Assembly (NCBI RefSeq): GCF_003859945.1
Contig: NZ_RQYM01000002.1
Coordinates: 62,001 to 126,000, forward strand
Origin: Leucobacter sp. OH1287
GTDB lineage: Bacteria; Actinomycetota; Actinomycetes; Actinomycetales; Microbacteriaceae
Length of the DNA: 64,000 bases
Reading direction: 5' to 3'
Shown: one piece after another, positions 1-64,000 of the stretch
How the letters are laid out: every line of letters starts with the position of its first letter
Numbering within the stretch: the stretch's first letter is position 1
Position numbers and translations under genes: made by a program
The notes under the pieces: model-generated
Told to the model about the DNA's origin: nothing
The model's database searches: none
The model's input: the letters and a program-made list of their open reading frames with translations, nothing else

Positions 1-1
1 G

Positions 2-382
2 AAAGAGATCACCTACATCCATGCTGAGGGCTTTGCCGCCGGTGAGTTGAAGCACGGCCCGATCGCGCTCATCGACCACGGTCAGCCGGTGTTCGTGCTC
101 GTGCCAAGCCCGCGCACCTCGCCGGTTATGCACTCGAAGGTTGTGTCAAATATTCAGGAGATTCGCGCGCGCGGTGCTCGCGTTATCTCGATCGTTGAGA
201 AGGGCGACACAGCGACGCTGCCGTACAGCGATGACGTGATCCGCCTGCCGCTCGCAGACCCAATGTTTGAGCCGCTGCTGCAGGTTATTCCGCTGCAGTG
301 GTTTGCGCTGGAGCTGTGCCAGGCGAAGGGCCTTGACGTGGATCAGCCACGCAACCTCGCAAAGTCGGTAACCGTCGAATAG
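2..382 (+). CDS. glmS: Glutamine-fructose-6-phosphate aminotransferase (isomerising), C-terminal part
   Basis: GlmS makes glucosamine-6-phosphate from fructose-6-phosphate and glutamine, the first step toward UDP-GlcNAc and peptidoglycan. Only the last 126 codons of the isomerase (SIS) domain lie in the window; the start is off the left edge. The opening residues contain the family motif AAGELKHGPIALI, and the protein ends in LAKSVTVE, the usual GlmS C-terminus with its active-site loop Lys. An internal ATG could be mistaken for a start, but the frame is open to the window edge. The position upstream of acpS and alr matches other Microbacteriaceae. Confidence 0.95.
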   Translation, partial: KEITYIHAEGFAAGELKHGPIALIDHGQPVFVLVPSPRTSPVMHSKVVSNIQEIRARGARVISIVEKGDTATLPYSDDVIRLPLADPMFEPLLQVIPLQWFALELCQAKGLDVDQPRNLAKSVTVE

Positions 383-470
383 GCGAGACTGAACCGCCAA
401 AGCAGGCTAGAGCACTCTGGGTTGGCGGATCGCGATGGTTGGGCAGAGAGCTAGGGTAGCGGGGTAGCTG

Positions 471-1001
471 GTGATCACCGGAATCGGAGTCGACACCGTC
501 GCTGTGACACGGTTCACCGCACAGCTGTGCCGCGCCCCGAGACTGCTGCCGCGGCTCTTCACCCCCGCCGAGCAGGGGCTGAAACCGGCTTCGCTCGCCG
601 CGCGTTTCGCCGCAAAAGAGACGCTAATCAAAGCGCTCGGCGGCAGCACGGTCGCGGGTCTCTCGCTCGGGTGGCACGATATTGAGATCCTTGGCGGATC
701 CGGCAAACCCCCAAGCTTCAAACAAACACCCCAGCTGCAGCGGGTTTTTGCGGCATTGCGGGTGGAGGCCGCGCACCTCTCACTGAGCCACGACGGCGAT
801 GTTGCAATCGCGTTTGTGGTGCTGGAGAATCTTACAGCACAGAACGCAGCGCCGGTCGGGGCCGAGGGGATCCGGCCGGCTGTTGAGAGACTGGGCTGGC
901 CCGAGGAGGCTCGGGCGACCGCTGAGAGACCGGCCTGGGTGGCTGATCCGGCCAGGGCTGAGCCTGCGAAACTGCCTGAGCGAACAGAGGGAGGCGGATA
1001 G
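471..1001 (+). CDS. acpS: Holo-[acyl-carrier-protein] synthase with C-terminal extension
   Basis: AcpS transfers 4'-phosphopantetheine from CoA to the acyl carrier protein. The GTG start leads directly into GIGVDTVAVTRF with the Mg-binding Asp, followed by RLFTPAEQGL and SLAARFAAKE with the second acidic ligand. The conserved fold ends near residue 124. About 50 further residues rich in Ala, Pro, Arg and Glu follow, which is unusual because the family is normally about 115-130 residues. The tail DNA holds a degenerate internal duplication (two GAGAGAC-GG-CTGG segments). The stop codon directly abuts the alr start, so the two genes are probably cotranscribed. The function of the tail is unknown. 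Confidence 0.9.
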   Translation: MITGIGVDTVAVTRFTAQLCRAPRLLPRLFTPAEQGLKPASLAARFAAKETLIKALGGSTVAGLSLGWHDIEILGGSGKPPSFKQTPQLQRVFAALRVEAAHLSLSHDGDVAIAFVVLENLTAQNAAPVGAEGIRPAVERLGWPEEARATAERPAWVADPARAEPAKLPERTEGGG

Positions 1002-2156
1002 ATGCGCACCGGAAACATGCGAATCGCGGAGGTCTCAACGGAGGCGATTAAACACAACGTTGAGACCGTAAAAGCCCTCACCCACGGCAATCTGATCGCG
1101 GTTGTGAAAGCGAACGGTTACGGGCACGGCGCGCTGATCGCCGCCGAGGCGGCGCTCGCGGGCGGTGCCACCCAGATCGGCGTCAGCGACCTGGAAGAGG
1201 CGATTAAACTGCGCGAGGGCGGTATCGCCGCACCAATCCTCTGCTGGCTACACGGCAGCGGCATAGATTTTCGGGAGGCGCTTAAACACCGTATCGAGAT
1301 CGGTGTCAGTCACCTGGAGCAGCTTGAGAGCGTTGCTGTGGCACAGCGACAGCTGGTTGATGACGGCGGGGAGGTTGGATCCGCCCCCGCAACCGTGCAG
1401 CTGAAACTTGACACGGGTTTAAGCCGCAACGGGGCTGCGCCCGCCGAGTGGGAGCAGCTGTTTGCTCTGGCGGCAGAGCTGGAACGGCAGGGGATTTTGC
1501 GGGTGCGAGGCATGTTCACGCACCTCGCGAACGCCGGCAGGGACGAGGATTTTTCGCAGGCGGCAGAGTTTGATCGGGCGGTTTATCTCGCGCAGCAGCA
1601 CGGACTGGATCCCGAACTGCTGCATGTGGCTGCATCGGCTGCGACCCTCACCCGCCCGGAGCTGCACTACAACACCGTGCGTGTCGGGGTGCTGTGCTAC
1701 GGGCTTAGCCCGTTCGCCGATAAAACCTCCGCTCAGCTGGGTTTGCGGCCCGCAATGCGGCTGAAGTCTGAGATTGTTGCGCTGCGGCAGGTGAGCGCTG
1801 GGACCGGTGTTTCTTACGGTTTTAACTGGCGGGCGCACAGCGACACGATTCTCGGGCTTGTGCCGGTCGGTTACGCGGACGGGATGCCGCGCGCGCTCAA
1901 CAACTCCGGCGCAACCGTGCTTATCCGCGGCAGGCGGCGGCAGATTGTCGGCAGAATCGGCATGGACCAGTGCATAATCGACCTCGGCGGCGACACAACC
2001 GATGTGCAGATTGGTGACGAGGTTGTGCTGTTCGGCGACCCCGCCCGCGGCGAGCCCCCGGTTGAGGACTGGGCAGACCGGCTCGGCACCATCAACTACG
2101 AGGTTGTTGCGAGCCTCGGTGAGCGCCCGGTGCGGATCGCGACAACCGCCTGGTAA
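1002..2156 (+). CDS. alr: Alanine racemase
   Basis: This PLP enzyme interconverts L- and D-alanine for peptidoglycan. The PLP lysine lies in VVKANGYGHG near the N-terminus. The second catalytic base, Tyr, is in GTGVSYGF, and the C-terminal beta-domain motif LVPVGYADGMPR follows. The length of 384 residues is typical. The ATG at 1002 has an AGGGAGG ribosome site at 987-993 inside the end of acpS. A second in-frame ATG at 1017 (MRIAEVSTEAIKHN) would give a product closer to many homologs, so the exact start is uncertain by five codons. Confidence 0.95.
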   Translation: MRTGNMRIAEVSTEAIKHNVETVKALTHGNLIAVVKANGYGHGALIAAEAALAGGATQIGVSDLEEAIKLREGGIAAPILCWLHGSGIDFREALKHRIEIGVSHLEQLESVAVAQRQLVDDGGEVGSAPATVQLKLDTGLSRNGAAPAEWEQLFALAAELERQGILRVRGMFTHLANAGRDEDFSQAAEFDRAVYLAQQHGLDPELLHVAASAATLTRPELHYNTVRVGVLCYGLSPFADKTSAQLGLRPAMRLKSEIVALRQVSAGTGVSYGFNWRAHSDTILGLVPVGYADGMPRALNNSGATVLIRGRRRQIVGRIGMDQCIIDLGGDTTDVQIGDEVVLFGDPARGEPPVEDWADRLGTINYEVVASLGERPVRIATTAW

Positions 2157-2186
2157 TCCGCTCCCTGTTTCACCAGTCAATGCCGC

Positions 2187-2192
2187 TAAAAT
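2187..2192 (+). promoter_or_regulatory. -10 box of a probable leaderless tsaE promoter
   Basis: TAAAAT is followed by exactly 6 nt and then the GTG start of tsaE. No purine-rich ribosome site precedes the start. The alr-tsaE gap is only 42 bp, so tsaE may be both read through and separately initiated. No good -35 box is visible. Confidence 0.5.
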
Positions 2193-2198
2193 TAGAGC

Positions 2199-2909
2199 GT
2201 GACTATCGAGGCAAAGATTACGGTCGCTGATCCGAGCGAGATGCGGCAGCTGGGCAGGCGGATCGGCGAGCTGCTGCGCGCGGCAGATCTGGTGCTGCTC
2301 ACTGGTGAGCTCGGTGCCGGGAAAACCACCCTGACCCGTGGAATTGGTGACGGGCTGGGTGTGCGTGGCCCGGTGACGAGCCCAACTTTCGTGCTCGCCC
2401 GCACCCACCCGAGCACGGTTGGCGGCCCGAAGCTTGTGCACATTGATGCCTACCGGCTTGAAACCAGCGCCGAACTTGAGGACCTCGACATTGACTTCGC
2501 AAACTCCGCGGTTGTTGCCGAGTGGGGTGACGGCCTGCTCGAAACCGGTGACAGTTATCTGCGGCTCGTGATTACGCGGCCGACCGGGGCTGATGAGGTT
2601 ATCGCGGCGGGCGAGGGCAGCTCGGCGGGCGAGGGCAGCTCGGCGGGCGGATCCGGTAAGGCACCGGGCGTACCAGGCGATGCCGCGGGTGAGCACGGCG
2701 GTGAGGCCAATGAGGACGCGGACGAGGAGCTGATCGAGCCGCGCACGGTTGAAATTACCGCGGCAGGCCCCCGCTGGACGGCGGCGGCGCTGCAGCAGAT
2801 AGTCGGCGACAGCGGCGAGACAGCCACCGCTGGCGGGCAGAACCAGACCTGTGGCGCAGAACACAATCACGCGGCATCCGAGAACAGTGAGGTACCCGAT
2901 GGGCGATAA
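2199..2909 (+). CDS. tsaE: tRNA threonylcarbamoyladenosine biosynthesis ATPase TsaE, with low-complexity insertion
   Basis: TsaE is the P-loop ATPase that works with TsaB and TsaD to install t6A37 in ANN-decoding tRNAs. The Walker A is GELGAGKTTLTRG. VTSPTFVL, LVHIDAYRL and EWGDGLL follow in family order. The usual C-terminal strand RTVEITAAGPRW is displaced by an insertion of about 40 Gly/Ala/Ser/Glu residues (around 132-180). The insertion DNA has two 18-bp direct repeats (2607-2642) followed by a GGATCC. At 236 residues it is longer than the usual 150-200. The 3' end overlaps tsaB by 11 bp. Confidence 0.92.
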   Translation: MTIEAKITVADPSEMRQLGRRIGELLRAADLVLLTGELGAGKTTLTRGIGDGLGVRGPVTSPTFVLARTHPSTVGGPKLVHIDAYRLETSAELEDLDIDFANSAVVAEWGDGLLETGDSYLRLVITRPTGADEVIAAGEGSSAGEGSSAGGSGKAPGVPGDAAGEHGGEANEDADEELIEPRTVEITAAGPRWTAAALQQIVGDSGETATAGGQNQTCGAEHNHAASENSEVPDGR

Positions 2910-3669
2910 CAACGACAACGCGGCCGAGCGCGAGTTCCGCATTAAAACCGGCAGGGTGCCGCTCGGCATTCCCGGGCAGGCACTGCTCGCGATTGACACC
3001 TCGCTCGGTACCGTCGTCGCGGTCAGCAACGGCGACCGTGCCTGGGAGTTTGCGAGCGATGATCCACTCGCGCACGCGGAGGTAATCGGGGATTTAATCG
3101 AGAAAGCGCTGGAGGCGGCGGAGCTGACATCCGCCGATGTTACGGGCGTTGTGATGGGCACAGGCCCGGGCTCGTTCACGGGGCTGCGGATCGGCATGGC
3201 CGCCGCACACGGTTTCGCTGCCGGGCAGAACATCCCGCTTTTGCCGCTTCTCAGCCACGAGGCAAGCGCCGCCGAGTATTTCTGGTCTGCCGAGGCGGGC
3301 AAACGGACCCGCGTCAGGATTGTGCAGGACGCTAGACGACGCGAACTGTTTGTCACCGACTACGTGAAAACCGCGCCGACGGGGGAGTCGCTGGGAGAGA
3401 AAATCGGCACCGCGATTAGTGCCCTGTTCGGTGGTTTCCTTGAAGAAAACCCGGTGACCGATGAGGGGCCGACGTGCGTTGACGGGCCGCGGGTGGTCGC
3501 GCGTGAGGGTTACGAGCCGAGCGACAACGATCACACACCCGAGGCGGTTAGCGGTATCGCGCTGCTCAGGCTCGCTGCCAGCAGGCTCGCCTGGAACACC
3601 GATTTTGAATCACCCGAGCCGGTCTATCTGCGCGACCCCGACGTGCGTGCGCCGCAGCAGCCCCGCTAA
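2899..3669 (+). CDS. tsaB: tRNA threonylcarbamoyladenosine biosynthesis protein TsaB
   Basis: TsaB is the non-catalytic ASKHA-fold partner of TsaD in t6A synthesis. The start chosen is ATG 2899 (MGDNNDNAAE), inside the end of tsaE, because the upstream in-frame ATG at 2851 lies deep inside tsaE. LLAIDTSLGTVVAV is the family N-terminal motif, here about 24 residues in, so there is a short N-terminal extension. VVMGTGPGSFTGLRIGMAAAHG is the dimer and ATP-cleft motif. The length of 256 residues is normal. Confidence 0.9.
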   Translation: MGDNNDNAAEREFRIKTGRVPLGIPGQALLAIDTSLGTVVAVSNGDRAWEFASDDPLAHAEVIGDLIEKALEAAELTSADVTGVVMGTGPGSFTGLRIGMAAAHGFAAGQNIPLLPLLSHEASAAEYFWSAEAGKRTRVRIVQDARRRELFVTDYVKTAPTGESLGEKIGTAISALFGGFLEENPVTDEGPTCVDGPRVVAREGYEPSDNDHTPEAVSGIALLRLAASRLAWNTDFESPEPVYLRDPDVRAPQQPR

Positions 3670-3738
3670 ACCGGCGGGCAGCAGAACGGCAGCGGCACAG
3701 GCAGCACAGGGCAAGACAGGGCAACACAGGGCAGCAGA

Positions 3739-4329
3739 ATGGTTAACAGCGTTAAACCCGATTCAGGCGGTGGGCGGATCCAGCAGGACCGGCCCGCTGA
3801 GGTGCTGGGCTCTGCAGGGCTTGGTGGGCGGATCCGCCCCACAACCCCCGCGGACACCGCGGCAATCGCACGGCTTGAGCCCCTGATTTTTGGGGATGAC
3901 GCCTGGAGCCCACAGCTGGTTGCGAGCGAGCTTGCCGCGCCATACCGCAGCTATTTTACGCTGGAGATCGCGGGCGAGGTTGCCGGTTATGCGGGGCTGT
4001 TCGTGGCGGGCAGTGAGGCGGACGTGCAGACGATCGCGGTTGCAGCCGAGCAGCGGGGAAGGGGCTGGGGTAAGAAACTGTTTGTCGCGCTGCTGGCGGA
4101 GGCTGAGCGGCAGCGGGTGAAACAGCTGTTTCTTGAGGTGCGGGCCGATAATCCCGCGGCGATCGGCCTCTACAGTGCTTTCGGGTTCGCGGAGATCGCG
4201 ATCCGGCCAAACTACTATCAGCCGAGCGGGGTTGATGCGCTGATTATGCGCGCGGACCTGCGCTCGCCGAAAACCACTAACCCGCTGCGGGCGGCTGAGT
4301 CTGCGGCGTCTGAGAACGAGGAGTCTTAG
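3739..4329 (+). CDS. rimI: Ribosomal-protein S18-alanine N-acetyltransferase (GNAT)
   Basis: RimI acetylates the N-terminus of ribosomal protein S18. The GNAT acetyl-CoA motif is visible as AAEQRGRGWGKKLF, followed by VRADNPAAIGLYSAFGF. The family domain begins at IRPTTPADTAAI, about residue 33. The first 32 residues are encoded by DNA carrying two perfect copies of the 13-mer GGTGGGCGGATCC (3769-3781 and 3823-3835) and look like an added segment. A later start is therefore possible. The upstream gap 3670-3738 is full of ACAGGGCA-type repeats. Its place between tsaB and tsaD is the classical order. Confidence 0.88.
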   Translation: MVNSVKPDSGGGRIQQDRPAEVLGSAGLGGRIRPTTPADTAAIARLEPLIFGDDAWSPQLVASELAAPYRSYFTLEIAGEVAGYAGLFVAGSEADVQTIAVAAEQRGRGWGKKLFVALLAEAERQRVKQLFLEVRADNPAAIGLYSAFGFAEIAIRPNYYQPSGVDALIMRADLRSPKTTNPLRAAESAASENEES

Positions 4330-4332
4330 GGA

Positions 4333-5442
4333 GTGACAGCAGAGACAGCGCAGGCAGCAGAGGCAGCGCCAGCAGAAACAGCAGAGAACCAGAAGCTGGC
4401 GCCGATTGTGCTGGGCATCGAAACCAGCTGTGACGAAACCGGTGTGGGGATTGTGCGCGGCACCGAGCTGCTGGCGAACGTTATCGCCTCGTCGATGGCG
4501 GAGCACGCCAGATACGGCGGTGTTGTGCCGGAGGTCGCTGCACGCGCCCACCTGGAGGCGCTCGACGGGACAATCGCCGAGGCCGTCTCAACCGCAGGCA
4601 TTACGCTGCAGGACATTGACGCGGTCGCTGTCACCTGCGGGCCGGGACTTGCCGGCGCGCTGATGGTCGGGGTTGCCGCCGCAAAGGGGCTCGCGCTGTC
4701 GCTTGATGTGCCGCTGTACGCGGTAAACCACCTGGTCGGGCACGTCGGCGCCGAACTGTTAAGCGCCGATAAACCGCTTGAACTCCCAACCATCGCGCTG
4801 CTCGTCAGCGGCGGCCACACCTCGCTCCTGCACGTTCGAGACCTGGTCAGCGATGTTGAGATGCTGGGCGAAACCGTTGACGATGCCGCCGGTGAGGCGT
4901 TCGACAAGGTCGCGCGCGTGCTCGGTCTGCCGTATCCGGGCGGGCCGCACATCGACAAACTGGCTGCGGCGGGCGACCCCAACGCGATCCGCTTCCCGCG
5001 CGGGCTCAGCAAGAGCAGTGATATGGCGGCTCACCGCTACGATTTCTCCTTCTCGGGTCTAAAAACCTCGGTCGCGAGGTGGGTTGAGAAGCGCACCGCG
5101 CTCGGTGAGGAGGTGCCGCACGCTGACGTTGCCGCGAGTTTCCGTGAGGCGGTGTGCGATGTGCTGCTCACCAAGGCGGTTAACGCCTGTGTGGATCGCG
5201 GTGTCCCCAGGCTGCTGCTCGGCGGCGGCGTTGTTGCCAACCAGCGTCTGCGTGAGCTCGCGGCTGAACGGTGCCAGGCCGCGGGCATTGAGTTGCGGAT
5301 CCCGCCATTCAGCCTCTGCACCGACAACGGCGCGATGATTGCCTCGCTCGGTGCGCAGCTGATTATGGCTGGTAAAGAACCCTCGACGCTCAGTTTTGGA
5401 GCTGACTCAACGCTTCCCGTGACCGAGGTGCAGGTGCACTAG
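4333..5442 (+). CDS. tsaD: tRNA N6-adenosine threonylcarbamoyltransferase TsaD
   Basis: TsaD is the catalytic ASKHA enzyme that transfers threonylcarbamoyl to A37 of tRNA. The GTG start lies 3 bp after the rimI stop. [12 protein letters not shown] is the N-terminal motif, with [17 protein letters not shown] next. NHLVGH holds the two metal-binding His, [11 protein letters not shown] the phosphate loop, and CTDNGAMIA the third metal ligand. The length of 369 residues is slightly long because of an Ala/Glu-rich N-terminal leader. The last 53 bp overlap the convergent glycosyltransferase gene. Confidence 0.95.
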
Positions 5443-6484
5443 CGAGCCGGTTTTGAAACACGAACCGCCTCTGCGCAGCGTAGCTGGCGAGGAACAAAAC
5501 CACTTCGACCGCGATCTTTGCGGGAAGCAGCGGCAGATCGAGCAGGGTCACAAGCAGCTCCAGCAGCAGCCAGTTAGCCGCCAAGAGTGCGATAGCGAGA
5601 GCGATATAGCGTTTTGCCTGACCGCCCAGCTCGCTGCGCTGCCGGTGTTTGCCAAAGATCACGCGGTTGAGACTGAAGTTTGTGACACCGCTCACAACCC
5701 TGGCTAAAACAATCGATGGGGCCAGTATGCCAAATGCGGCATAGCAGATGTGCAGGGTTACCGTGTCGACCAGGAACCCGATTAGTGAGCTGCTTGAAAA
5801 CAAAAGCACCGGGGTTAGTACCCGCAGCGAGTCAAGCACCGGCCGAAAGTGCGAGCCGCTGTTGTTGTTTTCGCAAACGGTTGTGATCGGTATCTCTTTA
5901 ATCCGATAGCCCTGGCGGCCAGCGTAGAGCAGCTGATTATGCTCATACTCGTAGCGGGATCCGCTAAGCTGTAGCAGCCACTCAAGCGTGCTGTGTTTAA
6001 ACCCGCGCAAACCGGTTTGGGTGTCGCTCAGACGCATCTGGGTTGCAAAACCGAAAACACCCCTGGCGACCGCGTTTCCGATCCGGGATTTTAGCGGGGT
6101 GTCTGCCCCGAAGCTGCGTCCGCCGAGCACAATCTCACTGTCACCGTCCCGGGTTTCTGTTGCAACCCGTAAAATATCGTAGACCTCGTGTTGCCCATCA
6201 GCGTCAGCGGTCACAACCGCTGCTGCGGCACGGCCAGGGCTTTCACCGGAGAGAGTGAGAATGTGCTTGAAGCCCGTCTTTAGCGCCTCACCCTTGCCGA
6301 GGTTTACCGGGTGGGTTAGCACGGTGCAGCCAGCAGCGGCAACGGCGGAGAACACCGGAGCGCAGTCGGTGCCGGATCCGTCATCGACCACCACGATTTG
6401 CCATGACGGCCGCACCTGTTTGAGCGCCTGCACCAGCTGCAGCAGCTGCGCATCGGGCATATATGCCGGAATCAGTATATACAT
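5390..6484 (-). CDS. Family 2 glycosyltransferase fused to GtrA-like membrane domain
   Basis: The N-terminal half is a GT-A fold ([35 protein letters not shown]) like polyprenyl-phosphate sugar transferases. From about residue 225 the protein has four hydrophobic segments of the GtrA type ([33 protein letters not shown]). The likely role is moving a sugar onto or across the membrane on a lipid carrier for wall polysaccharide. The substrate is not readable. Its ATG overlaps the stop of the upstream phosphodiester glycosidase gene by one base, indicating coupling. The C-terminal tail runs 53 bp into the tsaD 3' end. Confidence 0.85.
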
Positions 6485-7565
6485 TAGCTGACCGTCACTG
6501 TCGCGTCGCTTGCTGCGACATAGAGGATGTCGCTTGTGCCGCGCTCGGATCCGCCACGGTTTGACGGGGTGTTTACCACCTCGCCGTTTGCGTACATGGT
6601 TGTGGATCCGCCGCCGTCGAGGTTGTAAGCGGTTTGCGCCCCGAGGTTCCGGAGTATCTCGGCAAGCTCTGTCATGGTTGCTCCGTCGGAGGTGCTGGAG
6701 CGACCGTCAACGGCGACAAAAATAATCGTGTCGGAGTCGACGATGCCGATTGCGGTGCGCGGGTGGCTGCCCTGCACGGAGTGGTTGCCGAAGTTGGTGT
6801 CGATTTCCACCTCGTCGATGCCCTCGATCACTTCGCCGTCGCTCACCAGCGCCGGCCCGAACGACAGGGTCTGCCAGACGCCGTCGGCGATTAGTTCGGC
6901 GGCGGTTGTCTCGGTTTCGTCATAGATTTTGGCGGATCCGTCAGCGTAGATCGCAAGCCCCTCACGCTCACCGCTGTCGCGGTAGACAACACCGTTACGG
7001 ATCACAATGCCGGTGTCGCGGAAACCGTAATAGTCACCGTTGATCGCAAAAATCGCGTTGTTGGCGGCGGCGATTGCGCTGGTGTCCTCGATAATGTTTT
7101 GCCCGAACTGGTCGTTTACGAACGCGGATTTAAGCTGGGTTATGTCGGCGAGATTCAGGGTTGCAACGTGGTAGGTTGTGCTGCCGTCAGCGGTTGTTTT
7201 TTTTCAACGGTGATGCTCGCCTGCTCGGCGACGTTGTTGCTCTGGGTGATAACGCTCTGGTTCGCCGCCGTCTGCTGGCTCGCGTTCGCAACCTGCACAT
7301 CGGGAATAAGATACCGGTCAGCTGCCCAGTAGGCGGCACCGCCGAGGACGGTTGTGACGGCGATAGCGCTGCCGAGCAGCAGGTTGCGGATCCGCCGTCG
7401 CGGGCGCTGCGTCGCCGCGCTGCCCGTCGCTGTGGCATCAGCCACTGCGTCAGAGGGAGCCGGGTGCGCTGCAGCACTGCCGGGGCCTGCGCTGCTGAGG
7501 TCAGCGCCGCCGGGGAAGGAGCTGGTTGGGGAGTCGTTGGCTGTGTTTCTGGTGTTGCTGTTCAT
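6484..7565 (-). CDS. Phosphodiester glycosidase (NAGPA-type), frameshifted at an A8 run
   Basis: Reading from ATG at 7565, a basic stretch (RPRRRIRN) and a membrane anchor precede a stalk. After VEKK at about 7200 the frame ends in a stop. The -1 frame continues without interruption as TTADGSTTYHVATLNLADIT, then NAIFAINGDYYGF, YNLDGGGSTTMYANG and GTSDILYVAA, which are hallmarks of NAGPA/DUF2233 phosphodiester glycosidases. The break is a run of eight A (8 T at 7197-7204 on the plus strand). It reads GAA AAA AAA C, a slippery A AAA AAA context. One more A, or a -1 slip, restores a protein of about 360 residues. It may be a sequencing error, phase variation, programmed slippage or decay. Confidence 0.8.
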
Positions 7566-7638
7566 AGCAACCAGTCAACAGCTGGCTGCTATGAGAGTTT
7601 TATGGTTGATTTATGAAAGTGCTGAAACCTTTGTGCCG

Positions 7639-8778
7639 CTAGTCCTCTTCGATCTGCCCGATCGGCTCGTGCTTCTCCGCCTGGAAGCGGTCCTCGTTGC
7701 GGCCCTTCGCCCAGTAGCCAGAGATTGACAGCTGGTTGCGCGGCTGCTGCCGCTGCCGGAGCAGTCGCCGCAGCGCCTTAATGTTGCCGCGCTCGCCGTG
7801 CGCAAACACCTGCACGCCGCCGGACCCGAGATCGGGGAGGTCGAGATCCGCAAAAGCGTCAGCCATGTGTGTGTCGCTGACCGGATAGTTTGGCACAACA
7901 AGCCACTGTGTCCGGACGTTTTCACCCGCGGGGATTTCCAGCTGCTCGGACTCGTGAGCGACAAAAATAACAACCTCTGCTCGCGCAGCAGGGTTATCCG
8001 CCAGCAGCTGCTCAACCGAGTGACTGATCGCGGAGATTGCGGCGTTATCGCCAATAAACACGTGCGACAGCAGCGGATCCGGTCGGTATTTGCCGCCTGG
8101 ACCGAGCAGCGCAACCTGGTCGCCGACCGCAACACTGCGAGCCCAAGTGCCGCCAACCCCGACGGAGCCGTGCACAACCACGTTAATGTCGATGCTGTCG
8201 TCGTTAACCCGCCTAACCGAGTAGGTGCGCTTCACCGGCCGCAGGTGGGATGGCAGCGCATCCAGCTGATAGGGTGGCACCAGCCCACTCTGTGTTGTAG
8301 GCAGCAGCAGTTTAACGTAGGCGTCCGTGAACTCGTTCGGGGTAAAGCCCGCGAACCCGTCGCCGCCCAGCCGCAGCTCAACCAGGTGCGGGGTCAGTTC
8401 GGTGCGCTTTAAAACCGTCAGCACGTGCTGTTTCCGCTTCGGTTTAACCGGGCGATCCGCGCTCGGCAAAATGCCCTGCGAACGGTAGAAAACTGTTGTG
8501 TGAGCGGCCTCTGCGGCGGCTTCGTCCGGCACCTCAACGGCGCCCTGAGAGGCGCCCCGCGCTGGATCCACGCCGCCCCGCGTCGGATCCACACCGCCGT
8601 CTCTTAGACCCGCGCCACCAACCAGCGCCGCCTGCCCCGCCGCAACAACCGCGGCGTCAGCTGCCTTGTACGCGTACTTAGCAGCTTTGCGTGCGTATTT
8701 TTCGGCCTTGTATGCCGCGCGGTGCGCCCAGTACTCTGGGGTGGACTTGTCAAACTGCTTGTACGGTTTATGAGACAT
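7639..8778 (-). CDS. Siderophore-interacting protein (FAD-dependent ferric-siderophore reductase)
   Basis: The FAD-binding motif RTYSVR and the SIP C-terminal domain (VFIGDNAAISAI, VFAHGERGNIKALRRLL, ISGYWAKGRNEDRF) identify a cytoplasmic siderophore-interacting flavoreductase that releases iron from imported ferric siderophores. The C-terminal helix with R and Y/W contacts is intact. The first 110 or so residues are not part of the family: a Lys/Ala/Tyr-rich helical segment, then a GGVDP repeat encoded by a 21-bp tandem duplication containing GGATCC (8564 and 8585). No siderophore transporter is nearby. Confidence 0.9.
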   Translation of the reverse strand: MSHKPYKQFDKSTPEYWAHRAAYKAEKYARKAAKYAYKAADAAVVAAGQAALVGGAGLRDGGVDPTRGGVDPARGASQGAVEVPDEAAAEAAHTTVFYRSQGILPSADRPVKPKRKQHVLTVLKRTELTPHLVELRLGGDGFAGFTPNEFTDAYVKLLLPTTQSGLVPPYQLDALPSHLRPVKRTYSVRRVNDDSIDINVVVHGSVGVGGTWARSVAVGDQVALLGPGGKYRPDPLLSHVFIGDNAAISAISHSVEQLLADNPAARAEVVIFVAHESEQLEIPAGENVRTQWLVVPNYPVSDTHMADAFADLDLPDLGSGGVQVFAHGERGNIKALRRLLRQRQQPRNQLSISGYWAKGRNEDRFQAEKHEPIGQIEED

Positions 8779-8784
8779 AACACA

Positions 8785-8790
8785 ATGCTA
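8785..8790 (-). promoter_or_regulatory. -10 box of a probable leaderless promoter for the siderophore-interacting protein
   Basis: On the minus strand TAGCAT is followed by 6 nt and then the ATG at 8778. No ribosome site is present between them. Confidence 0.5.
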
Positions 8791-8816
8791 CGCCCATTCT
8801 CGGGTTTGCGCTATGC

Positions 8817-8865
8817 GGTGGGCGGATCCACCCCCGCCACCAATCTCGCTGCGGTGGGCGGATCC
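8817..8865. repeat. Two direct copies of GGTGGGCGGATCC, 36 bp apart
   Basis: The 13-mer occurs perfectly at 8817-8829 and 8853-8865 between divergent genes. The same 13-mer occurs twice at the start of rimI. It lies upstream of the leaderless promoter of the siderophore-interacting protein. The function is unknown. Confidence 0.6.
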
Positions 8866-8999
8866 GCACCCGCAGCCAAGTCCGCTGCAGCGTGCTGTAC
8901 CTCGCTGCGCGCGTTGCGCTTTCTAAAACCGCAGAAATCTCGTATTATTGACAATCGTTCCACTGTGAACCGGTTACTTTACGATTCCCCCGGTCGCAG

Positions 9000-9014
9000 T
9001 GACAGACAGTGTCA
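9000..9014. promoter_or_regulatory. Inverted repeat TGACA-N5-TGTCA upstream of the permease gene
   Basis: A perfect 5-bp inverted repeat spaced by 5 nt lies 36 bp upstream of the permease ATG. A TTGACA hexamer is at 8948-8953 and a TACGAT at 8980-8985, though their spacing to each other is poor. The repeat could be an operator in the 5' leader; no regulator gene is adjacent. Confidence 0.35.
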
Positions 9015-9050
9015 GAACGCAGATCGCGTCAGTCACGAAGGAGTTTGAAA

Positions 9051-10589
9051 ATGAGTGTTAAGGGCGAAGCGACCACGGTGTCGACAAGCCCCGCGGCAAC
9101 CGATAACACGGGCAACGCGGCGGATGACGGCTTTAGGCGGGATATGGGATTCTGGGGCAACCTCGCCCTCGGATTCACCTACCTGTCACCGGTTGTGGCG
9201 GTTTATACAACCCTCGCAATCGGGCTCGGGCTTGCTGGCCCGCCAGCGTTCTGGGTTGTGATGCTCGCCGCCGTCGGCCAGCTGTTTGTTGCGATGGTAT
9301 TTGGTGAGGTTGTTTCACAGTACCCGATCGCGGGAGGTATCTACCCGTGGAACCGGCGGCTTTGGGGTCCTAAATGGGGCTGGTTTAGCGGCTGGGTTTA
9401 CGCCTTCGCTATCTGTGCGACCATCGCGTCGGTTGCTTACGGCGCCGGGCCGTTCCTCGGTCTCGTGGTGAACCCGGATCCAGCAACCGAGATGAGCAAC
9501 ACTATTATTGTGCTGCTCGCAATCGGTATTGTGCTGTTTGCAACACTGATTAACTTCCTCGGCACGAAGGTGCTCTCACAGGTTGCGTTCTGGGGCTTTG
9601 TTGCCGAGATTATCGCAACCCTGGTGATCGGTATCTGGCTTTTGATTCAGGGCCGTGAACACGACCTCGGCGTGCTCTTCCAGGATCTGCGTCCGGCCGA
9701 GCTGATGAACGAGCAGAGCTTCGTTGCTGCACTCGCCGGAGCCGCGCTGACCGGTATCTTCCTGTTCTACGGTTTTGAGGCGTGCGGTGATGTCGCTGAA
9801 GAGGTGAAGAACCCGGGCGTGGTTGTGCCGCGGGCGATGCGCATGACCATCTACGTTGGCGGTGTTGCTGCGGCGTTTATCGCGCTCGGCCTGATCCTCT
9901 CCGTCCCCGACTATCAGGCGGTTATGAACGGCACCGCAACCGATCCGGTTGGTGAAACCTTCCAGCGAGTGTTTGGCCCGGTCGGGTTTAAGATTCTGAT
10001 GGCGATTGTGCTGATCTCTTTTATCAGCTGCGTGATCTCACTGCAGGCTGCTGCATCCCGGCTGCTGTTCTCAATGGGTCGCGATAACCAGTTGCCGGGA
10101 TCGGCGCTGCTGCGCAAGTTCAACCACAAGCGTCACGTGCCACCGTTCGCGATGCTCGCCGCTGCCGCGTTCCCGATCGTTGTTGTGCTCATCTCAACCT
10201 TCAGCCCTGACGCGCTGACCGCGGTTATCTCGTTCTGCTCGTTCGGTATCTACTTCGCATTCGGTATGGTGACCGTGGCGTCGATTAGGGCGCGCCTGAA
10301 GGGCTGGCGTCCGGCCGGTAAATACTCGATGGGTGCATGGGGTTGGCTGGTTTCTGTGCTCGCGCTGATCTGGCAGCTGTTCGGCCTCTACATTGTGCTG
10401 CGCCCAGATTTGAGCGACCCGGAGGCGCACTGGACCAGCCAGTGGCTTGTTGCGCTCTCGGGTGTTGCGGTGTTCGCGGTCGGCCTGATCTACATGGTTG
10501 TTGCGAAACCTTACCGTCATGCAACCGGGCCAGCTGGCGACGCAATTAGCGGATCCGCACCCGCCGCCGGTGGGGACGCCTCTGCCTAG
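9051..10589 (+). CDS. APC-family amino acid permease
   Basis: This is a 512-residue polytopic protein with about twelve hydrophobic segments. The N-terminus of the transporter core (GFWGNLALGFTYLSPVVAVY, then YPIAGGIYPWNRRLWG) and FYGFEACGDVAEEVKNP in TM6 match the amino acid-polyamine-organocation superfamily. It probably imports an amino acid or amine by proton symport or exchange. The substrate cannot be told. ATG 9051 has a strong GAAGGAG ribosome site at 9037-9043, so an upstream in-frame start at 9009 is rejected. The C-terminus ends in a Gly/Ala/Ser tail that contains a GGATCC. Confidence 0.88.
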   Translation: MSVKGEATTVSTSPAATDNTGNAADDGFRRDMGFWGNLALGFTYLSPVVAVYTTLAIGLGLAGPPAFWVVMLAAVGQLFVAMVFGEVVSQYPIAGGIYPWNRRLWGPKWGWFSGWVYAFAICATIASVAYGAGPFLGLVVNPDPATEMSNTIIVLLAIGIVLFATLINFLGTKVLSQVAFWGFVAEIIATLVIGIWLLIQGREHDLGVLFQDLRPAELMNEQSFVAALAGAALTGIFLFYGFEACGDVAEEVKNPGVVVPRAMRMTIYVGGVAAAFIALGLILSVPDYQAVMNGTATDPVGETFQRVFGPVGFKILMAIVLISFISCVISLQAAASRLLFSMGRDNQLPGSALLRKFNHKRHVPPFAMLAAAAFPIVVVLISTFSPDALTAVISFCSFGIYFAFGMVTVASIRARLKGWRPAGKYSMGAWGWLVSVLALIWQLFGLYIVLRPDLSDPEAHWTSQWLVALSGVAVFAVGLIYMVVAKPYRHATGPAGDAISGSAPAAGGDASA

Positions 10590-10610
10590 CCACCTGCTGA
10601 CCGCGCACGC

Positions 10611-10616
10611 TAGGCT
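10611..10616 (+). promoter_or_regulatory. -10 box of a probable leaderless promoter for the GDPD gene
   Basis: TAGGCT is followed by 6 nt and then the GTG start at 10623. There is no ribosome site. Confidence 0.5.
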
Positions 10617-10622
10617 AGTAGA

Positions 10623-12011
10623 GTGCAGAAAAACAGCAGGTCAAACCTAGGAACCGGATACCCGCTCGTGATCGCTCACCGCGGTGCGAGCGGGTATCTG
10701 CCTGAGCACACCGCAACAGCGTATCGGCTGGCTGTGGGTATCGGGGCTGACGCCGTTGAACCGGACATTGTGCCGACCCGAGACGGGGTTTTGCTGCTCC
10801 GCCACGAAAACGAGCTCGGCAGCACAACCGACATCGCCGACCGACCCGATTTTGCGGCGCGCCACACGAGCAAAATCGTTGACGGGCAGCGGGTGACCGG
10901 ATGGTTTAGTGAGGACTTTGACTGGGACGAGATTCAGACGCTGCGCTGCCGGGAGCGGATCCCGGAGCTGCGCCCCGCCAACACCGAGTTCGACGGTGCC
11001 GAGCCGCCGCTGCACCTCTCACAGCTGCTCAGACTGATCGACGAGTTTGATGCTGAGCTGAGCCGCCGCACACTCGCGGTGATTGAGATTAAACACGCGC
11101 ACTATTTTGCATCGCTGGGCTTTAACCTGCCCGAGCTGCTGCGGCGGGAACTCGCCGACGCCGGCTGGCTTAATCGCACAGATCAGCTGGTGTTTGAGAG
11201 TTTCGAACTGGGCGTGCTGCAGCAGCTTGCGGGCGCGGGAGTGAACGGCGACCTGGTGATGCTCAACGAGCACGCGGGCAAACCCGCCGATGCTGGGCAG
11301 CGGATCCGGGTGGGTGACGCGCGAGTGAGGATGCCGCGCCACAGCTACCGCTGGTATCGCAGCCGCGCCGGATTGCGTTTCCTGCGCGAGCACGTCAGCG
11401 CTATCAGCGTTGAAAAGTGTGATCTGTTTGCTGGCGGCTGCTCCTGCCGGACACCGCTGGCGTTGCTTGCTGGGCAGGCTGGCCGAGCGAGTGGACGCTG
11501 CGGGCTCGCTCGTAGGACGCTCGGGCGCTTGCGAGCCCGGCTTGCGCGCGGCGCTAAGCTGAGCCGTCTGGTGCGGCGCGCAAACGCTCGCGGCCTTGAC
11601 GTTTTTGTTTGGACCGCGCGTCCCGAAAGCGCCTTTTTAGAGCCGCGCTATCGCTGCGGCAGAATTGCCCGGGGCGGATCCCGCTGGCTCCCGGGCGGTT
11701 TCCTCGGCGGGCTCTTTGGTTGGGCAGTTGGTGTGGTGCGGCGTCTGCTCACGGGACTGCTTCTAAAGAACCCGATCAGCCTGCTGATTTACGGTTTAGC
11801 GCTGAGGGTTATCAGGCGGCGAGCTGCAAAACTGCTGCAGCACAACCGGCCGCGCCTGCGCCGCAGCTGGATTGTCAGGGTTTGGCAGAAACGGCTGCGC
11901 TCACACGGCGACTGGGTGGGGGAGTACCGGGCGATCTGCAAGAGCGGGGTTGCCGCGGTGTTTGCTGACCATCCAGACCTGTTTAAGGCCGTGCGGGACG
12001 GGGATATTTAG
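10623..12011 (+). CDS. Glycerophosphodiester phosphodiesterase with large internal insertions
   Basis: The GDPD TIM-barrel is clear at the start: VIAHRGASGYLPEHT, then DAVEPDIVPTRDGVLLLRHEN with the catalytic His and acidic metal ligands. IEIKHAHYF and the last strands VFVWTARPE and GVAAVFADHPDL also fit. The enzyme hydrolyses glycerophosphodiesters to glycerol-3-phosphate and an alcohol. It is 462 residues long instead of about 280-300. About 100 residues containing a hydrophobic segment and many Arg/Lys separate TARPESAFL from GDWVGEYRA, which are normally close. A smaller Cys/Gly/Arg-rich insertion precedes VFVWT. The reading frame stays open throughout. Confidence 0.88.
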   Translation: MQKNSRSNLGTGYPLVIAHRGASGYLPEHTATAYRLAVGIGADAVEPDIVPTRDGVLLLRHENELGSTTDIADRPDFAARHTSKIVDGQRVTGWFSEDFDWDEIQTLRCRERIPELRPANTEFDGAEPPLHLSQLLRLIDEFDAELSRRTLAVIEIKHAHYFASLGFNLPELLRRELADAGWLNRTDQLVFESFELGVLQQLAGAGVNGDLVMLNEHAGKPADAGQRIRVGDARVRMPRHSYRWYRSRAGLRFLREHVSAISVEKCDLFAGGCSCRTPLALLAGQAGRASGRCGLARRTLGRLRARLARGAKLSRLVRRANARGLDVFVWTARPESAFLEPRYRCGRIARGGSRWLPGGFLGGLFGWAVGVVRRLLTGLLLKNPISLLIYGLALRVIRRRAAKLLQHNRPRLRRSWIVRVWQKRLRSHGDWVGEYRAICKSGVAAVFADHPDLFKAVRDGDI

Positions 12012-12079
12012 CCCGAGCGGTGCCGGATCCACTCAGCCATGCCTGGCTATGGCAGTTGCCTGTCGAGTCACTGTCTGGG

Positions 12080-13423
12080 CTAGCCCGCAACCTCGTGCTC
12101 TGCCTGCCGTGCTGGGAGCTTCAGCGGGATAAAGCTGATAAGGCCAACCAGCAGCACCAGTACGATCCCGAGAATGCCGATGCTGGTGCCGCCGATAACG
12201 GTGCCGATCGCAAACGCGGAGGTGCCGAGGAAGCCGATTGCACGGCCGGTTGCCGCAAACAGCCCAAAGTTTTCGGCGTAGTTTGCCGGGCGGCTGAGAC
12301 CGGTTAACAGGTTGCGGCTGGAGGAGTTTACCGGGCCGACGAAGATGCACAGGCACAGGCCCGCGATCCAGAATGTGAGCTTGCCGGGAACAAACACGAG
12401 CACTGTGCCGCAGATAATAATGCTGGTCAGCGCGAAAATAATGACCGCGCGAGGACCGAAGATGTCATCGGATTTGCCAGCGAAATAGACGCCAAAGCCG
12501 GCGATCAGGTTTGCCGCGATCCCGAACAGGATAATCTCGGAGGCAGCGAAACCGTAGGAGGTTGCCGCGATCACACCGGCGAGCGTGAAAACCGCGTTAA
12601 TGCCGTCACGGTAGATTGCGGAGGCGATTAGGAAATGCAGCATCTTTGGCTCGTTGCGGTGGGCGCGGACGATCCGCAAGAACAGGTCGCGGTAGCTGGT
12701 GAACGGGTTCCATTTTTGGTGGTCGTCTGACACCGGTGACGGCGGCAGGTTGCGCATAATCGGGAACGTGAAAATCAGCATCCACAGCGCCACAAACAGT
12801 GGAACGGCGCGGAGATTGAGTGCGTCGGTGCCGGGGATCCCGAACAGTCCCGTGCCCGGCATAACGAAGCCGACAAGCACGAGTCCGAGACAGATGATGC
12901 CACCCCAGTAGCCGAGCGCCCAGGCGGTTCCCGAGATGCGGCCGCGGTTTTGCGGGGTTGAGATTTGCGGCAGAACAGAGTTTATAAACACCTGCGATAG
13001 TTCCAGCACACCGGCTGAGACGGCGAGCAGGATCGCGCCGAGCACAAGCATGCTCGGGTCGGGTGCGATAAGCGCGAGCGGCGCGGTGAGGATCACGCTC
13101 GCGAGCGTTGTGATCCTGAGCATCCGATTTCGCTGCCCGCCGGTGTCGGCGACGGTGCCGAGCATTGGCGCGAGCAGCGCGATAACGATTGCGACGCAGG
13201 CGTGAACTGTGCCGATCAGGGCGCTGGCGTCGTCCTTTGCGGCTTGAATTGCGGCCTCATCGGTGAGATCGGCGGGGGCAACGCCCTGGGTTAGGTAGGT
13301 TGCAAAAACGAAGGTTAGAATCACTGCGCTGTACGCTGAGGTGCCGAAATCCCAGAGCGAGAAGGCGCGAATATTCTTGCGGAGCTGCTTTGCTGCTGCC
13401 GGGGTTGTGCTTGCTGTGCTCAC
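12080..13423 (-). CDS. MFS transporter, Atg22/UMF1-like
   Basis: This is a 447-residue membrane protein with about twelve hydrophobic segments. SLWDFGTSAYSAVILTFVF at the start and WALGYWGGIICLGLVLVGF in the middle are characteristic of the UMF1 (vacuole effluxer Atg22-like) group of MFS permeases. Its substrate is unknown in bacteria. The GTG at 13423 is chosen because AAGGAAG lies just upstream. The open frame extends to 13636, but the extra 71 residues are Pro/Arg-rich and overlap the divergent gene. The intergenic side carries a cluster of TGGCGG/GCCACC repeats. Confidence 0.87.
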   Translation of the reverse strand: MSTASTTPAAAKQLRKNIRAFSLWDFGTSAYSAVILTFVFATYLTQGVAPADLTDEAAIQAAKDDASALIGTVHACVAIVIALLAPMLGTVADTGGQRNRMLRITTLASVILTAPLALIAPDPSMLVLGAILLAVSAGVLELSQVFINSVLPQISTPQNRGRISGTAWALGYWGGIICLGLVLVGFVMPGTGLFGIPGTDALNLRAVPLFVALWMLIFTFPIMRNLPPSPVSDDHQKWNPFTSYRDLFLRIVRAHRNEPKMLHFLIASAIYRDGINAVFTLAGVIAATSYGFAASEIILFGIAANLIAGFGVYFAGKSDDIFGPRAVIIFALTSIIICGTVLVFVPGKLTFWIAGLCLCIFVGPVNSSSRNLLTGLSRPANYAENFGLFAATGRAIGFLGTSAFAIGTVIGGTSIGILGIVLVLLVGLISFIPLKLPARQAEHEVAG

Positions 13424-13438
13424 TGTCTTCCTTAACCT

Positions 13439-13545
13439 AGTGGCGGTTGTGTCACCGACGCTGTGGCAGTGTGCCACCCGTGTTTGGCGGCCGTGTCGTC
13501 GATGCTGTGGCGGTTGTGCCACCTCTAATTCTGGCACACCGCCAA
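13439..13545. repeat. Cluster of degenerate GTGGCGGTTGTGCCACC repeats in both orientations
   Basis: At least four imperfect copies of GTGGCGGTTGTGCCACC lie between the divergent MFS and endonuclease-fold genes, with best copies at 13440 and 13507-13523. One copy is the perfect palindrome GTGGCA-GTG-TGCCAC. An inverted copy follows at about 13530. The word is near-identical to the 22-bp tandem repeat at 36403-36490. Possible binding sites; no function is known. Confidence 0.65.
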
Positions 13546-13592
13546 GGCCGCGGCTATATTTATTACAGCGGTGTTTGAGAGGAGCAGCGTAG

Positions 13593-14840
13593 ATGGTGGC
13601 AAAAGGCAGATCCGGCGGGTTTGGTGGATCCGGCACGCCCGTCGGGTTTGGCGGCTTCCCCGGGGCTGGGCGCGGTGGGTTTGGTCGTGCTGGGCGCGTA
13701 GCTGGTGCCGTGGCGGGCGCGGCTGGCCTGGCGGCTCTCGCATACGGCGGCTATTTCGTGCTCGGGCAGCGACGGATCTGCCCACACCTACCCCTCCCGG
13801 TGACCGGCGCCGCGACCAAAATACTGCGCCGTGGCGAACCCGTCCGTGCCCTCACCTACAACATCGGATACTGCTCATACGCGGCGGACTTTTCGTTCTT
13901 TATGGACGGCGGTTCGGGCTCTCGCGCCCCGAGCAGAGCGGCGGTTATGCAGAATCTCGCCGAGATTACCGCCCAGCTGCGTGCGAGCGCCGCCGATTTG
14001 CTGCTTTTGCAGGAGGTGGACAGCCTCGCCACCAGGTCATATCGGGTTCCCCAAGTAGCGCACCTGACCGGCGAGTTTCCTGATTTCGCGGCGATTTTTG
14101 GGCTTAACTACCGGTCACCCTACATGCTCTACCCGCTGCGGGAACCCTACGGCGCGAATCGCTCGGGACTGTTGTCACTCAGCCGTTTCGTCGTTTCTGG
14201 GGCGGATCGGCGCTCGCTGCCGATCGAATCTGGACTTCGCCGCCTAATCGACCTTGACCGGGCTTTTACTGTGCAGTATCTGCCGGTTGCTGGCGCTGGT
14301 GCTGGCGCTGGCCGGGGTGCTGGTGCTGGCCGGGGTGCTGGAGCGGGCCGGGGCGCCGGTGCTTATGCTGACCGGGGCGCTGGTGCTGGTGCTGGTGCCT
14401 CCGCTGAACCCTGCCTGGCGGTGTTTAACCTCCACCTCTCCGCCTACACCCGCGACGACCGTGTTGTCTCAGCCCAGTTCGAGCAGCTGTTTAGCGCGAT
14501 GCAGTCCGAGAGGCAGCGCGGCAATTGGGTGCTGGTCGGCGGCGACTTCAACCACGAACTGCTAGACAGTCGCACAGCGGGTGCCCACACCTGGAACCGC
14601 CCTTTCCCGGTGGAGCGGATCCCACCAGGATTCAGCCTCGTAACGAAGGGCCTAAAGGAGGGCGGGATCCCGTCCTCCCGCAAACTCGATGCGCCATACC
14701 GGCCCGGAGTCACAGAGACCGCGCTGATCGACGGATTTATTGTGTCTGACAACATCGCGGCGGAGGCTGTGCGCGTGTGTGATTACGGCTTTGCCTGGGC
14801 GGATCACCAGCCGGTTATTCTTGATCTCACGCTGCTGTGA
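13593..14840 (+). CDS. Endonuclease/exonuclease/phosphatase family protein, membrane-anchored or secreted
   Basis: ATG 13593 follows a GAGGAG ribosome site. The first 40 residues are Gly/Arg-rich, then a hydrophobic segment (AGAVAGAAGLAALAYGGYFVL) places the enzyme at the membrane or outside. The EEP fold shows as ALTYNIGYCSYA, LLLLQEVDS (catalytic Glu), FNLHLSAYT, LVGGDFNHELL (catalytic Asp and Asn) and a final WADHQPVI (catalytic Asp-His). Likely activities are phosphodiesterase, sphingomyelinase-like or nuclease; the substrate is not determinable. Residues 233-269 are an Ala-Gly-Arg repeat encoded by an 18-bp minisatellite inserted in a loop. Confidence 0.85.
   Translation: MVAKGRSGGFGGSGTPVGFGGFPGAGRGGFGRAGRVAGAVAGAAGLAALAYGGYFVLGQRRICPHLPLPVTGAATKILRRGEPVRALTYNIGYCSYAADFSFFMDGGSGSRAPSRAAVMQNLAEITAQLRASAADLLLLQEVDSLATRSYRVPQVAHLTGEFPDFAAIFGLNYRSPYMLYPLREPYGANRSGLLSLSRFVVSGADRRSLPIESGLRRLIDLDRAFTVQYLPVAGAGAGAGRGAGAGRGAGAGRGAGAYADRGAGAGAGASAEPCLAVFNLHLSAYTRDDRVVSAQFEQLFSAMQSERQRGNWVLVGGDFNHELLDSRTAGAHTWNRPFPVERIPPGFSLVTKGLKEGGIPSSRKLDAPYRPGVTETALIDGFIVSDNIAAEAVRVCDYGFAWADHQPVILDLTLL
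14289..14399 (+). repeat. In-frame 18-bp minisatellite within the EEP-family gene
   Basis: Tandem units of the type GCTGGTGCTGGCCGGGGT encode AGAGRG. Three clear units with degenerate flanks lie entirely in frame. Copy number may vary between strains. Confidence 0.8.
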
Positions 14841-14891
14841 TTGCGGCTCGCTCGCAAAGATTTGTGCGGGCGGCGGGTTGGCCCCATCAAG

Positions 14892-14920
14892 TTGCTTTAG
14901 GGTGCGAAAGCGGTTATAGT
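14892..14920 (+). promoter_or_regulatory. Promoter of tRNA-Lys
   Basis: A -35 TTGCTT (14892-14897) and a -10 TATAGT (14915-14920) are spaced by 17 bp. The tRNA begins 11 nt after the -10 box. Confidence 0.75.
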
Positions 14921-14930
14921 TTTAGAGGTC

Positions 14931-15006
14931 GGGCCTTTAGCTCAGTTGGTAGAGCATCGGACTTTTAATCCGCGGGTCGCGGGTTCGAGCCCCGCAGGGC
15001 CCACCA
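14931..15006 (+). tRNA. tRNA-Lys (anticodon TTT)
   Basis: The 76-nt sequence folds as a cloverleaf. The acceptor GGGCCTT pairs with AGGGCCC (one G-T pair). The D arm is GCTC-AGTTGGTA-GAGC and the anticodon loop is CTTTTAA with anticodon TTT. The T arm is GCGGG-TTCGAGC-CCCGC. The CCA end is encoded at 15004-15006. It stands alone with its own promoter and terminator. Confidence 0.97.
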
Positions 15007-15041
15007 AAAACCCCGGGAAATCATTGATTTTTCGGGGTTTT
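15007..15041 (+). terminator. Rho-independent terminator after tRNA-Lys
   Basis: AAAACCCCG (15007-15015) pairs with CGGGGTTTT (15033-15041) across an AT-rich loop. It may act in both directions because it is also downstream of the minus-strand copper ATPase gene. Confidence 0.85.
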
Positions 15042-15103
15042 CTGCTTGCTCGGTCGCGAGTACTGCATCGCTTCATCTTGCTACGTCGAGGCTGTTTGAG
15101 CAG

Positions 15104-17341
15104 CTAATTACTTGATGCGAAGGAACGCAGCCGCAGGCTGTTTCCAACAACGAACACGCTCGAGAACGCCATCGCTGCTCCCGCGAGCATTGGGTTTAAC
15201 ATGCCGAACGCTGCGACCGGGATCGCGAGGGTGTTGTAGGCGAAAGCCCAAAACAGGTTCGTTTTAATCGTCGAGAGGGTTTTGCGGGAGAGTCTAATCG
15301 CGTCAACCGCCGTCATTAGGTCCCCGCTGACGAGCGTAATATCAGAGGCGGCGATTGCGACGTCGGTGCCGGTTCCGATGGCCATGCCGAGATCCGCCTG
15401 GGCGAGCGCGGGAGCGTCGTTAATGCCGTCGCCGATCATCGCAACGGTTTTGCCCTCACGCTGCAGCCGTTTAACCGTGTCAACCTTCTCGTGGGGGAGC
15501 ACCTCGGCGATAACCTGGGTTATGCCAACCTGGTTTGCGATGGATCCGGCAACTGCCGCATTATCACCGGTCAGCAGAATCGGGGTGAGGCCCAGACCTT
15601 TAAGCTTCTGGATCGCAGCGGCGCTGGTTTCTTTGACGGTGTCGGCGACGGTGAGGATGCCGCGCGCTTCACCGCCCCAGTAGGCGACCACAACGGTTTT
15701 ACCGTCGTTCTCGGCGGCGGATTTAGCGCGGGCAAGCTCCGGCGGAAGCGCCTTGGCGCTTGCGAGCAGCTCGCGGCCAACGAATACGTTCTCACCCGCG
15801 ACGGTGCCGCGCACTCCGCGCCCCGCGATGTCCGCAAAGTCGGTGACTGCGGGCAGCTCGCCAAGCTCCGCGCGAGCTGCCCTCGCGATAGCCTGCGCGA
15901 TCGGGTGTTTTGAACTGTCCTCTAGCGCGCCAGCGTAACCCAGCAGCTGCTCGCGGGTGACTCCGGCGGCGGTGACGAGATCCACTAGCGTCATTTTGCC
16001 GGTTGTGACGGTGCCGGTTTTATCGAGCACGACCGTGTCGACGCGGCGGGTGGATTCGAGCACCTCGGGGCCTCGCACCAGGATGCCGAGCTGGGCGCCG
16101 CGGCCGGTTCCCACCAGCAGGGCGGTCGGGGTTGCGAGCCCGAGCGCGCACGGGCACGCGATCACCAGCACCGCGACGGCGGCGGTGAAGGCGGCAGCGG
16201 CGGGGGATCCGGCAACCAGCCACGCGATCAGGGTGGCGAGCGCGATCAGGAGGACCGCGGGAACAAAAACCGCAGAGATTTTGTCGGCGAGTCGCTGCGC
16301 CTCCGCCTTGCCGCTCTGGGCCTGCTCAACAAGTTTCGCCATCTGGGCGAGCTGTGTGTCCTTACCAACCCGGGTTGCGCGCACAATCAGGCGCCCATCG
16401 GTGTTAACGGTTGCGCCGGCGACCGTGTCACCGACCCCCACCGCAACCGGAACTGACTCGCCCGTGAGCATCGACGCATCGACCGCGGCGGATCCGCCCA
16501 CCACGACCCCGTCGGTTGCGATCTTTTCTCCCGGTCGCACAATAAACTCATCGTCGACGGTGAGCTGCTCGACGGGGATGCTTGTTTCGGTGCCGTTCCG
16601 CAGCACAGCAACGTCCTTCGCGCCAAGCTCCATTAGGGCGCGCAGTGCGGCACCCGCCTCGCGTTTTGACCGGGTTTCGAAATAGCGCCCGAGCAGCATA
16701 AACAGTGTGACACCCGCGCCAACCTCAAGATAGATGTTGGCGTCGCCGTGTGAGGGCGCGATAGTCAATTCAAAAGCGTGGGTTAACCCTGGCTCGCCCG
16801 CGGACCCCCAAAACAGCGCATAAACAGACCACAGCAGGGCAGCGGCGGTCCCCATCGAGATCAGGGTGTCCATTGTGGCGGATCCGTGCCGCAGGTTAAT
16901 CCAGGCTGCACGGTGGAATGGCCAGGCGCCCCAGACAATCACCGGGGCAGCGAGCGTCAGGGACAGCCACTGCCAGTAGGTGAACTGCAGCGCGGGGATC
17001 ATTGCCATTGCGATAACCGGGATCGTCAGCAGTGCTGTGATAATCAGGCGCTGGCGAAGCGAGGCAAGCTCGGGGTCGGCGGTTGCGGCGGCGTCGGGAG
17101 CGGGATCCGCGCCCTGCTGAGCGGTGGATTTAATAATCGAGGCGGAGTAGCCTGCGTCCTCGACAGTGGTTAGCAGCTGCGCAGTATCGAAGCCCGCGGG
17201 CACGTGCACCGTCGCCTTTTCGGTTGCGTAGTTGACGGTTGCTGTGACCCCCGGCACCCGGTTGAGTTTCCTCTCGATGCGGTTCGCGCACGACGCACAG
17301 GTCATACCTGAGATATCGAGTTCAACAGGGTCGGTAGCCAT
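15104..17341 (-). CDS. copA: Copper-translocating P1B-type ATPase
   Basis: This 745-residue protein exports Cu(I) from the cytoplasm. It has one N-terminal heavy-metal domain with GMTCASC (Cys15/Cys18). The membrane segment with the ion-binding CPC motif is in [16 protein letters not shown]. The phosphorylation site is DKTGTVT, the nucleotide domain has the HP motif (SKHPIAQAI), and the hinge is [11 protein letters not shown]. The C-terminal Met/Asn membrane residues also fit Cu(I) ATPases. It lies 17 bp downstream of the copper chaperone gene, forming a two-gene operon. No CsoR or CueR gene is adjacent. Confidence 0.95.
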
Positions 17342-17358
17342 TGATCGGTGCTTTCTGT

Positions 17359-17571
17359 TTAGTGCACGCGAGTGGCCGTATAGCCTGCCTCGTCTACGGC
17401 CGCGAGCACAGCGGCGTCATCGACCTCGTTCGGGGCTGTGACAACCAGTTTGCCGGTTTCTGAGCTGACCTCGGTGACTGTGGCACCGGCTAGCTCCTCA
17501 ACCTCTTCTCGAACAGATGCCTCACAGTGGCCACAGGTCATGCCGGTTACTCGATATTCTGCGGTTGCCAC
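17359..17571 (-). CDS. copZ: Heavy-metal-associated domain copper chaperone (CopZ-like)
   Basis: This 70-residue single HMA domain has the metal motif [11 protein letters not shown] near the N-terminus and the usual betaalphabetabetaalphabeta pattern ending [13 protein letters not shown]. It would bind Cu(I) and hand it to the adjacent ATPase. The GTG at 17571 is chosen because an excellent AGGAGG ribosome site lies at 17575-17582. An upstream in-frame ATG at 17601 would place that ribosome site inside the gene. The promoter region upstream contains an ATACCC half-site resembling copper-repressor operators, but no full palindrome. Confidence 0.92.
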
Positions 17572-17671
17572 GTTTCCTCCTTGCGAGATCAGTGGTTTCA
17601 AGCATATACCCGATGATTGCCGGTCTCAAACGCGGGCTGCGGGAGGTTGGATCCACCCCAGGAAAAGGGAT

Positions 17672-17713
17672 AACCACCCCGCAACGCACCGGGATGTGCG
17701 ATGCAGGGTGGTT
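17672..17713 (-). terminator. Hairpin downstream of the PadR-linked membrane gene
   Basis: AACCACCC (17672-17679) pairs with GGGTGGTT (17706-17713), with additional GCAC/GTGC pairing inside. In the minus direction a short pyrimidine run follows. It separates the PadR operon from copZ-copA. Confidence 0.6.
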
Positions 17714-17757
17714 AGCTCCGGCACCCTAGCTAGATCCTGCGGCCAGCGCCGCCGCGG

Positions 17758-18771
17758 CTAGCTGACGTTGTGTGACTTGCGTGTGCGTGCCTCGATGACG
17801 GCGACGATTGCGCCGAACATGAAGCCCGCAACCGGCCAGACTACCCAGCTGATGTGCCAGGCGTTGCCGAGGAACGACCACAGCAGGAAGACGACGAGAG
17901 TGATAGGCCAGTAGACAGAAGCCAGCACCCCGATTTTTGATTCTGAATCAACCCGGGCAGCACGCTTGCGAGCGAACTGGGGTCCTGCGAGTGACAGTAC
18001 GTTCAGAGCGCTGCGGCGCATACCGTTGATAATCAGCAGCGGCACAGCGAGTGTGACACCGATCAGAACCGATATTCCGAAGCTCGGGTTCATTGCGGCG
18101 ACAACAATGCCGAGCAGGATGAGTCCAACACCGGTTGCGATGCCCGCGTAGTAGCGCGGCTCCGCCTCATCAAGCTTTGCTTTATAGTGTTTGCCGGTGT
18201 CGTAGTCGACAATCGCTTTACCCTCGTCGAGTTTGCGGAACCGGCGGTTGGTTGCAACGCTCATAATAAAGATCGGCACCGCGATCGCAACCCCGATCAG
18301 CGTAATGAACCCGAGATTAGCGTCTGCCCGCACAACCCCGGGGCTGGCAAACAACTTAAACGAGAGGCCGCCAGAGAGCAGAATGTTGGCGATAACCCCG
18401 AGCAGAATAATCGCAACGCCCGCTGCGATAAAGATTGATGCGCGGCGGTTGTCCGCGAGAGCCTGCTCGGCCTCCTCCCGAGTCAGCACCGGCAGATCCG
18501 GTGCAGCTTCTGCCTCGGCAGCGTGTGTATACCCGGCGGCTGAGGTGTTTAGTGCGTGGCGGATCCCCAACTCATCGGCCAGTTCGTTCAGGTTACCGAA
18601 CTCGGTGATAACCCGCCCGGTTGCCTCGTTCTCGCTGACACCGGAGGCGAGCAACTCACCGTATTTATCCTCGCTCATCTGCAGCAGCTCCTGCTTTGCC
18701 CGCCCGACCTCCGGGGTCTCGGGCAGTGTCTGAAACTGCGCCTCAATATAAAGCCTTACTGCTTCGTTCAT
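17758..18771 (-). CDS. Membrane protein with permease-prefix-like N-terminus, PadR partner
   Basis: This 337-residue protein begins with a soluble helical domain of about 95 residues (YIEAQFQTLPETPEV, ELLASGVSENEATGRVITEFGN). That domain resembles the DUF1700/permease-prefix regions that often follow PadR genes. Six or so hydrophobic segments follow. ATG 18771 has GGGAGGG upstream, located inside the end of the padR gene, so the pair is translationally coupled. A membrane-stress or envelope role is plausible by analogy; nothing in the sequence defines a substrate. Confidence 0.75.
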   Translation of the reverse strand: MNEAVRLYIEAQFQTLPETPEVGRAKQELLQMSEDKYGELLASGVSENEATGRVITEFGNLNELADELGIRHALNTSAAGYTHAAEAEAAPDLPVLTREEAEQALADNRRASIFIAAGVAIILLGVIANILLSGGLSFKLFASPGVVRADANLGFITLIGVAIAVPIFIMSVATNRRFRKLDEGKAIVDYDTGKHYKAKLDEAEPRYYAGIATGVGLILLGIVVAAMNPSFGISVLIGVTLAVPLLIINGMRRSALNVLSLAGPQFARKRAARVDSESKIGVLASVYWPITLVVFLLWSFLGNAWHISWVVWPVAGFMFGAIVAVIEARTRKSHNVS

Positions 18772-18772
18772 G

Positions 18773-19099
18773 TTATCCCTCCCCAAGGATTCGGGTGACG
18801 GCGGTTATGCCATCACGCCAGGTCTGTTTCAGGTTCTGCAACTGCGTCTCACCCGCAGCGGTCAGCGCGTAGTAGGTGCGGGGGCGTCCGGCTGTTTCGC
18901 TGCCCGGGAACGAGGTCAGATACCCCTTTTGTTCGAGACGGCGGATCGCGGCATACAGGGTTGTTTCTTTGGGATCGTATGCACCCGCGCTCTGTTCACG
19001 CAGGCGCTGTGAGATCGCATAGCCGTATGAGGCCCCCTCGGCTAGCACGCTGAGAATCAGCATTTCGAGGGTTGTGCGGATCATGTCACTGCTGATCAT
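18773..19099 (-). CDS. PadR-family transcriptional regulator
   Basis: This 108-residue winged-helix repressor has the family pattern MIRTTLEMLILSVLAEG, SYGYAISQRLRE, TTLYAAIRRLEQKGYL and GRPRTYYALTAAGE, and ends with a short dimerisation helix. ATG 19099 is preferred over an upstream GTG because GGGGTGA precedes it. Its stop is followed after one base by the ATG of the membrane gene, so both form one operon. Direct repeats in its promoter suggest self-regulation. Confidence 0.92.
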   Translation of the reverse strand: MISSDMIRTTLEMLILSVLAEGASYGYAISQRLREQSAGAYDPKETTLYAAIRRLEQKGYLTSFPGSETAGRPRTYYALTAAGETQLQNLKQTWRDGITAVTRILGEG

Positions 19100-19131
19100 C
19101 CTGCTCACCCCTTTCACTACTACTGCATGTG

Positions 19132-19164
19132 ATGTAGTAATTACTCTAGCTCATGTAGTAATTT
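19132..19164 (-). promoter_or_regulatory. Direct repeats ATGTAGTAATT upstream of padR
   Basis: ATGTAGTAATT occurs at 19132 and again at 19153. The 21-bp spacing equals two helical turns. PadR proteins often bind ATGT/ACAT-containing promoter DNA, so this is a likely autoregulatory site. Confidence 0.55.
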
Positions 19165-19268
19165 TGTGCAAGTGCTAATCTGTGCAGAAATTTGACTAGC
19201 TTGCAAGGCGGCATAAACGCGGTATCTAGCTAGTGACTGCTCGGCTGTTCTTGTGAGACAATAAACTC

Positions 19269-20876
19269 ATGGTGCCAAACACAAAAGAATCTCAAAGGGC
19301 AGAGCTGCACAAGACCATCTGGCGGATCGCGAACGATCTGCGCGGGAGTGTCGACGGTTGGGATTTCAAGGCTTATGTGCTCGGAATGCTGTTCTACCGC
19401 TTTATCTCAGAGAACCTCACCTCCTACTTAAACAAGCGTGAACATGCTGCAGGTGATACTGATTTTGACTACGCGGCTCTCTCTGACGAGAAAGCGGAGT
19501 TTGGGCGTACTGAGACTGTTGCAGAGAAGGGCTTCTATATTCTGCCCTCGGAACTATTCCAGAATGTGCGTAAGCGAGCACGGCACGACGAAAACCTCAA
19601 TGAAACACTTGAGCGAGTGTTTAAGAACATCGAGGGATCAGCTGTTAGTACAGCTAGTGAGGACGACCTGAAGGGGCTGTTTGATGATCTGGATGTCAAC
19701 AGCTCAAAGCTTGGTAACTCTGTTGCGCAGCGTAACGAGAAACTGGTCGGGCTGCTTAACGCTATCGGCGATATGCCGCTTGGCAGTTTTGAGGATAACT
19801 CAATTGATCTGTTCGGGGATGCGTACGAGTATTTGATGACTATGTACGCCTCCAGTGCCGGAAAATCTGGTGGAGAGTTCTTCACACCACAGGAGGTTTC
19901 AGAGCTGCTGGCTCGTATTGCCTCGCACGGTAAAACCCGTGTTAATAAGGTTTACGACCCTGCTGTCGGCTCTGGCTCGCTACTGCTGAAGTTTGCAAAG
20001 GTGCTTGGGCGAGATAACGTCGGTGGATTCTACGGTCAGGAGATCAACCTCACCACCTACAACCTTGCTCGCATCAATATGTTCTTGCACGATGTGAACT
20101 ACGAAAAGTTTGATATTGCGCTGGGGGATACCCTCACAGAACCGAAGCACTGGGATGATGAACCTTTTGAGGCGATTGTTTCTAATCCTCCCTACTCAAT
20201 CAAGTGGGAGGGCAACGATAACCCGCTGCTCATCAATGATCCTAGGTTTGCGCCCGCCGGTGTTTTGGCCCCAAAGTCAAAGGCAGACCTGGCGTTCACC
20301 ATGCACATGCTATCGTGGTTGGCGGAGAACGGAACCGCGGCCATTGTTGAGTTCCCGGGCGTGCTCTATAGGGGCGGGGCCGAGCAGAAAATCCGCAAGT
20401 ACCTGATTGACAACAACTACGTTGATACCGTTATTCAGTTGCCAGCGGATCTGTTCTTCGGCACCACAATTGCCACCTGCATTATTGTGCTAAAGAAGTC
20501 TAAGACAGATAACAGTGTGCTGTTTATTGATGCCTCCGCAGAGTTTAAACGGGTCGGTAACAAGAACAAACTGTTGCCTGGCAACCAGGATCACATCCTA
20601 GATCGTTTCGTCGCCAGAGAGGACGTTGAGTTTGTTTCTCGGCTGGTGAAGTGCGAAGAAATTGCAGTGAACGACTACAACATCTCAGTGTCTTCTTACG
20701 TTGAAAAAGAGGACACTCGGGAAGTGGTTAATATCACAGAGTTGAATGAGGAGATAGCGCAGATAGTGAGTAGGCAGGAAGTGCTGCGCTCGCAGATCGA
20801 CGCCATTGTTGCTGTTCTGGAGGAGAGCACCGTGTTGCAAGGGAGCACCGCTCCTGAGGGGGGATGGCAGGCATGA
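19269..20876 (+). CDS. hsdM: Type I restriction-modification system, methyltransferase subunit HsdM
   Basis: This N6-adenine methyltransferase subunit pairs with HsdS to modify the host and joins HsdR to restrict. The N-terminal HsdM domain ([21 protein letters not shown], then YRFISENL) precedes the SAM-binding [11 protein letters not shown] and the catalytic NPPY (SNPPYSIKW). The C-terminal coiled segment ends near [13 protein letters not shown]. The length of 535 residues is normal. Its TGA overlaps the ATG of the next gene (ATGA). Base composition is lower in GC than flanking genes and it carries no GGATCC, consistent with horizontal transfer of the locus. Confidence 0.95.
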
Positions 20877-21946
20877 GTGCCGCCGATGAGGACTTCACGG
20901 TTAGTGACGCGGCCACCGCTTTCCTCCCTGAGTACAGGGATGAGGACGTCCGTGGTGAGCTGATTGTCTATAGGGATGTCCAGGGGAACCCTGTTGTGGA
21001 GCTGGGGTTGTATGACGGCCAGGCGTGGCTGACGCAGGAGCAGATGGCAACCCTGTATCAGACCAGTCGGCAGAATATTGCCATCCATCTGAAGCATCTT
21101 TACGACGAGGGTGAAATTGTGACGGAGGCAACTTGTAAGGATTACTTACAAGTTCGCCAAGAGGGCCCGCGTCAGGTCGAACGCACACTGAAGTACTACA
21201 GCCTGGAGGCCGTGCTGGCCGTGGGCTACCGCGTGCGATCGCCTCAGGGCACGCAGTTTCGCCAGTGGGCCACCCAGCATTTGTCGGAGTTCTTGGTCAA
21301 GGGCTTTGCGATGGATGATGAGCGCCTGAAGAACCTGGGTGGGGGAGCGTATTGGCGTGAACTCCTAGAACGCATCCGCGATATTCGCGCCAGTGAGAAG
21401 GTCTTCTACCGCCAAGTGCTGGATCTGTTTGCCACCAGCCCGGACTATGATCCGAATTCTCCTGTCGCCAGGGAGTTCTTTGCCACCGTGCAGAACATGT
21501 TCCATTTCGCGGTCCACGGCCACACCGCAGCAGAACTGGTGATCAGTCGGATCAATGCTGACGCGCCCTTCATGGGGATGACATCCTTTAAAGGCGAACA
21601 TCCAACGCGGGAAGAGGCAGAGGTGGCAAAGAATTACCTGACCCAAGATGAACTGGAGCGCCTGCGTCTCATGGTGTCAGCCTATTTTGAAGCGGCGGAG
21701 CTGCGCGCACGCATGCACACCCCCACCTTTATGGCGGATTGGATGCCCCACCTGAAAACGCTCATTGCTGCAATGGGTGGTGAGGTGCTGGAAGGGCACG
21801 GCGCCCGAAGCCATAAGCAGATGACGAATGTAGTCAAGCGGGAGTGCGAACGCTACCGCCAACGAATCCGAGACATCCAGACCCCTGTGGAGCGCGATTA
21901 CGCCGCTAGCATCAAGGAACTCAGTGAGAAAGCCGAGGGCAAGTGA
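20873..21946 (+). CDS. RhuM-family protein within the type I R-M operon
   Basis: The 357-residue protein has the virulence RhuM pattern: [51 protein letters not shown] (a helix-turn-helix-like segment), [20 protein letters not shown] and [13 protein letters not shown] long helical C-terminal half follows. RhuM proteins frequently sit between hsdM and hsdS, but their biochemical role is unknown. The start is set at 20873 for the ATGA overlap with hsdM; a start at 20864 adds only three residues. The stop is one base from the candidate hsdS ATG. Confidence 0.88.
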
Positions 21947-21947
21947 C

Positions 21948-23316
21948 ATGTTGCCAACACCTGAAAATGCAACGTATAGCGGGCCTGTCCTCTCGGAAGA
22001 AGATAAGCGCGTAGGGGAGGCCGTGTCGGTGCAGGAGGCACGTCAAGCAGAGCTGGACGAGGTCATCCGCATGAGCACCAATATCGAGCAGCTCATTCAA
22101 GAACTGTGCCCCGATGGGGTTCCGTATGTTGCCATAGGAGAGTTTGCTGAAATACAGCGTGGTAGCGGGATGCCTAAAACAATTCTGACTGAGGAAGGAA
22201 TCGGTGCGATCCATTACGGGCAGATATACACCCTCTATGGTACTTATGCAGAGTCAACATTTACATTTGTTTCAGAAGAAAATGCGCAGAAGCTAGTCCA
22301 TGTGAATCCTGGTGATCTTATTATTACGAATACGAGCGAAAATCTTGAAGACGTAGGCAAGTCGCTCGCATGGGTTGGAGATAAGAAAATTGTCATCGGA
22401 GGTCATGCGTGTGTCATTCGGCATAAGCATAACTCCAAATATCTTGCGTATTGGATGCAGACAGAAGATTTTCAACAGCAAAAGAGAAGGCTCTGTACGG
22501 GAACAAAAGTTATTGAGCTATCAGCCAAGAAGCTCACGCAAATTTTGGTTCCTCTTCCTCCTGTCGAAGTGCAGGAAGAGATCGTTCGCATACTAGACTT
22601 GTTTACAGAGCTGGAAGCGGAGCTGGAAGCGGAGCTGGAAGCGGAGCTGGAGAAACGGCGCCTTCAGTATGCGCATTATCGTGATTGTTTGTTCGGCGAA
22701 ACTGGAAAACAACATAGAGTCAAAGCACTCGGTGACATTGTCGAGATGAAAGCAGGAAGCTTTGTCAAGGCCGCTCTCGTATCAAAAGATAGCACGGACA
22801 CTCACCCAATACCTTAGTTATGGAGCTGGGGGATTAAGAGGGTATGTTGCAGAGGCGAATGGTGGTGGTTCATTTGTCTTGATAGGACGTCAGGGTGCTC
22901 TTTGTGGAAATGTGGTTCGGGGGAAAGGACCTTTTTACGCAACTGAACACGCTGTACTTGTCACTCCAAAACAGCCACTTGATTTGAGTTGGATATACCA
23001 CCTTCTCACATGGATGAATCTGAACCAATATGCTACAAAATCAGCGCAGCCGGGTTTGTCAGTTGGATCATTAAAACGGCTTTGCGTCTCTGTACCGCCA
23101 CGGCAAAGACAAGAGGAAATAGCTTCAGTTCTAGATCAAATGGATGCCCTGGTCAATGACCTGAGCTCTGGGTTGCCAGCTGAGATAGCTGCACGCCGTA
23201 AGCAGTACGAGCACTATCGCGATCGTCTCCTCAGCTTCCCAGAGCTTAAAGAAGATCAGCCAGCTGGATCCACTGAGGGTGCATTGCCTAATAAGAAGGA
23301 GCCTGAGCGCGCATGA
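21948..23316 (+). pseudogene. hsdS: Type I R-M specificity subunit HsdS, frameshifted in the second target-recognition domain
   Basis: The first frame (21948-22817) encodes the N-terminal segment, the first target-recognition domain and the central conserved region, ending LQYAHYRDCLFG. The start of the second recognition domain breaks at a stop after THPIP. The +1 frame resumes immediately as SYGAGGLRGYVAEANGGG. It carries the rest of that domain and the distal conserved region (RKQYEHYRDRLLSF) to 23316. Removing one T near 22815 would rejoin both. The start may be ATG 21948 or, more typical of HsdS, ATG 22071 (MSTNIEQLIQELCPDGVPY). The intact first half could still dimerise, as known for truncated HsdS of EcoR124I and EcoDXXI. 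Confidence 0.85.
22608..22651 (+). repeat. 12-bp tandem repeats in the HsdS central spacer
   Basis: GAGCTGGAAGCG is repeated three times in full (22608-22643), followed by a partial copy, encoding ELEA units. It sits exactly where EcoR124I-type HsdS proteins carry TAEL repeats whose number sets the length of the DNA recognition spacer. Confidence 0.85.
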
Positions 23317-24230
23317 AGGGCAAACATATCGAGCTCTTCCTGGTTGACGGGGTAGCTGGCGGACTCACCACCGCTGAGATTGCAGGATGGACAGGGCATA
23401 TCCTCGCAGGGCCGCGCGCAGAACTAACCCGCATCCTCAACGAACGTGATGAAGTAAAAGAGAGGAACGGCGTATACATTCTACTGGGTAACGATTTTGG
23501 TGTAACCGAACAAACTCGTGCCTACATTGGTCGCACAGAGAACTTTGTTACGCGATTCCGTGAACACGATGCCAAAAAAGACTTTTGGGATCGGCTGGTT
23601 ATAATCACGGCTAAAGACGCTGCCTTTAACGAGGGGCACTGGGGAGAACTGGAAAAACAACTGGCCGATCAAGCCCGTAAGGCCGAACGCTGCTATCTAG
23701 AAAATGGCAACACCCCGCAGGGGCGTAAACTCTCTGAAGCTCAACGCTCAGATATGGAAGCTTTCTTTGTACAGCTGCAGGTGATTCTGCCAGTCCTCGG
23801 CATAAACATCCTTCGCGGAAGAAAAACCGCTGTTGCAGCCCAAGAAGAAGCCAAACCTGCAACCGAGTCGCCTATCTTCAGCCTGAAACAGAAGAAGCGT
23901 CAGATCGATGCCAAGCTGCAGGTTGTTGACGGCGAGTTCTTTCTGCTGGAAGGATCGCGGATCGCCCCTCGCTGGATTGGTAAAGCAGTCGCAGAAACCA
24001 CAGAAAAATCCTACGCATCCATGAAAAGCAAACGAGACGCACTTGTCAACGACGGCTCAGTTCGCATTGATGCTGCAACCGGTCTTGCAATCACTACAAG
24101 AGATATTCCCTGCTCATCAACATCGCAAGCAGGAGCACTCGCAACTGGGCGCTCAACCAATGGTCGCTTAGCGTGGAAATGGGAAGGCGGCACTTACGCC
24201 GACTGGGAAGAGCGCGGACTCAACACATAG
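23313..24230 (+). CDS. GIY-YIG nuclease-like protein with DUF4357 domain
   Basis: This 305-residue protein has a GIY-YIG-type core: GVYILLGN about residue 53, then RAYIGRTENFVTRFREHDAKKDFW. A helical segment with GHWGELEKQL contains the expected Glu. The C-terminal part (GSVRIDAATG, then TSQAGALATGRSTNGRLAWKWEGGTY) matches DUF4357. The ATG overlaps the hsdS stop (ATGA), and the stop lies 8 bp before hsdR, so it belongs to the R-M operon. Such proteins are common in type I loci; a role in cleavage or modulation is inferred. Confidence 0.85.
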   Translation: MKGKHIELFLVDGVAGGLTTAEIAGWTGHILAGPRAELTRILNERDEVKERNGVYILLGNDFGVTEQTRAYIGRTENFVTRFREHDAKKDFWDRLVIITAKDAAFNEGHWGELEKQLADQARKAERCYLENGNTPQGRKLSEAQRSDMEAFFVQLQVILPVLGINILRGRKTAVAAQEEAKPATESPIFSLKQKKRQIDAKLQVVDGEFFLLEGSRIAPRWIGKAVAETTEKSYASMKSKRDALVNDGSVRIDAATGLAITTRDIPCSSTSQAGALATGRSTNGRLAWKWEGGTYADWEERGLNT

Positions 24231-24238
24231 GACAAACC

Positions 24239-27200
24239 ATGATAAACACCCCTGCACCTCAATATGACCTTATTGCCTTCAGCGACGAAAGCACTGTAGT
24301 AGCTGAATACACCCCCGACACCAAAACCGCAGACAACCACCAGAGCGAGGCGGAACTCGAGCGTGAGTTCATAGAAACGCTGGTCTCACAAGCCTATGAG
24401 CGCTTACACATTACAAAGGAAGCAGACCTCATTGAGAATCTGCGCCGACAGCTCGAAGCGCTCAACGACTACAAGTTCTCAGACAGTGAGTGGGAGCGCT
24501 TCTTCGGGAACGTGATCGCTGGCAAGAACGAGGGTATCGAGGAAAAAACCGCGAAGATCCAAGAGAACCACGTGCAGCTGCTGCAGCGCGATAACGGGCT
24601 CACCAAAAACATTAAACTGCTGGACAAAGCCAACATCCACAACAACCGGCTACAGGTGATAAACCAGTACCAGATTGACACCTCGGGCAAGAACGGCAGC
24701 GGCGGATCGCGATCCACCAACCGCTATGACGTCACCGTGTTGGTGAACGGCTTGCCACTCGTACACATTGAGCTGAAGCGGCGCGGCGTCAATATTCGTG
24801 AAGCCTTCAACCAGATTAACCGCTACCAGCGAGACAGTTTTTGGGGCGGATCTGGACTCTTCGAGTACGTGCAGCTGTTCGTCATCTCGAACGGCACGCT
24901 AACCAAGTACTACTCGAACACGACTCGCGAGCAGCACATTAAAGAAGCGAAAAATACCGCTAAACGCCGAAAAACCTCGAACAGTTTCGAGTTCACCTCC
25001 TGGTGGGCAGACGCGCAAAACAAGCCCATTCTTGACCTCACTGCGTTTGCAAAAACCTTCTTCGCTAAGCACACTCTGCTCAACATTCTCACCAAGTACT
25101 GTGTGCTGACCGCGGAGCGGATGCTGCTTGTTATGCGGCCGTATCAGATCGTTGCAACCGAGCGGATCATGCAGCGTATCGAGATCGCCACAAACTATAA
25201 GCACCTCGGCTCAGTGAAAGCCGGCGGCTATGTGTGGCACACAACCGGCTCCGGTAAGACGCTGACCAGCTTTAAAACAGCGCAGCTTGCGTCAGCCCTG
25301 CCAAGCGTTGACAAGGTGTTGTTTGTTGTCGATCGTAAAGACCTCGACTATCAGACGATGCGTGAATATGACCGGTTCCAAAAAGGTGCAGCAAACTCAA
25401 ACACCTCGACTGCGGTTCTCAAGAAGCAGCTCGAGGATGAGAACGCTAAGATCATCATCACGACGATTCAGAAGCTGTCGACCTTCATCAAAGCAAACGA
25501 GAAACATGATGTCTACGGTAAACACGTGGTTATCATCTTCGACGAGTGCCACCGGTCACAGTTCGGTGATATGCACAACCGCATAACGAAATCCTTCAAG
25601 CGCTACAACCTGTTTGGATTCACTGGCACCCCAATCTTTGCCGCCAACAGTCGCTCGGGCAGCAGCGCTGGGTTGAAAACAACCGAACAGGTGTTTGGCG
25701 ACAAACTTCACACCTACACAATCGTTGACGCGATCACAGATAAGAACGTACTTCCGTTCCGGATCGACTATGTGAAAACAAGCACTGTCGGCGGCTGTTT
25801 AGGCAGCAAAATCTCGACTGTGGAGACCGAGAAACTACTGCTGGATGAGAGACGGATCCGCGAGGTTGTAAGCTACACGCTGGAGCATTTTGCGCAGAAA
25901 ACAAAGCGATCCACCAGCTACGGCCACTCTGTTGTGACGAATGTTGCAGAAGCGGCCAGAACTCGTGGAAGCAAGGAAGCGAAGCGTGCAAGCAGGCAGG
26001 TGCGAGGCTTTAACGCCATCTTCGCTACTGCGTCCATTGAAGCTGCTCGGAAGTACTACAACCAGTTCGCTATCCAGCAGCAGGATCTGCCCTCCGATCA
26101 GCAGCTGAAGGTGGGTATCATATACTCCTACGGTGCGAATGAGGCGGCGGACGACGGCATCCTCGACGAGGAAGCCTTTGACACCGACGCGCTCAGCACT
26201 GATGCGCGTGAGTTCCTGGAAGAGGCGATCAACGACTACAACGAAATGTTCGGCACTAGCTACGACACCAGTGCCGAAAAGTTCCAAAACTACTACAAAG
26301 ATCTGTCGATGCGGTTGAAGAACCGGGAACTCGATCTTGTGATCGTTGTGAACATGTTCCTCACCGGGTTCGATGCGACAACGCTCAACACACTGTTTGT
26401 CGATAAGAATCTGCGAGCCCACGGCCTTATTCAGGCGTACTCCCGCACCAACCGTATCCTCAACTCGGTGAAAACATACGGTAACATCGTTGCCTTCCGA
26501 GACTTAGAAGAGGAAACCAACGCGGCACTAGAGCTGTTTGGTAACAAGGACGCAAGCGGTGTTGTACTGATGAAACCCTTCAAGCACTACTATCGCGAGT
26601 ATAAGGACAAGGTAACCGAGCTTTTGGAGGAGTTCCCGCTCAACAAGCAGATAGTGGGAGAGCGAGCTAAAAGGAGTTTTATCAAACTCTTTGGAGCCAT
26701 CCTGCGCCTTGAAAACATCCTCACCTCGTTTGATGAGTTTGCCGGTAAGGAACTGTTGAACCGGCGACAGGTTCAAGACTATCGCAGCATCTATCTCAAC
26801 CTGCATGATGAAATCAGGGGAGAAAAAGAAGCTGAAAATGATCCCGCCCACGATGATGTAGTGTTTGAAATCGAACTGATAAAACAGGTAGAAATCAACG
26901 TTGACTACATACTCATGCTGATAGAGAAGCACCAGCAGAGACTGGGGAACGAGCTACAGCTAGACAGTGGTGCGACGCTGGATGAAGAAGGATCCCTCGA
27001 CGAGGAAATCAACGAAAACATTCCAGCAACCATTAGGCGAGCCATTGAGGCAAGCCCAAGCCTGCGAAACAAGAAAGACCTCTTCTCGGAGTTCATCGAC
27101 TCCATTACCGGAAACAGCACCGTTGAGGATGAGTGGCAAGACTATATTCGAGCGAAGAGCGAATCAGAACTTGCTGACATTGTGAAAGTGGAAAGACTAA

Positions 27201-27409
27201 ACCCTGAGGAAACCAGCCGCTTTATGGAAAAGGCATTCCGTGACGGCGCCCTCAGCACCTCTGGAACAGCGATTACGAAGATACTGCCGCCTGTTTCTCG
27301 TTTCACGCCTACCGGTGGACACGGCGAGAAGAAGCAGACCGTTATCAAAAAACTAACCGCCTTTTTCGACAGGTTCTATGGGCTTGGAGCTGGACCAGGC
27401 GGGCGATAA
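24239..27409 (+). CDS. hsdR: Type I restriction enzyme, endonuclease/translocase subunit HsdR
   Basis: This 1056-residue motor subunit translocates and cleaves unmodified DNA. The PD-(D/E)xK nuclease shows as NRYDVTVLVNGLPLVHIELKRRG near residue 165. The SF2 helicase follows: HTTGSGKTLTS (Walker A), FDECHRSQFGDMH (motif II), GFTGTPIF (motif III) and AYSRTNRI (motif VI). A helical C-terminal domain would bind the methylase core. ATG 24239 is chosen; an upstream in-frame ATG at 24173 lies inside the previous gene. All motifs are intact even though hsdS is broken. Confidence 0.95.
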   Translation: MINTPAPQYDLIAFSDESTVVAEYTPDTKTADNHQSEAELEREFIETLVSQAYERLHITKEADLIENLRRQLEALNDYKFSDSEWERFFGNVIAGKNEGIEEKTAKIQENHVQLLQRDNGLTKNIKLLDKANIHNNRLQVINQYQIDTSGKNGSGGSRSTNRYDVTVLVNGLPLVHIELKRRGVNIREAFNQINRYQRDSFWGGSGLFEYVQLFVISNGTLTKYYSNTTREQHIKEAKNTAKRRKTSNSFEFTSWWADAQNKPILDLTAFAKTFFAKHTLLNILTKYCVLTAERMLLVMRPYQIVATERIMQRIEIATNYKHLGSVKAGGYVWHTTGSGKTLTSFKTAQLASALPSVDKVLFVVDRKDLDYQTMREYDRFQKGAANSNTSTAVLKKQLEDENAKIIITTIQKLSTFIKANEKHDVYGKHVVIIFDECHRSQFGDMHNRITKSFKRYNLFGFTGTPIFAANSRSGSSAGLKTTEQVFGDKLHTYTIVDAITDKNVLPFRIDYVKTSTVGGCLGSKISTVETEKLLLDERRIREVVSYTLEHFAQKTKRSTSYGHSVVTNVAEAARTRGSKEAKRASRQVRGFNAIFATASIEAARKYYNQFAIQQQDLPSDQQLKVGIIYSYGANEAADDGILDEEAFDTDALSTDAREFLEEAINDYNEMFGTSYDTSAEKFQNYYKDLSMRLKNRELDLVIVVNMFLTGFDATTLNTLFVDKNLRAHGLIQAYSRTNRILNSVKTYGNIVAFRDLEEETNAALELFGNKDASGVVLMKPFKHYYREYKDKVTELLEEFPLNKQIVGERAKRSFIKLFGAILRLENILTSFDEFAGKELLNRRQVQDYRSIYLNLHDEIRGEKEAENDPAHDDVVFEIELIKQVEINVDYILMLIEKHQQRLGNELQLDSGATLDEEGSLDEEINENIPATIRRAIEASPSLRNKKDLFSEFIDSITGNSTVEDEWQDYIRAKSESELADIVKVERLNPEETSRFMEKAFRDGALSTSGTAITKILPPVSRFTPTGGHGEKKQTVIKKLTAFFDRFYGLGAGPGGR

Positions 27410-27525
27410 AATCCTTTGTTTTGGACTGGGTTGCGACCGCCAGTCTCATTGGAAGATAGCACTAAAGTCGGTATGATTAACATCTAGGCGTTACAGGTTC
27501 TGGGCATATTCCGGGAGGGCTTACC

Positions 27526-28526
27526 ATGGCAACTAACGATCAGGTTAAAGCCCTGGTAAAAAGCCACGCAGACGGCGATGACCCCAACTTTTATGCGGTT
27601 GCAATGCAGGTTGCTGCTAAAGCCGCTAGGTCCGGTCATTCCAGATATGCGCAAGAGCTGCGTGACCTGGTTAACGAGCTTAGGAAGCGTTCCGGCGGAC
27701 AGCCTGGCCTTGCCGCTGTTGTCCCGCTGGCGCAGTCTAGAGGTGAGCTGAGTGATCTGCTGCAGGTTTCCTACCCCGGGGCAAGGTTGGGAGATCTTGT
27801 GCTCTCTGAGACGCTACGGGCACGGCTCGAACACGTGCTGCTGGAACAGCGGCAGCGCAGTGAATTAGCCGCATACGGTCTCACACCCGCACGGCGCCTA
27901 CTGTTAACCGGCCCCCCGGGACAGGTAAAACCTCTACCGCTCGTGTGATCGCTGGTGAACTCGGGCTGCCACTGTTCACAATCAGGCTGGATGCGGTGTT
28001 CACAAGATTTATGGGTGAGACAGCAGCGAAACTGAGGTTAATCTTCGATGCTCTCGCCGAGACACGAGGCGTCTATCTCTTTGACGAAGTGGATGCCCTC
28101 GGCGGAGATCGCGGCGCAATGAACGATGTCGGAGAAATTCGCAGGGTGCTCAACTCGTTTTTGCAGTTCCTAGAAGAAGACAACTCTGACAGCATCATCA
28201 TTGCTGCCACGAATCATCCTAGTCTGCTAGACAATGCGCTATTCAGACGGTTCGACACTGTTATGAGTTTTGAGCTGCCCGACAAAGCAGCGATTGAGCT
28301 CGTGATAAAAAACAGGCTTTCGTCATTCCAAACATCAAACTTAAGCTGGCCACGAATACTAACCGCTGCACAGGGGCTGACCCACGCGGAGGTGGTTACA
28401 GCGGCCGAGAACGCTGCTAAAAAAACAGTGCTGAGTGGACGTAAACGGGTGCTGACTGAGGATCTTGTCACGACACTTTCAGAACGTCCCCGTAGTCAGG
28501 CTGAATTGCAGATCGGCCTTTTCTAG
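27526..28526 (+). pseudogene. AAA-family ATPase, frameshifted inside the Walker A motif
   Basis: The first frame (27526-27948) encodes an N-terminal helical domain (FYAVAMQVAAKAARSGHSRYAQELRDLV) and ends in LLLTGPPGQVK then a stop. The overlapping second frame (27945-28526) continues IAGELGLPLF, a Walker B (VYLFDEVDAL), a sensor-1 region (IIIAATNHPS) and the AAA lid. One extra base in the C6-G3 run at 27912-27920 would restore GPPGTGKTSTA. As I recall, this family is usually followed by an S8 (subtilase) peptidase gene. None is present here, so it is probably a decaying remnant of a two-gene defence-like unit, or the indel is a sequencing error. Confidence 0.82.
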
Positions 28527-28602
28527 AAGCATCTGTGTGAGCCAGCGCCCCTGCTGCTGCTCGGGGTAAGTTCGCTCACAAGCTGCCAGCGGACCGGGGC
28601 GG

Positions 28603-29841
28603 TTACCGCCCGGATCCACCCCGGAAACGCGGGTGTGTGAGCACCAGCAGCAGCACGAGCGCCATGATTGCGGCGGCGATCGCCAGTGGCAGGGTGGGGG
28701 AGAAACGGTAGAGGATGGTGCTCGCGGTTGGTGCGACGACGAAGGTTAGACCCATTGTGGCGCCGATTAGTCCGGCCATGCCACCCTGTTCTTCACGCGC
28801 GAGCAGCAGTGAGGGGCCGGCGGTGAATCCGGGGGAGGCGATGCCGAGGCCGAGACCGATTAGCGCCATTGAGATAAACAGCAGCGGGTATCCGGCGTCG
28901 GGGAGGAGCAGCAGGAAGCCTGCGAGTGAGATGGCGACACCGATCCGCAACAGTTTGCCGGGTGCCCAGCCGCTGCGTGGCACGATCACGGTCTGGGAGA
29001 AGATGAGGCCGAGCCCGGAGACGAGCATTGCCATGCCCGCGATGAAACCGGCGTTGCCGCTGCTGACGTGGAAGCGGTCCTGCACTAAGAAACCGGCGAT
29101 GATCTGCATAAAACCGAGCGCGGTGTAGAGGCCGAAACCGGCGAGCAGGAACGGCCAGACGCGGCTGTCGCGCGGGTTAACCTTGGCGGGGTTTTCGATC
29201 AGCGTTGTTTTAGCGTCGCCGCGCAGGCGGAACGCGACGAGTAGTACGCCGCAGAGGATTAGCACCGGCACAATCGCGATGGACAGCATAAGGTCGATTC
29301 CCGCGATCGTGCCGCCGACCACGGCGCCAACAACCATCGCGCTGCCCTGCACCGCACCGACACCCGCCATGCCCTTGACGCGGGCAGTCTCATCGGGGGT
29401 TATGTCGGCGATGAAGGCTTGGGCGGTCGGGGCGACAGCGGCGATAGCGGATCCGAACAGGAGGCCGCGGCTGAGCAGGAACAGCAGAAACAGTGGGGTG
29501 CCGGAGAGGGCACCGGTTGTTCCCAGCCACGCCATCAGCGTGAAAACCGCCATTGCGATGGTTGCGAGCAGCATCGCGACGAGCAGCACCGGTTTGCGGC
29601 CGAGCGACTGGGATCTGCGCCCCCACACCTGGCTAGTCAACACAACCATAACCGCGGCCAAACTGATTGTGACACCGACCTGCCACTCCTCAAGCCTGAT
29701 CTCGCGGGCGAGCGGTGCGGCCACAGGTGCGAGCGTCATCTGCCCGAGATAAGTGAGGAAAACCGCGGTCAGCAGGGTTTTAACCTGTGGTGCGGGCGCT
29801 GTCGTTGGTGAGGGGGTGGATCCTGTCGCTGCGGCGGTCAT
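28603..29841 (-). CDS. MFS transporter (drug/metabolite efflux type)
   Basis: This 412-residue, twelve-helix major facilitator has the loop 2-3 motif WGRRSQSLGRKPVLL. The start is set at the ATG at 29841 (MTAAATGSTPSP), just before the first helix. The open frame continues upstream to 29979 but crosses a 19-bp palindrome and promoter. The sequence resembles multidrug or small-molecule exporters; its substrate is unknown. It is divergent from nothing and lies head-to-tail with the persulfide operon on the same strand. Confidence 0.85.
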   Translation of the reverse strand: MTAAATGSTPSPTTAPAPQVKTLLTAVFLTYLGQMTLAPVAAPLAREIRLEEWQVGVTISLAAVMVVLTSQVWGRRSQSLGRKPVLLVAMLLATIAMAVFTLMAWLGTTGALSGTPLFLLFLLSRGLLFGSAIAAVAPTAQAFIADITPDETARVKGMAGVGAVQGSAMVVGAVVGGTIAGIDLMLSIAIVPVLILCGVLLVAFRLRGDAKTTLIENPAKVNPRDSRVWPFLLAGFGLYTALGFMQIIAGFLVQDRFHVSSGNAGFIAGMAMLVSGLGLIFSQTVIVPRSGWAPGKLLRIGVAISLAGFLLLLPDAGYPLLFISMALIGLGLGIASPGFTAGPSLLLAREEQGGMAGLIGATMGLTFVVAPTASTILYRFSPTLPLAIAAAIMALVLLLVLTHPRFRGGSGR

Positions 29842-29848
29842 GCTAGAG

Positions 29849-29854
29849 ATTCTA
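29849..29854 (-). promoter_or_regulatory. -10 box of a probable leaderless MFS promoter
   Basis: On the minus strand TAGAAT is followed by 7 nt and then the ATG at 29841, with no ribosome site. Confidence 0.5.
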
Positions 29855-29904
29855 GTCCTGTCTGGCGAGCGTGTGCCAGCGCCGGTGAGGGGTGTTGCGA
29901 ACAA

Positions 29905-29923
29905 ATTGAGAACTGTTCTCAAT
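29905..29923. promoter_or_regulatory. Perfect 19-bp palindrome upstream of the MFS gene
   Basis: ATTGAGAACTGTTCTCAAT has 9-bp perfect arms around one base. It lies about 65 bp upstream of the MFS start. Its core fits a 7-1-7 inverted repeat (TGAGAAC-N-GTTCTCA), the geometry of Fur-family boxes, though the bases differ from the Fur consensus. No regulator gene is adjacent. Confidence 0.6.
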
Positions 29924-29991
29924 AGGCTGTCGCGGCCCGCGCTCTGGCTGGTGCAGCACACAAGCCGCGACCCGCTCACCGACTGTCGCCA

Positions 29992-30252
29992 CTAGCTAAA
30001 GCTGAGGAAAACCTTCTCCAGCTGTTTCTGCACCTCGGTTGTGTCGGAGGTGGAATCGAGGCACTGTTTCAGACCGGTCGCAATGATCTGGTAGCCGGCT
30101 TTATCTATCGCCTTTGAGCAAGCGGCGAGCTGCTGAATAACCTGTTCGCAGTCCGCCTCCGACTCCAGCATCCGAATCACCGCATCAAGCTGACCACGAG
30201 CCCGTTTTAGTCGATTTATCGCCGGTTTCGTGTCTTCTACAGCGAGTTCCAT
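29992..30252 (-). CDS. cstR: CsoR/CstR-family repressor, probably persulfide-sensing
   Basis: This 86-residue all-helical repressor starts MELAVEDTKPAINRLKRARGQ. Cys35 (EADCEQVIQQL) and Cys64 (LKQCL) are conserved. The copper-ligand His of CsoR, expected at position 60, is Gly (IIATGLKQC), as in the sulfur-sensing CstR branch. The neighbouring persulfide-reductase gene supports this. ATG 30252 is preferred over ATG 30264 because it has GGGGGT upstream and fits family length. It is the last gene of the operon and presumably represses it through the 32204-32219 operator. Confidence 0.85.
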   Translation of the reverse strand: MELAVEDTKPAINRLKRARGQLDAVIRMLESEADCEQVIQQLAACSKAIDKAGYQIIATGLKQCLDSTSDTTEVQKQLEKVFLSFS

Positions 30253-30270
30253 TAATACCCCCATCGCAGT

Positions 30271-31950
30271 TTAGGTGCCTTGCTGTGCGTGCGACCAGGT
30301 GACGTATCCGCCACTCAGGTTGCGCACTTTTACACCGTGTCCTCGCAACAGTGTAGTGGCAACGTGGCCACGCAGTCCAACCTGGCAGAACACAACCGCG
30401 TCGGGTGCGATCGCGTCCGGGTTTTTCGCGAGCACATCACGCATTGTGTCAACCGGAATATTAACAGCGCCCGGAATGGTTCCGGCGGCGTGTTCGGCGG
30501 GGGAGCGCACATCGACCAGGTGCGCGGCGGATCCACCCGCGGCACCCACGGCACCCTCTGTGCCAGCTGCGGCGGTGATGTCAGCGAGCTCGTGCCAGTG
30601 AACGGTGTTCTCTCCCGTCAGCTGGTTGTCGGCGACCATGCCCGCGATGTTGACCGCGTCCTTAGCGGATCCATACTGCGGCGAGTATGCAAGCTCCAGG
30701 TCTGCGAGGTCGCTGGCGGTGAGGCCCGCACGCATTGCGGTCGCGATAACATCGATCCGCTTGTCTACGCCGTCACGCCCAACCGCTTGTGCGCCCAGAA
30801 TCTTGTCGGTCTCCGCGTCAATTATCAGCTTCAAATGCACTGGGGCGGATCCCGGATAGTAGCCGGCGTGGCTTGCCGGGTGCACGTGCACAATGCGGAT
30901 CGCCCTGCCCGCCGCGCGAGCCCGTCGCTCACTCCAGCCGGTCACCGCGAGAGCCACACCGAAGGCGCCGATGATCGCGGTGCCCTGGGTTGCGAGCCGG
31001 GCAGTGTCGCGACCGGTGATAATGTCGGCGACGAGCCTGCCGTGACGGTTCGCGGTCTGCGCGAGCGGCACAAGTGCAGCAGCGTCGGTGTTGAAGTCGC
31101 GTTTCTCTGAAGCGTCGCCGAGCGCGAACACGTTCGGGGCGGAGGTGCGCAGCTGGTCATCAACCTGGATGCCACCGCGCTCGCCGAGGGCGATTCCGGC
31201 GTCGCGCGCCAGATCCGTCTCGGGAATAACACCGATCGCGGCGATAACAATGCTCGCTGGAACGCGGGTGCCGTCAGCGAGCAGCACCTCGTCGGCGGTG
31301 ATCTCGGTGGCGTTTGCGTTTGTGATGATGTTGATGCCGTTGTCGCGCAGGTTCTGCATCATCACGCCCACGATCTCCTGATCAGCGATGCCGAGGATGT
31401 GCGGTGCGCGCTCGATAATGGTGACGTTAAGGCCGCGGTCCTTCAGGTTCTCGGCGAGTTCAACGCCGATGAAGCCGCCGCCGATGATTGCTGCGGAGGT
31501 GACAGGATCCGCGCCCTCTAAATCGAGTGCTGCAACGATTGAGTCAACATCCTCAACGGTGCGGAGGGTTAGCAGCCGCTCCTTGCCCGGCATGTCGGGC
31601 ACTATCGGCCGCGCGCCGGGGGAGAGCACGAGGTGGTCGTAGTGGTGGGTTGAGGTTACGCCAGCGTGTTCAACCGTGACGGTCTGCGCCTCGGTGTTTA
31701 TCGCGGTGACCCGGTGGTTTACCCGCACGTCAATGTTGAAACGTGCCCGCAGCGACTCGGGGTTTTGCAGCAGCAGCGCGTCACGCTCGGCAATGGTTCC
31801 GCCCACATAGTAGGGCAGCCCGCAGTTTGCGAATGACACATGACCGGACGCCTCAAAGACGATAATCTCCATGTCTTCGCTGCGGCGACGCAGACGCGCG
31901 GCGGTTGACATGCCACCCGCAACACCGCCAACAATAATCGTGGTTGCCAT
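30271..31950 (-). CDS. CoA-disulfide/CoA-persulfide reductase fused to a rhodanese domain
   Basis: The 559-residue flavoprotein begins with an FAD-binding IIVGGVAGGMSTAARLRR. The redox-active Cys43 is in SFANCGLPYYVGG, and a second nucleotide-binding motif (AAIIGGGFIGVELAENL) follows. The last 90 or so residues form a rhodanese domain (VDVRSPAEHAAGTIPGAVNIP) with its active Cys in CQVGLRGH. Such CoADR-Rhd enzymes reduce CoA persulfide or polysulfide with NAD(P)H. It starts directly after the stop of the small Cys-rich gene (TAG then ATG) and is followed by the cstR-like gene. Confidence 0.93.
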   Translation of the reverse strand: MATTIIVGGVAGGMSTAARLRRRSEDMEIIVFEASGHVSFANCGLPYYVGGTIAERDALLLQNPESLRARFNIDVRVNHRVTAINTEAQTVTVEHAGVTSTHHYDHLVLSPGARPIVPDMPGKERLLTLRTVEDVDSIVAALDLEGADPVTSAAIIGGGFIGVELAENLKDRGLNVTIIERAPHILGIADQEIVGVMMQNLRDNGINIITNANATEITADEVLLADGTRVPASIVIAAIGVIPETDLARDAGIALGERGGIQVDDQLRTSAPNVFALGDASEKRDFNTDAAALVPLAQTANRHGRLVADIITGRDTARLATQGTAIIGAFGVALAVTGWSERRARAAGRAIRIVHVHPASHAGYYPGSAPVHLKLIIDAETDKILGAQAVGRDGVDKRIDVIATAMRAGLTASDLADLELAYSPQYGSAKDAVNIAGMVADNQLTGENTVHWHELADITAAAGTEGAVGAAGGSAAHLVDVRSPAEHAAGTIPGAVNIPVDTMRDVLAKNPDAIAPDAVVFCQVGLRGHVATTLLRGHGVKVRNLSGGYVTWSHAQQGT

Positions 31951-32193
31951 CTAGTTGCTCCTTGAAAACAGTCGTGAGAAGAATCCCTGGGACTGGCTGT
32001 CGCCGTCAGCTTTGCCGCTGGCGCTGTTAGCCTTGGTGCCTGCGCTGTTTGCTTTAGCGCCGGATCCGCCCTTGCCGGATCCGCAGGTACACCACTGCCC
32101 GGGGGGAACGCTCGCTTTTACAGAGCTGATGTGCTGGCCGCAGCCAGCCCAGGTGGTCTTTTGACATTTTCTACAAGTTACTGGTCTACACAT
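31951..32193 (-). CDS. Small Cys-rich (zinc-ribbon-like) conserved actinobacterial protein
   Basis: The 80-residue protein starts MCRPVTCRKCQKTTWAGCG and has a further Cys pair in WCTCG, giving six to seven Cys in the first 45 residues, likely a metal- or sulfur-binding knuckle. A Gly/Ser/Lys/Ala tail with two KANSA repeats and a basic C-terminal FFSRLFSRSN follows. I recognise the N-terminal half as a short conserved protein found widely in actinobacteria without assigned function. Here it heads the persulfide operon. The ATG is only 7 nt from a -10 box; an upstream in-frame extension to 32337 crosses the operator and is rejected. Confidence 0.8.
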   Translation of the reverse strand: MCRPVTCRKCQKTTWAGCGQHISSVKASVPPGQWCTCGSGKGGSGAKANSAGTKANSASGKADGDSQSQGFFSRLFSRSN

Positions 32194-32200
32194 AGCAACT

Positions 32201-32229
32201 ACTATACCCCCGGGGGTATTTGTATCGCA
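32201..32229 (-). promoter_or_regulatory. Leaderless promoter of the persulfide operon
   Basis: On the minus strand a -10 TATAGT (32201-32206) stands 7 nt before the ATG at 32193. A TTGCGA at about 32225-32230 is a plausible -35 with 18-bp spacing. The operator palindrome fills the spacer, so repressor binding would block polymerase. Confidence 0.55.
32204..32219. promoter_or_regulatory. CsoR/CstR-type operator ATACCCCCGGGGGTAT
   Basis: A perfect 16-bp palindrome with a G/C-tract centre and ATA/TAT ends, the known architecture of CsoR and CstR operators. It lies immediately upstream of the operon whose last gene encodes a CstR-like repressor. Confidence 0.85.
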
Positions 32230-32424
32230 AACTGAGATGCGCGGCGGGGCGTGGATCCGCCCCGAATGAATGGATTCAAAAAACCGCCGAGACTCCCTAG
32301 AATAATTCAGGTGAATGTAGTAGCGTAGTTGTTGCAAACAGCTCTGGCCGGTGATTTGGACTCCGTTTTGGCGTTGCTTTGTTTAGATTTTGTGTTTCGT
32401 CGTTGGCTTGGGGAGGCTGTTTCG

Positions 32425-32823
32425 TTGGCAGGGAAAAATAACAGGTTGATGGGGTTTGCGGCCGTTGTGGCGGGCGGATCCATGCTGCTCGGCCTCGCAG
32501 GTTGTTCCAGCGCCGTAAACTCCGCCGACCCGGTACTGGAGAACGAGCGTGTGGTTGTTTGGGATGCCTACGAAGTAACCGGTGAGAACAAGGTTGAGGT
32601 GATTGCGTTTATGGGCAGTGAGGAGTGCTACGGGCACCGCACCGTTGCCGAGGAGCACGACGGTGTGCTGCGCGTGGCAATCGTGGAGGGTGGGCTGTCA
32701 ACCGCGCCCGACGACTGCTCGGGTGATGGCAAAGAGATGAAGTTCGAGTTCGACACTAAGAGCCCGGCCGTTTCGATGCAGATTGAGCCGCTCGACTCCA
32801 CCAAAATCGACCTCGCAAACTAG
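32425..32823 (+). CDS. Small lipoprotein, paralog of the next gene
   Basis: A 132-residue protein with a lipoprotein signal peptide ending in the lipobox LAGC. The TTG at 32425 is chosen because GGGGAGG lies 8 nt upstream; ATG 32449 is an alternative. The mature part (VVVWDAYEVTGENKVEV, CYGHRTV, GVLRVAIVEGG) aligns along its whole length with the protein at 32945-33319, with two Cys at matching positions, so they are tandem paralogs. The family is not recognised. It is expected to be anchored on the outer face of the membrane. Confidence 0.75.
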   Translation: MAGKNNRLMGFAAVVAGGSMLLGLAGCSSAVNSADPVLENERVVVWDAYEVTGENKVEVIAFMGSEECYGHRTVAEEHDGVLRVAIVEGGLSTAPDDCSGDGKEMKFEFDTKSPAVSMQIEPLDSTKIDLAN

Positions 32824-32888
32824 CTAGCGCGGCGGCGTAATATCCCCGCGATCGCAGTCGTTTGCCTTGTAGAAACCCCGCCCGCTTG

Positions 32889-32917
32889 TTAAGATAAGAC
32901 TGTTTATCGCTTATATT
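32889..32917 (+). promoter_or_regulatory. Promoter of the second lipoprotein gene
   Basis: A -35 TTAAGA (32889-32894) and a -10 TATATT (32912-32917) are separated by 17 bp, 28 bp before the ATG. A GGGGGAG ribosome site lies between the -10 box and the ATG. Confidence 0.6.
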
Positions 32918-32944
32918 TGAGCGGATACAAAGGGGGAGATTTTT

Positions 32945-33319
32945 ATGGGATTCACACGAGTTAACGTGGTTAAAGCGGCGGCCGGTTTCGCGGTCTGCGC
33001 AGCGCTTGGCGCAACCCTCGCTGGCTGTGCCGGTGGCCCATCCGAGGATATTGCTTCGTGGGACGGTTTCGAGGTCACGGGTGCTAACGAGATCACCATT
33101 AAGGCTTCGACGGCGGATCCAAAATGCTACAGCTACCGGATCCAGTCTGATGAGAAGGACGGGCTTTTGCGGGTCGCCCTGATCGAGAAGCGTGAGGCCG
33201 AGGCTGGCGCAGAGTGCTCCGACGCACTGCAAACCACCGAGTACCAGATCAGCACCAAGGCTGACGCGGAGAGCCTGCGGGTAGAGGTTCTGCCCGAGGA
33301 AGACGTTGAGCTCAAGTAG
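32945..33319 (+). CDS. Small lipoprotein, paralog of the preceding gene
   Basis: A 124-residue protein with a signal peptide and the lipobox LAGC (Cys28). The body shows the same pattern as its neighbour: SWDGFEVTGANEITI, KCYSYRIQ, GLLRVALIEKR and a second Cys in GAECSD. The two conserved Cys probably form a disulfide outside the cell. Each paralog has its own start signals, so they may be expressed under different conditions. No known domain is recognised. Confidence 0.78.
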   Translation: MGFTRVNVVKAAAGFAVCAALGATLAGCAGGPSEDIASWDGFEVTGANEITIKASTADPKCYSYRIQSDEKDGLLRVALIEKREAEAGAECSDALQTTEYQISTKADAESLRVEVLPEEDVELK

Positions 33320-33414
33320 CCACCGCGAGCCCTCTGTGATCCGCGGCTTGGATTCACTGTGCCGCGGCTAAGATTAACCTAAACCAACTAAACAACCCAG
33401 ACGGAGAGGTCATT

Positions 33415-33942
33415 TTGAACATCGAAAACCCAGACAGCAACCAGCCTGCTCAGCAGGTGGGTGGATCCGCCCAGCAGCCCGCTGACCAGCCCGCCGTCGC
33501 ACACGCGGCACCGCCCGCGCACGGTCAGGTGGCGCAGCCGGTTATCGGGCAGTACGCGCAGCCGGACCAGGCAGGCCAGTATGCGCAGCAGCCGGGTGCA
33601 GGCGCCCCATACGGCGCGCAGGTGAACGGTGCGGCGCAGAAGCCTGGTGCTCCGCGGCTAGAGATTCCGACAAACAAGCACGCCCGGAAAGCGTTCCTCG
33701 TCACCGGTGTCCTCGGCCTGGTGTTTGCGCTGTCAAACCTTGGCACAGTGCTGTTCGGGTTTATTTCATTCTTCACTTTCAACCCCTATTTGGATGTTGG
33801 GTTTGTTGAGCGGGCATTCTCCTTCTTCGGGAGCGTGCTCAACGGCTTCATCCCAGCCGCTGTGTTCCTGACCGGGGCAGCCCTGATCTACGCGTTTGCG
33901 AAACGCGATGATGAGCAGGAGAACAGCGCCACGGGCAAATAG
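33415..33942 (+). CDS. Pro/Gln-rich protein with two membrane segments
   Basis: The first 75 residues are rich in Gln, Pro and Ala with repeated QYAQP/AQQP units. Two hydrophobic segments follow (FLVTGVLGLVFALSNLGTVLF and GFIPAAVFLTGAALIYAFA), then a charged tail. The TTG at 33415 has GGAGAGG upstream. Such layouts are common among actinobacterial DUF4190-like envelope proteins, but no specific family is claimed. Orientation and the absence of a clear terminator would allow readthrough from the lipoprotein genes. Confidence 0.65.
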   Translation: MNIENPDSNQPAQQVGGSAQQPADQPAVAHAAPPAHGQVAQPVIGQYAQPDQAGQYAQQPGAGAPYGAQVNGAAQKPGAPRLEIPTNKHARKAFLVTGVLGLVFALSNLGTVLFGFISFFTFNPYLDVGFVERAFSFFGSVLNGFIPAAVFLTGAALIYAFAKRDDEQENSATGK

Positions 33943-34073
33943 GTCGGATGCAATCTCGGTTGGTTTCGCTTTAACAAGGAAACACTGGCCGTGCGCAGGG
34001 TCGAGCTGTTTGCTGGGAGGCAGTCTCCGCTAAGCTGGCGGTTTGTATCGCTGGAGCCAGCAGCTAGGGCATA

Positions 34074-34310
34074 ATGTTCACTCGAATCTATCAGGATGGC
34101 AGCGAAACACCTGTCGTGGCGACAATTACCCTAGGCGAATTAATGCAAGTTGACGGTAATCACGAGTGCTCTTGTCGGCTAGTTCTCAAGGGTTCTGAGA
34201 TCGACTATGACATGACTCTTATTGGCATAGACGAGATTCAAGCATTCGAGAATGCTGTGCTCTTGTTGCACACGCTCGAAGAAAAAGAAAAGTTGTCCAT
34301 AAAATCTTGA
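34074..34310 (+). CDS. Small hypothetical protein
   Basis: A 78-residue soluble protein (MFTRIYQDGSETPVV, then CSCRLVLKGSEIDYDMTLIGIDEIQAFENAVLLL) with predicted beta strands followed by a C-terminal helix. I do not recognise it with certainty. It is lower in GC than its neighbours and isolated, which would fit a cargo gene such as an orphan immunity-type protein; that is speculation. No good ribosome site is visible. Confidence 0.5.
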   Translation: MFTRIYQDGSETPVVATITLGELMQVDGNHECSCRLVLKGSEIDYDMTLIGIDEIQAFENAVLLLHTLEEKEKLSIKS

Positions 34311-34475
34311 GGAATAAATCCAATATCAAGGGGATATAGGGTGAAACCTGGCGAGCAAGAATAGGTGAGGTTGTAAGAGAGAGGATCCGCTGCGGTGGAT
34401 CGTGCACGAGTTGAACCCGTTGAGAAGGGACACCCCCGGGGCCGTGTTGACGTGATCCACCCCCGCGAGAGTGGG

Positions 34476-34481
34476 TAGGAT
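34476..34481 (+). promoter_or_regulatory. -10 box of a probable leaderless promoter for the GNAT pseudogene
   Basis: TAGGAT ends 6 nt before the ATG at 34488. A TTGACG is present upstream but at a poor distance (23 bp). Confidence 0.4.
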
Positions 34482-34487
34482 GCTGCT

Positions 34488-35084
34488 ATGAACAGTTTTA
34501 GTGAAGCGGTTACGCTCAGTAACGAGTTTGTGAGGCTTGAACAGCTCAGTGTTGAGCACGCGGCGGATCTCGCGGAGGCCGCGGGCGAGGGGGAGCTGTG
34601 GCGCAAGGCATGATACACCACCATTCCTGCCCCTGATCGGGTTGAAGCTGAGATTGAGCGGCGCCTGGAGCTGCAGCGGCAGGGGCGCATGGCACCGTGG
34701 GCGGTGGTGGATCCAGAGGCCGGCAAGGCGGTTGGGATGACGACCTATTTCGAGATTGACGAGGCTAACCGCCGACTCGAAATGGGTTACACCTGGCTGG
34801 GTGTGAAGGCGCAGGGGAGGGCGATTAACCCGGCGATGAAACTGCTGCTGCTCGGGCGCGCATTCGAGGAGCTGGACGCGATCGCGGTTGCGCTGACAAC
34901 AAACTTCCACAACCACCAGTCGCGGGCGGCGATCGCGAAGCTCGGGGCGAAACAGGACGGGATCTTGCGCAGCCACAAGATCGGGCCGGAGGGCGTGGTC
35001 CGCGACACGGTGGTGTTCTCGATTATCGCGAGTGAGTGGCCGGGCGTTCGGTTCGGGCTGCGCCGCAGGCTGGGGTTGGCCTAG
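34488..35084 (+). pseudogene. GNAT acetyltransferase (RimJ/RimL-like) with internal TGA
   Basis: One continuous frame from ATG 34488 encodes FVRLEQLSVEHAADLAEAA and GELWRKA, then TGA, then YTTIPAPDRVEAEIERRLEL. It continues through AIALTTN-like acetyl-CoA motifs to NHQSRAAIAKLGAKQDGILR at 35084. Homologs have Trp before Tyr-Thr at this point, so the TGA is most simply a TGG-to-TGA mutation. Everything else, about 198 codons, is intact. Product of the intact gene would acetylate an N-terminus or small amine. A restart downstream lacks the first part of the fold. Confidence 0.85.
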
Positions 35085-35127
35085 TTCGCAGCTGTTCGGG
35101 TTGGCCCAGACAGTCGTTGCCGCGACG

Positions 35128-36387
35128 CTAGCTCTGCTGCCAGAGCGTGCTGATCGGCAGCGCCCAGAGCCGCTCCCCAAACGGCAGCGCCTTGGTGCCG
35201 GTGTAGAGAACTATGCCGTTCTTGAAGCACGAGCCAGCTTTGTCACGCAGTGTTGTTAGGCCCTTAAAGTGGCTGTTGTTGATGCTGCTTGTTGCTTTCA
35301 CATCCAGCCCCACAATCTCGCGTTGCGGGTTTTGCAGTATCACATCAACCTCGTTGCCGCGGCTGTCACGCCAGTGCCGCAGCTGGTAGTCCACCTCGGA
35401 CCAGCTCTGCTGTTTAGCCAGCTCAGTCACAACAAACGCCTCCAGCGTACCGCCCGCGAGAGCGCTAGAAATATCGAGCTCAAGACCTGTGGCGCTAACC
35501 CCGTTCAACATTGCGGCGATGCCCGGATCCACCAGCGAAACTTTGGGTTTTTTGATGCTGCGATCGGTGATGTTGTTGCCCCACGCGGGGAGCTCGCGGA
35601 GCAGAAAAACGTTCTTTAGTGCGGAGACATAACCGGGGACGCTGCGTTCGGGGATGTTGAGCGCCCGTGCGGTGTTTGCTGCAACGAGTTCGCTGGCTGG
35701 TTGGGCCGCGAACAGCTGTAAAAGCGGCTCAATCCGGTCAGTGTGCTGTAGCCTAAACGTTTCAGAAACGTCCTTCGAAATCACCAGGTCGATGTAGTTC
35801 TGCAGCCAGCGACGCTGCTGTCTCGGCGCCCAGTCGACGATCTCGGGGAAACGGGTTGCTGTCGCCAGCTCAAAATACTCACTGCGTTTCACGGGCGAAT
35901 CGGCAGGCAGTTGCCTGCTCTCGCTAAGCTCCCATGCGAAACGCCCAAAATCCTCGTTCACTCCCAGCATCTCGCCCTGACTGAGCGGGTTGACGTTGAT
36001 CGTCTGCATTCTGCCCGCGAGACTTTCGGCGTTTCTCGGTAGCTGCATTAGGTTTGCGGATCCGGTAATTACGAACCTGCCGGGTTTCCGGTTTCTCTCA
36101 AGCGCCGCCTTAATCGACAGCAGCAGTTCAGGAACCCGTTGAATCTCGTCGATTGCGAGCGTGCCCTCGGGATACTGGTCTGCGAAACCGTCAGGGTCCG
36201 CCTGCGCTGCTGCTCGCACGCTGTTGTCGTCAAGGTTGACGAACCGGGAAGCAGAGTCTTTAAGCAGCTGATGAACCAGAGTTGTTTTACCGGACTGACG
36301 CGCACCAGAAATCGCCGTCACCGGCGAGACTGCCTTTGCATCCAGGGCAATCGGCAGAATATTGCGTCTAATCAGGGAGCTGCTCAT
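35128..36387 (-). CDS. ATP-binding protein of the AAA/DUF4143 family
   Basis: A 419-residue protein. Walker A is GARQSGKTTLV near residue 30, Walker B is LAIDEIQRVPEL, and the sensor is FVITGSANL. The C-terminal DUF4143 domain includes GNEVDVIL-like residues (RGNEVDVILQN) typical of its nuclease-like fold. These ATPases are widespread, mostly orphan genes of unknown function, often in accessory DNA. The ATG is 6 nt from a TAGAAT box, and a 22-bp tandem repeat array lies just upstream. Confidence 0.88.
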   Translation of the reverse strand: MSSSLIRRNILPIALDAKAVSPVTAISGARQSGKTTLVHQLLKDSASRFVNLDDNSVRAAAQADPDGFADQYPEGTLAIDEIQRVPELLLSIKAALERNRKPGRFVITGSANLMQLPRNAESLAGRMQTINVNPLSQGEMLGVNEDFGRFAWELSESRQLPADSPVKRSEYFELATATRFPEIVDWAPRQQRRWLQNYIDLVISKDVSETFRLQHTDRIEPLLQLFAAQPASELVAANTARALNIPERSVPGYVSALKNVFLLRELPAWGNNITDRSIKKPKVSLVDPGIAAMLNGVSATGLELDISSALAGGTLEAFVVTELAKQQSWSEVDYQLRHWRDSRGNEVDVILQNPQREIVGLDVKATSSINNSHFKGLTTLRDKAGSCFKNGIVLYTGTKALPFGERLWALPISTLWQQS

Positions 36388-36393
36388 AGACCC

Positions 36394-36399
36394 ATTCTA
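36394..36399 (-). promoter_or_regulatory. -10 box of a probable leaderless promoter for the DUF4143 ATPase
   Basis: On the minus strand TAGAAT precedes the ATG at 36387 by 6 nt. The tandem repeats at 36403-36490 cover the place of the -35 box. Confidence 0.5.
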
Positions 36400-36402
36400 G
36401 TC

Positions 36403-36490
36403 ACCTTCGTTGCGGTTCTGCCACCTTCTCGTTGCGGTTCTGCCACCTTCTTGTTGCGGTTTTGCCACCTTCTCGTTGCGGTTCTGCCAC
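36403..36490. repeat. 22-bp tandem repeat array, four units
   Basis: Units begin at 36409, 36431, 36453 and 36475 with core GTTGCGGTTCTGCCACC followed by TTCTC-like spacers. A partial unit precedes them. Only single-base differences are seen. The array occupies most of the gap between the DUF4143 ATPase and the M20 hydrolase genes. The core is almost the same as the repeats at 13439-13545. Confidence 0.9.
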
Positions 36491-36514
36491 ACCAAGAAGC
36501 GCGAAATTACAAGG

Positions 36515-37762
36515 TTATTCGCGATCCAGCCCGTCTTTTGCGAGCTTCGTGACAACACCTGCCAGGTGTGCTAAACCGGCGAGCATGTCCTTGTCGCTTG
36601 TGTACTCGCGCAGGTTGTGCGAAATACCAGAAACGCTCGGCACAAACAGCATCACGGTTGGCGCCACATCCTTCATATTGGTTGAGTCGTGCCCAGCCAC
36701 CGTCATAACCCGGTCGTGAGTGAGCCCGAGCTCTGCGGCAGCCTCGCGTGCGAGTGCGATCCCGTTCTCAGGGTACGGGTTTTGCTCCCACCGGTGCTCG
36801 CCGATTATCTCAATCTCAAGCCGGTCACGCTCAGACACCTCAGCGATTGTTTTTTCGAGGCTCGCAAAGGCTGCGTCCAAAACCTCGGTGTGTGGTGAAC
36901 GAAGATCAATCAGCAGCGTCACCTCGCTCGCAACAACAACCGGCGAGTTAGGGTAGACGTTAATCTCACCGCAGGCGGTGTGCAGGTCACCCGGAGCAAA
37001 ATCATCAACCAGGTCGCGCGCCGCTGTGATGAGCCTGGCAGCACCCAGCAGGGCGTCCCTGCGATCCGCCATCTCGGCTGCGCCGCTGTGAGCCTGATCG
37101 CCGGTAACCCGCACCTCAAGCTTGTGCGCGCCCCAGGTGGCGTTAACCAGACCGATTGTGACACCGTCAGCCTCCATGCTGCGACCCTGCTGCACGTGGA
37201 TCTCCGCGTACGAGGCAACCTCCGGCATCGTAAAATCGCCCAGCTCGTGCAGCTTACCGAGCGCCTCGTAAACGGTGACCCCGCTGCGATCCGCCGTGTT
37301 CAGCGCGGTCTCAAGCGGCAGCTTACCGGTGAAAACGCTGCTGCCCATCATCGACGGTTTAAACCTGGAACCTTCCTCGTTAAACCAGTTAACAACCGCG
37401 AGATTGTATTTTGCCTCGCCGCTCTCACCGAGCTCGGCGGCAGCCCGCAGGCAGGCGTGCGCGCTCGCCAACACACCGTAGGCGCCGTCGAACCGGCCGG
37501 CGGTCGGCTGCGAGTCAAGGTGTGAACCGGTCAGCACATACGGTGCCCCGGGAACCAGCTCCAGCAGTCCATACTGGTTGCCGATAGCGTCCCGCTCAAC
37601 CCGAAAACCATGCTCTGTCAGCAGACTCTCAAACCACTTGCGCTGCTCGCCGTCTGCGGCGGTGCCTGCCTGTCGATCCACCCCGTGCGTGCCGGGAACC
37701 GCGCCAAACTGCGACAGTTCATCCCAGTGCCGCAGGAAATCCTTATCAGCTATTGCGTTCAC
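36515..37762 (-). CDS. M20-family amidohydrolase (hydantoinase/carbamoylase type)
   Basis: A 415-residue cytoplasmic metallohydrolase of the N-carbamoyl-amino-acid/allantoate amidohydrolase group. Di-metal ligands are visible in TGSHLDSQPTAGRFDGAYG (His, Asp), NEEGSRF (Glu pair) and EIHVQQGRSMEA (His). HDSTNMKDVAPTVMLFVP holds the last His. The GTG start has a perfect GGAGGA five bases upstream. It is the last gene of the MHS operon, 37 bp after the ThDP enzyme gene. Substrate is likely an N-carbamoyl or ureido compound; exact identity is not readable. Confidence 0.88.
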   Translation of the reverse strand: MNAIADKDFLRHWDELSQFGAVPGTHGVDRQAGTAADGEQRKWFESLLTEHGFRVERDAIGNQYGLLELVPGAPYVLTGSHLDSQPTAGRFDGAYGVLASAHACLRAAAELGESGEAKYNLAVVNWFNEEGSRFKPSMMGSSVFTGKLPLETALNTADRSGVTVYEALGKLHELGDFTMPEVASYAEIHVQQGRSMEADGVTIGLVNATWGAHKLEVRVTGDQAHSGAAEMADRRDALLGAARLITAARDLVDDFAPGDLHTACGEINVYPNSPVVVASEVTLLIDLRSPHTEVLDAAFASLEKTIAEVSERDRLEIEIIGEHRWEQNPYPENGIALAREAAAELGLTHDRVMTVAGHDSTNMKDVAPTVMLFVPSVSGISHNLREYTSDKDMLAGLAHLAGVVTKLAKDGLDRE

Positions 37763-37798
37763 AATAATCCTCCGTTTGTTTAACCTGATTACTTACCA

Positions 37799-39499
37799 CT
37801 AGGCAATCTCGCCGCTCGCGGGCGGCATCACCTCGGGGCTAATTTTGATGTGGATCAGCGCGGGCACCGCCGCAGCCAGGCACCGTTCAAGTGCCCCAGC
37901 AAACTCTGCGGTCTGGTTGACGCTCTCGCCGTGGCCGCCGTGGGCGCGCATAATCTCCGCAAAGTCTGGGTTTGTCATGCGGGTGCCGGACGGTCTGCCG
38001 GGATAGTGCTTCTCCTGGTGCTGCACAATCGTGCCGTAGATACCGTTGTCAATAACAATAATCACAGGTTTTGCGCCGTGCGCAAAAGCGGTCGCGATCT
38101 CTTGGCCGTTCATCAGATAGTCGCCGTCACCGCAGACGGCAACACAGTGTCGATCCGGGGTGATCAGGCTGGCTGCAACCGCTGCCGGAACCGCAAGCCC
38201 CATCGCGCCGTTACGGGCACCAACCAGGCTGGCTGCGCGGTTGTGTTTAATAAAACGGTGTGCCCAGATGGTTGCGTTGCCAGCGCCGAAGGTGAGCGTA
38301 GCCTCGCCCGCCAGTTGGCGATCCAGCTCCGCAAACACATCGCCGAGATCCACGCCGGAAGCCTCGTTGGAGCTGGGGGTGGCGGGAGCGGCGGCGTTCA
38401 CGCTCGCGTCGGAGCGGTGTGCGGCGAAGCGCTCCTGATCCGCGCGGCAAGACTTTAGCCACTCGCTGTCTCGGTTGCCGGTTAGCTCAGCGGCATCTAG
38501 CTGGGTAAGCGCTGCTACGAAGGCGGCGGGTTTTGCACGCAGTTGCAGATCCGCTCTGCCACTGTGCCCGAGCGCTGCACTGTCGCCTGTGACGGTCACG
38601 GTTTTCGTGTCTAGCCCGAGGGTGTAGCCGTCGCTCAGCACATCGGTTCTGCCGCAGCCAATAAAAATGTGCAGGTCGGCGGCAGCGTAGTTGTTAGCGA
38701 CCGCGTCAGCCCTGCCGTAGCCGAGCCAGCCAGCGTATGCTGGGCTTTGGTGAGGAACCGCATCGTATGCTCGCCAATCCTGGAAGACTGGGATACCCGC
38801 CAGCTCCGCAAACGACGCCAGCTGTTCACCGCAGCCGGTGTGCCAGCCATCACCGCCAACAATAAATGCCGGTCTGGTTGCCTCACCAAGCAGCTGCGCC
38901 AGTTCGCCAAGCTGCTCGGAGGAGACGGATCCACCACCCGCTCTGCCACCAAACCTTGCCGGGGTGATCGCGCGGGGATTGGTGACCTGTTTAACCAGAA
39001 TATCCTCAGGCAGGCCAACAACCACCGGCCCTGGTCTGCCAGCGGCGGCGATGCGCAGCGCCTCAGCGGTTAGTTCTCCGGCGCGTTCAGGGTCGTCGAT
39101 TGTGATGACGCGCTTCGCGGTTGTGCCAAACCAGCCCGCAAGGCTGAACTCCTGAAAAGCCTCACGCTCGCGATCCGCCACCGGAATCAGCCCCACGAAC
39201 AACACCAGCGGGGTTGCGTCCTGCCAGGCGGTGTGGATAGCGATCATCGCGTTGGCTGCTCCCGGCCCGCGGGTCACCATCGCAACTCCCGGGACACCGG
39301 TCAGCCGCCCCTCGGCAAGCGCCATAAACCCGGCGCCGCCCTCCTGGCGGCAAACAACGGTCTCGATTGTGGAATCGTGGAGGCCGTCAAGCACGTCCAG
39401 GTAGCTTTCGCCGGGAACGGCATAAACCCGCTTCACCCCAAAGTTTTCGAGGGTTTTTACAATGTGGTGCCCCGCAGATAGGGTCTGCTGCTCTGTCAT
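37799..39499 (-). CDS. Thiamine-diphosphate-dependent enzyme (acetolactate synthase/decarboxylase-like)
   Basis: This 566-residue enzyme has the three-domain ThDP layout. The N-terminal pyrimidine domain carries the activating Glu in VVCRQEGGAGFMALAEG and RGPGAANAMIAIHTAW. The C-terminal domain carries the ThDP motif GDGDYLMNGQEIATA, ending in an Asn-containing NGIYG loop. The Glu excludes glyoxylate carboligase, which lacks it. The reaction probably decarboxylates a 2-oxo acid or condenses it. ATG 39499 is preferred over GTG 39502. It lies within the PucR-linked operon. Confidence 0.88.
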   Translation of the reverse strand: MTEQQTLSAGHHIVKTLENFGVKRVYAVPGESYLDVLDGLHDSTIETVVCRQEGGAGFMALAEGRLTGVPGVAMVTRGPGAANAMIAIHTAWQDATPLVLFVGLIPVADREREAFQEFSLAGWFGTTAKRVITIDDPERAGELTAEALRIAAAGRPGPVVVGLPEDILVKQVTNPRAITPARFGGRAGGGSVSSEQLGELAQLLGEATRPAFIVGGDGWHTGCGEQLASFAELAGIPVFQDWRAYDAVPHQSPAYAGWLGYGRADAVANNYAAADLHIFIGCGRTDVLSDGYTLGLDTKTVTVTGDSAALGHSGRADLQLRAKPAAFVAALTQLDAAELTGNRDSEWLKSCRADQERFAAHRSDASVNAAAPATPSSNEASGVDLGDVFAELDRQLAGEATLTFGAGNATIWAHRFIKHNRAASLVGARNGAMGLAVPAAVAASLITPDRHCVAVCGDGDYLMNGQEIATAFAHGAKPVIIVIDNGIYGTIVQHQEKHYPGRPSGTRMTNPDFAEIMRAHGGHGESVNQTAEFAGALERCLAAAVPALIHIKISPEVMPPASGEIA

Positions 39500-39556
39500 C
39501 ACTCTTGCTTTCTGGCTTTATCGGTTAGTTATTGGTTTTGGGTGGTTGTTCGGTGG

Positions 39557-40651
39557 TTAGCGCTTATCACCGGTTGCTAACACCGTCCGCAGGTTGTCGC
39601 AGCTGCTGATGCGCTCGAGCAGCTCTGGCTCCCGCTCATCGGACTGCTGTGCGTGAGCGATAAGGCCGCGACTTATCTGCTCGGGTTTCAACGCGACAAC
39701 GCCGTTGTCGTTACAAACTATTATGTCCCCCTGGTGGATCACAGCACCGCCGATCTCAACCGCTCCGCCGTGGCAGTCATCGCTTAAGGATCCGAGCCGC
39801 TTAGTTGTACGGCAGCTGAAGCCCGTCGCAAACACAGGTAGTCGAGAGGCTAAAGCCAGGAGGTTAGAGCGGTCGGTTACCGGCCCGTCGACGACAATCG
39901 CGGCGAGCCGCTGTTTCACGGCTGTGGCAGCTGTGACCGCGCCGATTGGGGCGTGAAGCCCGCCTTTTACGCGCAGCACCAACACCTCGCCCGGCTGGGC
40001 AGCGACCAGCGCGCGGTTAACGGCGATTGCGTCCGGTTCGGATAAATCAACGGTGCGGGCGGTGCCGACTACCTGGTCGCCGCTGCCGACGCGGAAGATC
40101 GCGGGGGAGCAGAAACCGGTGTCGAGGAAGTGGCCGAGAGTGGAGGCGTCAACCGTTTGCAGCAGCCGGATTGCTTCGGCGGTGCTTAGACCGGCCTCAC
40201 TGGGCGAGCCCGCCTCAGTGGCATCCGCCGAACCAACACCGCCAGCCTCACCAGCGCCAACCGGCACCTCGTAGCTTGGCTGCTTAACCCGCGCAACGCA
40301 CTCAACCTCCAGCGGAATGTCCCAGATTCCCACACAGACGGTTGTGCGCGCGGGTTTGCTCTCGCTAAAGAACTGCTCATATACCCGGTTGAAGGTGTCG
40401 CGCTGTGCGGGGTCGGTGAGGTAGGCGTTAACCTTCACCACCCGGTCAAGGTCACTGCCGGCAGCGCGCAGAGTCGCCCGCAGGTTCGTTAGGCACTGCC
40501 TGACCTGGTCCGCAAAATCAGTCGGGGTGACCCCGCTCGCGTCGCTTGGCACCTGGCCGGTTGTGTAGACAACGTCACCGGCGACAACCGCCTGCGAGTA
40601 GGGGCCGATCGGGGTGGGCAGTTCCGGGATGCCGGTTATTCTCTCGATCAT
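39557..40651 (-). CDS. Fusion of a RidA-type deaminase domain and an RraA-like domain
   Basis: The N-terminal 120 or so residues are a RidA/YjgF domain: PIGPYSQAVVAGDVVYTTGQVP, with the substrate Arg in KPARTTV and the catalytic Glu in LEVECVARV. A Gly/Ala/Ser linker of about 35 residues (with SEAG/TEAG repeats) joins an RraA/HMG-aldolase-like domain: GQVVGTARTVDL, HAPIGAVTAATAVKQ and IVVDGPVTDRSN. In classical RraA aldolases the last motif is DGxVRD; here the Arg is Thr. ATG 40651 is chosen at the domain start; a GTG-free extension to 40690 would overlap the transporter gene. Likely role: imine/enamine hydrolysis plus oxo-acid processing. Confidence 0.88.
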   Translation of the reverse strand: MIERITGIPELPTPIGPYSQAVVAGDVVYTTGQVPSDASGVTPTDFADQVRQCLTNLRATLRAAGSDLDRVVKVNAYLTDPAQRDTFNRVYEQFFSESKPARTTVCVGIWDIPLEVECVARVKQPSYEVPVGAGEAGGVGSADATEAGSPSEAGLSTAEAIRLLQTVDASTLGHFLDTGFCSPAIFRVGSGDQVVGTARTVDLSEPDAIAVNRALVAAQPGEVLVLRVKGGLHAPIGAVTAATAVKQRLAAIVVDGPVTDRSNLLALASRLPVFATGFSCRTTKRLGSLSDDCHGGAVEIGGAVIHQGDIIVCNDNGVVALKPEQISRGLIAHAQQSDEREPELLERISSCDNLRTVLATGDKR

Positions 40652-40661
40652 GCGCTGCTCG

Positions 40662-41999
40662 CTAGCTGGTCTGTTTGCCGACCGATTCAAGTGACTTCAG
40701 GCGGTTATCGCTGAGCAGGAACAGGGCGATCAGTGACAGCAGCGCTGCGAATCCGATATACCAGGCAACAGATGCGCTCTCACCGGTTAGTTCAAGCAGC
40801 CACACGGTTACGGCCGGGGTAATTGCAGAACCGAGCAGACCGGAGAGCATGTAAGCGACCGACAGGCCAGAGTAGCGGATCTTCGAACCAAACAGCTCGG
40901 CGAGGAAGGTCGCGATCGGGCCATAGTTTGCGCAGAACGCGATCATCATCAGCGAGTAGGCGACGAACACGAGAGCCGGGGTGCCGGTGTTGAGCAGCCA
41001 GAAGAAGGGGAACGCGAGCACAATCTCGGCGATAATACCAGCCGCGATAATCTTCTTGCGGCCGATCCGGTCCGACAGCTTGCCAAATAGCGGGATCGCA
41101 AACAGCGCGATTACACACGCGGTCAAAACCGCCCACAGCATCAGATCCTTGCTGTAACCAATCTCGTCGGTGCCGTAGGCGACACCGGAGGCAACCAGCA
41201 GGGTGAAGGTGGATCCGGTCGACAGGGTTGCAACGCCGCCGAGCAGCACCTGCTTCCAATAGTGGCGGATCAGGTAGGCAAACGGCAGTTTAGCTTTGGC
41301 GCCCTCGTCACGCACCTGCTTGAAGCTTGGGGTTTCCTCCATCGTCACACGGATGTAAATACCGACGGCGACGAGCAGCGCAGACAGCAGGAACGGGATC
41401 CGCCAACCCCAGCTGAGCAGCGCCTCATCGGAGACGCTGCCGATAATAATCAGGAACGCCAGGTTCGCGATCAGTGTGCCGGCGGGCACACCAACCTGCA
41501 CGAGTGAGCCATACCAGCCGCGCTTGTGGGCGGGGGAGTGTTCAACGGTCATCAGCACCGCGCCACCCCACTCGCCGCCGAGCGCGAGACCCTGAATCAG
41601 GCGCAGCGCCAGCAGAATCAGCGGGGCTGCAATACCGATTGCGTAGTAGTCGGGCACGAGGCCGATGCCGACCGTGGCGCCGCCCATCATCAGCAGTGAG
41701 ATGAGCAGCATTGATTTGCGGCCCAGTTTGTCGCCGAAGTGGCCGAAAATAACCGCGCCAACAATGCGGGCAACATAGGCGGACGCGAAGGTGAGGAAGG
41801 CGACGATTGTGCCAACCGCGGGCGGCAGTTCCGGGAAGAACACCCGGTTGAAAACGAGCGCGGACGCGGTGCCGTAAAGAAACAGGTCATACCATTCAAC
41901 GGTTGTGCCGATAACGCTGGCAATCGCGATTTTCCGCATTTTGCTCTGGTCGAGCGCTGCACCCTGATTCGGCGCTTTTGCCGAGGCTGGTGATGTCAT
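40662..41999 (-). CDS. MHS-family MFS transporter (metabolite:H+ symporter)
   Basis: A 445-residue twelve-helix carrier. ASVIGTTVEWYDLFLYGTAS at the first helix, GHFGDKLGRKSML in loop 2-3 and RLIQGLALGGEWGGAVLM in TM4 are signatures of the metabolite:H+ symporter group (shikimate, proline/betaine, alpha-ketoglutarate carriers). It would import the substrate of the downstream catabolic enzymes. ATG 41999 has GGAGGTAA upstream. It is the first gene of the operon, divergent from the PucR regulator. Confidence 0.93.
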   Translation of the reverse strand: MTSPASAKAPNQGAALDQSKMRKIAIASVIGTTVEWYDLFLYGTASALVFNRVFFPELPPAVGTIVAFLTFASAYVARIVGAVIFGHFGDKLGRKSMLLISLLMMGGATVGIGLVPDYYAIGIAAPLILLALRLIQGLALGGEWGGAVLMTVEHSPAHKRGWYGSLVQVGVPAGTLIANLAFLIIIGSVSDEALLSWGWRIPFLLSALLVAVGIYIRVTMEETPSFKQVRDEGAKAKLPFAYLIRHYWKQVLLGGVATLSTGSTFTLLVASGVAYGTDEIGYSKDLMLWAVLTACVIALFAIPLFGKLSDRIGRKKIIAAGIIAEIVLAFPFFWLLNTGTPALVFVAYSLMMIAFCANYGPIATFLAELFGSKIRYSGLSVAYMLSGLLGSAITPAVTVWLLELTGESASVAWYIGFAALLSLIALFLLSDNRLKSLESVGKQTS

Positions 42000-42066
42000 A
42001 AGTTACCTCCGTGGTCAAACTTTCTCCTATAAGTATCAATAATTACGTGCTCATCGGTGTTAAGTG

Positions 42067-42099
42067 TTTGCACACGATCTCTTGGAAGTGTTGTGCAAA
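42067..42099. promoter_or_regulatory. Inverted repeat TTTGCACA-N17-TGTGCAAA between divergent regulator and operon
   Basis: Perfect 8-bp arms at 42067-42074 and 42092-42099. It sits midway between the MHS transporter start and the PucR-family gene start, the expected place for the PucR operator. Confidence 0.6.
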
Positions 42100-42138
42100 T
42101 GCCTAATCGAAGAGCTGAAACAGCCCGGTTTTGGTGTG

Positions 42139-42144
42139 TAGTAT
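42139..42144 (+). promoter_or_regulatory. -10 box of a probable leaderless promoter for the PucR-family gene
   Basis: TAGTAT ends 6 nt before the ATG at 42151, with no ribosome site between. Confidence 0.5.
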
Positions 42145-42150
42145 TGCAGC

Positions 42151-43290
42151 ATGGCACAAAACGCTAATTCAGATCAGTGTGTCTCTCCGCAGTGGCGCGA
42201 GGTGCTGCAGCAGCTGGCGGGCGATATTGACGAGCTGGTCGCCGACTTCAGCGGGCGGCTCAGCCAGCTAGAGGGCGGCTACAGCAGGGTCGACGACGCC
42301 GACATTCAGGCAACTGCACACAGCACCCTCAGCTACCTGCTCGCGCTCCTGATGGGCAATAAAATCCCCGATGAGCTAGTGGATCTGCCCAGACAAATCG
42401 GGATTAAAAGGGCGCGGCAAAGGGTCCCGCGTGAGCAGCTACTAGAGGCGGTACGGTTCGACTATCCGGTGCTGTGGGGCGGCCTGGTGAAACGGATCGG
42501 CAGCAGCAACCCGGCGCTGCTCGTGGCAAACGCCGAAAAGATTTTAGAGGCGGTGGAGGACTACGCGCAGCAGGTGCAGAAGGCGTTCCTCACCGAACAG
42601 GATACGCTGCGGGAGAATATGCAACGCAGTGAAACCCGAGCCCTGCTAACCCTGCTCGCAACCGAAGAACCCGAGAGCGCCGCCGCCGAGTTTGCGGAAC
42701 AGCAACAGCTACCCCTTCACGGCAGCTACGAACTGATTGTCATCGGGCACGACTATGTGACAACGGCGCGCGCACGGATCCGCCCGCTGCAGCAAACCCG
42801 ACAGCGGTTCATGCTCTGTGACTGGCGAGACGGTGTTGTGCTCGTGCGGCAGATACCCGCGAGCCAGCAGCAACCACACCTGCTCGCCGATGTTGGCGGG
42901 GTTTTAATCACCGACATTGCAGGCCTTGCCGGGCTGCCGCCGGCGGCAAAACTGGCGCGCTCGCTGATCCCGTTCGCAACCAGCCCGAAGCTCTGCACCG
43001 AACACGACCTGTGGCTGCAGGCGGCGGCCGGGGCCATCAACCAGCACACGCCCGGTGTTATCGGCAATGTGCTGCGCAGTCTCGAAAACCTGCCGGAGGG
43101 GGAGCGGACCAGGCTGCTTGAAACCTTCCTTCACTACTGTGAAACCGGGTCGGTGAAAGCTGTTGCCGCCGAATCATATGTGCACCGCAACACCGTGCTG
43201 AACCGGTTGCGCGCCTTCCGCGATCACACCGGCCTCGACCCGACCGTGCCGGTTGATGCGGCGAGGGCGTTGCTCAGTTTGAAGGGTTGA
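42151..43290 (+). CDS. PucR-family transcriptional regulator
   Basis: A 379-residue regulator with a ligand-sensing N-terminal part and a central GGDEF-like degenerate domain. The C-terminal PucR helix-turn-helix is ETGSVKAVAAESYVHRNTVLNRLRAF. PucR proteins regulate purine/allantoin and other nitrogen-compound catabolism and usually activate a divergent operon. That fits the MHS transporter operon on the other strand. An inverted repeat lies in the shared control region. The gene itself appears leaderless. Confidence 0.9.
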   Translation: MAQNANSDQCVSPQWREVLQQLAGDIDELVADFSGRLSQLEGGYSRVDDADIQATAHSTLSYLLALLMGNKIPDELVDLPRQIGIKRARQRVPREQLLEAVRFDYPVLWGGLVKRIGSSNPALLVANAEKILEAVEDYAQQVQKAFLTEQDTLRENMQRSETRALLTLLATEEPESAAAEFAEQQQLPLHGSYELIVIGHDYVTTARARIRPLQQTRQRFMLCDWRDGVVLVRQIPASQQQPHLLADVGGVLITDIAGLAGLPPAAKLARSLIPFATSPKLCTEHDLWLQAAAGAINQHTPGVIGNVLRSLENLPEGERTRLLETFLHYCETGSVKAVAAESYVHRNTVLNRLRAFRDHTGLDPTVPVDAARALLSLKG

Positions 43291-43294
43291 ACGA

Positions 43295-44014
43295 TTAAGC
43301 GCTGAGCACGTGCACCCGCAGGAACTCGTTGATGTCGGCGATCTCCTCACCGGAGATAGAGTGGCCGATCCCGGGGTATTCCCGCTTGGTGAGCTGCGTG
43401 TGCTGCGGAGCCCACTCGGCGGTGAGCTGCACCGCTGCCTCGCTGATGATCGGATCCGCCGCATCACGCCCCCAAAACAGTGGCTGTTTTAGCTCGGTGA
43501 GCTGCGCATCACCGTCAAAAGTACCGGGCGCAACAAATCCGGAGCAGTTAACACCGGCACTAAAAACCCCTGGGCGCAGCCGCAGCAGTGTGGTCACCAT
43601 GACACCGCCCTGCGAGAACCCGAGCAGTGCCGTTTTCGTCACCACTGCGCCGACCGTTGCGAGCCGCCCCTGCAGGGCATCATGCCAGTCGAGCACAGCC
43701 TCCGCGGCTGTTGCTGCGCTGCCCTCCGCGGTTTCGGGGGTAACCCCGCCCGGCTGCAGCGACAGCGGGAACCACGAGTAGCCATCGTGTGGCTCGTAGG
43801 CGCGAAGGGGAGCGCGAAGGCTCGCGCAAACAAACTCGGCGGGCAGGTGCGGGGCAAGCTGAATCAGATCACCCTCGTGTGATCCAAGCCCGTGCATCAA
43901 TACCAGCAGCGGCATCCCGGATGCCAGCGCTGTCAAGGCGTGCGGTTCGGATGCGGGTTTACCGGCAACAGCCCACTCGATAACTTCTGGATCGATCACT
44001 AGCGTGTCTGACAT
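43295..44014 (-). CDS. Alpha/beta-hydrolase (phospholipase/carboxylesterase-like)
   Basis: A 239-residue cytoplasmic serine hydrolase. The oxyanion region is LLVLMHGLGSHEGDL and the nucleophile elbow is GFSQGG. The catalytic Asp is probably in GRDAADPI and the His in PGIGHSIS. The sequence is typical of the small carboxylesterase/YpfH group; a broad ester substrate range is expected. Its stop lies 4 bp from the convergent PucR gene stop with no hairpin between them. Confidence 0.88.
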   Translation of the reverse strand: MSDTLVIDPEVIEWAVAGKPASEPHALTALASGMPLLVLMHGLGSHEGDLIQLAPHLPAEFVCASLRAPLRAYEPHDGYSWFPLSLQPGGVTPETAEGSAATAAEAVLDWHDALQGRLATVGAVVTKTALLGFSQGGVMVTTLLRLRPGVFSAGVNCSGFVAPGTFDGDAQLTELKQPLFWGRDAADPIISEAAVQLTAEWAPQHTQLTKREYPGIGHSISGEEIADINEFLRVHVLSA

Positions 44015-44047
44015 GATTCCCCTTAACTGTGTTCGGCGCTGCCTATT

Positions 44048-44497
44048 CTAGTGCTGCTGCCTCCAAATAATCAGGTGTTGCTCGTTAAATCCGGGCGCGC
44101 ATCGGGTGCAGGAGCTTTGCCTGGTTGGGCGGCGGAAACGAAACACCTCGTGACCTGCCGGGCAGCTACCAATCCATTTCGCGTGCTCACCAGCTATCTC
44201 ACCGCTGTGGGTGCGGCCGCCCACATAACCGATTGCCTCGCAAGCCTCCCGCCACAGTCGGCCGTGCCCGGCTTCGGGACCAGCGATCGCGTGCGCAACC
44301 TCGTGCAGCAGCGTCTGGTGAACATCGTCGTCACTCCACTTCGCCGCAAGATAGCGCGACACCGTGATCTGCTTCTGCACGAAACGGGTCGAGCCCGCAC
44401 GGGTTTTCGCGCTGTCAAATCGGAAACTCCACGACTCATCGAGATACATGCGGATCAGCGCGTTCGCCCACACCTCAACCCTGGCTAGATCGCTCAT
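44048..44497 (-). CDS. SprT-like zinc metalloprotease family protein
   Basis: A 149-residue protein with the zincin motif HEVAHAIAGPEAGHG, that is HExxH with a downstream His ligand. A C-terminal zinc knuckle is formed by SCPAGHEV and CTRC. It resembles the protease domain of SPRTN/SprT, which degrades DNA-protein crosslinks in eukaryotes; bacterial versions are poorly characterised. The ATG overlaps the upstream gene stop (ATGA), so it is translated with the spermidine-synthase-like gene. Confidence 0.88.
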   Translation of the reverse strand: MSDLARVEVWANALIRMYLDESWSFRFDSAKTRAGSTRFVQKQITVSRYLAAKWSDDDVHQTLLHEVAHAIAGPEAGHGRLWREACEAIGYVGGRTHSGEIAGEHAKWIGSCPAGHEVFRFRRPTRQSSCTRCAPGFNEQHLIIWRQQH

Positions 44498-45339
44498 CCA
44501 AACAGTCCCTCCGGGGGCTGCGGTGACGCGGTTGCGGTCTGATCGGTAACCGGTTTCGCCCCCGCGATGAACGCCGCCAGTTCTGCGTCAAGCAGCAGCC
44601 TGGCCGGGTGGGGTCCAGCGTTTAACGCGCGGGGGAGCATACTAAAGTCTCTGTCAGCGAGGGCTCCAACGAGCACCACATTGCCGAACCTGCGCCCCTT
44701 CAAAACCTGCGGCTCAGCTACCGCCGCCACTCTCGGCAGCATGCTCTGCAGCGTCGCCAGCTGGGATCTAACGAACCGCTGCCCCTGCCCATCCGCTGCG
44801 TTCACCACGATTAGTCCGGTCGGCGCTAGAAAAGGGAGCAGCGTTTCATAAAACTCGCGGCTGGTGACGTGCGCGGGAGTGCGAGCGCCGGCAAACACAT
44901 CCACCACGATAATGTCTGCTTTACCGTGCAAACCGGCGGGCAGTTTCGCCGCCACCTCCCGGGCGTCACCCCGCCTGATACGAATATTTGCGCGCTGCGG
45001 CAGCGGATAGTGCGCCCGCACAAAATCCACCAGCTCACCGTTCAACTCGATCACCTGCTGCCCAGATCCCGGCCTGGTCGCCGCAATATAGCGCGGCAGA
45101 GTAAAAGCGCCGCCTCCCAGGTGGATCGCGCAAATCGGCTCCTCAGCAGGCGCGCAGGCATCAATCAGGTGCCCAATTCGGCGCATATAAGAGAAGAACA
45201 GCTGTGACGGATCCGCCGGGTTAATGTGCGATTGCGGTGTGCCGTTCAACAGCAACTGCACCGCGCCGAGATTGTACGGATCCGCCTCAAACGCGGCAAC
45301 GGAACCGTCGGGCAGGGTTGTTTCGTGAAGCACTGTCAT
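44494..45339 (-). CDS. Spermidine synthase-like methyltransferase-fold protein
   Basis: A 281-residue Rossmann protein. The nucleotide motif AIHLGGGAFTLPRYIA is followed by VIELNGELVDFVRAHY, RRGDAREVAAKL and ADIIVVDVFAGA, in the order seen in polyamine synthases and SAM methyltransferases. The substrate-binding Asp pattern is not clearly that of SpeE, so the function may differ. No other polyamine genes are nearby. The last ten residues are encoded by DNA overlapping the SprT-like start. Confidence 0.82.
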   Translation of the reverse strand: MTVLHETTLPDGSVAAFEADPYNLGAVQLLLNGTPQSHINPADPSQLFFSYMRRIGHLIDACAPAEEPICAIHLGGGAFTLPRYIAATRPGSGQQVIELNGELVDFVRAHYPLPQRANIRIRRGDAREVAAKLPAGLHGKADIIVVDVFAGARTPAHVTSREFYETLLPFLAPTGLIVVNAADGQGQRFVRSQLATLQSMLPRVAAVAEPQVLKGRRFGNVVLVGALADRDFSMLPRALNAGPHPARLLLDAELAAFIAGAKPVTDQTATASPQPPEGLFG

Positions 45340-45441
45340 AATTCTGGTGAGCTTTGGTTGGTGGGCGGATCGGGTTGCGAACTGGTCTGCGAGGTTTATG
45401 CCTCCAGCAGTAATCGTAGCCTGTTAAGCCCTGAAAAAGGT

Positions 45442-45469
45442 TTGACGCTGTTGCGGTTGCTGCTATAGC
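45442..45469 (+). promoter_or_regulatory. Promoter of the small secreted protein gene
   Basis: A -35 TTGACG (45442-45447) and a -10 TATAGC (45464-45469) have 16-bp spacing, 61 bp before the ATG. Confidence 0.55.
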
Positions 45470-45530
45470 CGTGGTAACTTTTGCTATATAGATTTGGGCT
45501 GCATGTTGCCACAAACAAAGGGGTTAAGCG

Positions 45531-45848
45531 ATGATTAGAAAAGCAGTTGCCTTGTCACTCGCAGGGGCTTTATTGGGAGTAAGTTCCCCGCTGGTTACCG
45601 GTGGTGCTGTGGCAGAAACAGAGTATGACGGTTTTGTGTATGTCTATGGAAAACACGAGGATGTGCTCAGTCCTGATGTTATCGCGGCGGTTGACCGGGA
45701 GTTGCGCGCGCTAGCGGGTAAGCAGAGCCCTGATCAGATCGCGAAACTGCTGGCAATGGAGAACACTGTGCAGTTGGTTGATGATCAGACACTAGAGGTT
45801 GTGGCGGCGGTTAATGTGCGCTTCCACAGTATCTTTAAGCAGCAGTAA
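45531..45848 (+). CDS. Small secreted protein of unknown function
   Basis: A 105-residue protein with a clear signal peptide (MIRKAVALSLAGALLGVSSP, cleavage probably after AVA). The mature part of about 77 residues is helical (VIAAVDRELRALAGKQSPDQ, then LEVVAAVNVRF) with no Cys. Not recognised. It sits alone upstream of rpoB with its own promoter. Lower GC and a simple composition do not decide its origin. Confidence 0.7.
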   Translation: MIRKAVALSLAGALLGVSSPLVTGGAVAETEYDGFVYVYGKHEDVLSPDVIAAVDRELRALAGKQSPDQIAKLLAMENTVQLVDDQTLEVVAAVNVRFHSIFKQQ

Positions 45849-45915
45849 GTATAGAGGGAGCGTTGCAGCGGTAGCAAAAACCCGACAGTTTTGCAAAAAG
45901 CTGCTTGCGCGGTGC

Positions 45916-45943
45916 TTGACAGGTAGTGTAAGCTAGGTAGTTG
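45916..45943 (+). promoter_or_regulatory. Candidate rpoB promoter
   Basis: A perfect TTGACA (45916-45921) is followed after 16 bp by TAGTTG (45938-45943), leaving a leader of about 130 nt before the TTG start of rpoB. No L10 or L7/L12 genes precede rpoB here. The -10 match is weak. Confidence 0.45.
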
Positions 45944-46080
45944 CACCTCGTGACTTCAGTCTGCCTTCATATAGCGGTCGGTGGTTCAGTAAAACAGACA
46001 TTACAAGAGTCTTAGCCGCGGGGTAAAAATCGCAAGACTCAACAAATCTACCCGGTAACGGGTCGACGGAGGTAGGTTCA

Positions 46081-49000
46081 TTGGCTGCTGCGAATAACGC
46101 ACCCAAAACTCCCAAGAACGGCCGCGCCCACCAGCGCGTCTCGTTCGCTAAAATCTCAGACACTATTGAGGTTCCTGATCTGCTCGCGCTGCAGACAGAG
46201 AGCTTTGACTGGCTGGTTGGTGACGACGCTTGGAAAGAGCGGCTAGCCGAGGCCGAGGCAGCTGGTCGCACAGACGTGCCAACTGTTAGCGGTCTTGAAG
46301 AGGTCTTCACCGAGATCTCTCCGATCGAAGATAACAGCCAGACCATGGAGCTCTCGTTCGAGAACCCAATTCTTGACGAGCAGAAATACACCATTGAAGA
46401 GTGTAAAGAGCGTGGCAAAACATACGCTGCTCCGCTCTATGTAGAGGCATCCTTCTACAACAAAGAAACTGACGTGCTGAAGAGCCAGACGGTCTACATG
46501 GGTGACTTCCCGATTATGACCGACAAGGGTACCTTCATTATTAACGGCACCGAGCGTGTTATCGTTTCGCAGCTGGTTCGTTCACCGGGCGTCTACTTTG
46601 AACGCACCCCTGAGAAGAACAGCGACAAGGACGTGTTCACCGCTCGCGTGATCCCTAGCCGTGGCGCCTGGCTGGAGTTCGAGATCGACAAGCGTGACCA
46701 GGTTGCTGTGCGTATTGACCGCAAGCGTAAGCAGTCTGTGACCGTGTTCCTGAAGGCTCTCGGCCTCACCCACGATGAGATCGCCGAAGAGTTCAACGGA
46801 TATGAGTCAATTGCGCTGACCCTTGAAAAAGACACCATCAGCTCTCAGGAAGAGGCGCTGAAAGACATCTACCGGAAGCAGCGTCCGGGTGAGCAGGTTG
46901 CGATTGAGGCAGCCCGCGCACTGCTCGACAACAGCTACTTCAAACCAAAGCGCTACGACCTGGCGAAGGTTGGTCGTTACAAGATCAACCGCAAGCTCGG
47001 CCTTGAACTGCCGATCGAACAGTCAACCCTGACCGTTGAAGACATCGTTGCAACCATCAAATACCTGGTTGCGCTGCACGCTGGCGACAAGAGTGTGCAG
47101 GGGATCCGCCGCGGTGAGATCGTGGAGATCCCACTCAGCACCGACGACATCGACCACTTCGGCAACCGCCGTATCCGCGCCGTTGGTGAGCTGATCCAAA
47201 ACCAGGTTCGCACCGGTCTCAGCCGTATGGAGCGTGTTGTGCGCGAGCGCATGACAACCCAGGACATTGAGGCGATCACCCCGAACACCCTGATCAACAC
47301 CAGGCCAGTGCTCGCGGCGATTAAAGAGTTCTTCGGTACCAGCCAGCTGTCACAGTTTATGGACCAGAACAACCCGCTCGCGGGTCTGACCAACAAGCGT
47401 CGTCTCTCCGCTCTCGGCCCGGGTGGTCTGAGCCGTGACCGTGCCGGCGTAGAGGTGCGAGACGTGCACCCTTCACACTACGGCAGAATGTGTCCAATTG
47501 AGACCCCTGAAGGTCCAAACATTGGTCTGATCGGTGCGCTCGCTACCTTCGCGCGCATCAACGCCTTCGGTTTCATCGAGACCCCGTACCGCAAGGTAGA
47601 AAACGGCAAAGTAACCGACCGTATCGACTACCTGACCGCGCACGAGGAGGACGAGTTCCTGATCGCGCAGGCCGGTGCCCGCATTAGCGAAACCGGTGAG
47701 TTCCTGCAGGAGAAAGTGCTCGCGCGTCCAAAGGGTTCAGAGGTTGTGCTGGTTGACGCAACCAGCGTTGACTACATCGACGTTTCACCGCGTCAGATGG
47801 TTTCGGTTGCTACCTCGCTCATTCCGTTCCTCGAGCACGACGATGCTAACCGTGCGCTGATGGGTGCGAACATGCAGCGTCAGGCGGTGCCTCTGCTGCA
47901 GGCAGAGAGCCCGTTGGTTGGAACCGGTATGGAAGGCTTCGCCGCAATCGACGCCGGTGACGTAATCGTCGCCGACGAGGCCGGTGTTGTTAGCTCGGTA
48001 TCCGCTGATGTTGTCACCCTGCAGCTTGACGAGGGTGGCACCAAGAGCTACTACACCCGCAAGTTCGACCGCTCAAACCAGGGCACCAACTACAACCACC
48101 GCGTAATTGTGCGCGCCGGTGACCGGGTTGAGAAGGGCGAGGTTATTGCCGACGGCCCAGCAACCCAGAACGGTGAGCTCGCGCTCGGAAAGAACCTGCT
48201 CGTGGCGTTCATGCCGTGGGAAGGCCTCAACTACGAGGACGCGATCATCCTCAGCCAGAACCTGGTAAAGGACGACACCCTCTCCTCGATTCACATCGAA
48301 GAGTACGACGTGGACGCCCGCGACACCAAGCTCGGTAAAGAAGAGATCACCCGCGACCTGCCAAACGCTTCACAGGATTCGCTGAAGGATCTCGACGACC
48401 GCGGTATTGTTCGCATCGGCGCCGAGGTGCGCCCGGGTGACATTCTCGTTGGTAAGGTCACACCGAAGGGTGAGACCGAGCTCAGCGCTGAAGAGCGTCT
48501 GCTCCGCGCGATCTTCAACGAGAAGAGCCGCGAGGTGCGTGACACCTCCCTGAAGGTGCCACACGGTGTCTCCGGAACCGTTACCGCTGTGAAGGTGTTT
48601 GACGCAAGCGATGACAGCGATGACGAGCTCGGCTCAGGCGTAAACCAGCGCGTTGTTGTCTACATTGCCCAGAAGCGTAAGATCACCGAGGGTGACAAGC
48701 TCGCGGGCCGTCACGGCAACAAGGGTGTTATCTCCAAGATTCTCCCTGTTGAGGACATGCCATTCCTCGAGGACGGCACCCCGGTTGACGTGATCCTCAA
48801 CCCGCTCGGTATTCCAGGCCGTATGAACTTCGGCCAGGTGCTTGAAACCCACCTCGGGTGGATCGCGAAACAGGGCTGGGATACAACCGGCGCCGCCGAG
48901 TGGGCTGCGAACCTGCCAGCAGACGCGCGTAGCGCAGCTCCGGGCACAAAGGTTGCAACACCCGTGTTTGACGGTGCAACAGAGGCCGAAATCTCTGGCC

Positions 49001-49572
49001 TGCTCGATTCAACACTGCCCAACCGTGACGGTGTGCGCATGATCGACTCAAGCGGTAAAACCCGCCTGTTCGACGGCCGCTCAGGTGAACCATTCCCGTA
49101 CCCAATCTCGGTTGGTTACATGTACATCCTGAAGCTGCACCACCTCGTGGATGACAAGATCCACGCCCGGTCAACAGGCCCTTACTCAATGATTACGCAG
49201 CAGCCGCTGGGTGGTAAAGCCCAGTTCGGTGGCCAGCGTTTCGGTGAGATGGAGGTTTGGGCACTTGAGGCATACGGTGCGGCATACGCACTGCAAGAGC
49301 TGCTCACCGTCAAGTCTGACGACATTCTCGGCCGTGTGAAGGTTTATGAAGCGATTGTGCGCGGCGAGAACATTCCGGAGCCTGGTGTTCCCGAGTCGTT
49401 CCGCGTGCTGATGAAGGAAATGCAGTCTCTCTGCCTCAACGTCGAAGTGCTCGGCGCTGACGGTGAAGCAGTTGCTCTGCGTGACTCAGGAGAAGAAGCA
49501 CAGCGCACAACCGAAGAGATGGGTATCAACATCTCAACCAGCTTTGAAACCTCGTCAGTAGACGAAATCTAA
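46081..49572 (+). CDS. rpoB: DNA-directed RNA polymerase subunit beta
   Basis: The 1163-residue beta subunit is complete. The TTG start has GGAGG at 46069-46073. The rifamycin cluster reads [21 protein letters not shown]. The residue equal to E. coli His526 is Asn438 (codon AAC at 47392-47394), and the Ser equal to 522 is Ala. Asp516 and Ser531 equivalents are normal. Other family blocks such as [22 protein letters not shown] and [13 protein letters not shown] are intact. Codon use is strongly biased, as expected of high expression. It has only one GGATCC. Confidence 0.98.
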
Positions 49573-49617
49573 GCCGGTCCAGACAACAAAAATTTTGATC
49601 TTCAATTAGGAGAAACA

Positions 49618-52600
49618 TTGCTCGAAGGAACTAGTTTCAATGAGCTCCAGATCCGTCTGGCCACCGCTGAGGATATTCGCAGCTGGTCATTCGGTGAGGT
49701 AAAGAAACCAGAAACCATCAACTACCGTACCCTCAAACCAGAGAAAGACGGCCTGTTTGGTGAGCAGATCTTCGGCCCAAGCCGAGACTGGGAGTGCGCC
49801 TGCGGTAAATACAAGCGAGTCCGCTACAAGGGCATTGTTTGTGAGCGCTGTGGCGTTGAGGTAACCAAGTCGAGCGTGCGTCGTGAGCGCATGGGGCACA
49901 TTGAGCTTGCCGCACCAGTAACCCACATTTGGTATTTCAAGGGTGTGCCGAGCCGCCTCGGCTACCTGCTCGATCTCGCACCAAAAGACCTTGAGAAGGT
50001 CATCTACTTCGCCGCATACATGGTGATTGATGTGGACGAAGAGGGACGCCACGAGGATCTTGAGGAGCTCGAGCACGAGCTGCGTCTTGAAAAGCAGCAG
50101 CTTGAAACCGATCGTGACATCAGGATCGCCCGCCGCCAGGAGCAGCTAGAGGCTGACCTTGCGCGCATGGAGGAAGAGGGCGCAAAATCTGACCAGAAGA
50201 AGCGCACCAACACCGCCGCAGAAAAAGAGATTGAGCAGATCCGCCGCGACGTTGACACCGAGCTGGCGCTGATGGACGCTGCCTGGGAGCAGTTCCGTGA
50301 GCTCAAGGTTGGTGACCTGAAGCCAGAAGACGCAGTCTTTAACGAGCTGATGGATCGCTACGGCGACTACTTTGAGGCATTCATGGGTGCTGAGGCGATT
50401 AAGCGTCGCCTGCAGAGCCTCGACCTGAAAGCCGAGAGCGAAGACCTGCACCTGCAGATAGCCGAGGGTAAGGGCCAGAAAAAGATCCGCGCGATTAAGC
50501 GCCTGCGGGTTGTTAACAGCTTCCTGCAGACCGGTGCGAGCCCAGCCTCAATGGTGCTCGACGTTGTACCGGTGATCCCGCCAGAGCTGCGCCCAATGGT
50601 GCAGCTGGACGGTGGCCGCTTCGCAACCAGCGACCTCAACGACCTCTACCGCCGCGTTATCAACCGTAACAACCGTCTCCGCCGCCTGCTCGACATTGGC
50701 GCGCCAGAGATGATCGTTAACAACGAGAAGCGGATGCTGCAGGAAGCGGTTGACGCGCTGTTCGATAACGGACGCCGCGGCCGCCCAGTTACCGGAACCG
50801 GCAACCGTGCCCTCAAGTCACTGAGCGATATGCTCAAGGGTAAGCAGGGTCGTTTCCGTCAGAACCTGCTCGGTAAGCGTGTAGACTACTCTGGCCGTTC
50901 GGTTATTGTGGTCGGTCCGCAGCTGAAACTGCACCAGTGTGGTCTGCCAAAGCAGATGGCGTTGGAGCTCTTTAAGCCGTTCGTGATCAAGCGTCTTATC
51001 GACCTGTCACACGCACAAAACATCAAGGCTGCAAAGCGTATGGTTGAGCGCGCCCGTCCAGAGGTTTGGGACGTGCTCGAAGAGATCATCCGCGAGCGCC
51101 CAGTGCTGCTCAACCGTGCACCAACCCTGCACCGCCTGGGTATTCAGGCGTTTGAGCCGCAGCTCGTTGAGGGTAAAGCGATCCAGCTGCACCCGCTCGT
51201 GTGTGCCGCGTTCAACGCTGACTTCGACGGTGACCAGATGGCTGTGCACCTGCCGCTGTCTGTTGAGGCGCAGGCTGAGGCGCGCATGCTGATGCTCGCG
51301 TCAAACAACATCCTGAAGCCGTCAGACGGTCGCCCGGTAACCCTGCCAGCGCAGGATATGATTATCGGCCTGCACCACCTGACCACCATCAAGCAGGGAG
51401 CTACCGGTGAGGGGCGGGCGTTTGGATCCGTCGCCGAGGCCATTCTCGCGTTCGACCAGGGCACCCTGGATCTCGGTGCGCTCGTGAAGATCCGCTTCCC
51501 GCAGCACACCGATTCACAGGGTGAGCACCACGACAAGCCGGTGCTGGTTGAGACCACACTCGGTCGCGCTATCTTCAACGAGGCGCTGCCAGAGGACTAC
51601 CCTTACTTCGATAAGGTTGCAGACAAGGGAGCTCTCTCCGGTCTGGTTAACGACCTCGCTGAGCGGTACCCGAAGGTTGAGGTTGCTGCTGCGCTCGACA
51701 ACATCAAAGACGCCGGATTCTACTGGGCAAGCCGCTCAGGTGTTACCGTTGCGCTCTCTGACGTGCTTACCCCAGCAAACAAGGGCGAGATTATCGCGCA
51801 GCACGAGAAGCAGGCGCAGGCGGTGCAGAAGAAGTTCGACAAGGGTCTGATCACCGATGACGAGCGTCGTCGTGAACTGGTTGAGATCTGGACCGAAGCA
51901 ACCGAGGAGGTTGCTGAGGCGATGCGCGAAACCTACCCAGAGGACAACACCATCTACCGCATGGTTTCCTCCGGTGCTCGTGGTAACTGGCTGCAGATCC
52001 GGAACATTTCCGCGATCCGTGGTCTGGTGAACGACACCAAGGGCGCAACCATTGCGCGTCCGATCCTCAACTCATACCGTGAGGGTCTGTCAGTTGCCGA
52101 GTACTTCATCGCGACACACGGTGCGCGTAAGGGTCTCGCCGACACCGCGCTGCGTACCGCGGACTCTGGTTACCTGACCCGTCGTCTGGTGGACGTTTCA
52201 CAGGACGTGATCATCCGCGAGGCAGACTGTGGCACCAAGCGTGGCCTCGACCTGGTTATCGCGGCACCCGACGAGAACGGTGTGCTCGTGCGTGACGAGG
52301 ACGTGGAGAACAGCGTTTACGCTCGCACCCTCGCAGCCGACGTGGTTAACGAGGCAGGCGAGGTGCTGCTTGAGGCTGGATCAGACGTCGGTGACGTAGC
52401 GATCAACAAGCTGATCAACGCCGGTGTTACCGAGCTGAAGGTGCGCTCCGTGCTCACCTGTGAGTCAGCGGTTGGTGTTTGCGCCGCCTGCTACGGTCGC
52501 TCACTGGCAACCGGTCAGCGCGTAGACATTGGTGAGGCAGTCGGTATTATCGCCGCGCAGTCGATTGGTGAGCCGGGAACCCAGCTGACCATGCGTACCT

Positions 52601-53511
52601 TCCACACCGGTGGTTCTGCGTCAGCGGACGACATCACCCAGGGTCTGCCACGTGTGCAGGAGCTGTTTGAGGCGCGTACCCCGAAGGGTGCTTCACCGAT
52701 TGCTGAGGCCGCAGGCCGCATCACAATCGAGGACACCGACAAGGGTCGCCGCATCACCCTCACCCCAGACGACGGTGGTGAAGAGAAGGTTTACCCAGTG
52801 CTGATGCGTGCTCACCTGATTGTTGAAGACGGTGACCACGTTGAGCTCGGCCAGCCATTCATCCAGGGCACACTCGACCCGAAGGATGTGCTGCAGGTTG
52901 GTGCAACCGAGAACGGCAAGCACGTTCCGGGTGAGCGCGCGGTACAGAAGTACCTCGTGGGTGGTGTCCAGGGCGTTTACCGCTCACAGGGTGTGCCGAT
53001 CCACGACAAGCACATCGAGGTTATTGTGCGGCAGATGCTGCGCAAGGTCACCGTTATCGACCACGGTGAGACCGAGTTGCTGCCGGGTGAGCTGGTGGAT
53101 CGCGCCCGCTACCAGCGCATTAACCGCGAAGCGGTTGTTGCTGGTAAGCGCCCAGCAACCGCGCGTGCAGAGGTTATGGGTATCACCAAGGCGTCACTCG
53201 CAACCGAGTCATGGCTGAGTGCGGCCTCCTTCCAGGAGACAACCCGCGTCCTCACCCAGGCCGCAACAGAGGGTCTGAAAGATCCACTGATCGGTCTGAA
53301 AGAGAACGTTATCATCGGTAAGCTGATCCCAGCAGGAACCGGTCTCGACCGCTACCGCAAGGTTAAGGTTGAGCCAACCGAGGAAGCGAGCATCGAGCGC
53401 TACCCGAACCGGATTCTCGCCGGCGAAGCAACCTTTGACGAGAACGACTTCTCATTCGTCGACTTCGACAGCTACAACGCCGACGAGTTCGACCCGAGCG
53501 GAATCGAATAG
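49618..53511 (+). CDS. rpoC: DNA-directed RNA polymerase subunit beta-prime
   Basis: The 1297-residue beta-prime subunit begins at TTG 49618 with AGGAG upstream, 45 bp after rpoB. The N-terminal zinc ribbon is [20 protein letters not shown], the catalytic metal loop is [12 protein letters not shown], and the second zinc site uses Cys in [23 protein letters not shown]. The trigger loop and bridge helix region ([15 protein letters not shown]) are normal. Actinobacterial insertions are as usual. It ends in an acidic tail and a strong terminator. Confidence 0.98.
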
Positions 53512-53560
53512 CGGCGGCGACAGCGGCTAGCAGCAATTGACTAGTACGCTGAGCTAAGCA

Positions 53561-53606
53561 AAAACGGGGGTGGGTGCCTTAGGGCATCCGCCCCCGCTTT
53601 GTTTTC
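53561..53606 (+). terminator. Rho-independent terminator of rpoBC
   Basis: CGGGGGTGGGTGCC (from 53565) pairs with GGGCATCCGCCCCCG (to 53596) around a TTA loop. A T-rich stretch (CTTTGTTTTC) follows. The remainder of the gap to 53798 shows no gene; it carries leader sequence for the next operon. Confidence 0.9.
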
Positions 53607-53798
53607 TGTGTGTGGTGTAGCAGCGGCCGCTTGTAAGAGGGGAGCTGCGGCATTAGACCGGCTCCGTTTGTCGGGGGTGCGGAGCCGCCAAAAACCTGGA
53701 AAACCGTTTAATTTCAACAAAAATCGGCGCGGTAGTGAGAGAATGGGCTTGCAGCTTGTTAGTTTCAAGAGGTAACTTTGCTCAGCTGAGAGGTGAAA

Positions 53799-54938
53799 AT
53801 GACTGAACCACGCGAAAAAGAAACCCCGGGAGCAGCGCTGCCGGAGACAGAGGCCACACCCGAGGCGGTTGAAGCGGCGGTGTCACGAGCAAGTGACGAG
53901 TCACTAACCGCTGAACCGGTTGTGATTCCCGAGTTTTTGAGGTCGGAAGAGAAGAACGGCGCGGCCGCAGACGGTGCCGCCCGAGACGGCGTTGCTGATA
54001 GCGGTGACGCGGCAGACAGCGGTGCCCGAGATAGTGCTGCCCGTGACGGCGCAGCGCGTGATGCTGCTGCCCGTGACGGTGCCGACCTGAACGGTGATGG
54101 CCGCGACGGTGACGCCGAACTGCGCGAGGCCGATGCTGCCGGTGCTGGCGGATCTACCACCGCGGCAGCTGCGACCGCCGGAGTTGCTGCGGGAGCGGGG
54201 ATCGGATCCGCCCGCGTAAACAGCGCGAAAGCAGCCTACACAGAGGTGAACACCGCAGAGGCCGATGAGCTCTACCGCAAACGTGCGGCCGAAACCTCAA
54301 CCGAGCCATACACACCGGTGGACGCGGCCGCAGCGGCACACACCGGCGACGAAAACTTCGTCCGCATCGAGAAGGATCACCCGATGGCGGGCTTCTATGT
54401 GCAGGCGCCGATCGAACCTGACATGCGCGGCAACCGCCTCGCGGGCTTCTTTATTTCGCTGCTCGCAACCGTTGTGTTCGCGGGCGTTTACAGCGGTGCC
54501 TACGCGCTGCTGCAGCTGCTGTGGGTTGAGCCCGATAACCGTTTCTTTGCGGATGTGCTGCTGCCGTTCTTCGGTTCCGCCCAGTTCTATCTGCCGGTTG
54601 GCGTGTTTGCGCTGGCGCTGATTCTGCTGGTGCTGATCGTCGGCAAAGCGGGCTGGTGGGCTTATGTGCTCGGTGGTTTCCCAATCGCGGGCGCGGTGTG
54701 GATCGCGGCAACCCTCGGTTATGCGCTCTACACCGGTGAGCTGGCTGACGGCTTCAGCTGGCGCAGCCTCACCGAGATCGGTAGTCACGCCAGACTGATC
54801 CTCGCCGGAATTGTGGCGCGTGAGGTGGTTGTCTGGTTTGGTGCGTGGATCGGTGCGCGCGGCCGCCGTGTGAAGCTGAAGAACAAGCAGGCGATGGCTG
54901 ACTACAACGAGGCGCTTGCAGAGACCAACGCAGCATAA
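53799..54938 (+). CDS. Membrane protein with Ala/Asp/Arg low-complexity N-terminus
   Basis: About 379 residues. The first 190 are cytoplasmic and dominated by Ala-Arg-Asp-Gly repeats (AARDGA, ADSG) encoded by imperfect GCCCGTGACGG units. From about residue 200 there are four hydrophobic segments (LAGFFISLLATVVFAGVYSG, YLPVGVFALALILLVLIVG, AYVLGGFPIAGAVWIAATLG, AGIVAREVVVWFGAWIGA). ATG 53799 has GAGAGG upstream; a GTG six bases earlier is less likely. It is the first gene of a coupled three-gene cluster. Function not recognised. Confidence 0.75.
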   Translation: MTEPREKETPGAALPETEATPEAVEAAVSRASDESLTAEPVVIPEFLRSEEKNGAAADGAARDGVADSGDAADSGARDSAARDGAARDAAARDGADLNGDGRDGDAELREADAAGAGGSTTAAAATAGVAAGAGIGSARVNSAKAAYTEVNTAEADELYRKRAAETSTEPYTPVDAAAAAHTGDENFVRIEKDHPMAGFYVQAPIEPDMRGNRLAGFFISLLATVVFAGVYSGAYALLQLLWVEPDNRFFADVLLPFFGSAQFYLPVGVFALALILLVLIVGKAGWWAYVLGGFPIAGAVWIAATLGYALYTGELADGFSWRSLTEIGSHARLILAGIVAREVVVWFGAWIGARGRRVKLKNKQAMADYNEALAETNAA

Positions 54939-55456
54939 TGACCTCCCAGCCGACGCGTAAAATAACCCGCGAGTTTGCCGTTATTGTTTTGGCAATGCTG
55001 CTTGTCTCGCTGTTCGCGTTTATGCTGTTCGGCTGGGGACTGCTGTTCTGGTTTACCGACCAGTGGCCGGTGCCTGAATCACACCCGTACTGGCAGGGTC
55101 CGCTGCTGGTAATTATTGCGTTGATCGGGACCGCGATTCTGCTGTGGCGGGGTGTTATTAGTCTTTTGCGCGGTAATTTTGCGCCGCCGCTCGGCAGGGC
55201 GCTGGTGGTGTTCCTGCTGTGGTATCTGACCTGGTGTGTTGGCGGCACGATTATGAGCTTCGGGCTCGCAAACACCTGGTTTGGTTGGCACGCGCTCATC
55301 GCCGCCGCCGTTATGGCGACCGGGCCGATTCTCAGCTGGTATTTCCTGCTGCGGCAAATCTACGGCCGGAACGTGCGTCCGCGCTGGCTGTGGGAGAAAC
55401 AGGCGGAGCGGGAGCGCGAGATTGACACGCTCAACCGGCTCTGGGAACAGTCATGA
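54938..55456 (+). CDS. Four-helix membrane protein, unknown
   Basis: A 172-residue protein with four hydrophobic segments (FAVIVLAMLLVSLFAFMLFG, LLVIIALIGTAILLW, ALVVFLLWYLTWCVGG, AAAVMATGPILSWYFLL) and a charged C-terminal helix rich in Arg/Glu. Its ATG overlaps the preceding stop (TAATG), and its own stop overlaps the next ATG, so the three genes are translationally coupled. I do not recognise the family; the conserved cluster looks actinobacterial. Confidence 0.72.
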   Translation: MTSQPTRKITREFAVIVLAMLLVSLFAFMLFGWGLLFWFTDQWPVPESHPYWQGPLLVIIALIGTAILLWRGVISLLRGNFAPPLGRALVVFLLWYLTWCVGGTIMSFGLANTWFGWHALIAAAVMATGPILSWYFLLRQIYGRNVRPRWLWEKQAEREREIDTLNRLWEQS

Positions 55457-56157
55457 CCGCGGGCGGTGGTGCGCAGCTGGGGCCGCAACAGCCCGACGGT
55501 GGCCGGGGTGGATCCACCTGGGACCCCTCATCGCAGGTTGCTAAGGGGGTTGAATCGTGGCGCCGGTGGGTTATGGGGTGGAAACCTGAGATGCACCGCA
55601 CCCGTTCAAGCCTCTGTAAGCGCTGCACAGGATCGCCGCTGGTGAACGCTGCCGGATTCACCGCCGACACACCCCACCAGGTGAAACACGCGCTGGTGAT
55701 TCGGATGCACCGGATTATAGACGCGCGCGTCGACGACTACACCGCGAAGCACCTGCACACGCTCCACGCGGAGCTGGAGGGGGAGAAGATTTGGCGGCAG
55801 CGGGGATATGATCCGCACGTTAATATCGCCCCGGAACTCGACGGTATGGACCTCGACCCGGAGCCGGAGAGCACAGCGCAGCCGTTCCTGTTCACGCTCG
55901 CTGAGCTGGCGGACCAGAGTGACGCCGCCCCGGCGCTCCCCAGGCCGCCCCTCACCGCGGCCGAAAAACAGCAGCTGCGGGCCGAAATCGCGGTCTCTGA
56001 CCGGGTTGCGAACGAGGCGGGGCAGGCGGTTTGTTTTGAGCTGATTCGGCACAGTCTGGAGATTCGCGAGACGGTTGCCAGGTTTGTGCAGCCGCAGATT
56101 GAGGAGCTTCTGACCCGGCTCAGCAGTCAGCTGAGCATGCCCGACAGCGACGGCTAG
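55453..56157 (+). CDS. Soluble hypothetical protein, third gene of membrane cluster
   Basis: A 234-residue protein with no membrane segment. The N-terminal 35 residues are Gly/Gln/Pro-rich and contain a GGATCC-encoded GGS. The middle part has two Cys (SLCKRCTG), a possible metal or redox site, and a helical region HQVKHALVIRMHRIIDARVDDY. The C-terminus is a long amphipathic helix (VANEAGQAVCFELIRHSLEIRE). It starts with an ATGA overlap. Function not recognised. Confidence 0.7.
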   Translation: MTAGGGAQLGPQQPDGGRGGSTWDPSSQVAKGVESWRRWVMGWKPEMHRTRSSLCKRCTGSPLVNAAGFTADTPHQVKHALVIRMHRIIDARVDDYTAKHLHTLHAELEGEKIWRQRGYDPHVNIAPELDGMDLDPEPESTAQPFLFTLAELADQSDAAPALPRPPLTAAEKQQLRAEIAVSDRVANEAGQAVCFELIRHSLEIRETVARFVQPQIEELLTRLSSQLSMPDSDG

Positions 56158-56226
56158 GCCGCTGCCTCGGCTGCGGCGTCTCGCTCGTCTCTCTGGGCGC
56201 TTGGGTTAGATGGCTGGCCGGGGCTT

Positions 56227-57042
56227 TTACTCTGGCTCGGCGAGCAGTCTGGTGAGCAGCGCCGCGGTGTCCTGCCAGTTCTCAACGGCGATGCACCTGA
56301 CACCCAGTTCCTTCACCGGGTAGTCGTTGCCCGCGGGATCTAGCCGATCCCCAATAAACAGCATCTCGCTCAGCGGAATATCAGTGTGAGCGGTGAGTTT
56401 CTTCATGCCGTAGGCTTTGTCGATGCCCTTGCGGGTGATATCGACCGAGGTGGATCCGCCACTTCGCACCTCCAGCTCCGGCAGCAGCAGCTGCACCGCC
56501 GCGGCAAGCTCGTTCTTCTTGGCGCCGGTTGGATCCCACGCCGCCTTCGCGGCGACCGGGGCTTCTTGGCCGAGAGCTGAGAAAGTGACCTGGCTGCCGC
56601 GATCCTCGAGGATATCGCCCCACGTCTCAGCCTCCCACAGTCCGAGCCGCTGCGCCTCACTCTTAAGCGCGGCAAGACTCTGCTCGCGCTCCTCGACGGT
56701 GAGCGTCTCACGGTAAACGGTCTGCCAGGCGCCGTCTGCCCGCCGCTCATAGTGGGTGCCGCAGGTCGGCAGAATGTGTAACCTGCTCAGCTGTTCCTCG
56801 GTCACGCCCGCGCCCGTTTGTGGATCCGCCTGCTCAGCTGCTTCGCCGGTTGCGGAAAGCGACTCTAGCGGGGTCAGCAGCTGGGTTTGAAACTGTGTGA
56901 TATTGCCTCCCGAGATAACCGCAACCGAGGTCTTCGCTAACAACCGTGCGAGCAGTTCAAGAATCTCGCCCGGAACGGGCGATTTGGACGGGGCAAGGGT
57001 ATCGTCGAGGTCAAAAGCGATGAGAGCGGGTAGTTTAGTCAC
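56227..57042 (-). CDS. HAD-superfamily (IIB-type) hydrolase, phosphomannomutase/sugar-phosphatase-like
   Basis: A 271-residue phosphatase. Motif I is AFDLDDTLAPSK with both nucleophile Asp residues, motif II is VAVISGGN, and motif IV is LFIGDRLDPAGNDYP. A C2-type cap (about residues 85-190) lies between. The pattern ISGGNITQFQTQLL is seen in eukaryote-like phosphomannomutase relatives. It probably dephosphorylates a sugar phosphate. The GTG start is 6 nt after a TAGAAT box, so it seems leaderless. It is divergent from the AbiEi-like regulator gene. Confidence 0.87.
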   Translation of the reverse strand: MTKLPALIAFDLDDTLAPSKSPVPGEILELLARLLAKTSVAVISGGNITQFQTQLLTPLESLSATGEAAEQADPQTGAGVTEEQLSRLHILPTCGTHYERRADGAWQTVYRETLTVEEREQSLAALKSEAQRLGLWEAETWGDILEDRGSQVTFSALGQEAPVAAKAAWDPTGAKKNELAAAVQLLLPELEVRSGGSTSVDITRKGIDKAYGMKKLTAHTDIPLSEMLFIGDRLDPAGNDYPVKELGVRCIAVENWQDTAALLTRLLAEPE

Positions 57043-57048
57043 CCAACC

Positions 57049-57054
57049 ATTCTA
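57049..57054 (-). promoter_or_regulatory. -10 box of a probable leaderless HAD-hydrolase promoter
   Basis: On the minus strand TAGAAT precedes the GTG at 57042 by 6 nt, with no ribosome site. Confidence 0.5.
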
Positions 57055-57096
57055 GTTGTTCCTGTTTGAGATCGGGCTTCGTGTTATACGATAGAA

Positions 57097-57110
57097 TTGC
57101 GTATACGCAA
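57097..57110. promoter_or_regulatory. Perfect palindrome TTGCGTATACGCAA at the antitoxin-like gene promoter
   Basis: A 14-bp perfect palindrome lies 20 bp before the GTG start at 57130 and directly after an AT-rich -10-like ATACGATAGAAT (57085-57096). This is a typical place for an autoregulatory operator of an Xre-type protein. Confidence 0.65.
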
Positions 57111-57129
57111 ACGAATCGGGGTGAGGATA

Positions 57130-57969
57130 GTGGAAGCGGCAACAATTATTAAGTATGTCCGGTCACTGAGCGGAATCACGAGAAAAGAACTCGCGGCACT
57201 CGCGGGAGTATCGCCATCGACTGTTGGGCGGATCGAGCGGGGTGAGCTGGATCCCACCTGGGGTACGCTATCCCGAATTCTTGAGGCAACCGGGTATCAG
57301 ATAAACGGTAACACCGTTGTTTCAGCGGGTGACCCGACAGCAATTATCGCGGCAAGAAAACTGCTGGAGTCGTCAGTTAACGCAACCGCGAGTCAGAATC
57401 AGTGCAAAGCCTCTGGCGCTAATGAGCTTGCTGAGCGCTGGGTGCAGCGTTGGCGGCGGGCTGGTTGGCTCACCCCTAAAGTGAGCGGATCCAGCTCTGA
57501 GCGTGGTGCCTCAAACGGAAAGCGGAGCCCTGAGCGGCTTATCATACTGGCAGTAAACGCAGGCAACGCTTCGAAGCTAACGCGGCGCAAGGTTGTTCGT
57601 CGAACAGTTGTTGCTCCGAATGGCTGGCAAAATCTGGTGAAACAAATCGGTGCAGCAGGTTTCGATTACGCTGTATCGGGAATGGCTGCGGCTCGTGAAG
57701 ATCGAAGCGTCGTTTCAACGACGGATCCGGTGGTTTACGTTGATAATCCAGCAGAGGTAGCTGCTTGCCTCTCACTCGAGGAAGCATTGCCAGGCAGGGG
57801 AGTGCTGTTGATTTCGGCGAGCGGGGACGAACTTGTGGAGACCGAAGATTATGGCGGCATTCGCTATGTTTCGCGTTTGCAGGGAATCCTTGACGCTTTC
57901 GCTGGACCAGGGCGTGAACCGGATAAGGCTGAAGATGAGCTGCGCAGTCTGCTGGCGGTGAACTCATGA
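57130..57969 (+). CDS. Xre-type HTH protein with AbiEi-like C-terminal domain
   Basis: A 279-residue protein. The N-terminus is an Xre helix-turn-helix (GITRKELAALAGVSPSTVGRIERGELDPTWGTLSRILEATG). After a Ser-rich linker the C-terminal half (VVAPNGWQNLVKQIGAAGF, VVYVDNPAEVAACL, GRGVLLISASGDELVE, VSRLQGILDAF, GREPDKAEDELRSL) resembles AbiEi-type antitoxins of type IV systems. GTG 57130 follows GGTGAGGA; a GTG at 57121 and a TTG at 57097 are alternatives, the latter crossing the palindrome. Assignment of the C-terminal domain is by pattern only. Confidence 0.7.
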   Translation: MEAATIIKYVRSLSGITRKELAALAGVSPSTVGRIERGELDPTWGTLSRILEATGYQINGNTVVSAGDPTAIIAARKLLESSVNATASQNQCKASGANELAERWVQRWRRAGWLTPKVSGSSSERGASNGKRSPERLIILAVNAGNASKLTRRKVVRRTVVAPNGWQNLVKQIGAAGFDYAVSGMAAAREDRSVVSTTDPVVYVDNPAEVAACLSLEEALPGRGVLLISASGDELVETEDYGGIRYVSRLQGILDAFAGPGREPDKAEDELRSLLAVNS

Positions 57970-58079
57970 GTGAGTGCTTTAGGGATCGACCCAATGAGAG
58001 GTGGCGAGAGGATTTTGCAACGAGGCAAAAGCCCGGGGGTTCTATACAGTGTAACTATTTGATATCGATTTTTGTGTAA
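57966..58079 (+). CDS. Short coupled ORF, possible remnant of a lost toxin gene
   Basis: A 37-codon frame starts in an ATGA overlap with the regulator stop and reads MSECFRDRPNERWRED to a stop at 58077. AbiEi-type antitoxin genes are normally followed in just this way by a nucleotidyltransferase toxin gene. None follows: the next gene is a transporter. The frame may be the 5' stub of a deleted toxin gene, or simply chance. Confidence 0.35.
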   Translation: MSECFRDRPNERWREDFATRQKPGGSIQCNYLISIFV

Positions 58080-58172
58080 AAATAGCCCGTCATTTCAGGT
58101 TTTTGTGGATTTATTCGAGCAGGATAAGCCATTTTCGCTGCAAAGCGTCAAACTTTTCGGTAGTCTTATCTC

Positions 58173-58189
58173 ATTGCAACGGATGCAAT
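58173..58189. promoter_or_regulatory. Inverted repeat ATTGCA-N5-TGCAAT upstream of the ABC importer operon
   Basis: Perfect 6-bp arms spaced by 5 bp, 58 bp upstream of the substrate-binding protein start. It could be an operator. No regulator gene is adjacent. Confidence 0.4.
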
Positions 58190-58246
58190 AAAACCGACAT
58201 TGTTCATGCGGGGATGGCCCGGATGAATGTTAGGAGGAGATACTAC

Positions 58247-59869
58247 GTGAAGAAATCTCGTATATACACAGGTCTGGTAGCGCTCAGCGCAGCAGGTGCA
58301 CTGGTTCTGTCTGGTTGCTCTGCAAACGGCGGTGACAGCGGCGGTGACGCTAGCGCAAAGGGAGGCGTCGTCAGCGTCAACAGCGGTGAGCCGCAGCGTC
58401 CACTGATTCCGTCTGATACGGCTGAGGTAAACGGCGGCAAGATCATTGATCTCGTGTTCTCTGGTCTCGCTAGCTACGATGCTGAGGGTAAAACCCAGCT
58501 CGAGATGGCTGAGTCAATCGAGAGCGATGACAACAAGCTCTGGACCATCAAGATCAAGAAAGACATGAAGTTCAGCGATGGTACTCCGGTTAACGCCGAC
58601 AGCTTCATCAACGCTTGGAGCTTCGGTGCTAACAAGGCGAACAACCATCTCGGATCTTACTTCTTCAGTGAGATTGTTGGTTTCAGCTTCACTGAGTCTG
58701 TTGAGAAGCTTGAGGGTCTGAAGAAGGTTGATGACCTCACCTTCACTGTAGAGCTCGTTGAGCCAGCAGCAGACTTCGGCACCCGTCTCGGCTACAGCGC
58801 ATATGTGCCACTGCCAGAGGTTGCCTATGAGGACATCGAAGCTTTCGGTAAACTGCCAGTTGGCAACGGCCCATACAAGCTGGAGTCCGCAATCAACCCA
58901 CAGTCCGGTGTAAAACTTGTGCCAAACGAGGAATACACCGGTGAAAAGAAGGTTGCAAACGCTGGCATCGACTTCAAGTTCTACGCTGACACCAAGGCTG
59001 CATACGCAGACCTGCTCTCAGGTAACCTTGACATCCTCGATGCAATCCCAAGCTCAGCGTTCGAGAACTACGAGTCTGACCTCGGCGATCGTGCTGTAAA
59101 CCAGCCAGTTGCTGTGTTCCAGAGCTTCCTGATCCCAAGCTCACTCGAGGGCTTCTCAGGTGAAGAGGGTGCCCTCCGCCGTGCAGCTATCTCTCGGGCA
59201 ATCGACCGTGACCAGATCACCGACAAGATCTTCAAGGGCACTCGCAGCCCTGCTAAGGACTTCACCTCACCAGTTATTGAAGGCTTCACCGCTGATATTC
59301 CTGGCAACGAGGTGCTGACCTTCGACAAGGACGAGGCTAAGAAGCTGTGGGAGCAGGCTAACGCTATGAACCCATGGCCAGCAGACCGCGAACTGAAGAT
59401 CTCATACAACGCAGACGGTGACCACCAGGCATGGGTTGACGCTGTAGCAAACAGCATCAAGAACAACCTCGACATTAAAGCACTGGGTAACCCAGTTCCA
59501 ACCTTTGAATCATTCCGTGAGCAGATCACCAACCGCACCATCGGAACCGCGTTCCGTACCGGTTGGCAGGCTGACTACCCAGGTCTGTTCAACTTCCTCG
59601 GTCCTATCTACGGCACCGGAGCTGGTTCAAACGATGGTGACTACTCAAACCCAGAGTTTGACAAGCTGATCCAGCAGGGTAACGCAGCACCATCTGCTGA
59701 AGAGGCTAATGAGTACTACGTGAAAGCTCAGGAGATCCTGTTCAAGGATCTGCCAGCTATTCCACTCTGGAACTCAAACGTGACAGGTGGATACGGCGAC
59801 AAGGTTGACAACGTTGTATTCGGCTGGAACTCTGTTCCACTCCTTAACGAAGTCACCAAAAAGGGCTAG
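58247..59869 (+). CDS. ABC importer substrate-binding lipoprotein (family 5, peptide type)
   Basis: A 540-residue extracellular solute-binding protein. The lipoprotein signal ends in VLSGC. The SBP family 5 fold shows as GKIIDLVFSGLASYD, KKDMKFSDGTPVNADSFINAW, and the ligand-cleft segment VGNGPYKLES. GTG 58247 has a strong GGAGGAG at 58232-58239; the upstream open frame from 58103 is rejected because the signal peptide would be internal. High-expression codon use (many GAG, AAG, GTT) suggests an abundant protein. Substrate is probably di- or oligopeptides. Confidence 0.93.
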   Translation: MKKSRIYTGLVALSAAGALVLSGCSANGGDSGGDASAKGGVVSVNSGEPQRPLIPSDTAEVNGGKIIDLVFSGLASYDAEGKTQLEMAESIESDDNKLWTIKIKKDMKFSDGTPVNADSFINAWSFGANKANNHLGSYFFSEIVGFSFTESVEKLEGLKKVDDLTFTVELVEPAADFGTRLGYSAYVPLPEVAYEDIEAFGKLPVGNGPYKLESAINPQSGVKLVPNEEYTGEKKVANAGIDFKFYADTKAAYADLLSGNLDILDAIPSSAFENYESDLGDRAVNQPVAVFQSFLIPSSLEGFSGEEGALRRAAISRAIDRDQITDKIFKGTRSPAKDFTSPVIEGFTADIPGNEVLTFDKDEAKKLWEQANAMNPWPADRELKISYNADGDHQAWVDAVANSIKNNLDIKALGNPVPTFESFREQITNRTIGTAFRTGWQADYPGLFNFLGPIYGTGAGSNDGDYSNPEFDKLIQQGNAAPSAEEANEYYVKAQEILFKDLPAIPLWNSNVTGGYGDKVDNVVFGWNSVPLLNEVTKKG

Positions 59870-59881
59870 TTAGGCACTGAT

Positions 59882-59921
59882 AATAGGCCCCCTCGCGTGG
59901 AGATACGCGGCGGGGCCTATT
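59882..59921 (+). terminator. Strong hairpin between substrate-binding protein and permease genes
   Basis: AATAGGCCCC (59882-59891) pairs with GGGGCCTATT (59912-59921), with CGCGT/ACGCG pairing inside. Because the permease genes follow on the same strand, it is more likely an attenuator or mRNA-stabilising stem that keeps binding-protein mRNA in excess than a full terminator. Confidence 0.75.
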
Positions 59922-59954
59922 GTCAAGCCATCACATAACTCGCGAGGCTAACTA

Positions 59955-60881
59955 ATGTTGAAATATATTCTGTTCCGTTTGCTGCAGGTGATCCCGGTGC
60001 TGCTCGGAACCACACTACTGATCTACTTCCTGGTGTTCTCTATGCCGGGTGACCCAGTGCTCGCCATGTTCGGAGACAAAACACCGTCCCCTGAGCAGGC
60101 TCAGGCACTTAGAGAACAGTACAACCTCGATAAGCCGTTCATTGTGCAGTACCTGATGTTCATGGGAGGGTTGCTAACAGGTGACCTCGGAACCAGCTTC
60201 AGCGGCGAAGAGGTGGTCGACATCCTGGCAAGAACATTCCCGGTAACCGCGATGCTCGCTGTGATGGCGATTGCTATCGAGTTCACACTTGCTGTTGTGT
60301 TCGGTCTGATCTCCGGTGTACGCAAGGGCAAGCTGTTTGATAACTTCAGCCTGATCCTTGGTCTTATCATTCTCAGCGTACCAGTCTTTGTTGTCGCCTT
60401 TATCGCACAGTTCACACTCGGCATTAAAGCGGGCATCTTCCCGGCAACGGTTGGCGGCAATGTGTCGTTCTATTCACTGCTGATGCCAGCGCTGGTTCTG
60501 GGCGTTTCACTGTTCCCAATCAGTATGCGACTGACCCGCGCGTCAACAATTGACACCCTCAATCAGGACTTTGTGAAGACCGCCTACTCGAAAGGACTCA
60601 GCCGCCGTCGTGTGCTGCCAGTACACGTGCTGCGTAACTCACTGATCCCAACCGTCACAAACTCCTCAGCAAACTTCGGCGTGCTGCTGGTTGGCGCGAC
60701 GGTAACCGAGGGTATCTTCAACATCCCAGGTGTTGGTAACGAGCTGTTCCAGGCGATCCTCCGTGGTGAAAACTCTACGGTTGTGAGCTTCGTCACCGTG
60801 ATGGTGCTGCTCTACCTGATTGTTAACTTGCTCGTGGACCTGCTCTACGCAGTGCTTGACCCAAGGATTCGATATGTCTAA
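59955..60881 (+). CDS. ABC importer permease, DppB-type
   Basis: A 308-residue inner-membrane permease with six hydrophobic segments. The N-terminal MLKYILFRLLQVIPVLLGTTLLIYFLV is typical of DppB/OppB. The cytoplasmic EAA loop (DFVKTAYSKGLSRRRVLPVHVLRNS) that contacts the ATPase is present. It pairs with the next gene, whose ATG lies 8 bp inside this gene. Confidence 0.93.
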   Translation: MLKYILFRLLQVIPVLLGTTLLIYFLVFSMPGDPVLAMFGDKTPSPEQAQALREQYNLDKPFIVQYLMFMGGLLTGDLGTSFSGEEVVDILARTFPVTAMLAVMAIAIEFTLAVVFGLISGVRKGKLFDNFSLILGLIILSVPVFVVAFIAQFTLGIKAGIFPATVGGNVSFYSLLMPALVLGVSLFPISMRLTRASTIDTLNQDFVKTAYSKGLSRRRVLPVHVLRNSLIPTVTNSSANFGVLLVGATVTEGIFNIPGVGNELFQAILRGENSTVVSFVTVMVLLYLIVNLLVDLLYAVLDPRIRYV

Positions 60882-61851
60882 GAAAGAGCAAACACACAAT
60901 AATGAGACCCCGCTGTCACTCAGTGAGCACTATGTTGCCCCGTTTGAGGACACCGAGGTGCAGCCGATTGACGCGGTTAAGGTTGACGAAAAACCAAGCA
61001 ACCTCTGGCTAGAGGCCTGGCGCGATATGCGCAAGCGGGTTATGTTCTGGATCGCGGCAGTGATTATCCTGCTGGTGTTGGTTGTGGCTCTCTTCCCACA
61101 GCTGTTTACAAAGCTGGATCCAATGTACTGCAACCTTGATTTCTCAAACGAGGGGCCAGACGCGAACAGTCTTTTAGGCTACACCGAGCAAGGCTGCGAC
61201 ATTTACGCGCACATTATCTACGGCACCTCAACCTCGGTTTCGGTTGGTATTATCGCCGTGCTCTTAACCTTCACGGTTGGCCTGATCTTTGGTGCTCTCG
61301 CGGGTTATTTTGGAGGCATCGTTGACGCGATCCTCTCACGCCTCGGAGACATCTTCTTCTCAATCCCATACATCCTTGCGGCGATTGTTGTGATGAGCGT
61401 GCTCGTTGAGCACCGCAACATCTGGGTTATCTCGCTGGCGATTGGTGGATTCGCGTGGCCAAGCACCGCTCGTATTCTGCGCGCCGAAATCCTTCGGGTG
61501 AAGAGTCAGGACTTTGTGACCGCTGCTGAGTCAATCGGTCTGTCGAAGTTCAAAACCCTGGTGAAGCACGTGCTGCCAAACGCTATTGCGCCGGTGATTG
61601 TTGTGACAACACTGTCGCTGGCTGGCGCAATCGTTGCCGAAGCAACCCTGTCGTTCCTCGGTGTGGGGCTGCCATCCGGTGAGTTCCTCAGCTGGGGTAA
61701 CGACATCAACGCTGCGCAGGATCACCTCCGCAGCCGACCACAGAACCTGATCTACCCGTCGATTGCGCTGTCAATCACGGTGCTCGGGTTCATTATGATG
61801 GGCGAGGTAGTGCGTGACGCGCTTGATCCGAAAGCGAGGGCACGTCGATGA
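60874..61851 (+). CDS. ABC importer permease, DppC-type
   Basis: A 325-residue permease. The N-terminal soluble stretch of about 45 residues is followed by KRVMFWIAAVIILLVLVVALFPQ, then the standard five further membrane segments. The EAA loop is DFVTAAESIGLSKFKTLVKHVLPN. The periplasmic loop GYTEQGCDIYAHIIYG is characteristic of DppC. ATG 60874 is chosen; an upstream in-frame ATG at 60820 would give a non-family leader inside dppB. Its stop overlaps the ATPase start (ATGA). Confidence 0.93.
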   Translation: MSKKEQTHNNETPLSLSEHYVAPFEDTEVQPIDAVKVDEKPSNLWLEAWRDMRKRVMFWIAAVIILLVLVVALFPQLFTKLDPMYCNLDFSNEGPDANSLLGYTEQGCDIYAHIIYGTSTSVSVGIIAVLLTFTVGLIFGALAGYFGGIVDAILSRLGDIFFSIPYILAAIVVMSVLVEHRNIWVISLAIGGFAWPSTARILRAEILRVKSQDFVTAAESIGLSKFKTLVKHVLPNAIAPVIVVTTLSLAGAIVAEATLSFLGVGLPSGEFLSWGNDINAAQDHLRSRPQNLIYPSIALSITVLGFIMMGEVVRDALDPKARARR

Positions 61852-63596
61852 GCGTAACAGAAAGCAACAAAGTGACTAACGAATCAAAGCAGCGTGAGCC
61901 ACTGCTCAGTGTGCGTGACCTGAAGGTGGCGTTTGGTAAGCCAAAGTCACCCAACGAGGTGCTGCACGGCATCAACTTCGATATCTACCCGGGTGAAACC
62001 GTTGCGATTGTGGGCGAGTCAGGCTCTGGCAAGTCAACAACCATGCACGCGGTTATCAACCTGCTGCCCGGGACCGGGCGGATCACAGACGGCTCTGTGA
62101 AGTGGAAGGGTCGCGAGCTTGTCGGCATCAACCGCAAAGACATGGAGAAGCTGCGCGGCCGTGAAATCGGTCTGGTGCCGCAGGATCCAATGTCGAACCT
62201 CAACCCGGTGTGGTCAATCGGCTTCCAGGTTGAGGAGGCGATCCGCGCCAACGGTATCGCGAGCGATAAAAAAGAGATTAAACAGCGTGCCGTAGAGGTG
62301 CTGCAGCAGGCCGGCCTGGCTGACGCGGAACGTCGCATGAAGCAGTTCCCGCACCAGTTCTCGGGCGGCATGAAGCAGCGTGCGCTGATCGGTATCGGCC
62401 TCTCTGCTGAGCCAGATCTGTTGATCGCTGACGAGCCAACCAGCGCGCTCGATGTCACCGTGCAGAAGGTGGTTCTCGACCACCTCGCAAAACTCACCGG
62501 TGAACTCGGCACAACCGTTGTGTTCATCACCCACGACCTGGGTCTCGCCGCTGAGCGCGCCGAGAAACTGATCGTGATGTACCGCGGCAATATTGTTGAG
62601 TCCGGGCCGAGCAAGGAAATCCTGCAGCGCCCACAGCACCCGTACACCAAGCGACTGGTTGCTGCGGCGCCAAGCCTCGCATCCAGGCGGATCCAGGCAA
62701 CCGGCACACTCGGCAACACCCAGGCTGTAACCCTGCCGGGGATTGCCGCGCTGCACGCCTCCGAGAACGATAGCTCGGCAGACGGGCAGGTGTCGGCGGT
62801 GCCGGTTATCGAGGTGAAGGACCTGACAAAGCAGTATCGGATCCGCAAAGGCAATTTCGGGTCAGAGCTGTTTACCGCGGTTGATAGCGCAAACTTCAAG
62901 ATTAACCGGGGTGAGACGCTCGCGCTCGTGGGTGAGTCCGGCTCGGGTAAGTCGACGATCGCGAAGATGGTGCTGCAGCTGGAGAAACCAACCAGTGGTT
63001 CGGTGCTGATCAACGGTAAGGACACAACCGGTATTTCAGGCCGTGAGCTGTTTGAGCTGCGGAGCACACTGCAGCCGGTGTTCCAGGATCCATACGGGTC
63101 GCTTGATCCGATGGTGAGCATCGGCAATATTATTGGTGAGCCGCTGAGCGTGCACGGCGTTGGTGACAGAACCAGCCGTCGCGAGCGGGTTTATGAGCTG
63201 CTCGACCAGGTTGCGCTGCCGCGCTCACTGGCGACACGTTACCCGAACGAGCTCTCCGGAGGACAGCGTCAGCGTGTTGCGGTCGCCCGCGGCCTCGCCC
63301 TGAAACCAGATATTCTGGTGCTCGATGAGGCGGTTTCGGCGCTTGACGTGCTGGTGCAGGCGCAGGTGCTGGATCTGCTCGCGCAGCTGCAGCACGAGCT
63401 CGGTCTGACATACCTGTTCATCACCCACGACCTCGCGGTTGTGCGGCTGATCGCCGACCAGGTGTGTGTTATGCAGCAGGGCAAAATCGTGGAGCAGGCG
63501 ACAACCGATGAGGTGTTCGACAACCCGCAACACGATTACACCAAGAACCTGCTCGGCGCTATTCCGGGCGCAAACATCGAGCTCGGTGTGAAGTAA
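61848..63596 (+). CDS. ABC importer ATPase with two fused nucleotide-binding domains (DppD-DppF)
   Basis: A 582-residue protein. Domain 1 has GESGSGKSTTMHA, the signature FSGGMKQRALIG, Walker B LLIADEPTSALD and the oligopeptide-type C-terminal QRPQHPYTKRLVAAAPS. Domain 2 has GESGSGKSTIAKM, LSGGQRQRVAVA and ILVLDEAVSALD, ending NPQHDYTKNLLGAIPG. In many bacteria these are two genes; in actinobacteria the fusion is common. It energises the two permeases. Walker B of domain 2 reads DEAVSA instead of DEPVSA, a minor variant. Confidence 0.94.
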   Translation: MSVTESNKVTNESKQREPLLSVRDLKVAFGKPKSPNEVLHGINFDIYPGETVAIVGESGSGKSTTMHAVINLLPGTGRITDGSVKWKGRELVGINRKDMEKLRGREIGLVPQDPMSNLNPVWSIGFQVEEAIRANGIASDKKEIKQRAVEVLQQAGLADAERRMKQFPHQFSGGMKQRALIGIGLSAEPDLLIADEPTSALDVTVQKVVLDHLAKLTGELGTTVVFITHDLGLAAERAEKLIVMYRGNIVESGPSKEILQRPQHPYTKRLVAAAPSLASRRIQATGTLGNTQAVTLPGIAALHASENDSSADGQVSAVPVIEVKDLTKQYRIRKGNFGSELFTAVDSANFKINRGETLALVGESGSGKSTIAKMVLQLEKPTSGSVLINGKDTTGISGRELFELRSTLQPVFQDPYGSLDPMVSIGNIIGEPLSVHGVGDRTSRRERVYELLDQVALPRSLATRYPNELSGGQRQRVAVARGLALKPDILVLDEAVSALDVLVQAQVLDLLAQLQHELGLTYLFITHDLAVVRLIADQVCVMQQGKIVEQATTDEVFDNPQHDYTKNLLGAIPGANIELGVK

Positions 63597-63620
63597 CCGC
63601 CGCAGCAAACGCTGTGAAAT

Positions 63621-63660
63621 AAGCCGGCCGTTCTGTTAATACAGGGCGGCCGGTTTGTTT
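63621..63660. terminator. Bidirectional terminator between the ABC operon and the methyltransferase gene
   Basis: GCCGGCCG (63623-63630) pairs with CGGCCGG (63647-63653), extended by CTGT/ACAG inside, with T runs on the plus side. It serves two convergent transcription units. Confidence 0.85.
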
Positions 63661-63669
63661 TCCGGCGAG

Positions 63670-64000
63670 CTAGATGCGGTCGGCGAGCAGCGCGATCCGC
63701 CCGCCCCGAAACCGCGTGATAATCAGCGTCGCCTGCCTGCGCCCCCGCAGTTTCAATGACCGCCGAAGCTGCTCAGGCACAACATCCACCCCGCGTTTCT
63801 TAATCTCTAGCTTGCCCACCTCGAACTCGCGCAGCAGCTGACCGATCGCCTTGCTCTTGAACGGGCACACAGCAAGCACCCTAAAACCGGCCGCGAAAGG
63901 GGTTTTTCTGGCCTCTGGTGAAACAAAATAGGCGATTTGTGGATCCACCAGCGCCCCCGCGAGTGGCTCTGCCGCCGCACCGATAAGGCGTGCGCGAATG
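63670..64000 (-). CDS. SAM-dependent methyltransferase with THUMP-like domain, C-terminal part
   Basis: Only the C-terminal 109 codons lie in the window; the frame is open through the right edge (ending ...IRARLIGAAAEPLAGALVDPQIAYF going inward). VGKLEIKKRGVDVVPEQLRRSL and ATLIITRFRGGRIALLADR match the THUMP-like domain found at the C-terminus of a group of class I methyltransferases in actinobacteria. The methyltransferase domain itself is off the edge, so substrate cannot be judged. Confidence 0.8.
   Translation of the reverse strand, partial: IRARLIGAAAEPLAGALVDPQIAYFVSPEARKTPFAAGFRVLAVCPFKSKAIGQLLREFEVGKLEIKKRGVDVVPEQLRRSLKLRGRRQATLIITRFRGGRIALLADRI

Follow-up and report, generated by a model that had tools for sequence, protein, structure and literature searches.

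Why should a RidA domain and an RraA-like domain be joined in a single polypeptide, and which reactions might the two halves catalyze? The question is raised by a gene of Leucobacter sp. OH1287, which lies within a stretch of 64,000 nucleotides that we refer to as the window in the following. An earlier note on this DNA knew of no characterized enzyme with such an architecture, and we likewise found no description of a RidA-RraA fusion or gene pair in the open-license papers searched, nor of a cluster that combines RraA with RidA, a hydantoinase or a class II aldolase.

Related arrangements are known for each half. In the FAH-RraA (NF009399/PRK12764) and hexulose-6-phosphate synthase-RraA (NF005442/PRK07028) fusions, the enzyme likewise has two domains with the RraA-like one at the C-terminus, but the N-terminal partner is FAH or hexulose-phosphate synthase instead of RidA. 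Likewise, the 3x-RidA proteins, which are tandem RidA fusions, join RidA to further domains of a trimeric family, albeit to itself and not to another enzyme (PMC4433059). An acidobacterial open frame of 411 amino acids with three tandem RidA-like stretches (L039, 9493-10728) resembles these proteins. The genome of the window also encodes an FAH-RraA fusion, which has the canonical motif DGCVRD and its own long Gly/Ala-rich linker (L001 1309-2970, G000:C7); it therefore contains two different RraA fusions, one of the Arg-type and one of the Thr-type described below.

The gene in question is composed of the following parts:

39557-40651, minus strand: RidA-RraA fusion gene, 364 amino acids, ATG start (open frame; Pfam PF01042 and PF03737 above cut-off)
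40274-40651, minus strand: RidA (Rid family) domain, residues 1-126, with Tyr18, Arg102 and Glu117 present (Pfam, alignment, AlphaFold2)
40187-40273, minus strand: Gly/Ala/Ser/Glu-rich linker, residues 127-155, with pLDDT below 50 and start codons absent beyond residue 129 (frame scan, AlphaFold2)
39560-40186, minus strand: RraA-like domain of the Thr-type subfamily, residues 156-364 (Pfam, alignment)
39872-39889, minus strand: motif DGPVTD, residues 255-260, in which Thr259 replaces the catalytic Arg123 and the metal-ligand Asp is retained (alignment to 3NOJ)

The frame runs from ATG to TAA over 364 codons with no internal stop. Within it, Pfam places Ribonuc_L-PSP (RidA) at residues 12-121 (E 5.5e-29, above the gathering score) and the RraA-like family PF03737 at residues 182-319 (E 3.2e-21; 76.6 bits against a gathering score of 24.5). 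AlphaFold2 models two confident domains separated by a disordered linker; its input was a thin alignment of 14 rows, and with a mean pLDDT of 73.6 and a pTM of 0.48, the model is uninformative on the relative placement of the domains. The top Foldseek matches of this model include YabJ/RidA structures (E ~1e-12) and 3NOJ, the HMG/CHA aldolase of P. putida. The earlier note, which had suggested structure prediction as a check, had read the protein as a RidA domain with its key Arg and Glu, a linker, and an RraA-like domain with the motif DGPVTD (D255-G-P-V-T-D260), and each of these parts is borne out. Past residue 129, the linker contains no start codon, and both other reading frames through it are interrupted by stops, so that the RraA half cannot be produced separately from the fusion. 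RNA families were not found in the fusion region, where promoter and terminator scans returned no more matches than expected by chance.

The RidA half has the hallmarks of an enamine/imine deaminase (YjgF/YER057c/UK114; TIGR00004), with which it shares the fold and the Tyr, Arg and Glu residues: Tyr18, Arg102 and Glu117 match the catalytic Arg105/Glu120-type residues and the Tyr, and the catalytic Arg and Glu are those of the Rid imine hydrolases (PMC4433059). It differs from these proteins in its TIGR00004 score of 100.9 bits, slightly under the cut-off of 106.25, in being joined to RraA and in its link to a pathway. Its closest relatives are RidA proteins from six actinobacterial genomes of one genus in another family (L103-L108), with 67-70% identity.

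The RraA half is more unusual. Its nearest PDB match by sequence, and one of the best by structure, is 3NOJ, and it shares the fold of the HMG/CHA aldolase/oxaloacetate decarboxylase proteins (PF03737). In an alignment that covers only the matched stretch of the 3NOJ sequence, it retains the two metal-binding residues of the aldolase, Asp124 (here Asp260) and Glu199 (here Glu341) (PMC5065237), but Asp102 is replaced by Ala238 and Arg123 by Thr259. In HMG/CHA aldolase, Arg123 stabilizes the pyruvate enolate, and the R123A variant has no detectable aldolase activity (PMC5065237). To place this substitution, we refer to 38 RraA domains that were gathered by their likeness to the Thr-type subfamily; the counts therefore hold for its members and not for RraA proteins at large, which include Arg-type copies elsewhere. 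The Arg123 position holds Thr in 35 of them, Asn in two, Ala in one and Arg in none, whereas Asp124 is kept in all 38 and Glu199 in all 35 domains with letters at this position. In Pseudomonas RraA loci, an automatic and noisy motif census gave the reading RD for housekeeping copies wherever the motif was found. The earlier note had described the motif as altered, which holds for the threonine itself, yet the change is neither local nor specific to the fusion. A motif change confined to the fusion protein can be ruled out, as the Thr state extends throughout the subfamily, unfused relatives included.

The curated family models agree with this separation. The fusion lies far under the LigK/PcmE and PRK09262 cut-offs; its RraA half scores 38.4 bits (cut-off 304.5) and 43.2 bits (cut-off 179) with the HMG/CHA aldolase models TIGR02798 and NF006731, and 36.9 bits (cut-off 136) with NF006875, the model for the RNase E regulator RraA. 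No subfamily member tested reaches the curated NCBIfam cut-offs for RraA-like proteins. On these grounds, we set aside the identification as an RNase E regulator or as a standard HMG/CHA aldolase. Because Arg123 is essential in the characterized enzyme and absent throughout the subfamily, HMG/CHA aldolase activity appears unlikely in the RraA half, and a different reaction, which the earlier note had raised for the second domain, becomes plausible. Judged by its sequence, HMG aldolase or oxaloacetate decarboxylase activity would be the less likely outcome of an assay, and an enolate-forming aldol cleavage the least likely reaction of this domain.

The neighboring genes give the fusion a metabolic setting:

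40662-41999, minus strand: MFS transporter of the metabolite:H+ symporter type, the first operon gene, ending 10 bp before the fusion (Pfam/NCBIfam; conserved with the RidA/RraA pair)
37799-39502, minus strand: ThDP-dependent enzyme, acetolactate-synthase-like (NF006052/PRK08199; syntenic in L113 and L114)
36515-37762, minus strand: M20 Zn amidohydrolase of the hydantoinase/carbamoylase family (NF006772, above cut-off; syntenic in L113 and L114)
42151-43290, plus strand: PucR-type regulator (PF13556), divergent from the operon (homolog beside the cassette in L034, L053, L101, L102, L113 and L114)

On the minus strand, the order is thus MFS transporter, fusion, a gap of 54 bp, ThDP enzyme, a gap of 36 bp and M20 amidohydrolase, and this block is presumably transcribed as one unit. 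Its G+C content of 0.60-0.63 is not unlike that of its surroundings. A homolog of the ThDP enzyme at E 1e-60 is absent from the four other Leucobacter genomes examined, which implies either acquisition of the block in this lineage or its loss from the other four. A tandem repeat of 22 bp (36407-36490; 3.8 copies, 93% matches; unit TCGTTGCGGTTCTGCCACCTTC) is situated in the gap that separates the end of M20 from an ATPase-like gene (35128-36387).

A search of the whole phylum at E 1e-45 recovered nothing beyond the gene of the window itself, and a looser search was then made within the order. RidA is located immediately upstream of RraA in 19 loci. In two of these, the window and a Pseudoclavibacter chromosome (L034, OU365335), the domains are fused; in the other 17, from actinobacteria and pseudomonads, they are encoded by adjacent genes whose ends touch or overlap. 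In these unfused loci, a possible start codon for RraA falls within the interval from 7 nt ahead of the RidA stop to the very end of that stop, and 11 of the 17 pairs fit a 4-nt ATGA overlap; from this arrangement, the two genes are probably translationally coupled. The RraA tree and the RidA tree each require separate origins for the two fusions, although a number of deep branches are weak and the RraA domains of both fusions sit on long branches (0.85 and 0.80), the longest in their neighborhood. The unfused gene pairs and the two independent fusions together make it likely that RidA and RraA act in consecutive steps of one pathway.

The surroundings of the pair differ between lineages. Agromyces subbeticus (L033/L114) and another member of the family (L113) have the block order of the window with separate RidA and RraA genes, and in L113 and L114, a succinate-semialdehyde-dehydrogenase-like gene follows M20; the two nearest homologs of this gene in the window's genome are located elsewhere. 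Arthrobacter-type loci have the order MFS-RidA-RraA with PucR and ThDP genes divergent. The six L103-L108 genomes have MFS-RidA-RraA alone, with ThDP and M20 genes missing nearby, so the full pathway would not always be encoded locally. In pseudomonads, the order is MFS, class II aldolase, GhrA-like reductase, M20, MFS, RidA and RraA, and in alphaproteobacterial loci, an ornithine-cyclodeaminase-family protein is among the variable neighbors. A whole cassette (MFS, class II aldolase, GhrA, M20, RraA, MFS, RidA and LysR) is found on the conjugative Klebsiella pneumoniae plasmid pKP121-2 (L058), flanked by transposase genes and near clpK heat-survival genes.

A recurring partner of the Arg-less RraA proteins is an amide hydrolase, which lies within 5 kb in 10 of 10 annotated plasmid loci, compared with three of eight Arg-type controls (L134, L136, L141; Fisher p 0.007); as this count is small, post hoc and based on loci chosen for having annotation, we regard the association as a lead and not as proof. 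The hydrolases in question belong to the M20 family (L054, L058, L059, L130, L132), to the carbon-nitrogen hydrolases (L057, L129 and L131, of which L131 additionally has a creatininase-family gene) or to the amidases (L128, L133). The occurrence of non-homologous hydrolases in the same place hints that the compound, and not a single ancestral operon, drives the association.

On this basis, we tentatively favor, at not quite an even chance, the reading that the fusion covalently joins two catabolic enzymes that act one after the other in an undescribed pathway, by which an amide- or carbamoyl-containing compound would be broken down. The MFS protein would import an organic acid bearing an amide or N-carbamoyl group, and the M20 amidohydrolase would strip off the carbamoyl or acyl group, leaving a product that is, or tautomerizes to, a reactive imine or enamine. 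The RidA domain would hydrolyze this intermediate to a 2-oxo acid and ammonia. Via its retained metal site, the Thr-type RraA domain may then cleave, decarboxylate or rearrange the oxo acid without relying on an Arg-stabilized pyruvate enolate, and the ThDP enzyme, in relatives together with the succinate-semialdehyde-dehydrogenase-like enzyme, would complete the breakdown. As Rid proteins (PMC4433059) and RraA proteins (PMC3814787) are both trimers, the fusion could assemble as a matched trimer, which would keep the two activities equimolar and near each other. The substrate class, the order of the steps, the reaction of the RraA domain and the assembly state are all parts that we infer. The proposed order accommodates the hand-over from an imine to an oxo-acid enzyme suggested in the earlier note, which had spoken of channeling; the consecutive steps appear likely, but the long, disordered linker of ~29 residues lends no support to strict physical channeling, as it would provide co-production and proximity and gives no evidence of a tunnel. 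Against our reading, we count the variation of neighboring genes among loci, the lack of ThDP and M20 genes close to the pair in L103-L108, and the absence of an adjacent RidA from some Arg-less RraA loci.

A broader proposal strikes us as conceivable and rather speculative: the Arg-less, mostly Thr-type RraA proteins may constitute an enzyme subfamily of their own, whose reaction would not be aldol chemistry via a pyruvate enolate. One example would be the cleavage of a C-N or C-C bond in an oxo or hydroxy acid that carries a ureido or amido group. Together with RidA and an amide hydrolase, they would form a widespread, undescribed catabolic pathway, of which the fusion would represent the two central steps.

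Several other explanations have to be weighed. It is unlikely, though worth serious consideration, that the RidA domain acts in damage control only, removing imine or 2-aminoacrylate by-products of other enzymes, and that the fusion fixes co-expression of two proteins that share no metabolite in turn. Rid proteins are known chiefly as damage pre-emption enzymes (PMC4433059), and the six loci with MFS-RidA-RraA alone are compatible with such a role. A precedent comes from the ong cluster for oxidized chitin, which resembles our block in combining an amide hydrolase and an essential RidA protein in one catabolic cluster, but has a different hydrolase family, separate genes and, in the parts of the report on which we draw, no named RraA; there, the RidA protein OngD is described as essential in vivo, with its role unexplained and without deaminase activity on the amino-sugar acid of the pathway (PMC9537276). 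The essential RidA protein of this amide-hydrolase pathway also fits our own reading. Against mere damage control, the genome of the window already encodes a further, stand-alone Rid protein, and the pairing of RidA with the same RraA subfamily as adjacent, overlapping genes in two phyla is more specific than housekeeping would call for.

A ureide operon of the allantoate type, which we consider quite improbable but still a live rival, would assign the M20 protein as allantoate amidohydrolase, let RidA and the Thr-type RraA act on ureidoglycine or ureidoglycolate, and the ThDP enzyme on glyoxylate. Indeed, the M20 protein exceeds the cut-off of the 'allantoate amidohydrolase' subfamily NF006772, yet it matches carbamoylases and unassigned amidases (E ~1e-60) more closely than allantoate amidohydrolase structures (E ~1e-37). 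Similarly, the ThDP enzyme is closer to acetolactate synthase (E 1e-51) than to glyoxylate carboligase (E 1e-26). The PucR-type regulator would fit a ureide route, as would the glyoxylate/hydroxypyruvate reductase A gene of the gamma clusters and the genes for (S)-ureidoglycine aminohydrolase and ureidoglycolate lyase near the Methylobacterium nodulans cassette, but ureide genes adjoin the cassette in this one locus only.

Just as doubtful is a catalytically dead RraA domain that serves RidA as a trimerizing scaffold or regulator. While the loss of both Arg123 and Asp102, the long branches of the two fused domains and the regulatory role of E. coli RraA (PMC3814787) point in this direction, the invariant metal-ligand positions, the recurrence of Thr instead of a random residue in place of Arg, and the location of the pair in metabolic gene blocks argue for an active enzyme. 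Finally, a frameshift joining two genes, the refutation envisaged in the earlier note, is very improbable: the few-base overlap in unfused relatives means that a single indel error could merge truly separate genes, but the typical, startless linker with stops in both other frames and the independent Pseudoclavibacter fusion speak against it.

The fusion bears on both of its families. RraA-like genes are routinely annotated as '4-hydroxy-4-methyl-2-oxoglutarate aldolase' or 'RNase regulator', and as the Thr-type subfamily does not have the key residue of the aldolase, these annotations are probably incorrect in its case. For RidA, the recurrent pairing with amide hydrolases offers a concrete pathway in which to seek a dedicated, and not merely protective, role, which could be tested with the single fused protein or in a growth screen. 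Lastly, the occurrence of Arg-less RraA proteins beside amide hydrolases in several bacterial groups suggests a breakdown pathway that has so far not been described.
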